Part shown: in pieces, positions 1 through 37,859 of the stretch
Layout: each line of letters starts with the position of its first letter
Numbering within the stretch: position 1 is the stretch's first letter
NCBI GenBank assembly: GCA_030524475.1
Contig: JAUNGO010000018.1
Location: 1-37,859, forward strand
DNA: 37,859 nucleotides
Direction of reading: 5' to 3'
From: Eggerthellaceae bacterium
Lineage (GTDB): Bacteria > Actinomycetota > Coriobacteriia > Coriobacteriales > Eggerthellaceae
Program-made: the position numbers and the translations under genes
The notes under the pieces: generated by a model
The model's input: only the letters and a program-made list of their open reading frames with translations
Database searches by the model: none
Told to the model about the DNA's origin: nothing

Positions 1-775
1 TCTCGCCCTTCTCGCTCTTCTCGCTCGACTTCTCCGCGTGTTCCTTCTTCTCGCTCGACTTCTCGGCGCCCTCGGCCAACTCAACCGTCACCGAGCTATG
101 GTCTTTGATGATACGCACGCGCGTGAACTCGCTGAGCAGCTTCGAGAGCAGATTCGTGCCGTAGCTGCGCACGTCGAAGTCGGGGTAGCGCTTGAGCATA
201 CGGCTGCCCACCTCGCCGAGGCCGGTTGCCTTGCCGTTGTTCTGGTTGTCGGTGATGATGTCGACAACCGCCTGCTCGACCTCGTCCTTCGACATGGCCG
301 GCGCGCCGTTGCCGCCCGCGTCGCGGCGCTTCTCCACCAAAAGCTCAAGCGTGGTGAACACGTCGCACGCGCGGCGGAAGGGCGTGGGCGTCTTCTTCTC
401 GCCCATGCCGATGACCATGCGCCCGCTCTCGCGCAGACGGCTGGCCAGGCGCGTGAAGTCGGAGTCGGACGACACGATGCAAAACCCGTCGACCGAGTCG
501 GTGTAGAGGATGTCCATCGCGTCGATGATCATGGCGGAGTCGGTGGCGTTTTTGCCTTGCGTGTAGCCGAACTGCTGGATGGGCGTGATGGAGTTTTCCA
601 GCAGCGCGTCTTTCCACTTGGCGTGCAGCGTGAGCGTCCAATCGCCGTAGATGCGCTTGACGGTGACGGTGCCGTACTTGGACAACTCGTTCAGGATGGG
701 CTTGATATAGCGCGCCGACACGTTGTCGGCGTCGATGAGCAGCGCAAAGCGCTTGTCGGATGACTTTTGTTCCAT
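1..775 (-). CDS. NYN-domain / OST-HTH (LOTUS) protein, 3' end outside window
   Basis: The gene starts with ATG at 775 and runs without a stop to the window edge, giving 258 visible residues. Residues 8-150 look like a NYN (PIN-like) nuclease domain. Its acidic residues are in place: D15 and D17 in LIDADNVS, D79 in NATDSAMIID, and D104 and D106 in SSDSDF. Residues 165-235 fit an OST-HTH/LOTUS RNA-binding fold (DEVEQAVVDII through VRIIKDHSSVTVEL). A Lys/Ser/Glu-rich repetitive tail (KSSEKKEHAEKSSEKSEK) follows and continues off the window. Known NYN proteins cleave or bind RNA, so a role in RNA turnover is an inference. The gene is divergent from the tRNA-His promoter, with about 120 bp between them. 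The domain call is firm; the substrate is unknown. Confidence 0.85.
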   Translation of the reverse strand, partial: MEQKSSDKRFALLIDADNVSARYIKPILNELSKYGTVTVKRIYGDWTLTLHAKWKDALLENSITPIQQFGYTQGKNATDSAMIIDAMDILYTDSVDGFCIVSSDSDFTRLASRLRESGRMVIGMGEKKTPTPFRRACDVFTTLELLVEKRRDAGGNGAPAMSKDEVEQAVVDIITDNQNNGKATGLGEVGSRMLKRYPDFDVRSYGTNLLSKLLSEFTRVRIIKDHSSVTVELAEGAEKSSEKKEHAEKSSEKSEKGE

Positions 776-894
776 AAAGGGCTTTCTCGAGAAGTGCCGA
801 ATCGTTGATGCTGCCTATGATAACGCTTCGCGCGCGCTTGGCGCCCCTTCTGCAGCGCAGCGGATAGAAACTGCGGAAATGCGGAAATTGGCTC

Positions 895-923
895 TTGCAT
901 TGGCTAAGGCGCATCCGTATAAT
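895..923 (+). promoter_or_regulatory. Sigma-70 type promoter of tRNA-His
   Basis: TTGCAT (895-900) and a perfect TATAAT (918-923) are separated by exactly 17 bp. The expected start lies near 930, about 10 bp before the tRNA. Confidence 0.85.
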
Positions 924-938
924 ACTGCCTTGCGCCAT

Positions 939-1016
939 GGTGGGTGTGGCCTAGTTGGCTAAGGCGCCAGATTGTGGCTCTGGAGATCGTGGGTTCGAGT
1001 CCCATCATCCACCCCA
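939..1016 (+). tRNA. tRNA-His (GTG)
   Basis: The cloverleaf folds fully. The acceptor stem GTGGGTG (940-946) pairs with CATCCAC (1006-1012). The anticodon GTG lies at 974-976 in the loop TTGTGGC. G939 can pair with the discriminator C1013, giving the extra G-1:C73 pair specific to tRNA-His. The CCA end is encoded (1014-1016). The gene has its own promoter, and tRNA-Lys follows 98 bp downstream under a separate promoter. Confidence 0.97.
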
Positions 1017-1055
1017 GCGCGCGTTTTGCTCGCAAAACGTTTTGAAAATTGGGGG

Positions 1056-1084
1056 TTGCGTTTCCAAAGCGCTTCACCTAGAAT
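1056..1084 (+). promoter_or_regulatory. Promoter of tRNA-Lys
   Basis: TTGCGT (1056-1061) and TAGAAT (1079-1084) are separated by 17 bp, and the tRNA begins 31 bp after the -10 box. Confidence 0.75.
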
Positions 1085-1114
1085 AGCAAAGCGCTTTGAG
1101 CGCAAACGACCTAT

Positions 1115-1190
1115 GCACCATTAGCTTAGTTGGTAGAGCAGGGGACTCTTAATCCCAAGGTCGAAGGTTCGAGTCCTTCATGGTGCACCA
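1115..1190 (+). tRNA. tRNA-Lys (CTT)
   Basis: The acceptor stem GCACCAT (1115-1121) pairs with ATGGTGC (1180-1186). The discriminator is A, and CCA is encoded at 1188-1190. The anticodon loop CTCTTAA (1146-1152) carries CTT at 1148-1150. The T-arm GGTTCGAGTCC is canonical. A strong intrinsic terminator begins 11 bp downstream. Confidence 0.97.
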
Positions 1191-1200
1191 TCGAACTTCC

Positions 1201-1235
1201 ACGACGCCGCGAAATTCGCGGCGTCGTTTGTTTTT
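1201..1235 (+). terminator. Rho-independent terminator of tRNA-Lys
   Basis: ACGACGCCGCG (1201-1211) pairs perfectly with CGCGGCGTCGT (1217-1227) around a 5-nt loop. TTTGTTTTT follows immediately. Confidence 0.9.
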
Positions 1236-1296
1236 CGCGCCTCCCCTCGTCGCGCAGCCTGCAAACGCGAAAACGGAGAACGCAAGCGAACGCAAA

Positions 1297-1486
1297 GGCA
1301 TACAACGGCCGATTTCCAGCCACCTTACGAATACCCTGGCTTCAAATGAGTCGTTGTAGGCGAATTATTCCGAGAAATGGCTTCAAACGAAGCGTTGTAG
1401 GCGGATTCGGTCAGCAAAAACGCCTACAACGCCCGATTCCCAGCCGCAATTTTCAGCATATGGCTGGAAAAACGTCGTTGTAGGCG
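1297..1486. repeat. BIME-like cluster of five 26-nt repeats
   Basis: Five copies of a 26-nt unit alternate in orientation: 1297-1322 (-), 1337-1362 (+), 1378-1403 (+), 1421-1446 (-) and 1461-1486 (+). The unit opens with TGGCT (CGGCT in one copy) and ends 15 nt later with CGTTGTAGGCG (TTGTATGCC in the first copy). Units joined at the TGGCT ends are always 14 nt apart. The convergent pair 1378-1446 encloses 17 nt and makes a 69-nt palindrome with an 11-bp perfect core stem. Three more copies lie inside nnrD. There is no ORF worth calling in 1236-1533, and the rest of that gap shows no other signal. Confidence 0.85.
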
Positions 1487-1533
1487 TTTAGAAGCCGATC
1501 AAAGGCCACGGCAAAAGCCGCCGCAACCGAAAG

Positions 1534-3261
1534 CTACATCTTCGTCGGCGCGCTCACGCCCAGCAGGCTCAAGGCCAGCGCGAGCACGATGCGCGCGGCG
1601 TCAACCAGCGCGAGGCGCGCCGCTTGCACGTTCTCGTCGTCGACCAGCACATGGCAGTTCGTATAGAACTGGTGGAACAACGCCGCGAGGTCTTGGGTGT
1701 AGTGCGTCAGGCGGAACGCCGCGCGGTCGCGCGCAGCCAACGCCACGAACTCGCCGAAGTCGGCCATCTTGCGCATAAGCGCCAGCTCGGAGGCGTCCGT
1801 CAGCACCGACAGGTCGACGTCGGCGGGGATCACGCGCGCAGCCAGGTCGTCCATCGAGATCTCCCCCGCCTCGGCGGCCGCCGCCACGTCGGCCGGCGCC
1901 GCCTTGCGCAGGATCGAGCAGATGCGCGCGTGCGCGTACTGCACGTAGTACACCGGGTTGGTGTTGTCCTTCTTCTTCGCCACCTCGATGTCGAAGTCGA
2001 TCGGCTGGTCGGACGAGCGCGACAGCATCAAGAAGCGCGTGGCGTCCACGCCCACCTCGTCGATCAGCTCCTCGAAGGTGATCATCTCTCCCGTGCGCTT
2101 CGACATGCGCACCGGCTTGCCGTCGCGGAACAAGTTCACCAGCTGCCCCAGCATAACCTCAAGCATGCCCGGCCAACCCCACGCGGCAAGCATCGCCTCG
2201 CAGCGCGCGATGTAGCCGTGGTGGTCGGCGCCCCAAATGTCGATGAGGTGGTCGAAGCCGCGCTGCATCTTGTCGTAGTGGTACGCAACGTCGCTCATGA
2301 AGTAGGTCATCTCGCCGTTCGCCTTGATGAGCACGCGGTCCTTCTCGTCGTCAAACGCCGTCGAGCGGAACCACGTGGCTCCTTCCTTCTCGAAGACGTA
2401 GCCCTTCTCGTCCATCGCGCGCAGCGCCCGCGACACCGCCGTCTCGCCGTTTTCGTCCTCGACGTAGAGCGTGCGCTCCGAGAACCACCTATCGAAGGTG
2501 GTGCCGAAGCCTTCGCAGATACGCTGCTGGTCGGCGAGCATCATCTTGTAGGCGCGCTCGCGGAAGTTCAGCATGCGCTCGTGCGGGTCGGCGTCGAGCC
2601 ACTTGTCGCCGTCCTCGTCGATGATCGCCTGCGCGATGTCTTTCACGTAGGCGCCCGCGTAGCACGCCTCGGGCAGCTCCACGTCGCGGCCGAGCAGCTG
2701 CTGGTAGCGCACTGCCACGCTCTCGCCGAAGTTGTTCATCTGCACGCCGTGGTCGTTGACGTAGAACTCCTCGTACACGTCGTAGCCCGCGTGCCGCATC
2801 ACGCGCGCCGTGGCGTCACCGAGCGCCGCCCAACGGCCGTGCCCCACGTGCATGGGGCCGGTGGGGTTCGCGCTGATGTACTCGAGGTTCACCTTGCAAG
2901 GACCGCCCGCAAGCGTGCTGCGGCCGAAGTCGCCCTTCTCGGCGCGCACCTGCGCCACCACGTTTTGCAGCACGGCGTTCGACAAGCGAATGTTGATGAA
3001 GCCCGGGCCCGCGATCTCGATCGCCTCGATCATGTCGCTTGCCGGCACGTGATCGACGATGATCTGCGCGATCTCGCGAGGATTTTTGTGCGCCAGCTTC
3101 GCCGAGCGCATGGCAACCGTCGACGCCCAGTCGCCGTTGGACTCGTCGCGCGGGCGTTCAAGCGCCGCCTCAGGCGCGCTTTCAAGCGCAAGCGAGGCGT
3201 CCTCGCGCGCCGCCGCAATCGCCGCGTCGATAATCTGTTCCAGTGATTCGCGAATATCCAT
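1534..3261 (-). CDS. argS: Arginyl-tRNA synthetase
   Basis: A class I aminoacyl-tRNA synthetase that charges tRNA-Arg; 575 residues, normal for the family. Visible features are an N-terminal Add1-like region (1-95), the HIGH-type signature HVGH at residues 138-141 after SANPTGP, a catalytic Rossmann core with MSKRTGE in the KMSKS position, and an alpha-helical anticodon-binding C-terminus ending in LGVSAPTKM. I chose ATG at 3261 (MDIRESLEQ) because it matches family N-termini. Its purine-rich AAGGAGAAG lies about 13 nt upstream, which is rather far. The gene follows argF on the same strand after 90 bp, and no terminator is evident between them. The longer reading to 3348 has no start support. 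Confidence 0.96.
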   Translation of the reverse strand: MDIRESLEQIIDAAIAAAREDASLALESAPEAALERPRDESNGDWASTVAMRSAKLAHKNPREIAQIIVDHVPASDMIEAIEIAGPGFINIRLSNAVLQNVVAQVRAEKGDFGRSTLAGGPCKVNLEYISANPTGPMHVGHGRWAALGDATARVMRHAGYDVYEEFYVNDHGVQMNNFGESVAVRYQQLLGRDVELPEACYAGAYVKDIAQAIIDEDGDKWLDADPHERMLNFRERAYKMMLADQQRICEGFGTTFDRWFSERTLYVEDENGETAVSRALRAMDEKGYVFEKEGATWFRSTAFDDEKDRVLIKANGEMTYFMSDVAYHYDKMQRGFDHLIDIWGADHHGYIARCEAMLAAWGWPGMLEVMLGQLVNLFRDGKPVRMSKRTGEMITFEELIDEVGVDATRFLMLSRSSDQPIDFDIEVAKKKDNTNPVYYVQYAHARICSILRKAAPADVAAAAEAGEISMDDLAARVIPADVDLSVLTDASELALMRKMADFGEFVALAARDRAAFRLTHYTQDLAALFHQFYTNCHVLVDDENVQAARLALVDAARIVLALALSLLGVSAPTKM

Positions 3262-3351
3262 GATGCGCGTTCTTCTCCTTGCAATTCTTGTCAACAGCGC
3301 CCGCGCCGCCCGCAAACGCCGACAGCGGGCGAAGCCCTGTGCGGGCACAAG

Positions 3352-4347
3352 CTACTTCAACGTGGCGTACATAACGGCCTTGATGGTGTGCATACGGTTT
3401 TCGGCCTCGTCGAACACGCGCGACTGCTTCGACTCGAACACCTCGTCGGACACCTCCATCTCGGTAACGCCGAACTGCTCGGCGATCTCGGCGCCGATGG
3501 TGGTTTTGGTGTCGTGGAAGCTCGGAAGGCAGTGCATGAAGATGGCGTCGTCGCTCGCCAGCGCCATGACGTCGGAGGTCACGCGGTAAGGCTCGAGCAG
3601 GCGAATGCGCTCCGCCCACAGCTCGGCCGGCTCGCCCATCGACACCCAAATGTCGGTGTAGATAACGTTCGCGCCCGTGCAGGCCTCCTTCACGTCGTCG
3701 GTGAGCGTGACGGTAGCGCCCGTCTCCTCCGCAATCGCGCGGCACGTGGCCACCAGGTCGGCTTTGGGCATCTGCTCTTTCGGGCCGCACGCCACGAAGT
3801 GAAGCCCCAGCTTCGCGCACACCACCATGAGCGAGTTCGCCACGTTGTTCTGCGCGTCGCCCATGAACACCAGCTTGAGCCCCTTCAGGCCCTGCGGGAA
3901 GTTCTCCTCGACCGTGAGCATGTCGGCGATCATCTGCGTGGGATGAAACTCAGTAGTAAGCCCGTTCCACACCGGCACGCCCGCGTTGGCGGCCAAGTCC
4001 TCGACGATGGCCTGGTCGAAGCCGCGGTACTCGATGCCGTCGTACATACGCCCGAGCACGCGCGCGGTGTCTTCGATGGACTCCTTCTTGCCCATCTGCG
4101 AGCTGCCCGGGTCGAGATAGGTCACGCCCATGCCCAAGTCATGCCCGGCAACCTCGAAGGCGCAGCGGGTGCGCGTGGAGGTCTTCTCGAACAGCAGCAC
4201 GATGTTTTTGCCTTCAAGGTATTTGTGGGGCACGCCGGCGCGCTTCATGTCCTTGAAGTTCCGGGAGAGCTTAATGAGGTAGCGAATCTCGTCAGGCGTG
4301 AAGTCGAGAAGCTTCAAGAAGTGACGTCCGCTCAAGTTGACAGGCAT
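3352..4347 (-). CDS. argF: Ornithine carbamoyltransferase
   Basis: Transfers carbamoyl from carbamoyl phosphate to ornithine, giving citrulline; 331 residues. Visible motifs are the carbamoyl-phosphate loop STRTRCAFE, the HPTQ motif in LTTEFHPTQMIADML, and HCLPSFHD with the conserved Cys. The ATG at 4347 is preceded by AAAGGAA at good spacing. The stretch around SSQMGKKESIEDTARVLGRM resembles catabolic ArcB-type enzymes, so it may run in the arginine deiminase direction. No arcA, arcC or other arg gene lies nearby to decide. The neighbour argS also links it to arginine metabolism. Confidence 0.93.
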   Translation of the reverse strand: MPVNLSGRHFLKLLDFTPDEIRYLIKLSRNFKDMKRAGVPHKYLEGKNIVLLFEKTSTRTRCAFEVAGHDLGMGVTYLDPGSSQMGKKESIEDTARVLGRMYDGIEYRGFDQAIVEDLAANAGVPVWNGLTTEFHPTQMIADMLTVEENFPQGLKGLKLVFMGDAQNNVANSLMVVCAKLGLHFVACGPKEQMPKADLVATCRAIAEETGATVTLTDDVKEACTGANVIYTDIWVSMGEPAELWAERIRLLEPYRVTSDVMALASDDAIFMHCLPSFHDTKTTIGAEIAEQFGVTEMEVSDEVFESKQSRVFDEAENRMHTIKAVMYATLK

Positions 4348-4530
4348 GGCAGTTCCTTTCTGTAGACCCACAAAGTTTAGCAGAGACGCCGCGCAACGGA
4401 AGAGACGCGTTGCAATGCGCCGCCAAAGAACAAGACCAGTTGGCAAAACGCGGAAGGAAGAGCGCAAGCGCAAGGGCGCGCAAGTGCGGACAGAGGAACA
4501 GGCGAGCGCGGGGACAACTTCACAGCAAAA

Positions 4531-4606
4531 TGGCGCGCCCGGCAGGAATCGAACCTGCAACCGTCGGATTAGAAGTCCGATGCTCTATCCGTTGAGCCAC
4601 GAGCGC
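4531..4606 (-). tRNA. tRNA-Arg (TCT)
   Basis: Read on the minus strand, the acceptor GCGCTCG (4606-4600) pairs with CGGGCGC, with discriminator G and an encoded CCA (4533-4531). The loop CTTCTAA carries the anticodon TCT (4573-4571). The T-arm GGTTCGATTCC is intact. The gene lies between the M23 peptidase and argF. Confidence 0.97.
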
Positions 4607-4645
4607 GCAAGACGGTGACCGCGACGAATGCGTCGCAGCCACCGT

Positions 4646-4651
4646 ATTATA
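4646..4651 (-). promoter_or_regulatory. -10 box of the tRNA-Arg promoter
   Basis: A perfect TATAAT on the minus strand sits 39 bp upstream of the tRNA, just after the stop codon of the M23 gene. No good -35 hexamer is visible (AACAAC at 17 bp). Confidence 0.55.
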
Positions 4652-4659
4652 GAACAAAA

Positions 4660-5829
4660 CTAGATATAGTTGTTCGGGTTTACCGCCACACCGTCGAACT
4701 CCACCTGGAAGTGAAGGTGCGCGCCGAAGGAGTTGCCCGTGTTGCCCACCAGCCCGATGTTCTGGCCGCGCGTGACGTATTGCCCCGGCGTCACGAACAC
4801 AGCCGAGGAATGCATGTACTTGGTCACCACGCCGTTGCCGTGGGCGATAACCACCCAGTTGCCCGCGCCGCCGTTGTAGCCGCCGTCGTTGGTGGCGTAA
4901 ATGACGGTGCCGCTCTCGGCCGCGTAGTACGGCGTGCCCTCGGGCGCCGCCATGTCGGTTCCCTTGTGGAACGAGTTGTCGAACGAACGCCAGCCGTAGC
5001 CGCTCGACGTGGATGCAGCCGGGCACGGGTTGGCGAAATAGCCCGACCCCGCGTTCACCGACGCGCCGGGGTTGGCCACAACCGACCCGCCGCCCGAGCT
5101 TTGCTGCTGGCGCGCGGCCTCGGCGGCCTCGGCGGCGGCAGCCGCTTGGCGCGCTGCCTCTTCCTCAAGCTCGATCTGGGCCTGCATCTCGGCAACCTCG
5201 GCCGTGATGCCGTCCGCCTCAACCTTGAGCGCCGCCTGGGTGCTCTCGATCTCGCTCTTGAGGTCGGATGCTTTCTGCATCTGCTCCGCCGCCGTCTGCT
5301 CCTGCGCCGCGTACTCCGCATGGGCAGCCTCGGCCTCGGCGCGGGCGTCCTTCGTCTCCTGGACGAGCTCGGCGTCCTGCCCCGTGATGCGCTCGATCAT
5401 GTCCCAACTGGTGAGGAACTCCTCGAACGTCGACGCGCCGAGCAAAACGTCGACGAACGACGTAGTGCCGCCCGTCTTGTACATGCTGCTCGCACGTTCC
5501 CCGAGGCGATCTTGCAGCTCGGCGATGCGCTTCTCGGCGGCATCGATGCGACCCTGCGCCTCGTCCATCGCCTCAAGCGCCGCGTCGTGCGCCGCCGTAG
5601 CGCTTTCGTAGTCGGCGTTGGCTTGGTTGAGGTCGTCCTGCAGCGCGTCGATGCGGTCGAAAAGCGCATCGGCCTCCGCTTGGAGGGCGTCGCGCTCGGA
5701 CGTGCTCACGGCAAGCGCCGAGCCGACGGGAATACACGTTACCGCCGTCGCGAGCGCGAGGGCAACAAGCCCCGTACGGCGCGCGAGAATGCGAGAGGCA
5801 GACGTGCGTTGTGTGTTTGACTGTTTCAT
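4660..5829 (-). CDS. Secreted coiled-coil M23 family peptidase (EnvC/NlpD-like)
   Basis: 389 residues. A signal peptide (residues 1-39, basic ARR then a hydrophobic run ending SALA) is followed by a long coiled coil (about 40-240) rich in Ala, Glu and Gln. A Gln/Ser/Gly linker leads to a C-terminal LytM/M23 domain. The zinc ligands are seen as HKGTD and HLHFQ, with the typical GYGWR entry and GLVGNTGNS loop. I chose ATG at 5829 because the signal peptide follows directly and AGGTG lies upstream. The M23 family cleaves peptidoglycan peptides or, when inactive, activates amidases. The ligands here look intact. A role in cell-wall turnover or division is inferred. Confidence 0.9.
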   Translation of the reverse strand: MKQSNTQRTSASRILARRTGLVALALATAVTCIPVGSALAVSTSERDALQAEADALFDRIDALQDDLNQANADYESATAAHDAALEAMDEAQGRIDAAEKRIAELQDRLGERASSMYKTGGTTSFVDVLLGASTFEEFLTSWDMIERITGQDAELVQETKDARAEAEAAHAEYAAQEQTAAEQMQKASDLKSEIESTQAALKVEADGITAEVAEMQAQIELEEEAARQAAAAAEAAEAARQQQSSGGGSVVANPGASVNAGSGYFANPCPAASTSSGYGWRSFDNSFHKGTDMAAPEGTPYYAAESGTVIYATNDGGYNGGAGNWVVIAHGNGVVTKYMHSSAVFVTPGQYVTRGQNIGLVGNTGNSFGAHLHFQVEFDGVAVNPNNYI

Positions 5830-6024
5830 GTGCACCTGTTCTTCCGTTACGTATTGCGCAACGAAAGATATCATAACAGCAACTAACCGATCACACATCG
5901 TTTCGACCGAAGCCCCATAACGCCACGTGAAAAGGGTGAGGAAAACACAAAAGGGTTCGACTCCCTTTTTTTGTCGTAGGGAGGCATCCAATGCAAATCA
6001 AGTTTAGTAATCGGAAGGATTTCT

Positions 6025-6098
6025 TGGAGCGGGCGACGGGAATCGAACCCGCGTCAGGAGCTTGGAAGGCTCCGGTTCTACCATTGAACTACGCCCGC
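6025..6098 (-). tRNA. tRNA-Gly (TCC)
   Basis: On the minus strand GCGGGCG (6098-6092) pairs with CGCCCGC, with discriminator T and an encoded CCA (6027-6025). The loop CTTCCAA holds the anticodon TCC (6066-6064). The short D-loop is typical of tRNA-Gly. Confidence 0.97.
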
Positions 6099-6114
6099 GT
6101 TTGCGCAAGAAAGG

Positions 6115-6145
6115 ATTATAGCGCAAGCCGCGCGTTTCGCACCAA
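6115..6145 (-). promoter_or_regulatory. Promoter of tRNA-Gly
   Basis: A perfect TATAAT on the minus strand lies at 6115-6120, 17 bp before the tRNA. The best -35 is TTGGTG (6140-6145) with a long 19-bp spacer. The rest of 6146-6264 shows no gene. It does hold a 17-bp copy of an E-element end (6175-6191). Confidence 0.6.
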
Positions 6146-6264
6146 AAGATTTCAACGAAAGCAAAAGCACCGCGCCCGCAGCGTCGGCATGCACAGGTCG
6201 AACGAGCACGTCAGCATCTCGCAAGCCAAATGCATGCATCATCGTCTCGCAGATCGTTCGTAAC

Positions 6265-6413
6265 GTCAGCGAGGGCTTCTGAGGCGTTTCAGATAGCCCC
6301 GCCTTTGCACCAAGTGGCCTTAGGGCCACGCCGCGTGCAAAACAAGGGGCTAGGTGAAATGCATCAGAAGCCCGCAGCGTCGGCATGTCGGTTCGTTGCA
6401 CAGCAACGAACCG
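6265..6413 (+). repeat. Structured intergenic element E1 (subfamily A)
   Basis: Opens with GTCAGCGAG (6265-6273). The stem GGGCTTCTGA (6273-6282) pairs with TCAGAAGCCC (6364-6373). Inner helices are GCGTTTC with GAAATGC, AGCCCC (6295-6300) with GGGGCT (6346-6351), TTTGCAC (6304-6310) with GTGCAAA (6335-6341), and GTGGCC (6314-6319) with GGCCAC (6324-6329). CAGCGTCGGC follows at 6375-6384. A separate hairpin comes last, CGGTTCGTTGC (6389-6399) with its exact complement (6403-6413) around ACA. The element ends 8 nt from the polA stop. It has no ORF and no U-run, so it is not a plain terminator. Confidence 0.8.
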
Positions 6414-6420
6414 AACGCAC

Positions 6421-9048
6421 CTAGTGCGCCTCCGCCCACGTGGGACCCCACGAGGCGTCCACCACGAGCGGCACGTTGAGCTCCACGACGTTTTCCATCA
6501 CGTCGCGCACCATCGCAGACAAACGCTCGACCTCGCCCTCGGGCACGCTGAAGTCCAGCTCGTCGTGCACCTGAAGCATCAGGCGCGCCGCAAACTGCTC
6601 GTCGTGCAAGCGGCGCATCACCTCGTTCATCGCCATCTTGATGATGTCGGCGGCGCTGCCTTGCATGGGGTGGTTCATGGCCGTGCGCTCGCCGAAGCCG
6701 CGCTGCTGGGCGTTGCGCGCGCGCAGCTCGGGGATATGGCGCTTGCGGCCGAACATCGTCTCGGCGAAGCCCGTCTCCTTCGCGCGCGCCACCGTCTCGT
6801 CGAGGTAGGTGCGCACGCCGGGGTATGCCTCGAAGTAGCGGTCGATCATGTCCTTCGCCTCGCCGAAGGGGATGTCGAGGCTTTGCGCCAGCCCAAAGGC
6901 CTGCTGCCCGTACACGATGCCGAAGTTCACCGCCTTCGCGCGGCTGCGCAGCTGCGGCGTGACCTCCTCGACCGGCAGCCCGAACACGCGCGCCGCCGTC
7001 GAGGCGTGGAAGTCGGCGCCCGAGTTGAACGCCGCCACCAAATGCTCGTCGCCCGACAGGTGCGCCAGCAGCCGAAGCTCGATCTGCGAATAGTCGGCCG
7101 ACAAGAACACCTCGCCCTCGCGCAGAGGGACGAACGCCGAGCGAATCTGGCGCCCGAAGTCGGTGCGCACGGGGATGTTCTGCAAGTTGGGGTCCGACGA
7201 GGACAGGCGCCCCGTGGTGGTCACCGTCTCGTTGAACTGGGTGTGAACGCGCCCGTCGCCCGCGCGCATGCGCGGCAGCGCGTCGATGTAGGTCGACTTG
7301 ATCTTCGCAAGCTCACGATAGCGCAGCACGAGCGCCGGCAGGTCGTGTACCTTCGCCAGCTCCTTGAGCACGCTCGCGTCGGTCGAGTATCCGCGCTGGT
7401 TCTTCTTCAGCGGCTTTAAGCCCAGCACCTCGAACAGGATGTGCGCCAGCTGCTTGGGCGAGTCTATGTTGAACGGCTCGCCCGCCAGCGCGTGAATCTG
7501 CTCGACCAGCCCGTCGAGCTCGCTTTGCGTGCGCGCCCCGATCTCGGCCAGCCGCGCGCAGTCGAGCGCGGCGCCCGTGCGCTCCATGCACGCGAGCACT
7601 CCCACCAACGGCAAGTCGATGTCGTCGTACACGCGCGCCGAGCCGTCGCGCTCAAGCGCCGCGCGCAGCGGGTCGACCAGCATGCGCACGGCAGCGGCCT
7701 CAAGCGCCACGCGCGCAACGTCGTCTTTCGCCTCGGGCAGCGCACCGCCCATGTGCTCCTCGCACAGGCTCTCGACGGTATGGGTCGACGTCGACGAGTT
7801 CAACACGTAGCCCGCAAGCGCCACGTCGAACGCACGCATAGAAAGCACCTCGGGCGCGTCGACCAACGCCCTCTCGGCGGTATCATTCGGGAACACGTAG
7901 CGCAGCGCCGCCTTCGCGTCGGCAGCCGCGAACGTCCCCTCGCGCACCACGCGCGCGAACAGCTCGAGCGCGTCGTCGCCTTCAAGCACGCCCGTGCCCT
8001 CCGACGTCGAGAACGCCGCCGTCACGCTCGGCTCGAAAAGGGACGCCTGCTCGGGCGTCGCGAACGCCACGCCGACGACCTCGCCGCGCCCAAGGGCCGC
8101 CTCGACCACGCCCACGCCCTGCTCCCCTTGCAGCACCGGGGCGGGGTCGACCTCCACCTCGGGACGCGCCGCCTCCGCGCCCACCAGCTTCAGCACGCGC
8201 GTGAGCGGGCTCACGAGCGCGTATTTCCCGAACGCCTCCCCAACGGCGTCCACGTCGAACGCGGGGAAGCTCGCGCCCTCCACGTCCAACTCGAAGTCGA
8301 GGTCGGTCACGATGGTGGCGATGCGGCGGCTCAGAAACGCCATGTCCTGGTTGTTGCGCAGGTTCTCAAGCTGCTTGCCCTTGAGCTCACCCAAGTTATC
8401 GTAGACGCCCTGCATCGTGCCGAAGCGCTGCAGCAGCTTGGAAGCCGATTTCGGACCGATGCCGGGCACGCCAGGAATGTTGTCGGAGCTGTCGCCCATA
8501 AGCCCCAGGTAGTCGGGAAACTGCTCGGGCGTGACGCCGTACTTCTCGTACACCTCCGCCGGGCCGAAAATTACCACGTCGGTGATGCCTTTTTTGGTGG
8601 TCACGATATGCGTGAGCTCGGTTGCCAGCTGGCAGGCGTCCTTGTCGCCGGTGACGAGCAGCGTCTCGTAGCCAAGCGCCTCGTCGCGCGCCGCCACCGT
8701 GCCCAAGATGTCGTCGCCTTCCCAGCCGGGCACCTTCACGACCGGCACGCCCATGCTCTCAAGCAGCTCCTCGATCACGGGGAACTGAACTCGCAGCTCC
8801 TCGTCCATCGGCGGGCGCTGCGCCTTGTACGTGCCGAGCTCCTCGATGCGGAACTGCGGCTTGCCCGCGTCGAACGCGCACACCACCGCGTCGGGAGAAG
8901 CCGTTTCCACGAACTTGCAGAACATCGACATGAAGCCGAACACGGCGCCCGTCGGCGTGCCGTCCGGCGCGTTCATGGGCGTTTGGATGGCATGGTAGGC
9001 GCGGTGCATCAGCGAGTTGCCGTCGATGACGGCTATCTTTTTGGGCAT
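6421..9048 (-). CDS. polA: DNA polymerase I
   Basis: 875 residues. The N-terminal 5'-3' exonuclease (1-290) has AVIDGNSLMHRAYHA, GDKDACQL and GVPGIGPKSA (H3TH). The middle 3'-5' exonuclease-like region (about 300-490) shows no clear DxE catalytic triad and looks inactive, as in many actinobacterial and Taq-type enzymes. The polymerase (500-875) carries motif A DYSQIELRLLAHLSGDE, motif B RSRAKAVNFGIVYG and motif C QVHDELDF. The gene fills gaps in repair and matures Okazaki fragments, so it works with ligA. The ATG at 9048 has AAGGAA upstream. Hairpin elements E1 and E2 flank it with their terminal hairpins facing the gene. Confidence 0.97.
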   Translation of the reverse strand: MPKKIAVIDGNSLMHRAYHAIQTPMNAPDGTPTGAVFGFMSMFCKFVETASPDAVVCAFDAGKPQFRIEELGTYKAQRPPMDEELRVQFPVIEELLESMGVPVVKVPGWEGDDILGTVAARDEALGYETLLVTGDKDACQLATELTHIVTTKKGITDVVIFGPAEVYEKYGVTPEQFPDYLGLMGDSSDNIPGVPGIGPKSASKLLQRFGTMQGVYDNLGELKGKQLENLRNNQDMAFLSRRIATIVTDLDFELDVEGASFPAFDVDAVGEAFGKYALVSPLTRVLKLVGAEAARPEVEVDPAPVLQGEQGVGVVEAALGRGEVVGVAFATPEQASLFEPSVTAAFSTSEGTGVLEGDDALELFARVVREGTFAAADAKAALRYVFPNDTAERALVDAPEVLSMRAFDVALAGYVLNSSTSTHTVESLCEEHMGGALPEAKDDVARVALEAAAVRMLVDPLRAALERDGSARVYDDIDLPLVGVLACMERTGAALDCARLAEIGARTQSELDGLVEQIHALAGEPFNIDSPKQLAHILFEVLGLKPLKKNQRGYSTDASVLKELAKVHDLPALVLRYRELAKIKSTYIDALPRMRAGDGRVHTQFNETVTTTGRLSSSDPNLQNIPVRTDFGRQIRSAFVPLREGEVFLSADYSQIELRLLAHLSGDEHLVAAFNSGADFHASTAARVFGLPVEEVTPQLRSRAKAVNFGIVYGQQAFGLAQSLDIPFGEAKDMIDRYFEAYPGVRTYLDETVARAKETGFAETMFGRKRHIPELRARNAQQRGFGERTAMNHPMQGSAADIIKMAMNEVMRRLHDEQFAARLMLQVHDELDFSVPEGEVERLSAMVRDVMENVVELNVPLVVDASWGPTWAEAH

Positions 9049-9104
9049 GGGGATTCCTTATCACGCGACAACGTATAGCATACGCAAAAGTATAACGCAT
9101 TGGA

Positions 9105-9255
9105 GTTCCGCCGTTGCTAACGCAACAGCGGAACCACTCGACGCTGCGAAGCGCCAAGGCGCCCATCCTTGCCGCTCCGAGCATTCGTCGCGTACCGAAG
9201 TACGCTTCCTCATGCTCTCACGGCCATTATGGGCGCCTTGGCGCTTCTCGCTGAC
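9105..9255 (-). repeat. Structured intergenic element E2 (subfamily B)
   Basis: Read on the minus strand, it opens with GTCAGCGAG (9255-9247). A 19-bp perfect stem follows (9229-9247 with 9148-9166). The inner part has GCCG/CGGC, then the loop UGA opposite GGAG, then GAGCAT/ATGCTC, then the asymmetric loop GAGGAA opposite GACGA, then GCGTAC/GTACGC capped by a UUCG tetraloop. The element closes with GCAGCGTC and a 13-bp hairpin (9105-9117 with 9122-9134) containing one G.U pair. It lies between the glnR-like gene and polA. The remaining 9049-9104 probably holds the polA promoter (TATACT-like), but no convincing -35 is seen. Confidence 0.8.
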
Positions 9256-9288
9256 TTATGCTCAACCCGCGGGAACAACTTACGCAAC

Positions 9289-9405
9289 CTGCGGGGCGAC
9301 GGGTGGCGTTCACCAAGCGAGTTCCGCAGCGACGCGAAAAGCCCAGTGGGCTTTCGCCAAAGCGAGGACTGTTCGAGCGACTGAACGCCACCCGTCGCCC
9401 CGCAG
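9289..9405. repeat. Structured element E3: 24-bp perfect inverted repeat with structured loop
   Basis: Arms 9289-9312 and 9382-9405 are perfect reverse complements over 24 nt. The 69-nt interior holds a GCGAAAAGCCC/GGGCTTTCGC hairpin (one bulge) with the loop AGT, plus a possible GTTC/GGAC and CGC/GCG helix. It lacks the GTCAGCGAG end of E1/E2. It ends 4 nt from the stop of the glnR-like gene, so it could shape that 3' end, but there is no U-run. Confidence 0.75.
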
Positions 9406-9409
9406 CCCC

Positions 9410-10084
9410 CTAGGCGTTCCAGAGATACCCTACGCCGCGCACGGTTTCCAGGCGTTGCGCCAGATCAGGACCGAGCTTGGCGCGCACGCGACGCACGTGC
9501 ACGTCGACCGTGCGGCTGCCTCCGTAGTAGTCGAACCCCCACACACGGCGCAGCAGCGCGTCGCGCGAGTACGTGCGGCCAGGATGCGTCACCAAAAACG
9601 CCAACAGCGCGTATTCCAAGTACGTGAGGTCGAGCGGCTCTCCCCCCACCTTCACCTGGTAGGTGGCAAGGTTGATGGTCATGTTGTCGACCGTGATGAA
9701 GTCGGAAGTCGAGCTTTCGTTGCCCGGCCACAGAAGCTGGCGGATGCGCGCCGCGCACTCGGCGGCGCTCGCGCCGTGCACCACGAAGTCGGACTTCACC
9801 TGCACGGGCAGACGGAAATCGGAAAGCTGCTCCTCGTTCACGATCACGAGCATCGACGCCGAGCCGTCTTCCACCAGCATCGCCTCGGCCTGCGCCACGT
9901 TGGCGAGCGCGTCGCCGCGCGCCTCGTAAATCACCAGGTCGTGGCTCGGATGCGTGGAAAGCAGCTTTTTGAACTGCACCGACGAGCCAGCTGCCACGTC
10001 GACGTCGAAGCCCGAGAGCACCTGCTGGAACTTATGCGCGTTGTCAAGGCTGTCCGCGATGAAGATAACCGTCTTGCGCTGCAT
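9410..10084 (-). CDS. GlnR-like orphan OmpR-family transcriptional regulator
   Basis: 224 residues. A receiver-like domain (1-115) is followed by an OmpR/PhoB winged helix (about 130-224). The DNA-binding half contains LDLTYLEYALLAFL, VWGFDYYGGSRTVDVHV and TVRGVGYLWNA, which closely resemble actinobacterial GlnR. The phosphoacceptor position reads E54 (LVIYEARGD) where GlnR and others have Asp, and the usual acidic pair and Lys are not clear. It probably does not need phosphorylation. The start ATG at 10084 lies 2 nt after the glnA stop, so the genes are co-transcribed and probably coupled. No histidine kinase is nearby. Control of nitrogen assimilation is inferred from resemblance and position. 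Confidence 0.82.
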   Translation of the reverse strand: MQRKTVIFIADSLDNAHKFQQVLSGFDVDVAAGSSVQFKKLLSTHPSHDLVIYEARGDALANVAQAEAMLVEDGSASMLVIVNEEQLSDFRLPVQVKSDFVVHGASAAECAARIRQLLWPGNESSTSDFITVDNMTINLATYQVKVGGEPLDLTYLEYALLAFLVTHPGRTYSRDALLRRVWGFDYYGGSRTVDVHVRRVRAKLGPDLAQRLETVRGVGYLWNA

Positions 10085-10086
10085 GG

Positions 10087-11430
10087 CTACAACACCGCCA
10101 AACAACGGTCAAGCTCCCACGGCGTTACAATGCCTTGGTACTCGCGCCACTCGGCGCGCTTGGCCTCGACCAGGTAGCTGTGGATGTGCTCGCCGAGGGT
10201 TTCGCGCATAAGCTCGCTTTCGGCGAAAAGCTCCACCGCCTCGCCGAGCGTCTCGGGCAAAACACCCACGCCGCCGTCTCGTATGCCCTGCTGGGAGTGC
10301 ACGAACAAGTTGTGGTCCTCGGTCGGCGGCACCAGCTCGAGCTCGTCTTCGATGCCCTTGAGCCCCGCCGCGAGCATCACGGCAAACGCGAGGTAGGGGT
10401 TCGCCGCCGGGTCGGGGCTGCGCAACTCCACGCGGCACGCCTCCTCGCGGTCGGGGCGGTACCCCGGCACGCGCACGAGCGTCGATCGGTTGCGCTGCGA
10501 CCACGAGAGGTACGTGGGCGCCTCGTTTCCGCTGGCAAGGCGCTTGTAGGAGTTCACGTACTGGTTCGTGACCACGCTGAACTCCGGCGCATACTTCAAA
10601 AGCCCGGCGATGTAGTGCTTCGCCACGTCGGAGAGATGGTATCCCCACGGGTCGTTCTCGTCGAAAAACGCGTTGTTGCCGTCGAGGTCGAACAGGCTTT
10701 GGTGCACGTGCATGCCGTTGCCGGGCGCGTCAGGCATGGGCTTGGGCATGAACGACGCATACACGCCGTGCTTGAGCGCGATCTCCTTCACCACCAGCTT
10801 GTACGTCATCACCGCGTCGGCCATCGCCAGCGCGTCGGCGTAGCGCAGGTCGATCTCGTGCTGCGAGGGGCCCATCTCGTGATGCGAGTATTCCACGGGA
10901 ATGCCCATCTTCTCAAGCGTGAGCACCGTGTCGCGGCGCAGGTCGCTCGCGTAGTCGAGCGAAGTGAGGTCGAAATAGCTGCCGCGGTCGAGAACCTCGG
11001 TGTCGCTTGCGTCCTTGAAGTAGAAAAACTCCAGCTCAGGACCAACGTTGAACACAAACCCCGCATCGGTTGCCTTTTGAACCACGCGCTTGAGCACGTG
11101 TCGCGGGTCGCCCTCGAAGGGACGCCCGTCCGGCGTCTTGATGCTGCAGAACATGCGCGCGACGGCGTTTGACTCCGGACGCCACGGCAGAACCTGGAAG
11201 GTCGACGCGTCGGGAAACGCCAGCATGTCCGACTCCTGCGTTTTGGAGAAGCCCTCGATGCAGCTGCCGTCGAATCCCATGCCGTCGGCGAAGGCGTTTT
11301 CCAGCTCGCCCGGCACCACGGCGAACGACTTCATGTTGCCGAGCACGTCGGTGAACCAAAACCGCACGAAATGCACGTCGCGGCTCTTCACCGTTTTCAG
11401 CACGAAATCTTGCTCCGGGTTGCTGACCAT
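10087..11430 (-). CDS. glnA: Type I glutamine synthetase (GSI-alpha type)
   Basis: 447 residues, the short GSI-alpha length. It condenses glutamate and ammonia with ATP. Visible motifs are GFDGSCIEGF, the metal-binding GPELEFFYF, GPSQHEIDLRYADAL and NGMHVHQSL, the catalytic stretch SGNEAPTYLSWSQRNRS, and VELRSPDPAANPYLAFAVML. In the position where GSI-beta enzymes carry the adenylylated Tyr, the sequence reads HNLFVHS, so Phe replaces Tyr and that control is absent. The ATG at 11430 has AGGGAGG upstream. It is followed directly by the glnR-like gene. Its promoter region carries a paired GTnAC site. Confidence 0.96.
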   Translation of the reverse strand: MVSNPEQDFVLKTVKSRDVHFVRFWFTDVLGNMKSFAVVPGELENAFADGMGFDGSCIEGFSKTQESDMLAFPDASTFQVLPWRPESNAVARMFCSIKTPDGRPFEGDPRHVLKRVVQKATDAGFVFNVGPELEFFYFKDASDTEVLDRGSYFDLTSLDYASDLRRDTVLTLEKMGIPVEYSHHEMGPSQHEIDLRYADALAMADAVMTYKLVVKEIALKHGVYASFMPKPMPDAPGNGMHVHQSLFDLDGNNAFFDENDPWGYHLSDVAKHYIAGLLKYAPEFSVVTNQYVNSYKRLASGNEAPTYLSWSQRNRSTLVRVPGYRPDREEACRVELRSPDPAANPYLAFAVMLAAGLKGIEDELELVPPTEDHNLFVHSQQGIRDGGVGVLPETLGEAVELFAESELMRETLGEHIHSYLVEAKRAEWREYQGIVTPWELDRCLAVL

Positions 11431-11465
11431 GGCCGTCCTCCCTTTTCCGAAAAACCTAAAGCCCT

Positions 11466-11496
11466 ATTATAGCGGGCATTGTTACGGAAGGGTTAC
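11466..11496 (-). promoter_or_regulatory. glnA promoter with GlnR-box-like operator
   Basis: On the minus strand TATAAT (11466-11471) serves as -10. No -35 hexamer is recognisable. Two GTAAC half-sites (11492-11496 and 11481-11485) sit exactly 11 bp apart where the -35 should be. Known actinobacterial GlnR boxes use GTnAC half-sites with 6-nt gaps. Activation by the downstream regulator is inferred. Confidence 0.6.
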
Positions 11497-11561
11497 GACG
11501 AACACGAGGACACGTCCCCGCGTTCGTCTCCGCGTTCGCCGCTTGTCGCATTGTCAGCACA

Positions 11562-11599
11562 ACGAAAAGGGCCCGCTCCTCAATCGGAGCGAGCCCTTC
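11562..11599 (-). terminator. Rho-independent terminator of rpmE
   Basis: On the minus strand GGGCTCGCTCC pairs with GGAGCGGGCCC around GATTGA, with TTTTCGTT after it. One mismatched pair. It separates rpmE from glnA. Confidence 0.85.
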
Positions 11600-11632
11600 A
11601 TGTCACCATGTCGAAAAGCGACGATGCGCGCT

Positions 11633-12037
11633 TTACGCCTCGGCGTTCTCCTCGGCGGCGGGAGCCTCGACGGCTTCCTCGGTCGCAGCCTCGGCAGGAG
11701 CCGCAGCAGCCTCGGCCTCGGCCTTCGCGGCCTCCTCGGCGGCCTTCTTGGCGTAAGCGGCGGCGCGCTCGGCCTTCTTGGCGGCCTTTTCCTCACGCTC
11801 GGCCTTCTTGGCGGCCTCGCGCTCGGCGACCTTCTCCTTCGCGGAGCCGAAGCGATCGGCAAAGCGCTGGACGCGTCCGCCAGTGTCGATCAGCTTCTGG
11901 GTGCCGGTGTAGAACGGGTGGCACACGTTGCAGATGTCGATCCTGAGCTCGGGCTTGGTGGAACGGGTGGTGAAGGTGTTGCCGCAGCTGCACTTCACGA
12001 CGCATTCGACGTAATCCGGGTGGATTCCTTGTTTCAT
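11633..12037 (-). CDS. rpmE: 50S ribosomal protein L31 with long acidic/Ala tail
   Basis: 134 residues. The first 70 are a standard zinc-type L31: [11 protein letters not shown]16/C18 in KCSCGNTF and C36/C39 in [11 protein letters not shown], then [14 protein letters not shown]. Residues 70-134 are a low-complexity Lys/Glu/Ala tail, about as long as the protein itself, ending in AAEENAEA. L31 bridges the ribosomal subunits, so the tail would hang from the ribosome surface. The ATG at 12037 follows AAGGAG-like purines. It is a single-gene unit with its own promoter, leader and terminator. Confidence 0.95.
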
Positions 12038-12066
12038 GGTTGTTTCACTCCTTGTGGGTTCTCTTC

Positions 12067-12110
12067 CCTTGGTTTCCGACCAAGGTTAGCGCCTTGGTTT
12101 CCGACCAAGG
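12067..12110 (-). promoter_or_regulatory. Tandem-hairpin leader of rpmE
   Basis: Two identical 19-nt hairpins (12067-12085 and 12092-12110) lie 6 nt apart in the 5' UTR. Each has stem CCTTGG/CCAAGG and, on the mRNA strand, the loop TCGGAAA. L31 autoregulatory leaders are known in several phyla, and I recall a Coriobacteria class being described. This is a likely member, though I cannot check it against a model. Confidence 0.7.
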
Positions 12111-12126
12111 CAAGACAAGCTTTTAT

Positions 12127-12154
12127 ATGATACCAAAGCGAACAAAGAATGCAA
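12127..12154 (-). promoter_or_regulatory. Promoter of rpmE
   Basis: TTGCAT (12149-12154) and TATCAT (12127-12132) on the minus strand are separated by 16 bp. The start would fall just before the first leader hairpin. Confidence 0.65.
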
Positions 12155-12167
12155 CAACTTTATCGGA

Positions 12168-12200
12168 AATGTGACAAATGACCTGTCCCTTTGTCACATT
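12168..12200. repeat. REP-like inverted repeat
   Basis: AATGTGACAAA (12168-12178) and its exact complement (12190-12200) enclose TGACCTGTCCC. It lies between the dfx terminator and the rpmE promoter. Only one copy is seen in the window. Confidence 0.6.
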
Positions 12201-12204
12201 CAAG

Positions 12205-12237
12205 AAAAAAGTTGGAGGCATAATGCCCCCAACTTTT
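12205..12237 (-). terminator. Terminator of dfx
   Basis: On the minus strand AAGTTGG, GGCAT, ATGCC and CCAACTT form a long stem with one mismatch, followed by TTTTTT. It begins 31 bp after the dfx stop. Confidence 0.85.
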
Positions 12238-12267
12238 CATCCGAGACGTTGGTTTCGACTCGCGGAA

Positions 12268-12648
12268 CTACAGATTCGCCACCCAAAGCCCGTGCAGGTT
12301 GCAGTACTCGTAAACGGCCACGGCCTTGTCGCCTTCCGCCACCACGAAGTCGGCGGTCGGGGCGTCGGCCGGGGTGAGGGCGCGCACGGCGTAGCCCTTC
12401 TCCGTGACCAGGCAGATGAACTGGATCGAGTGCTCCTCGGTCATGGGATGCTCGACGCTGCCCACCTGCACGTGGACCTGCGCGCCGTCGACGGTCACCT
12501 CAGGCACGTGCTTCTCGCGCGCCGCGTCGACCGAGCCGGCCACCAGCTCGACCATCTGCTCGCCGCAGCACATCATCGGCACGCCGGCGTCGACCACCTT
12601 GAGCGCAATGTTTCCACAATGCTCGCACTTGTAAAACTTAACCTGCAT
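12268..12648 (-). CDS. dfx: Desulfoferrodoxin (superoxide reductase, 2Fe-SOR)
   Basis: 126 residues. It reduces superoxide to peroxide without making oxygen, a typical anaerobe defence. The N-terminal desulforedoxin centre has C8, C11, C27 and C28 (YKCEHCGN, MMCCGEQ). The catalytic iron site is complete: EKHVP (H47), HPMTEEHS (H67, H73) and CNLHG (C116, H119). The ATG at 12648 has AAAAGGAG upstream. It has its own terminator and lies downstream of lgt on the same strand with a 48-bp gap. That gap holds a direct repeat that may be an operator. Confidence 0.96.
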   Translation of the reverse strand: MQVKFYKCEHCGNIALKVVDAGVPMMCCGEQMVELVAGSVDAAREKHVPEVTVDGAQVHVQVGSVEHPMTEEHSIQFICLVTEKGYAVRALTPADAPTADFVVAEGDKAVAVYEYCNLHGLWVANL

Positions 12649-12676
12649 GATGCAACTCCTTTTCTCGTCTGACGAT

Positions 12677-12693
12677 ACTAAATGTTACTAAAT
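12677..12693 (-). promoter_or_regulatory. Direct repeat upstream of dfx, possible operator
   Basis: On the minus strand ATTTAGT occurs twice, at 12687-12693 and 12677-12683, a 10-bp period that puts both on one helix face. It sits 29-45 bp before the dfx start in an AT-rich gap. The second copy runs into TAGTAT, a possible -10. The regulator is unknown. Confidence 0.35.
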
Positions 12694-12696
12694 TTA

Positions 12697-13506
12697 TCAC
12701 ATTTCAGGAAGACCCGTTTGGGGCTTCTTCATGCGAACGGCATAAACGAGCACGCACACGCCCACCACCAGCAGCGGCAGCGAGAGGACTTGCCCCATCG
12801 TGAGCCACCCGCCCCACAGGTATCCTAGCTGAACGTCGGGCTCGCGCACGAATTCGATGGCAAACCGAAACATTCCGTACATAATGAGGAAAATCCCGAA
12901 GAACGTGCCGCGCGGCCGGGGCGGCACGCGCCTTGACAGCGCGTAGAGCACCACAAAGATCACGATGCCCTCGAGCACCGCCTCGTAGAGCTGGGAAGGA
13001 TGCCGCGGCATCGCGCCCGCCGCGCCGCCGAACACCACGCCCCACGCCGCGTCGGTCGGCGCGCCCCACAGCTCGCCGTTCACGAAGTTCGCGCAGCGCC
13101 CGAAGAAAAGCCCCACCGGCGCGGCGATGCAGCCGAGGTCGGCCAGCGTGAGGTACGGGATGTGCGTGAGCTTCGCCGCCGCCACACCCGAGACGAGCGC
13201 GCCGACAAGCCCGCCGTGAAAGCTCATGCCGCCGCGGGTGGTGGCGAAGATCCCAAGCGGGTGCTCCCAGTAGTATCCGTCGCCGTAAAAAAGCACGTAT
13301 CCCAGCCGCGCGCCCACGATCACGCACACGAGAATGGTGAGCAGCGCGTCCTCGTCGACGCGTACCTTCCAGCGGCGCGCCACGCGATAGATGATGAGCG
13401 CCGCGCACGCAAAGCCGAGCACATAGGCGATGCCGTACCAGCGCACGGCAAAAGGCCCGACGGAAAACGCCACCGGGTCGAGGCTTTGATACAGGTCGTT
13501 GAGCAC
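12697..13506 (-). CDS. lgt: Prolipoprotein diacylglyceryl transferase
   Basis: 269 residues with several membrane helices. It adds diacylglycerol to the lipobox Cys of prolipoproteins. The signature GRCANFVNGELWG is intact, as are MSFHGGLVGALVSG and RHPSQLYEAVLEG. The start is taken as GTG at 13506 (first residues read LNDLYQSLDP) because GGGG lies just upstream and the zinc-ribbon stop is only 8 nt away, so the two genes form an operon. The upstream reading to 13707 would overlap that gene and lacks support. Confidence 0.95.
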   Translation of the reverse strand: MLNDLYQSLDPVAFSVGPFAVRWYGIAYVLGFACAALIIYRVARRWKVRVDEDALLTILVCVIVGARLGYVLFYGDGYYWEHPLGIFATTRGGMSFHGGLVGALVSGVAAAKLTHIPYLTLADLGCIAAPVGLFFGRCANFVNGELWGAPTDAAWGVVFGGAAGAMPRHPSQLYEAVLEGIVIFVVLYALSRRVPPRPRGTFFGIFLIMYGMFRFAIEFVREPDVQLGYLWGGWLTMGQVLSLPLLVVGVCVLVYAVRMKKPQTGLPEM

Positions 13507-13514
13507 AAAAACCC

Positions 13515-13730
13515 CTAGTCCAAGCCCATGCCGGCGCCTACCTCGATGGCGGCGAAGCGCACTTCCTCGCGCAAAGCGGACGGAATAGGCTGCAAAGTCG
13601 AAATCTTCTTCGAGCAGCGCGGGCAGCGAAGCGAGAAAAACGCCAAATCGGAACGCAGCACCATCAGAGAGTCGTAAGCGCGCAGGTCGAGGTTGCGCTC
13701 TCCGCACGACGGGCAGGCAAGCACCGGCAC
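13515..13730 (-). CDS. Small zinc-ribbon protein, function unknown
   Basis: 71 residues. Two CxxC knuckles are seen, CPSCGERN near the N-terminus and CPRCSKK near residue 39, the pattern of a zinc ribbon. The rest has no recognisable motif and ends VGAGMGLD. GTG at 13730 is the chosen start because AAGGAGG lies 8 nt before it; the open frame extends further to 13802 without support. A possible promoter (TACAAT on the minus strand, with TTGCGC about 15 bp upstream) lies just before it. It leads into lgt with 8 nt between them. I do not recognise the family. Confidence 0.75.
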   Translation of the reverse strand: MPVLACPSCGERNLDLRAYDSLMVLRSDLAFFSLRCPRCSKKISTLQPIPSALREEVRFAAIEVGAGMGLD

Positions 13731-13811
13731 TTCTCGAACCTCCTTCGCTGATGAAAACGGCTGCGATTTTCTCTCATTGTAGCACGCATGAGACGCGCGC
13801 AAGGGCGCGGC

Positions 13812-14102
13812 CTAGAGCAAAAACCGATTGGGGTTTCCCTGGCGCTTGAAGTCGGCGGGGCGCTCGCTCATGCTCGGCCCGTGCTTCAGGAAGTGCTCGC
13901 AGAAGCGGCAGATCTCCTTCACGGCGGCGTCGTAGTCGCGCTCCGGGTTCAAAAGCAAGCCGAAGTCGTCGCACACCACGTGCGTTTTGCGCTGACAGGC
14001 GGCGTAGTGGCAGTCGGCCGGGCACGGCTCTCCCGGCAGGTTGTGCGGGCAGCGGCTTTGCATCTCCTCGTCGCATCCGCGGCGTTCCCAGCATTTCTCC
14101 AT
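13812..14102 (-). CDS. Cys-rich hypothetical protein
   Basis: 96 residues with nine cysteines, most in the first half (KCWERRGCDEE, RCPHN, CPADCHYAACQ) and two in ICRFCEHF. The spacing suggests metal or Fe-S binding. No transmembrane segment or signal peptide is seen. The ATG at 14102 has GGGGAG about 10 nt upstream. It lies between the Nfu-type gene and the zinc-ribbon/lgt pair, all on the same strand. I do not recognise the family, and a link to Fe-S biology is only suggested by the neighbour. Confidence 0.7.
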   Translation of the reverse strand: MEKCWERRGCDEEMQSRCPHNLPGEPCPADCHYAACQRKTHVVCDDFGLLLNPERDYDAAVKEICRFCEHFLKHGPSMSERPADFKRQGNPNRFLL

Positions 14103-14124
14103 TGAACTCAGCTCCCCTTCCGCA

Positions 14125-14157
14125 ATAAAAAGGCGAGCCCGCGCAGGACTCGCCTTG
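14125..14157 (-). terminator. Terminator of the Nfu-type gene
   Basis: On the minus strand AAGGCGAGTCC pairs with GGGCTCGCCTT around TGCGC, followed by TTTTATT. It comes 20 bp after the stop. Confidence 0.88.
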
Positions 14158-14176
14158 TCGTTCGCCGTTGCGTGCT

Positions 14177-14422
14177 CTACAGCATGTCGGCAACGTCGGC
14201 CGGCACAACGCGGGTCACGCCGGGCACGCGCTCCTTCAGGATGCGCTCAACGCCGTTGGCCAGCGTCATCTGCGACATGGGGCAGCCTTTGCAGGCGCCC
14301 TGCAGCTCGACCGTCACCGTGCCGTCCTCGGCAACGTCGACAAGCTTCACGTCGCCGCCGTCGGCCTGAAGGCTCGGGCGGATAAGCTCGAGAACCGCCG
14401 CGACATCGGACTTCTCAACCAT
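14177..14422 (-). CDS. NifU C-terminal (Nfu) domain Fe-S scaffold
   Basis: 81 residues covering a single Nfu domain. LELIRPSLQADGGDVKLVDV and GACKGCPMSQMTLANGVERIL are family hallmarks, the latter with the CxxC that holds a transient Fe-S cluster. The ATG at 14422 has GGAGAG upstream. A 58-bp gap to the LCP gene contains TAGAAT, a possible -10, so it may have its own promoter. It has its own terminator. Nfu proteins carry clusters to client enzymes; the clients here are unknown. Confidence 0.92.
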   Translation of the reverse strand: MVEKSDVAAVLELIRPSLQADGGDVKLVDVAEDGTVTVELQGACKGCPMSQMTLANGVERILKERVPGVTRVVPADVADML

Positions 14423-14480
14423 AGTTCTCTCCAATCGTTGGATACGGGTTTGTCTGCTGCATTCTATCACAGCGGCAAGG

Positions 14481-15986
14481 CTAGGACACGGGCATCCAAT
14501 CTTTGCCGATGATCACCAAAACATCGGTGTCGAAGGTGTAGAAGTCGCCGCCGTTGATCACGCGCCCGCCGCTCGTCGCTTTCTGCACGGCCTTCGCCGC
14601 GCCCTCGTTCGCCTCGTCCTTCCAGATCACGAGCGTTTCGGGGTACGTCGTGGCGTCGTCGACGTTGCCCACGCCCGCAACCTCGAAGCCCGCCGAGGCG
14701 AGCATCTCGCCCAAGCGCGTCGCCGCGCCGTCGGCGCCGGCGCCGTTGCGCACCTCGACGCTGACCTCGGAGGGGCTCACGCCCGCCGCCGAGCTGTCGA
14801 CGGCCGTCGGGTCCTCCCCCGCCTTGAAACGCGCAAGCATGTCGGACCACTCGTCGTCGTAGCATTCGAACAGCGTCACGTCGCCTTCGCTCTCGTAGCC
14901 CGGAAGCGCGCACGAGTAAACCGTCGCCTGGTCGAGCGGGCGCAGCGCATCCCCCAGCGCGATGAGGTCGGACGCGGTGAAGTCGCAGCCCAGGTAGTTG
15001 CCCGCGTCGCCCACGAGCGCCGCGAAGTCGAGGCCGACCGAGGAAAGGGCGCGCGCGGCAAGCGCGACCGTGAACGCCACGCGGTTGTCCGACGCCGTCT
15101 CGAAACCGCCCGCGAAGTTCGTCGCGCGCAAAAACACGAGCGCCTCGGCGCCGCTGAGCGTGCGGCTTCCCGCCGGGAGCACCGTCGAGCCCGCGCGCGG
15201 GTCGTCGATCTCCTCGGCAAGCGTCACGTCCACGCCGCCGACCGCGTCGACCATGCCCGCAAGGCCCGCCGCGTCGGTGGCGGCGAAGTGCGCGACGTCG
15301 ACCTCGGCAAGGTTTGCCACCTGCTTGATGAGCTCCGCGTCGCCGCCGATCGAGCGCGCGTCGTAGAGCGGGTGAAACTCCCCGTCGGACAGGCGCACGT
15401 CGAGGTTGGCGGGAATAGACGCGAAGCTGACCACGCGCGCGGCCTCATCGATACGCACAAGCAGGTACGCGTCGGTCTGCGCGCCATGGGCCGCCGCGGC
15501 ACCCTCCAGCTCGGCGGCGCACAAAACGTAGTAGGGCTGGCCCGACTCGGCCTTCACAAGCGCGTCGGCGGCGTTCGACGAGCCGAGCGAGAGCTTGGAG
15601 TCCGACGAGTTGAAGTAGGTGAACACGCCCACGGCAACCGCGACGACCACCACAAGCGCCGCGACGCCTGCGAAAAACGCCACGCGGCGGCGGCGCGCGC
15701 GAGACTGCATCTCCTGAACATAGCCCTGCCGCGCGGCGCGGCGCGCGTAGTCGCGCTCGCTCTCGCCGCTGCGCGCCGAGGTGCCCACATGGTTGACGTA
15801 GCCCTGCGTCGCCCGCCCCGCGCGGCGCGCGTTGGAGAACTCCACGCTCGCGGCGTTTTGCGCCTTGCGGCGCGCATGGGAGGCGCTTGTCGAGCGCGCC
15901 ACGTGCGAGCCGACGGTCGAGGACTGCATACGCGCCGACATGCGCTTCGACTGGGAGGCGGTGAAGCCTTTCTTCTTGCCGAACAT
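14481..15986 (-). CDS. LCP-family / LytR_C membrane protein
   Basis: 501 residues. A long basic cytoplasmic N-terminus (1-103, rich in Ser, Ala and Arg) leads to one membrane helix (about 104-124, AALVVVVAVAVGVFTYF). An extracellular LCP-like domain (about 150-330) follows, with YLLVRIDEAARVVSFASIPANL and LSGAEALVFLRATN. A LytR_C domain (about 405-498) has VEVRNGAGADGAATRLGEML. LCP enzymes attach glycopolymers to peptidoglycan. Here the Arg-rich active stretch is thin: after FLRATN the usual Arg/Asp run is changed, though SDNRVAFTVAL remains. Activity is therefore uncertain. It starts 8 nt after murA with AAGGACG before the ATG, so the two form an operon. Confidence 0.85.
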   Translation of the reverse strand: MFGKKKGFTASQSKRMSARMQSSTVGSHVARSTSASHARRKAQNAASVEFSNARRAGRATQGYVNHVGTSARSGESERDYARRAARQGYVQEMQSRARRRRVAFFAGVAALVVVVAVAVGVFTYFNSSDSKLSLGSSNAADALVKAESGQPYYVLCAAELEGAAAAHGAQTDAYLLVRIDEAARVVSFASIPANLDVRLSDGEFHPLYDARSIGGDAELIKQVANLAEVDVAHFAATDAAGLAGMVDAVGGVDVTLAEEIDDPRAGSTVLPAGSRTLSGAEALVFLRATNFAGGFETASDNRVAFTVALAARALSSVGLDFAALVGDAGNYLGCDFTASDLIALGDALRPLDQATVYSCALPGYESEGDVTLFECYDDEWSDMLARFKAGEDPTAVDSSAAGVSPSEVSVEVRNGAGADGAATRLGEMLASAGFEVAGVGNVDDATTYPETLVIWKDEANEGAAKAVQKATSGGRVINGGDFYTFDTDVLVIIGKDWMPVS

Positions 15987-15994
15987 GGGCGTCC

Positions 15995-17275
15995 TTAGCG
16001 AGCGTCCGCCGCGCTCACGCGCGCAACGTCGGCGCCGAGGCGCGACAGCTTGCCCACGTAGTCCTCATACCCGCGGTCGATGTGCTCGATATGGTGCACG
16101 CGCGTCTCGCCGTCGGCGACGACGCCCGCGAGCACAAGCGCCGCGCCCGCGCGCAGGTCGGTCGACGACACGGGAGCGCCCTGCAAACCCGCGACGCCGC
16201 GAATGAGCGCATGGTGGTCGTCGATGGTGATGTCGGCGCCCATGCGCATGAGCTCGGCCGCGAACATGAAGCGGTTCTCGAACACGTTCTCGGTGATGAC
16301 CGACGTGCCTTCCGCCACCGCCGCAAGCAGCATGAACTGGGCCTGCAAGTCGGTAGGGAAGCCCGGGTGCGGAAGCGTTTGGATGTCGGTGCAGGTCAGG
16401 TCGCCCGCGCGCGAGACGCGAATCCAGTCCGCGCCCGTCTCGACCGCGCACCCCATCGCGCGCAGCTTCATGATGGCCATGCGCAAATACGCCGGGTCGA
16501 TGCCGTGCACAGCAACGGGGCCGCCCGTGAGCGCGCCGCCCGCCAAAAACGTGCCGGCCTCGATACGGTCGCCCACCGTGGTGTGCTCGCAGGGATGCAT
16601 GGCGGAAAGCGGCACGCCGACGACCTCGATCTGTGACGTGCCCGCGCCCGTCACCTGCGCGCCCATGGCGTTCAGCATATTCGCCAAGTCCTCGATCTCG
16701 GGCTCGCACGCGGCGTTCTCGATGAACGTGGTCCCCTCGGCCACGACCGCCGCCATCAGCAGGTTCTCCGTCGCGCCGACGCTTGGGAACTCGAGCATCA
16801 CGTGGGTGCCGCGCAGGCCGTTCGGCGTGTGCGCCACGAGCACGCCGTGGTCGACGTCGAACTCGACGCCGAGCGCCTCGAGCCCCACCAGGTGCATGTC
16901 GATCTTGCGCGCGCCGATTTGGCAGCCGCCGGGCATGGCCACGTGCGCCTTGCCGAAGCGGCCGATGAGCGGGCCTAGCACCGAGATGCTCGCGCGCATC
17001 TTCGACACGAGCTCATAGGGCGTCTCGCAGCGGTCGACCTGCGACGTGTCGACGCGCAGGCTGTGCCCCGAGCGCTCGATCACGGCGCCGAGGCGCTCAA
17101 GCACCTCGCTCATGATCTCGATGTCGGAGATGACGGGAACGTTGTGAATGGTCGAGGCGCCCTGGCCGAGCAGCGACGCCGCCATCAGTTTCAGCGCCGA
17201 GTTCTTCGCCCCCGACACGTTGACGTCGCCGGCAAGCGTGTTGTTGCCCTTGACGACGATGATTTCCGAACTCAT
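15995..17275 (-). CDS. murA: UDP-N-acetylglucosamine 1-carboxyvinyltransferase
   Basis: 426 residues, normal for MurA. It transfers enolpyruvate from PEP to UDP-GlcNAc, the first committed step of peptidoglycan synthesis. The N-terminus has KGNNTLAGDVNVSGAKNSAL. The catalytic Cys is C118 in PGGCQIGARKIDMH, so fosfomycin-type alkylation would be possible. FPTDLQAQFMLLAAVAEG and ENVFENRFM are conserved. ATG at 17275 (MSSEIIV) is preferred to the ATG at 17281 because GAGGA is then 6 nt away. The gene is followed by the LCP gene in the same operon. Confidence 0.96.
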   Translation of the reverse strand: MSSEIIVVKGNNTLAGDVNVSGAKNSALKLMAASLLGQGASTIHNVPVISDIEIMSEVLERLGAVIERSGHSLRVDTSQVDRCETPYELVSKMRASISVLGPLIGRFGKAHVAMPGGCQIGARKIDMHLVGLEALGVEFDVDHGVLVAHTPNGLRGTHVMLEFPSVGATENLLMAAVVAEGTTFIENAACEPEIEDLANMLNAMGAQVTGAGTSQIEVVGVPLSAMHPCEHTTVGDRIEAGTFLAGGALTGGPVAVHGIDPAYLRMAIMKLRAMGCAVETGADWIRVSRAGDLTCTDIQTLPHPGFPTDLQAQFMLLAAVAEGTSVITENVFENRFMFAAELMRMGADITIDDHHALIRGVAGLQGAPVSSTDLRAGAALVLAGVVADGETRVHHIEHIDRGYEDYVGKLSRLGADVARVSAADAR

Positions 17276-17331
17276 ACACATCCTCACTCTGCGGGCACGC
17301 CGCACAGTCGCTCGTTACATCAAACGTTCCT

Positions 17332-17337
17332 ATTATA
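17332..17337 (-). promoter_or_regulatory. -10 box of murA promoter
   Basis: A perfect TATAAT on the minus strand lies 57 bp before the murA start. No clear -35 hexamer is seen. Confidence 0.5.
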
Positions 17338-17395
17338 AGGAAGAGCGAGGTCGTCCGCCGCCTTGACGACGCCCTTCCACCAAATGAGTAGAACG

Positions 17396-17423
17396 AAAAA
17401 GGGAGCCCGGAGGCTCCCCTTTA
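17396..17423 (-). terminator. Terminator of rpsB-tsf
   Basis: On the minus strand GGGGAGCC pairs with GGCTCCC around a short loop, followed by TTTTTCG. It lies about 40 bp after tsf. Confidence 0.88.
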
Positions 17424-17463
17424 TCATTGAGCGATCTCTTGCTCGCCCGTTTAGTTCCGCTCG

Positions 17464-18324
17464 CTATTCACCGAGCGCAAAGCGCACGAAACCCTTGATG
17501 GCGATCGTGCCGCCGAGCGCCTTGGCGCACTCGTCGACGTACTGCGCCACCGTCTGGTCGGGGTTCTTCACGAACGCCTGCTCAGAGAGGCAGTTCTCCT
17601 TGTAGAACTTCTCCAGGCGGCCCGTGGCCATCTTCTCCTGGATGTTCTCGGGCTTGCCGGACTCGGCGGCCTGCGCCATGTAGATGGCTTTCTCGTGCTC
17701 AACCACGTCGGCCGGCACGTCTTCGCGCGTCGCGGAAACCGGGTTGAGCGCGGCAACCTGCATCGCCACGTCGCGGCCGCACTTCTGGAAGCCCTCGGAC
17801 GCCGGGTCGATGCCCTCGACGTCGAAGAACGCGAGCACGCCGATCTTGCCGCCGCCGTGGATGTAGGGGGCGACACCCGCGGCCTCGACCGTCTGCACGC
17901 GCGCGAGCTGGCAGTTCTCGCCCATCACGTGGATGCAGTCGGTGACCACGGCCTCGACCGTCTCGCCATCGGCCTCGGCGGCCTTGAGCGCATCGAGGTC
18001 GGCCGGCTTCGCGGCGATGGCGGCGCGGGTGATCTTCTCGGCGTAGGCCTTGAACTTCTCGTTCATGCCCACGAAGTCGGTCTCGCAGTTGAACTCGACG
18101 ACGGCGCCAACGGTGCAGTCGTCGGACACGAGCGCCATGACGGTGCCCTCGTTGGTGGCGCGGCCGGCCTTTTTGGCAACGGCGGCCAGCCCGCGGGTGC
18201 GCAGGACGTCGACGGCTTTGTCAAGGTCGCCCTCGGCCTCGGTGAGCGCCTTTTTGCACTCCATCATGCCGGCACCGGTCATCTCGCGCAGCTCTTTGAC
18301 CATGGAAGCGGTGATGTTTGCCAT
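17464..18324 (-). CDS. tsf: Elongation factor Ts
   Basis: 286 residues. It exchanges GDP for GTP on EF-Tu. The N-terminal UBA-like region has VKELREMTGAGMMECKKAL, and the core has NCETDFV, the TDFV motif that contacts EF-Tu. It follows rpsB after 43 bp, the usual bacterial pairing, and ends at a strong terminator. The ATG at 18324 opens the standard MANITASMVKEL. Confidence 0.97.
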   Translation of the reverse strand: MANITASMVKELREMTGAGMMECKKALTEAEGDLDKAVDVLRTRGLAAVAKKAGRATNEGTVMALVSDDCTVGAVVEFNCETDFVGMNEKFKAYAEKITRAAIAAKPADLDALKAAEADGETVEAVVTDCIHVMGENCQLARVQTVEAAGVAPYIHGGGKIGVLAFFDVEGIDPASEGFQKCGRDVAMQVAALNPVSATREDVPADVVEHEKAIYMAQAAESGKPENIQEKMATGRLEKFYKENCLSEQAFVKNPDQTVAQYVDECAKALGGTIAIKGFVRFALGE

Positions 18325-18367
18325 GTGAACCTTCTTTCTCGAAAGAGGGAATGGGTTGGTGGAAATG

Positions 18368-19141
18368 TTACTCGGCCTCGGCAGCCGCGGGAGCAGCCTC
18401 CGCCTCGGCGGCCTCGGTCGCCTCGGCCGTCTCGCCCGCCATCTCGGCGGCAGTCACGTCGGCGCCCGTGCCGGCGATCACGGCGTCGGCGATGAAGTCG
18501 GCGAGCAGACGCACCGAGCGGATGGCGTCGTCGTTGGCGGGAATGCCGAAGTCGACGTCGTCGGGGTCGCAGTTCGTGTCGAGCGTGCCCACCACGGGAA
18601 CGTTCAGGCGCTGCGCCTCGTGGATGGCGATCTCTTCACGGTTGGTGTCGATCACGAAGATGGCGTCGGGGACGCGCTTCATGTTGCGGATGCCGTTGAG
18701 GTTGGTCTGCAGCTTGGCGAGCTCCTTGTGCAGCAGGATCTGCTCCTTCTTGGGAAGAAGCGCCATGCGGCCGTCGGCGTCCATTGCCTCGAGCTCCTCC
18801 ATGCGGTTCACGCGGGTGCGGATGGTCACGAAGTTCGTGAGCATGCCGCCGAGCCAGCGAGCGTTCACGTACGGCATGCCGCAGCGGTTCGCCGCGTCGG
18901 CCACGGGCTCCTGCGCCTGCTTTTTGGTGCCGACGAACAGCACCGTGCCGCCCTTGGCGGCCAGCTCGGACACGAAGGTGTACGCCTTGTCAAGGCCGAT
19001 GAGGGTTTGCTTGAGGTCGATGATGTAGATGTCGCCGCGGTTGCCGAAGATGTACGGCTTCATCTTGGGGTTCCAGCGGCGGGTCTGATGCCCAAAGTGG
19101 GCGCCTGCGTCGAGCAGGGTGGAAATGCTGACTTTCGTCAT
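18368..19141 (-). CDS. rpsB: 30S ribosomal protein S2
   Basis: 257 residues. Hallmarks are [59 protein letters not shown] and [15 protein letters not shown]. The last 28 or so residues form an Ala/Glu tail ([21 protein letters not shown]) beyond the usual S2 end, echoing the tail on L31. ATG at 19141 ([10 protein letters not shown]) is chosen because GGAGAG lies upstream; the open frame continues to 19153 without a better site. It leads the rpsB-tsf operon. Confidence 0.96.
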
Positions 19142-19268
19142 TCTTCTCTCCATTCGTTAGTCCTCTGCCTGCGGTCATCCTCTTCTCCCGCAGCCTTTTT
19201 CGGGTGGCCACTCGCGGGGATAAGTCGCGCAAGCATGCGTATTCTTTCGCCGTTTACACAGCCTATCT

Positions 19269-19296
19269 AAGATAGCACAAACCCCTCGCTTTGCAA
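19269..19296 (-). promoter_or_regulatory. Promoter of rpsB-tsf
   Basis: TTGCAA (19291-19296) and TATCTT (19269-19274) on the minus strand are separated by 16 bp. The leader to the rpsB ATG is about 120 nt, long enough for S2-type feedback control, though I recognise no specific leader. The -35 lies in the loop of the ligA terminator hairpin. Confidence 0.6.
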
Positions 19297-19304
19297 GGGG
19301 TTTG
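19278..19304 (-). terminator. Terminator-like hairpin after ligA
   Basis: CAAACCCCT (19278-19286) pairs perfectly with AGGGGTTTG (19296-19304) around a 9-nt loop. On the minus strand only GTTTGTG follows, so termination may be partial. The gap 19305-19410 shows no gene. Confidence 0.6.
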
Positions 19305-19410
19305 CAACAAGTTTATTCGGCTTTCCGCCTGCGGCGGTAAGGCGGCGTCGACTCCCGCGCCGCCTCGCCGACGGTGCGGCCGTCTCGCCGCCGAGCCTTC
19401 CCGACGCGCC

Positions 19411-21585
<2,175 letters not shown>

Positions 21586-21593
21586 TCACGCGG

Positions 21594-21625
21594 AAAAGGC
21601 CCGAGATGCTGCCGGGCCCGTTTTT
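21594..21625. terminator. Bidirectional terminator hairpin between nnrD and ligA
   Basis: GGCCCG (21598-21603) pairs with CGGGCC (21613-21618). It is flanked by AAAA on one side and TTTTT on the other, so it can act on both strands. Confidence 0.6.
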
Positions 21626-21843
21626 GCCATGCGTATGTTACCACGCGCCGTGCGCGCTACGCGTCGACGGTACGTCGCGCACGTCGAGGACGCGGTGCCG
21701 AAGAGTGCCCGGCGTCGGTGCGCCCCCGAGGTTGCGCGCGCCGAGGGCCGCCGTCGCGTCGCGGCGCGCATTTTGCCCGGCGTCGCGCGTCTCGCCCGAT
21801 CGGCGACGCGCGCCCCATGCCGCACCCGACGTCGGTGCGCCCC
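21626..21843. other. GC-rich gap with a 14-bp direct repeat
   Basis: No gene is supported here. CGTCGGTGCGCCCC occurs at 21713-21726 and again at 21830-21843, 117 bp apart, the second touching the nnrD stop. Several short GC-rich dyads lie between them. The unit could be a degenerate insertion, but nothing proves it. Confidence 0.4.
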
Positions 21844-22872
21844 TTACAGCGCGCGCACCGCCTGGGGAATAGCCTCGATCACGTCCTCGGGCGTCACGCA
21901 GATGTCGGTGAGCTTCGCCGCCGCCGCGCGCCCCGCCTCGGCGTGCAGCGTCGCGCCGAGCACGGCGGCGTCGAGGGGCGCAAGCCCTTGGGCGAGCAGC
22001 GCGCCGACCATGCCCGCAAGCACGTCGCCCGTGCCCGCCTTGGCAAGCGCGGGCGTTCCTTGGCGCATGGCGTAAGTCGCCTCGCCGTCGGAGACAAACG
22101 TGTCGGGACCTTTGAGGGCGACGACGGCGCCGAAGGCGCGCGCCAAGCGCGCCGCGAGCTCGGGAGCGTCGAGCGCGTCGGCGTCGATGCCCGCCGCGCG
22201 CGCCAAGCGCGCCGCCTCTCCCCCGTGCGGCGTGAGCACGAGCGGCGCCGCGCTCAGCGCGCGCTCCTGCGCAACCGCCGCGTCGCGCGCGCGATTCGTG
22301 GCTTGGATAGGGCCGTTGTAGGCGTTTTTTGGCTGCAATTGAGTCGTTGTAGGCGTTTTTGGGCTCGAAATCCGCCTACAAGCGCCGTTTTCAAGCCACG
22401 AGTTCTTCAGGCACGCGCGCTCCTGCGCAGCCGCCAGCCCATCGCGTGTGGCAAGCGCCGTGAGCGCTCCCCCGTCGACAAGCACCGGCGCGCCCACCTT
22501 GCGCACAACTTCGAGCGCAAGACGCGCGCAGCGCGCGTCGGAGGAATCGAACCCCGGGCCCACCGCGCATGCGGCGGGGCGCTCGGCGTGAGCGCTTTGC
22601 GCCGCGCGCGACGCGTCCCACCCGTCCCACGACCGAACGACGAGCGAGGGGCGAAAACCGCGCACCACGTCGACGCTCTCGGGCGCGCATACCACCTCGA
22701 CGTATCCTGCGCCCGTACGCTGCGCGGCGAACGCCGCAAGGCACGCGGCGCCCGGATACACCGCCGCGCCCGCCACCACGGTGAGCTTGCCACGCGCATA
22801 CTTGTGGGCATCCGACGCCGGCCACGGGAGCAGCGCGCTCAGCTGGTCGGGGGTGTACTCGAAAACGTCCAT
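21844..22872 (-). CDS. nnrD: ADP-dependent NAD(P)H-hydrate dehydratase with 52-residue insertion
   Basis: 342 residues against about 280 usual. It repairs hydrated NADH and NADPH in an ADP-dependent reaction. The ribokinase-like fold shows AHKYARGKLTVVAG, CAVGPGF, LVLTPHGGEAARL, VALKGPDTFVSDG and AKAGTGDVLAGMVGALLAQG, the last with the catalytic Asp. The partner epimerase domain (NnrE) is absent. Between GALTALATRDGL and LVLTPH lies a 52-residue excess encoded by palindromic repeats flanked by a 22-bp duplication. The frame is kept and no stop arises. The start is ATG 22872 with GGGCGGG upstream; TTG 22881 is an alternative. It lies 18 bp after acpS in the same operon. Confidence 0.9.
   Translation of the reverse strand: MDVFEYTPDQLSALLPWPASDAHKYARGKLTVVAGAAVYPGAACLAAFAAQRTGAGYVEVVCAPESVDVVRGFRPSLVVRSWDGWDASRAAQSAHAERPAACAVGPGFDSSDARCARLALEVVRKVGAPVLVDGGALTALATRDGLAAAQERACLKNSWLENGACRRISSPKTPTTTQLQPKNAYNGPIQATNRARDAAVAQERALSAAPLVLTPHGGEAARLARAAGIDADALDAPELAARLARAFGAVVALKGPDTFVSDGEATYAMRQGTPALAKAGTGDVLAGMVGALLAQGLAPLDAAVLGATLHAEAGRAAAAKLTDICVTPEDVIEAIPQAVRAL
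22258..22279. repeat. Left copy of 22-bp duplication flanking the nnrD insertion
   Basis: This 22-bp segment matches 22414-22435 at 21 of 22 positions. The offset is 156 bp, exactly 52 codons. At protein level it gives AQERA on both sides of the insert. Confidence 0.75.
22299..22398. repeat. Three 26-nt palindromic repeat units inside nnrD
   Basis: Units at 22299-22324 (+), 22330-22355 (+) and 22373-22398 (-) match those downstream of tRNA-Lys: TGGCT, then CGTTGTAGGCG at offset 15 (GCTTGTAGGCG in the third). The pair 22330-22398 is a 69-nt palindrome with a 17-nt centre. Arm length and centre length are the same as at 1378-1446. The centre here, read in reverse, shares its GATT start and CAAAAA end with the other copy. 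Confidence 0.85.
22414..22435. repeat. Right copy of 22-bp duplication flanking the nnrD insertion
   Basis: The partner of 22258-22279, with one mismatch. It looks like a target-site duplication or a slipped host duplication. Confidence 0.75.
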
Positions 22873-22890
22873 GATCGCCAACCCGCCCCG

Positions 22891-23619
22891 CTACAGCAAG
22901 CTCGTTTGCTCGACGCACGAAGGCCTCTCGGTTGCCTCGGCGGAACTGGTTGCGGCTTCCGCTTCTACGGCGGCGCCGCTCGCAACAACGTGTGCGCCCG
23001 CGCCCGCCTCGCCTGACGCCGACACGACTCCAGCGACGCTCGCACCCGCCTCGCCCGCAGCAACGTCATCGCCCGCGTCACCCGACGCGGGCAGCTCGTC
23101 GAGAAGCGCGCGGGCCTCCTTGAACTGCGCCGCCAGCTCCTCCATCGGGTCGACTCGCTTTTTCGCCGCGCTCACCGCGTCGTCGGTGATCGCCATCGCG
23201 AACGCCACCGCCTCGGTGTGCGTGAACGAAAGCGACAGAGGGATCTCGCGCACGCCCTGCTCGCGCGCAACCTCGCGCGCCCGACCGGTGAGCACCACGT
23301 AGGGACGGCCCTTCGACGTGCGACGCACCTCGATGTCGCGCACGCCCACGCCGCGCGAGAAGCCCGTGCCGAGCGACTTCACCACGGCCTCCTTCGCGGC
23401 AAAACGCGTGGCGTAGTGGGTTTCGGGCGACGTCTTGCCGTCGCAGTAGGCGCGCTCGGCCTCGGAGAACACGCGGTCTTTAAACGACGGCGTGCGCGCG
23501 AGGATGCGGCGCATACGCTCTATCTCGACGATGTCGACGCCGAGCCCCACCTGCCCCTCGGCCACTGGCAGGTCAAGAGCGCCCTCGACCGCCGCCTGCG
23601 CCTTTTTGCTGCGAGCCAC
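22891..23619 (-). CDS. acpS: Holo-[acyl-carrier-protein] synthase with long C-terminal tail
   Basis: 242 residues, roughly twice the usual AcpS. The catalytic domain covers about residues 22-147: D29 in GLGVDIVEIERM and E77 in RFAAKEAVVKSLGTGF bind the metal, and LSLSFTHTEAVAFAMA closes it. It transfers phosphopantetheine from CoA to ACP. Residues 150-242 hold a short Lys/Glu-rich helix (EELAAQFKEARALLDEL) and then a Gly/Ala/Ser/Glu low-complexity run. Start GTG 23619 has GAGAGGTGA upstream. It precedes nnrD by 18 bp, a common operon pairing. The tail has no recognised domain. Confidence 0.92.
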   Translation of the reverse strand: MARSKKAQAAVEGALDLPVAEGQVGLGVDIVEIERMRRILARTPSFKDRVFSEAERAYCDGKTSPETHYATRFAAKEAVVKSLGTGFSRGVGVRDIEVRRTSKGRPYVVLTGRAREVAREQGVREIPLSLSFTHTEAVAFAMAITDDAVSAAKKRVDPMEELAAQFKEARALLDELPASGDAGDDVAAGEAGASVAGVVSASGEAGAGAHVVASGAAVEAEAATSSAEATERPSCVEQTSLL

Positions 23620-23732
23620 TTCTCACCTCTCCTCGAAACGAAATCAGGGTTCAAAACGCGAGCGAGCGCGAACGGGTGAACACGGGAACGTAGCCCGGTT
23701 CACTTAGCCCGAATGCGCTCACCACCCTCGCG

Positions 23733-26700
23733 CTACGCGATCATGACGCCCTGGTCGAACAGATCGCGAATCTCCGCCTTCAGCACGTTGGACTGCGCGT
23801 CCACGCTCACCGGCAGCTCGGCACGGAACTTGCGACCGTCGGTTTGCTGCACGAACAGCACCACGCCGTCGCGCCCCGGGTACGAGCGCAAAATGCGGTT
23901 CAGCCGCGCCGAGCGCGTCGCGTCGAACGCGCCCGACGGCACGCGCAGCTCCAGATGCGACGGGCGCGCGTCCTCCTCGGAAAGCTCCAGCGCCTCCAAC
24001 TCAAAGCACATGATCTGGCTGCCGCGGTCGTTGTGCTCGAACTTGCCCTTGATCTTGGCAATCACGTCTTCCTGTATGACCTCGGCAAAGTCGTCGTACT
24101 TAAAGCAGATGCACTCGATGTGCCCTGTGGTGTCCTCAAGCGTGAACGTTGCCATCTTCGTGCCGCGCTTGGTGAGCTTCACCACCACGTTCGAGATCAT
24201 GCCCACAAACGTCGCGCTCTTGATCTCCTTCGTGCGCTCCGCCAAATCCCCCAGCTGGAACTTCGTCATGCGCGCGATGGCTCCCTCGCAGGGCGCAAGC
24301 GGGTGCTCCGACACGTAGATCTTCATGATCTCCTTCTCGTAGGCAAGCTTCGTGCGCTTGTCCCACTCGACGCCGTCGGGCTCGGGCACGTCCTCCTTGA
24401 ACGAGTCGTCGGCCTCGGCGAACATCGAGAACATATCCATCTGGCCGGCGTCGCGGTCTTTCTGGCGCTTGGCTGCGCCCTCGAGCAGCGGCGTTTCGTC
24501 CACGAAGTACATCAGCTGCTTGCGCGTGTAGCCCGTCGAGTCGAACGCGCCGCCCTTGATGAGCGCCTCGAGCGTCTTGCGGTTGTAGCATTTCGCGTCG
24601 AGGCGGTTCACGAAGTCGTGCAGGCTCGTGTAGGGGCCACCCGCCTCGCGCTCGGCGATGATGGCGTCGGCCACGTTCTTGCCGATGCCGCGCACGCCCA
24701 CCAAGCCGAAGCGAATGCCCTCGTCGACCGGCGTGAACTCGGCGTTCGACGAGTTGATGTCGGGCGGCAGCACCGGCGTTCCGTTGTGGTTGCAGCTGGC
24801 GATGTACTTGATCAGGCGGTCGGTGTTGCCCATGTAGCTCGAGAGCACGGCGGCCATGAACTCGTTGGGGTAATGCGCCTTCAGGTACGCCGTGCGCATG
24901 ACCAAGATGGCATACGCCGCCGAGTGCGACTTGTTGAACGCGTACTTCGCGAACTTCTCCGCGTCCTCCCAGATCTGCTTGGCGATCTCCAGCGAGAAGC
25001 CGTTTTCCACGGCGCCGGTGTTCCAGTCCTCCTGCAAGGCGCGCATGACGTCGAGCTTCTTTTTGCCCATGGCCTTGCGCAGCTTGTCGGCCTTGCCGGC
25101 GGAAAAGCCGCTCATGGCCATGGAGATCTGCATGATCTGCTCTTGGTAGACCATCGTACCGTAGGTTTCCTCCAAGATGGGGCGCAGGCGGTCGTCGTAG
25201 TAGTGGATGGCCGTCTTGCCGGAGGCCACCTTCACGTAGTCGTCCACCATGCCCGACTCGAGCGGGCCCGGGCGGTTAAGCGCGATCGACGCCACGATGT
25301 CGGAGAAACGGCGCGGTGGCAGGCGGGCGAACAGGCTCACGTACAGCGCGCCCTCCACCTGGAACAGACCGTCCATGTTGCCCGAGCGCATGAGCTCGAA
25401 CGCGCCCTCGTCGTCGGTGGGGATCTCCTCGGGAACCACCTTCTGCCCCGTGCGCGCCTCGATGTTGCGACACGCGCGCGAAAGCACGCCCAAGGTGCGC
25501 AAACCCAAAAAGTCCATCTTGAGCAGCCCCAGGTCAGGCGTGTAGTGGCCGTCGTACTGCGTGATGATGCCGCCGCCTTTGGTGTCGCGCTTCATGGGCA
25601 CGTGGTCGCTCATCGGGTCGCGGCAGATGATGGTGGCGCACGCATGCACGCCCTCGCCGCGCACGTGCCCCTCGATGGAGCGCGCCGCGTCGATGACGGC
25701 CTTCACGTCTTCCTCGGTTTGGTACGCCTTCTTGAGGTCGGGGTTGGTGCCGAGCGCCTTGTCGATGGTGATGCCCAGCTCGTCGCCGATCATCTTGCAA
25801 ATGCGGTCGCCCGTAGAGTACGGGTAGTCCAGCACGCGCGCCGCGTCGCGCACGGCGTTTTTCGCCTGGAGCTTGCCGAAGGTGATCACGCCGGACACGT
25901 GGTCCTCGCCGTAGACGTCCTTGATGTGCTCGATGACCTCGCCGCGCCGCTCATCCTCGAAGTCAACGTCGATATCAGGCATCTCCACGCGCTCGGGGCT
26001 CAAGAAGCGCTCGAACAGCAACCCGTTGGACAGCGGGTCGAGGTCGGTGATGCCCATGGCGTACGCCACGATGGCGCCTGCCGCGCTTCCGCGGCCCGGT
26101 CCCACGCCGATGCCCTGGCTGCGCGCCCACTCGATGTACTCCTGCACGATGAGGAAGTAGGCGGGGAATCCCTGTTGGATGATGACGCCCATCTCGTAGT
26201 CGGCACGCTCGCGCACCTCGGGCGGGACGGGCTCGCCGTAGCGGCGCACCAGCCCCTCGTCCACGCGCTTGCGGAACCAGCTTTCCTCCGTCTCGCCCTC
26301 GGGCAAGGGGAAACGCGGCAGGATGGAGTCGCGCTCAAGCTCGACGTTCACCTTCTCGGCGAGCGTCACCGTGTTGTCGCATGCCTCGGGGAAGTCGCGC
26401 AGCGCCTCGCGCATCTCCTCTTCCGTTTTCATGTAGAACTGGTCGTTGGCGAACTTCATGCGCTTCGTCTCGTTCACAAGCGACCCCGTGCCGATGCACA
26501 GCATGATGTCCTGCGCGCGGGCGTCCTCCTGCACGAGGTAGTGGAAGTCGTTCGTGGCGATGGTTTGCAGCCCCGCCGCGCGCGCAACGTCAGTGAGCAT
26601 GTGGTTGAGCTCGGTTTGCGTGAAGCCGGCGTCAGTGCGGATGCCCTGGTTTTGAAGCTCGATGTAGAAGTCGCCCTCGTCGAAGCAGCCGGCGAACTTC

Positions 26701-27188
26701 TTCGCCCACGCCACCGCGTCATCGAACTGGCGGTTGTCGAGCAGTTTCGGGATGATGCCGGCGATGCACGCCGACGAGCCGATGATGCCGTGCCCGTACT
26801 TTTGCAGCATGGAAAACGTGGTGCGCGGCTTGTAGTAGAAGTTGTCGACGTGGCTTTCGCTCACCAGCTTCAGCAGGTTGTGGTAGCCCTCGTTGGTCTT
26901 CGCCAGAAGCAGCAGGTGGTAGAGCTTGGGCTTGACGTCGGTGCGCAGGTCCTCGTCGGTGGTGAAGTACACCTCGCAGCCGTAGATGGGCTTGACCTTC
27001 TTGCCCGTCTCCTTCTCGACCGCCGCGCACGCATCGCACAGCTCCGGCACGCCCGACATCACGCCGTGGTCGGTGATGGCCACCGCCGGCATGTCCAGAT
27101 CGGCCGCGCGGCGCACCATGTCCTTCACGTGCGTTGCGCCGTCGAGCAGGGAATATTCCGTGTGATTGTGCAAATGTACAAAGGCCAT
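23733..27188 (-). CDS. dnaE: DNA polymerase III subunit alpha
   Basis: 1151 residues, DnaE1 length. The N-terminal PHP domain starts FVHLHNHTEYSLLDG and has ITDHGVMSG. The catalytic Asp pair lies in PDIDVDFEDERRG near residue 400, after GPGRGSAAGAIVAYA. SHSAAYAILVMRTAYLKAHYP, helix-hairpin-helix RGIGKNVADAI and a C-terminal OB fold (ATFVGMISNVVVKLTKRGTK) follow. It is the main replicative polymerase. ATG 27188 has GAGGTG upstream. A minus-strand TATCAT at 27279-27284 may be the -10, but no good -35 is seen. The gap to acpS (23620-23732) shows nothing clear. Confidence 0.97.
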   Translation of the reverse strand: MAFVHLHNHTEYSLLDGATHVKDMVRRAADLDMPAVAITDHGVMSGVPELCDACAAVEKETGKKVKPIYGCEVYFTTDEDLRTDVKPKLYHLLLLAKTNEGYHNLLKLVSESHVDNFYYKPRTTFSMLQKYGHGIIGSSACIAGIIPKLLDNRQFDDAVAWAKKFAGCFDEGDFYIELQNQGIRTDAGFTQTELNHMLTDVARAAGLQTIATNDFHYLVQEDARAQDIMLCIGTGSLVNETKRMKFANDQFYMKTEEEMREALRDFPEACDNTVTLAEKVNVELERDSILPRFPLPEGETEESWFRKRVDEGLVRRYGEPVPPEVRERADYEMGVIIQQGFPAYFLIVQEYIEWARSQGIGVGPGRGSAAGAIVAYAMGITDLDPLSNGLLFERFLSPERVEMPDIDVDFEDERRGEVIEHIKDVYGEDHVSGVITFGKLQAKNAVRDAARVLDYPYSTGDRICKMIGDELGITIDKALGTNPDLKKAYQTEEDVKAVIDAARSIEGHVRGEGVHACATIICRDPMSDHVPMKRDTKGGGIITQYDGHYTPDLGLLKMDFLGLRTLGVLSRACRNIEARTGQKVVPEEIPTDDEGAFELMRSGNMDGLFQVEGALYVSLFARLPPRRFSDIVASIALNRPGPLESGMVDDYVKVASGKTAIHYYDDRLRPILEETYGTMVYQEQIMQISMAMSGFSAGKADKLRKAMGKKKLDVMRALQEDWNTGAVENGFSLEIAKQIWEDAEKFAKYAFNKSHSAAYAILVMRTAYLKAHYPNEFMAAVLSSYMGNTDRLIKYIASCNHNGTPVLPPDINSSNAEFTPVDEGIRFGLVGVRGIGKNVADAIIAEREAGGPYTSLHDFVNRLDAKCYNRKTLEALIKGGAFDSTGYTRKQLMYFVDETPLLEGAAKRQKDRDAGQMDMFSMFAEADDSFKEDVPEPDGVEWDKRTKLAYEKEIMKIYVSEHPLAPCEGAIARMTKFQLGDLAERTKEIKSATFVGMISNVVVKLTKRGTKMATFTLEDTTGHIECICFKYDDFAEVIQEDVIAKIKGKFEHNDRGSQIMCFELEALELSEEDARPSHLELRVPSGAFDATRSARLNRILRSYPGRDGVVLFVQQTDGRKFRAELPVSVDAQSNVLKAEIRDLFDQGVMIA

Positions 27189-27311
27189 GTGCCAGACACC
27201 TCGTTTACGTATCGCGAATGCGCATGCTGTGGTTCAAGAGTGGATGTGCGCGAAAAAGCCAACTTACGTTCGGGTGCCATGATACCAGCAATCAACGCGA
27301 ACAAACCGTGA

Positions 27312-27426
27312 GGTTTGCGTGTTCTTGAAAACGGAGCGCGGGAAAGACCTCGGGCGCAACGCTCAGAAGCTTCGCAGCCTTCGCTTATGCGCCCGAGGGC
27401 TTTCCCGCGCGGACGACCCGCAAACC
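27312..27426. repeat. Large imperfect hairpin (element D) between dnaE and atpC
   Basis: An outer stem GGTTTGCG (27312-27319) pairs with CGCAAACC (27419-27426). After an asymmetric internal loop (16 nt opposite 8 nt), a 23-nt arm (27336-27358) pairs at 22 of 23 positions with 27388-27410. The 29-nt apical loop carries GCTTCGCAGC, the same string found at the right-hand end of E2 and E5. The GTCAGCGAG end is missing, so it is related only loosely. Confidence 0.7.
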
Positions 27427-27442
27427 CCCGCGCAAAACATGA

Positions 27443-27475
27443 AGAGGGCGGCCAGCTTGTCGCCAACCGCCCTCT
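27443..27475 (-). terminator. Terminator of the atp operon
   Basis: On the minus strand AGAGGGCGG pairs with CCGCCCTCT across an inner GC-rich dyad. TTCATGTTTTG follows, an interrupted U-tract. It lies 32 bp after the atpC stop. Confidence 0.7.
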
Positions 27476-27507
27476 CAAACAGGCTCAAAAGTATTTTTGA
27501 GGTAGTG

Positions 27508-27944
27508 CTACTTCGTGGAACCTTCTGCGTAGTCGAGCTGCATCTGGTACCACTCCAACTTGACACGGCCTGTTTCCACGGCGGCCTTGTCTTGCTCGTC
27601 GTCCTTCTTCTCGAGTTCCTCGATGCGAAGGCGCAGCTTGTCGTACTTCTGGCGCATCTCGGCAACGTCGATGTCCTCGACGTTCTTGCCGAAGCGGCCG
27701 AGCACCGTCACCACGTCGTTGTAGACCTGCGCGGCACCCTCGTAAAGCAGAAACTGCTTCTTCTCGTGGCCTTCAGGGTCGAGGTGGATCGTCAAGATGC
27801 CGCCCGACTTGTTGGTCGCGACGAGCATCTCGTGCCCCGGCAAAACGCCGTAAGAGCCCTCGACGCCCGGAATGCTCGCATAGTAGATCTCACCCGAGAA
27901 CAACTCGCGCGTAGGAATGGCTACCACACAGCGCAGCGCTGCCA

Positions 27945-27945
<1 letters not shown>
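27508..27945 (-). CDS. atpC: ATP synthase F1 subunit epsilon
   Basis: 145 residues. The N-terminal beta-sandwich has VAIPTRELFSGEIYYASIPGVEGSYGVLPGH, typical of epsilon. The C-terminal part is a charged helix pair (AEMRQKYDKLRLRIEELEKK) that can brake ATP hydrolysis. The ATG at 27945 overlaps the atpD stop in TAATG, so it is translationally coupled. It is the last gene of the operon, followed by a terminator. Confidence 0.94.
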
Positions 27946-29375
<1,430 letters not shown>

Positions 29376-30302
29376 TTATTCCTCCAAAGCTGCGGCACCG
29401 CCAACGATCTCGGTGATCTCGGTGGTAATTGCACCCTGGCGCACACGGTTGTACACGCGGGTCAACGTCGAGACCATCTCGTTCGCGTTGTCGGTTGCCG
29501 ACTTCATTGCGTTGCGGCGAGCGCCTTGTTCGCCCGCAGCCGAGTCGAGAAGCGCATAGTAGAAGGCGTTGCGCAAGTAAGCCTTCATCAGGTAGAACAT
29601 AACCGATTCGGGATCGGGCTCGAAGTCGATGTCGCCGACGACCTTCTTCTCGCCGTCGCGGTACTTCTCGAGCACGTCCTCCTCCTTGGGGGTAAGCCCC
29701 AGAAGGTCGGCGTACGACTGCTGGTTGATCGGCAGAACCTGCTGCTCGACCAGCGTTTGCTCGGCGGCGTTCTTGGCGTGGTTGTACACCACGAACACCT
29801 CGTCGAGCTTGCCGTAGTGGTAGCCGTCGCCGGCGTACAGCGACAGCTCGGCCGCCTGCTCGTACGTCGGGTCGGCGGAAAGACCTGCGAACTCGAATAC
29901 CGGCTTGATACCACGGTAGCTGAAGTAGCCGATGGCCTTCTTGCCGCATGCGGCCACTTCAACCTCGACGCCCTGACGCTCCTTCTCCTTGATGAGTTTC
30001 TCGGCGTGACGCAGCACGTTGCTGTTGAAGCCACCAGCAAGGCCGCGATCAGACGCCACCACCACGACGAGCGCGCGCTTGACCTCGTCATGCGTTTGCA
30101 GAAGAGGCTCGGATTGCATGGGCGCGTACTTCGCCGTGCTGATGAGCATGTCCGAAATGGCACACGCCCACGGAAGCGCGCTTGCCACACGCTCGGAGGC
30201 ACGGCGAATCTTAGCAGCGGCGACCATTTCCATGGTGCGCGTGATCTGCTTCGTCGAGCTGACGGAGTTGATACGCCTTTCAATATCGTGAAGGTTGGGC
30301 AT
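29376..30302 (-). CDS. atpG: ATP synthase F1 subunit gamma
   Basis: 308 residues. The rotor shaft: both ends form the long coiled coil. The N-terminal helix has RRINSVSSTKQITRTMEMVAA and the C-terminal helix has RRNAMKSATDNANEMV and GAITTEITEIVGG, both family hallmarks. The ATG at 30302 has AAGGGACGG upstream. It follows atpA by 12 nt. Confidence 0.96.
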   Translation of the reverse strand: MPNLHDIERRINSVSSTKQITRTMEMVAAAKIRRASERVASALPWACAISDMLISTAKYAPMQSEPLLQTHDEVKRALVVVVASDRGLAGGFNSNVLRHAEKLIKEKERQGVEVEVAACGKKAIGYFSYRGIKPVFEFAGLSADPTYEQAAELSLYAGDGYHYGKLDEVFVVYNHAKNAAEQTLVEQQVLPINQQSYADLLGLTPKEEDVLEKYRDGEKKVVGDIDFEPDPESVMFYLMKAYLRNAFYYALLDSAAGEQGARRNAMKSATDNANEMVSTLTRVYNRVRQGAITTEITEIVGGAAALEE

Positions 30303-30314
30303 GGTTACCGTCCC

Positions 30315-31879
<1,565 letters not shown>

Positions 31880-31880
<1 letters not shown>

Positions 31881-32458
31881 TAGCATTCACCTCCATCTGT
31901 TTGTTCCTTGAGCGTGTGGCGCGCGCTGTTCAACTGCGAGATGACGCTCGCGTCGATGCGCTTGCCGTTGACGCTCATGATAATGCCGCCGAGAATGGAC
32001 TTGTCGATGTGCTCGCGCAGCACCGCCTTCTTCCCCAGCTCGGCTTCGGCTTTTTCCGTAATGATGTGGCGCAGGTTGTCGTCGAGCTCAACGACGGTCG
32101 TAACGTCTACCACACACAAGTTCAGCTTGGTATCAAGCTCGTCTCCGTAGGCTGCGTACACGCGCGGGAGCTTGTCGGCGTCCCCACGCTCCGCCATGAC
32201 CGCCATGACCTCGGTGAACGCCGGGTTGCACGAGGCGAACACCGCCTTCGCCAGCGCGTTGCGCTGCTCGGGCGTGTAGGCCGGGTCGGTCAGCGCCATG
32301 GAAAGTTCCATGTCGGAGTGCATCAGACGGATGATGTCCTCCATCTGGTTGCGCACCTCGAGCACGGCATCCTGCCCGCCAGCTGCCCTCGCCGCGTCGA
32401 ACATGACGGAGGCGTAGGCAGCGATTTCTTCTTTGACGACAAGACGATTAGTTGGCAT
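31880..32458 (-). CDS. atpH: ATP synthase F1 subunit delta
   Basis: 192 residues. It links F1 to the peripheral stalk. The N-terminal helical domain has [13 protein letters not shown], and the C-terminal domain has [26 protein letters not shown] and [18 protein letters not shown], typical of OSCP/delta. ATG 32458 ([10 protein letters not shown]) lies inside the end of atpF, an 11-bp overlap, which decides against the longer frame to 32527. Confidence 0.93.
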
Positions 32459-33059
32459 TGAAGCTACCTGCCTCTTTGACATAGCGCTCGATGATGCTGC
32501 GATGCTCGCCCTCGGTGAGCTCCTCACCGATCAGGCGCGCCGCAACGTCAACCGAGATGTCAGCGACAGAAGCCTGAAGCTCGGCCTGCGCCTGCTTCTT
32601 CTCAGCCTCGATGGCCACCTTCGCCTTGGCGATCATGTCCGCCGCCTCGGCCTGGGCCTTGGCGGTGATGTCGGCCTTGACGGCCTCGCCCGTGGCGCGC
32701 GCGTCGGCGACGATTTGCGCAGACTGGGCCTTCGCGTCGGCGAGCTGCTCTTTGTACTCAGCCAGCGTACGCTCGGCCTCGATCTGGGCCTCCTCGGACT
32801 TCTTGAGCGCTTCCTTGATGGTCGTCTCGCGCTTGGTGATGATCCCGTCGATCACCGGCCAACCGAACTTGGCCAGAATGATCAGAAGGATGATGAAGAT
32901 GACGAGCATCGGGATGAACTCATTCATGTCGGGAATGAGCACCGCGATGCCTTCCTTCTCAGACGCAAACGCGAGGGTGGGGAAAGCACACGCAAGGCTT
33001 GCTGCGGCAACCGCAGCGGCACCGGCCTTTGCCAACTTCTTGTTCAGCTTTGCTTTCAC
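32448..33059 (-). CDS. atpF: ATP synthase Fo subunit b
   Basis: 203 residues. The membrane helix is about 49-66 (PMLVIFIILLIILAKFGWP). A long charged coiled coil forms the peripheral stalk. Before the helix sits a 32-residue extension that looks like a signal peptide (basic start, Ala-rich core, then FPTLAFA before SEKEG). The start is GTG at 33059 with AAGGTGG upstream. Whether the extension is cleaved is not known. Confidence 0.93.
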   Translation of the reverse strand: MKAKLNKKLAKAGAAAVAAASLACAFPTLAFASEKEGIAVLIPDMNEFIPMLVIFIILLIILAKFGWPVIDGIITKRETTIKEALKKSEEAQIEAERTLAEYKEQLADAKAQSAQIVADARATGEAVKADITAKAQAEAADMIAKAKVAIEAEKKQAQAELQASVADISVDVAARLIGEELTEGEHRSIIERYVKEAGSFNAN

Positions 33060-33107
33060 TAATCCACCTTCTTTCTCAGCTTGATGTGACTATCAGGTCA
33101 GCCGATG

Positions 33108-33326
33108 TTAGAAGATGAAGGTGAGAACGAAGCCGATGAGGGCGAGTGCCTCAGCGAGAGCGCCGAAGATCAGGGCGTTGGTGAACAGCTTGCCGGCAAG
33201 CTCGGGCTGGCGGGCAGAGCCCACGCACAGGCCGTAGCCGCAAAGTCCCAGACCAATGCCTGGGCCGATGGTGCCGAGGCCGTAGCCGACTACCTTGAGG
33301 GCAGCGATGATGAACGTCGTTTCCAC
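33108..33326 (-). CDS. atpE: ATP synthase Fo subunit c
   Basis: 72 residues in two membrane helices joined by the polar loop ARQPELAG. The ion-binding carboxylate is the Glu in GALAEALALIG. The first helix has GPGIGLGLCGYG and lacks the Gln, and the Glu is followed by Ala rather than Ser or Thr, so a proton rather than sodium ring is expected. Start GTG 33326 has GGAGGAAAA upstream; the frame to 33470 is not supported. A hairpin precedes the ribosome site. Confidence 0.94.
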   Translation of the reverse strand: METTFIIAALKVVGYGLGTIGPGIGLGLCGYGLCVGSARQPELAGKLFTNALIFGALAEALALIGFVLTFIF

Positions 33327-33344
33327 AGTTTTCCTCCTTTTACC

Positions 33345-33369
33345 GTTTTTGAGCCTGTTTCTCAAAAAC
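33345..33369 (-). other. Hairpin just upstream of atpE
   Basis: GTTTTTGAG (33345-33353) and CTCAAAAAC (33361-33369) form a 9-bp perfect stem with a 7-nt loop in the atpB-atpE gap. It has no U-tract, so it may affect mRNA processing or stability rather than stop transcription. The other half of the gap (33370-33489) holds a GC-rich dyad GCGGCCG/CGGCCGC but no gene. Confidence 0.55.
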
Positions 33370-33489
33370 ACTTGCAAAGTATGTCCCACGGCGCGTTGTC
33401 GCCGTTGAAACCGATGTTGGGACGCGGCCGCACGCGTGCGCAAACGGCCGCGATGCGCATGGACGCCCAAAGGGCGCGGCGCACGCGTC

Positions 33490-34293
33490 TTAGTGCTCGC
33501 CCTGGGCCAAGCCGACGTAGACCGCCGACAGGATGGTGAACACGTAGGCCTGCAGGAAGGCCACCAGGCACTCCAGCGCGTACATGACGAACAAGAACAG
33601 CACCCAGGCGATCGACGCCGCGCCGATGGGGTTGGCGAACTGGATGAGGTCGAGCAAGAAGAACTGCGTCATGATGGCGAAGATGCCCAGGATCATGTGG
33701 CCCGCGAACATATTGCCGTAAAGTCGGACGGCCAGCGTAAGCAGGCGGATGACCAGCGAGAAGAACTCGAAGAACCAGATGATGGGAACCATCGGCTTCG
33801 GCAAGCCCGAAGGAGCGATGGACTTGATGTAGCCCCAGCCGCCCTTGGCCTTGATGCCGTAGAAGTTGAAGTACACAAACGCGATGAGGGCCAGCGCCCA
33901 CGTGACGCTCAGAGAGCCCGTGGGGGTCTTCGCGCCGGGGATGAGGCCGATGATGTTCGAGATCAGGATGAAGAAGAACAGCGTCGCCAGAAACGGGATG
34001 TGCTTCTTGTAGCCGTGCCCGACAGCACCTTCGCCCATGTTGCGGCAAACCGCGTCGTAGCCCCAGTCGATAAGGCCCGCGAACTTGCCCTTCGGCGAAA
34101 CCTGAACCTTGCGCACGCCAATGAGCACAACCGCCAGCACCACGAGCGTGATGACGAACATCCACACGGTGTACTGCGTAAGGCCGATGCCGCCGCCGAA
34201 GTCGACGACGAACGTGGAGTTGAAAGACTCGCTCAGCTCCTCGATCGGACCGGCGATATCCGCCAACGGATCGCCCGTAAGTTCAAAAGCCAT
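33490..34293 (-). CDS. atpB: ATP synthase Fo subunit a
   Basis: 267 residues with five or six membrane helices. The essential Arg lies in VRLYGNMFAGHMIL, and LVAFLQAYVFTILSAVYVGLA is the conserved last helix. It forms the proton half-channels beside the c-ring. The ATG at 34293 has AAGGAGAGG upstream. It lies 18 bp after the atpI-like gene and 160 bp before atpE. Confidence 0.96.
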   Translation of the reverse strand: MAFELTGDPLADIAGPIEELSESFNSTFVVDFGGGIGLTQYTVWMFVITLVVLAVVLIGVRKVQVSPKGKFAGLIDWGYDAVCRNMGEGAVGHGYKKHIPFLATLFFFILISNIIGLIPGAKTPTGSLSVTWALALIAFVYFNFYGIKAKGGWGYIKSIAPSGLPKPMVPIIWFFEFFSLVIRLLTLAVRLYGNMFAGHMILGIFAIMTQFFLLDLIQFANPIGAASIAWVLFLFVMYALECLVAFLQAYVFTILSAVYVGLAQGEH

Positions 34294-34311
34294 GTACCTC
34301 TCCTTCTTTTG

Positions 34312-34593
34312 CTATCGACGCTTCGACAAAACCACGCCGAAGACGATCACCCCGACGACGAACGCCAAAAGCTCGGCCGCCGCAAACGGCACAAGCACGT
34401 CGGACGCTGCCATCTTGCAGACGATAAGCCCCGCAACCAAAACAACGAACGAGGCGGCTATCGTCAGCAAAAAAGGCGCCAGCATGTCGAGTGAGTGGGT
34501 AGGGTTGACCGTGCGGATCTTTTTCGTGGCAATGCGGAACGGCACGATGCTGACCAGCCCCACGACAATTCCGACGATAACTGCTGCTACCAT
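34312..34593 (-). CDS. Small membrane protein at head of atp operon (AtpI-like)
   Basis: 93 residues with three hydrophobic segments (about 1-20, 38-60 and 66-88) and a basic end SKRR. Position at the head of the operon and size match AtpI-type assembly factors, which help build the c-ring, but no strong AtpI motif is visible. ATG 34593 has GGAGTG about 10 nt upstream. The operon assignment is firm; the function is inferred. Confidence 0.75.
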   Translation of the reverse strand: MVAAVIVGIVVGLVSIVPFRIATKKIRTVNPTHSLDMLAPFLLTIAASFVVLVAGLIVCKMAASDVLVPFAAAELLAFVVGVIVFGVVLSKRR

Positions 34594-34643
34594 AACTCGC
34601 TTTCACTCCATGCGCATACGACGCCCTGATTTAAGCCTTCCGT

Positions 34644-34673
34644 ATCATAACGGGAATGTGAAGAACCTGCGAA
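34644..34673 (-). promoter_or_regulatory. Probable promoter of the atp operon
   Basis: TATGAT (34644-34649) on the minus strand with TTCGCA (34668-34673) 18 bp upstream. The leader to the first ATG is about 45 nt. The stretch 34674-34719 shows nothing else. Confidence 0.45.
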
Positions 34674-34719
34674 GGAAGGCAAGCGAACCCGCAAGTTTTT
34701 CAGGTGAGCGGTATTTCGC

Positions 34720-34867
34720 TCCGTTCGTTGCCATGCAACGAACGGACACGCCGACGCTGTGCGGCAGCTGGGCGGTCGATTTGGCGCTCCAAGCCCTCGT
34801 CGTGGCCCGAAGGCCACTTCCTCGGGCTTTCACGCCAAATCAACTCGCCGAGCTGCCGCTCGCTGAC
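34720..34867 (-). repeat. Structured intergenic element E4 (subfamily B)
   Basis: On the minus strand, GTCAGCGAG (34867-34859) leads to an outer stem (34833-34859 with 34761-34786). Then come GGCG/CGCC, the loop UGA opposite GGAG, AAGCCC/GGGCTT, the loop GAGGAA opposite GACGA, and GTGGCC/GGCCAC with a UUCG tetraloop. CAGCGTCGGC follows (34759-34750). A 12-bp perfect hairpin with a 3-nt loop (34720-34746) closes it. The loops equal those of E2 while the helices differ. It lies between glyA and the atp promoter. Confidence 0.8.
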
Positions 34868-34915
34868 GCTACGAACAACCTGCGAGCCCTTGAATACTAG
34901 TCTTATGATTAAAGA

Positions 34916-36172
34916 TTAGTATTCCAACCCTGGATACAGCGGATGGGCTTCCAGGATGGCGTTCACCTTTTTGCGCACGTCGGCGAGCTTTGCCTCGTCG
35001 GCGGCGTTGAACACCGTGGCGGCGATAAGCTGGCCCACCTCGTAGAAGTCGTCTCTCGTGAGTCCCCGCGTGGTGGCCGCCGCCGAGCCCACGCGAATGC
35101 CGCTCGTGACGAAGGGCGAGCGCTTCTCGTTGGGGATGGTGTTCTTGTTGCAGGTGAGCCCCACGCTCTCGAGCAGTTTCTCGGCGTCTTTGCCGGTGAC
35201 GTCGGCGGGGTTGAGGTCCACCAGGCACAAATGGTTGTCGGTGCCGCCCGACACCAGGCGTAAGCCCCCGTCGGTCATGCCCTGCCCCATCACGCGCGCG
35301 TTTTCCACCACATGGTCGATGTATTCGGCGTATTCGCGCGTGAGCGCCTCGCCGAACGCCACGGCCTTGCCCGCGATCACGTGCATGAGCGGCCCGCCCT
35401 GCGCGCCGGGGAAGATGGCCTTGTTGATCTTTTTCGCCAGGTCCTCGTCGTTGGTGAGGATGAAGCCGCCGCGCGGGCCGCGCAGCGTCTTGTGGCTAGT
35501 GGAGGTGACGATGTCGGCGTACGGCACGGGGCTGGGATGAGCGCCCGTCGCCACCAGGCCCGCGATGTGCGCCATGTCGACCATGAGGTAGGCGCCCACC
35601 TCATGCGCGATGGCGGCCATGCGCTTAAAGTCGATGACGCGCGGATAGGCCGACGCGCCGCCCACGATCACCTTCGGACGCACGCGCTTGGCTTGGGCCT
35701 CCAGCGCGTCGTAGTCGATGGTCTCGGTCTCGGGGTCGACCCCGTACGACTCGATGTGGTAGAGCAGTCCCGAGAAGTTCACGGGGCTGCCGTGCGTGAG
35801 ATGCCCGCCGTGGTCGAGGCTCATGCCGAGCACCGTGTCGCCCGGCTCGATGATGGAAAGGTACGCACCGAAGTTGGCGCTCGCACCCGAGTGGGGCTGC
35901 ACGTTGGCGAACTTCGCGCCGTAAAGCTTGCAGGCGCGGTCGCGCGCGAGGTCTTCCACCACGTCGACCTTCTCGCAGCCGCCGTAGTAGCGACGGCCCG
36001 GGTAGCCTTCCGCGTACTTGTTGGTGAGCACACTGCCGACCGCCTCCATGACGGCGCGCGAGGTGAAGTTCTCCGAGGCGATGAGCTCGATCGAGCCGCG
36101 CTGACGCGCCAGCTCCGCGCCGAGCGCGGCCGCCAACTCGGGGTCGGACTGCTTAAGGTGTTCCAGTGCCAT
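34916..36172 (-). CDS. glyA: Serine hydroxymethyltransferase
   Basis: 418 residues. A PLP enzyme that converts serine and tetrahydrofolate to glycine and methylene-tetrahydrofolate. Visible are [40 protein letters not shown], the PLP Lys in [14 protein letters not shown], and [15 protein letters not shown] 36172 (MALEHLKQ) is chosen because it matches family N-termini; the purine site AAGGA is about 12 nt upstream. It is a single-gene unit with a good promoter. Hairpin elements E4 and E5 flank it, both with the GTCAGCGAG end towards the gene. Confidence 0.96.
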
Positions 36173-36197
36173 GGTTTCGAGTTGTCCTTCCGTGAAT

Positions 36198-36226
36198 CTC
36201 TTATTACGCAAAAGCTCGCAGGTCAA
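36198..36226 (-). promoter_or_regulatory. Promoter of glyA
   Basis: TTGACC (36221-36226) and TAAGAG (36198-36203) on the minus strand are separated by 17 bp. The -35 lies 8 bp from the edge of element E5. Confidence 0.6.
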
Positions 36227-36234
36227 ACGTATAC

Positions 36235-36386
36235 GTCAGCGAGAGGCGCTGAGGCGTTCCGAATAGCCCCGCCTTTGGGCCAAGTTGGCTTTCGCCAACG
36301 CCGCGCCCAAAACAAGGGGCTAGGCGGAATGCCTCAGCGCTTCGCAGCGTCGGCGGTTCCGTCCGCTCCGTCAGGATGGACGGAAC
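36235..36386 (+). repeat. Structured intergenic element E5 (subfamily A), overlapping rpiB
   Basis: Opens with GTCAGCGAG (36235-36243). The stem 36246-36260 pairs with 36326-36340. Inner helices are AGCCCC/GGGGCT, TTTGGGC/GCCCAAA and GTTGGC/GCCAAC with the loop TTTC. CAGCGTCGGC (36345-36354) and a hairpin GTTCCGTCC/GGACGGAAC (36356-36386) end it. The loops GCC/ACAA and CAA/GCCGC equal those of E1. Its last 53 bp encode the C-terminus of rpiB on the other strand. Confidence 0.8.
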
Positions 36387-36819
36387 ATTCCAGCGCCATG
36401 ATTTTCTCCACGCGTCCGGCGTGGCGTCCGCCGCCGAAGGTCGTCGACAAAAACGTGTCGAGGATGCGCTTGTTTTCCTCGACGTCGACGAAACGGCCCG
36501 AAAGCGTCACGATGTTGGCGTCGTTGTGCTCGCGCGCCAACTCGGCGAACTGCGTGTTGATGACGTTCACCGCGCGCACGCCGTGCACCTTGTTGGCCGC
36601 CACCGCCATGCCGATGCCCGTGCCGCACACGAGCACGCCGGCCTCGGCCGCGCCGTCGGCCACGTCGTGTGCCACGAGCGCCGCGTAGTCGGGGTAGTCC
36701 ACGCGCTCGTCGGTATCCGGACCGCGGTCGGCCACATCGTGCCCTGCCGCCGCCAAGTAGTCAACCAAAAGCTGCTTCTGCTCGAAGCCGGCGTGATCGC
36801 TCGCGATGCTGATGCGCAT
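36334..36819 (-). CDS. rpiB: Ribose-5-phosphate isomerase B
   Basis: 161 residues. Interconverts ribose 5-phosphate and ribulose 5-phosphate. ISIASDHAGFEQK, DYPDYAA, VLVCGTGIGMAVAANK (with the catalytic Cys) and AREHNDANIVTLSGR are all present. The family usually ends near IMALE; here some 16 further residues (CSVHPDGADGTADAAKR) come from element E5, and the stop lies in its right arm. ATG 36819 has GGGAGGA upstream; the frame to 36939 is not supported. A minus-strand TACAAT at 36905-36910 may be its -10. Confidence 0.95.
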   Translation of the reverse strand: MRISIASDHAGFEQKQLLVDYLAAAGHDVADRGPDTDERVDYPDYAALVAHDVADGAAEAGVLVCGTGIGMAVAANKVHGVRAVNVINTQFAELAREHNDANIVTLSGRFVDVEENKRILDTFLSTTFGGGRHAGRVEKIMALECSVHPDGADGTADAAKR

Positions 36820-37032
36820 GGTTTTCCGTCCTCCCTCGGAAGCGCCGCTCGGCTCAGGCGGACACGCCCGCCTGCCGCGCGGCACGGTTTTTTGAACAGG
36901 CTGCATTGTAAGGCGAAAGAGCGCGGGCTGCGCCGTCAATTCGGCTATTCCTCACGCGTTCCACGCCGCGTGCCCCTCCGTTGCCGCCCGCTCCCCGCCT
37001 CGCGCGTTCTCAAGGCCTGCCTTCGCCTTTGG

Positions 37033-37859
37033 TCAAAGGCTCTGCTCGAGCCACGCAAGCACGTCGGCGTAAACACGCTCATGCCCCGTCTCGTTCAAAA
37101 TCTCGTGGCGCATGCCCTCGTAGAGCACCACGTCAACGCTCTTTACGCCCGCCGCGCGCATAAGCTCGGCGGCGGAGCGCACGCCTTCGCCGTTGTCGCC
37201 CACGGGATCGTGCGCGCCCGCGACGAACAAAAGCGGCAGGCTCGGCGGAATGCTGCGCGCGAGGTCGAGCCGCGCCGCGTCGCGCGTGAGGGCCGTGAGC
37301 GTGGCGTAGCCGCCGACGGTGAACGGAAAGCCGCACGCCTCGTCGGCAATGAACGCATCGACGTTTTCCTCGTTTGCCGAGAGCCAGTCAAACGGCGTGC
37401 GCGGATTCTCGACGGCCTTCGAATAGGCCCCGTCGGCCATCGAGTGGAGAAACGGGCTCACCGTGCGCTCGCCCGAGCGCTTGGCAATGAGGCGCGCCAG
37501 GAGGTTTCCCGCCTTCGACACCACGAGCGCTTTGTTGCCCGTCCCGCACAGCACCGCGCCCGCCAGGCCCCCGCCGTGGCGCGTGAGGTAGACGCGCGTG
37601 ACGAAGCTGCCCATCGAATGCCCGAAGATGAAATAGGGCGTCGTGCTGGGAAAGCGCGCCGCCACGAGCGTGCGCAGCGCCTCGACGTCCTCGACAAGCA
37701 CCTCTTCGCCCCCGTCGACAGGCATATGCCCGCGGTCGGACGCGTCGGGAGCGCTTTTGCCGTGGCCGATGTGGTCGTGCCCGCACACCACGAACCCCTG
37801 CCCCGCGAGAAAGCGCGCAAAGTCGTCGTAGCGCCCGACGTACTCGGTCATGCCGTGGA
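37033..37859 (-). CDS. Alpha/beta hydrolase, monoacylglycerol-lipase-like, 5' end outside window
   Basis: The frame runs to the window edge; the Met of MTEYVGRY is internal, because His-Gly precede it as in the family motif HGMTEY (oxyanion region). The catalytic triad is visible: Ser in FGHSMGSF, Asp in AGAHDPVGDNG and His in EGMRHEILNE. These fit Hydrolase_4/lysophospholipase-type enzymes that cleave monoacylglycerols. No signal peptide can be judged. It lies upstream of rpiB on the same strand with a 213-bp gap. The substrate is inferred from family only. Confidence 0.88.
   Translation of the reverse strand, partial: HGMTEYVGRYDDFARFLAGQGFVVCGHDHIGHGKSAPDASDRGHMPVDGGEEVLVEDVEALRTLVAARFPSTTPYFIFGHSMGSFVTRVYLTRHGGGLAGAVLCGTGNKALVVSKAGNLLARLIAKRSGERTVSPFLHSMADGAYSKAVENPRTPFDWLSANEENVDAFIADEACGFPFTVGGYATLTALTRDAARLDLARSIPPSLPLLFVAGAHDPVGDNGEGVRSAAELMRAAGVKSVDVVLYEGMRHEILNETGHERVYADVLAWLEQSL

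Follow-up and report, generated by a model that had tools for sequence, protein, structure and literature searches.

Dispersed, structured and non-autonomous repeats of about 155 bp are present in the Bacillus cereus group as bcr1-type elements, for which we know of no enzyme; these elements come from another taxon and are likened to the repeat reported here by description only. The REP sequences of the GTAG/CGTC type are palindromes of 20–40 bp, with an unpaired tag at the foot of the stem and a CCA-like tail, the stem of CGTC REPs being 8–9 bp long (PMC3733652). REP and BIME sequences occur in many copies per genome, in intergenic regions, mostly at most 20 bp from ORF 3′ ends and between unidirectional or convergent genes, and CGTC REPs, too, lack a known transposase (PMC3733652). 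The repeat from the Coriobacteriales that we describe shares with REP the high copy number, the palindromic organization and the intergenic position near ORF 3′ ends, and the tetranucleotide CGTC is found in the motifs flanking its main hairpin on both sides. However, it is approximately 170 nt long rather than 20–40, contains a 19-bp stem with several conserved asymmetric loops instead of a stem of 8–9 bp, folds in a strand-specific manner, keeps a single orientation to the stop codon and has a modular core that falls into classes. The proposed mode of propagation resembles that of RAYT-mobilised REPs, hairpin repeats thought to move in single-stranded form, but several copy-rich genomes lack a Y1 transposase. 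The REP survey reports no such repeat in Coriobacteriia (PMC3733652), and no description of it was found in the literature searched, which included that survey and left most subscription papers outside its scope. Like the structured RNAs in Rfam, the element is a covarying multi-loop hairpin, but no Rfam 15 family reached its gathering threshold in strict and permissive searches, and the matches below the threshold were of the miRNA type and at chance level. The element is best filed with REP-like dispersed structured repeats, as which it functions, even if its size, stem and relation to transposases set it apart from the described REP families.

The window, that is, the entire 37,859-nt stretch of Eggerthellaceae DNA analysed, contains two copies on the minus strand, E2 and E4, which had been singled out in a preliminary description for their common internal loops and rewritten, still-paired helices. 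The positions and sequences given there are correct, every helix pair quoted is found in E2 and E4, and the pattern lies far above chance. In a shuffle comparison of folding, E2 and E4 yielded z = −8.5 and z = −9.2, respectively, and the signature GAGGAA...UUCG...GACGA occurs twice in the window (0.05 expected) and in six copies genome-wide. The whole element has three parts. At its 5′ side lies a box that varies between lineages (family consensus TCRCAGGTCGTTCGTAAC); the main hairpin (GUCAGCGAG...CGCAGCGUCG), which is strand-specific, comes next, and the 3′ side is formed by a short hairpin, mostly GTTCCG...CGGAAC with a loop of the C(GNYA)G type. The main hairpin, of about 121 nt, has the ends GTCAGCGAG and CGCAGCGTCG, and its outer stem of 19 bp includes a tandem U·G/G·U. 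In E2, the main hairpin (9135–9255, minus strand) belongs to core class A and scores 136.7 bits with R1, a covariance model built from six class-A copies including E2 itself. Its GTCAGCGAG end is followed by the 19-bp outer stem, a 2×2 loop, 7 bp, the UGA/GGAG loop, 6 bp, the GAGGAA/GACGA loop, 6 bp and the UUCG loop, and the hairpin closes with CGCAGCGTCG. The 3′ hairpin of E2 (9102–9137, minus) reads GTTCCGCTGTTGC-GTTA-GCAACGGCGGAAC, and its degenerate 5′ box (9256–9275, minus) reads CCCGCGGGTTGAGCATAA, so that the originally proposed extent, 9105–9255, is too short, having missed the 5′ box upstream. E4 comprises a class-A main hairpin (34748–34867, minus; 125.3 bits with R1), a 3′ hairpin (34720–34746, minus; TCCGTTCGTTGC-ATG-GCAACGAACGGA) and a 5′ box (34868–34886, minus; TCGCAGGTTGTTCGTAGC). 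Directly upstream of E2, at 9289–9405, lies a second long palindrome, GGGCGACGGGTGGCGTTC...GAACGCCACCCGTCGCCC, with an inner hairpin; a related sequence, GCGAGTTCCGCA...AGGACTGT..GAGCGACTGA, at a locus of a congener (L195) suggests another repeat family.

Two more copies, at 6247–6414 and 36217–36386 on the plus strand, have the same frame as E2 and E4 and a different core, assigned to class B. The third copy includes a 5′ box (6247–6264, plus; TCGCAGATCGTTCGTAAC), a main hairpin (6265–6386, plus; R1 E = 1.8e-17) with GCC/ACAA and CAA/GCCGC loops, and a 3′ hairpin (6388–6414, plus), with the polA stop codon, on the minus strand, at 6421. The polA gene is thus located between two copies (6247–9275), one on the plus strand behind its stop codon and E2, on the minus strand, before its start. 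The fourth copy has a 5′ box (36217–36234, plus; TCGCAGGTCAAACGTATAC), a main hairpin (36235–36356, plus; R1 E = 8.3e-19) and a 3′ hairpin (36358–36386, plus); an rpiB-like ORF on the minus strand runs through the latter and has its stop codon inside the element, at 36334. The third copy is closely preceded, at 6180–6240, by a degenerate remnant of another copy, GCCCGCAGCGTCGGCATG followed by CACAGGTCGAACGAGCACGTCAGC, and at 1330–1490 and 22299–22359, units of about 30 nt (TGGCTTCAAATGAGTCGTTGTAGGCG) are repeated in both orientations, apparently representing another dispersed repeat.

Across the family, core class A is characterized by the loops UGA/GGAG and GAGGAA/GACGA, class B by GCC/ACAA and CAA/GCCG(A/C), and class C by a CTGA/GAAGG loop, the three being one architecture with different loops. 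The GAGGAA/GACGA loop, initially regarded as fixed, is so within class A but is swapped as a unit in most copies. Helix modules assort randomly among copies. Where main hairpins at unrelated sites are 88–96% alike, the accompanying 5′ boxes are no more similar than those of random pairs (0.67 versus 0.68), and the same applies to the 3′ hairpins (0.74 versus 0.72). These unlinked ends, together with the random assortment of modules, indicate that copies trade the main hairpin, as a whole or in part, with one another. The possibility that the 3′ hairpin is a target of the element rather than a part of it was rejected, given that, of 84 TTCCG...CGGAA hairpins counted across the loci retrieved, 77 come with the CGTC motif of the element; the other seven are mostly variants, and one alone is truly solo. 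Remnants left by deletion or truncation are frequent, and derivatives with internal deletions retain the 5′ box and the 3′ hairpin. At three loci (L334, L164 and L371), in three genomes, a further hairpin repeat (CTATGCGCCCGAGAGGGCGCG... and then an AGC/GCT-rich stem) is located within the core of the element. Tandem 3′ modules (CTTCGCAGCGTCGAGC plus hairpin) separate a full element from the stop codon at three loci; the module is repeated once in L332 and L339 and three times in L375, with a nearly identical starting point each time.

Evidence of selection on the fold comes from covariation. Among the six class-A copies of the genome, both sides were changed in 30 of 54 pairs, with 55 double-changed cells, whereas shuffled sequences gave 19 and sliding the register never gave more than 13. 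In an alignment of 49 class-A-like sequences, which represent many genera, pairing is kept in 96% of the cells, double changes affect 36 of 40 pairs and the covariation score is 0.59 versus at most 0.12 after sliding, bearing in mind that this alignment was fitted to the model and leans towards it, that 39 of the underlying loci came from a loop-fixing pattern, and that gene conversion may copy blocks of paired changes together, making for fewer events than changed cells. Paired changes could also arise without selection if template-switching during replication overwrote one palindrome arm with a copy of its partner, and the 3′ hairpins, near-perfect and freely varying palindromes with strand-neutral wobble (G·T 46, A·C 42), would fit such a process. 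In the main hairpin, however, the asymmetric loops and the tandem U·G/G·U outlast the rewriting of the helices; since arm copying would erase them, we regard template-switching as the least probable of the explanations weighed here. The G·A/A·G loop is likewise preserved in rewritten helices.

The wobble pairs of the main hairpin are strongly asymmetric. On the strand read in the preliminary description, the outer stems of the copies in the window's genome, the Adlercreutzia-like MAG G000, contain 98 G·T and 14 A·C pairs, and the counts for class A in all genera are 126 and 24, respectively; 53 of 62 copies and 39 of 39 copies fold better on this strand. The G·T excess and the better folding indicate that this strand, whether as RNA or as ssDNA, is the one under selection, which, along with the massive covariation, strongly supports the earlier claim of a selected structure. 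The element displays many covarying pairs and conserved unpaired residues on one strand, as is generally expected of a structured RNA. The main hairpin could be a host-functional RNA, transcribed from this strand and acting at gene 3′ ends or in operons, as an antisense RNA or as a site for RNase III or an RNA-binding protein, with each copy kept for its effect. The preponderance of G·U over A·C, the tandem U·G/G·U, the C(UUCG)G loops and the 2×2 purine loop, which takes the form GA/GA or AA/GG (Fisher p = 3e-7, with copies treated as unrelated) in a G·A/A·G exchange, all speak for an RNA. By contrast, no promoter-like signal was found upstream of the copies, most of which are antisense to both neighbouring genes.

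The placement of the copies is highly regular. In G000, 55 of 60 copies have an oppositely oriented gene past their 3′ hairpin, and 35 stop codons are located 29–39 nt beyond the end of the model, a distance that places them right behind the 3′ hairpin; E2 and E4 are among only four copies with both flanking genes running in the direction of the element. In other genera, all 35 class-A copies for which this could be determined likewise have an antisense gene on their 3′ side. Besides the fourth copy of the window, several copies in G000 overlap the ends of coding regions. The adjacent genes are functionally unrelated, housekeeping ones, which does not favour a host RNA, and no common neighbour that could represent a protein partner was detected beside class-A copies except at orthologous sites. 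Conserved sites lie within co-oriented, operon-like gene pairs, which, from our own reading of the proteins, we take to be frr-uppS, glnP-glnQ and a cupin regulator with an AMP-ligase. Bidirectional transcription terminators at gene ends would account for 3′ hairpins that adjoin stop codons and have strand-neutral wobble. Nevertheless, the hairpins are flanked by a T-run on neither side, the sequence following them in the sense direction being A-rich or mixed, and the ordinary terminators in the window are of another type. Given this and the presence of elements inside operons such as frr-uppS, both of which argue against a plain terminator, this explanation appears very improbable. Displacement of native terminators by the element was likewise considered and rejected, as filled and empty sites do not differ.

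R1 matches about 64 copies in the 2.3-Mb genome of G000. The element was identified in 122 of 298 Coriobacteriia genomes (E ≤ 1e-4), covering much of the order Coriobacteriales, and in 14 of 296 genomes drawn from across the phylum Actinomycetota, with a single weak match outside the order. Among 84,980 species genomes, the exact class-A core is restricted to Eggerthellaceae, as judged by record titles that give genera of the Eggerthellaceae or, under the naming of the time, Coriobacteriaceae. This core is absent from IMG/VR. There was no phage match, and the only match in the plasmid collection is a 0.9-Mb Collinsella replicon. A Collinsella replicon with NCBI annotation displays the geometry of the G000 copies. 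An origin from phages or plasmids was discarded, the weaker motif matches examined (L225–L227) being attributable to chance.

Of 63 loci in two congeners that hold the orthologous ends of element-bearing G000 genes, just 8 yield an element with R1, implying that the majority of sites are unoccupied in these relatives and that sites turn over. This scarcity does not sit well with a host-functional RNA kept at each site for its effect. Conversely, some sites show long occupancy. The frr-uppS site is occupied in about 11 of 30 genomes (by R1 and reading), never in the opposite orientation, and remnants are present in L366, L383 and L388; the glnP-glnQ and AMP-ligase sites, too, are filled in several genera in one orientation, and at the last of these, Paraeggerthella and Eggerthella sequences display a C-G to U·G to U-A series. 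The repeated occupation of frr-uppS and the compensatory changes at the AMP-ligase site support a host function, and what looks like long vertical upkeep of all three sites fits it better. Long occupancy and the AMP-ligase series are the chief evidence against the dispersed-repeat reading favoured below. On the whole, we consider a host-functional RNA unlikely, albeit the likeliest of the rival explanations.

Truncated copies are predominantly shortened at the 5′ end (about 10, compared to three at the 3′ end). Such a bias, the A-rich stretch beyond the 3′ hairpin and the truncated 3′ modules in tandem are reminiscent of SINE-like retroelements, in which an RNA is reverse-transcribed onto a primed target, so that the 3′ end is fixed and the 5′ end truncated. 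Nonetheless, the bias is small and could be explained by retention of the 3′ hairpin, and RVT_1 is absent from seven copy-rich genomes (G000, G019, G022, G024, G028, G032 and G052), leaving a SINE-like origin improbable, if slightly less so than terminators. The RAYT/Y1 and IS91/Y2 enzymes fare no better than reverse transcriptases as mobilisers, each being missing from copy-rich genomes: Y1 (PF01797) was not detected in G000, G001, G002, G007, G009, G019, G022, G023, G028 and G032, and Y2 (PF04986) is present in one of 60 genomes, which is itself without copies. G024 has Y1 and lacks reverse transcriptase and Y2, whereas G019, G028 and G032 are devoid of all three; the completeness of G000 is 85%, and that of G019, G024, G028 and G032 is 95–99%. 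A MITE of a DDE transposon was also rejected, because the 5′ box and the 3′ hairpin are not inverted copies of each other and there is no target-site duplication, no repeated flanking word exceeding the background.

The repeat hence combines high copy number, site turnover, a fold selected on a single strand, interchangeable modules and a fixed orientation to the stop codon. What had been proposed as a structured RNA class has a selected fold, as claimed, but this label captures only half of the picture: the copies are numerous and dispersed, their sites turn over, they swap modules and they keep a fixed place behind stop codons. On balance, we favour, as somewhat more probable than not, a dispersed, non-autonomous, REP-like repeat of Coriobacteriales, the folded strand of which is recognised and copied or inserted, or the main hairpin of which is replaced, near gene ends. 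Under this REP-like reading, a putative protein would recognise the folded strand, as ssDNA or RNA, and insert copies by the 3′ ends of genes or swap the main hairpin of resident copies, with spread or homogenisation by gene conversion proceeding via the single-stranded fold. The structure would persist through selection on being copied, and host effects on intercistronic RNA would be secondary. Alternatively, the turnover could reflect loss of old copies and the module swapping ordinary gene conversion. More tentatively, and with a rather low likelihood, the repeat may represent a new mobile or recombining element, in which a putative enzyme writes a strand-specific folded cassette, GTCAGCGAG...CGCAGCGTCG, into stop-codon-anchored frames and helix modules are swapped between copies; neither a HUH transposase nor a reverse transcriptase would take part, and the ends would not be of the DDE type.

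Members of the Coriobacteriales, such as Eggerthella, Gordonibacter, Adlercreutzia, Slackia and Collinsella, are common in the gut and modify drugs and plant compounds. A previously unannotated repeat behind their housekeeping genes and within their operons alters the reading of transcripts, assemblies and strain differences. It also serves as a caution that strong covariation does not necessarily signify a classical regulatory RNA. With loops fixed in each class, helices free to vary and modules exchangeable, the family amounts to a natural mutational scan of recognition by the putative protein, and the missing enzyme presents a definite target.
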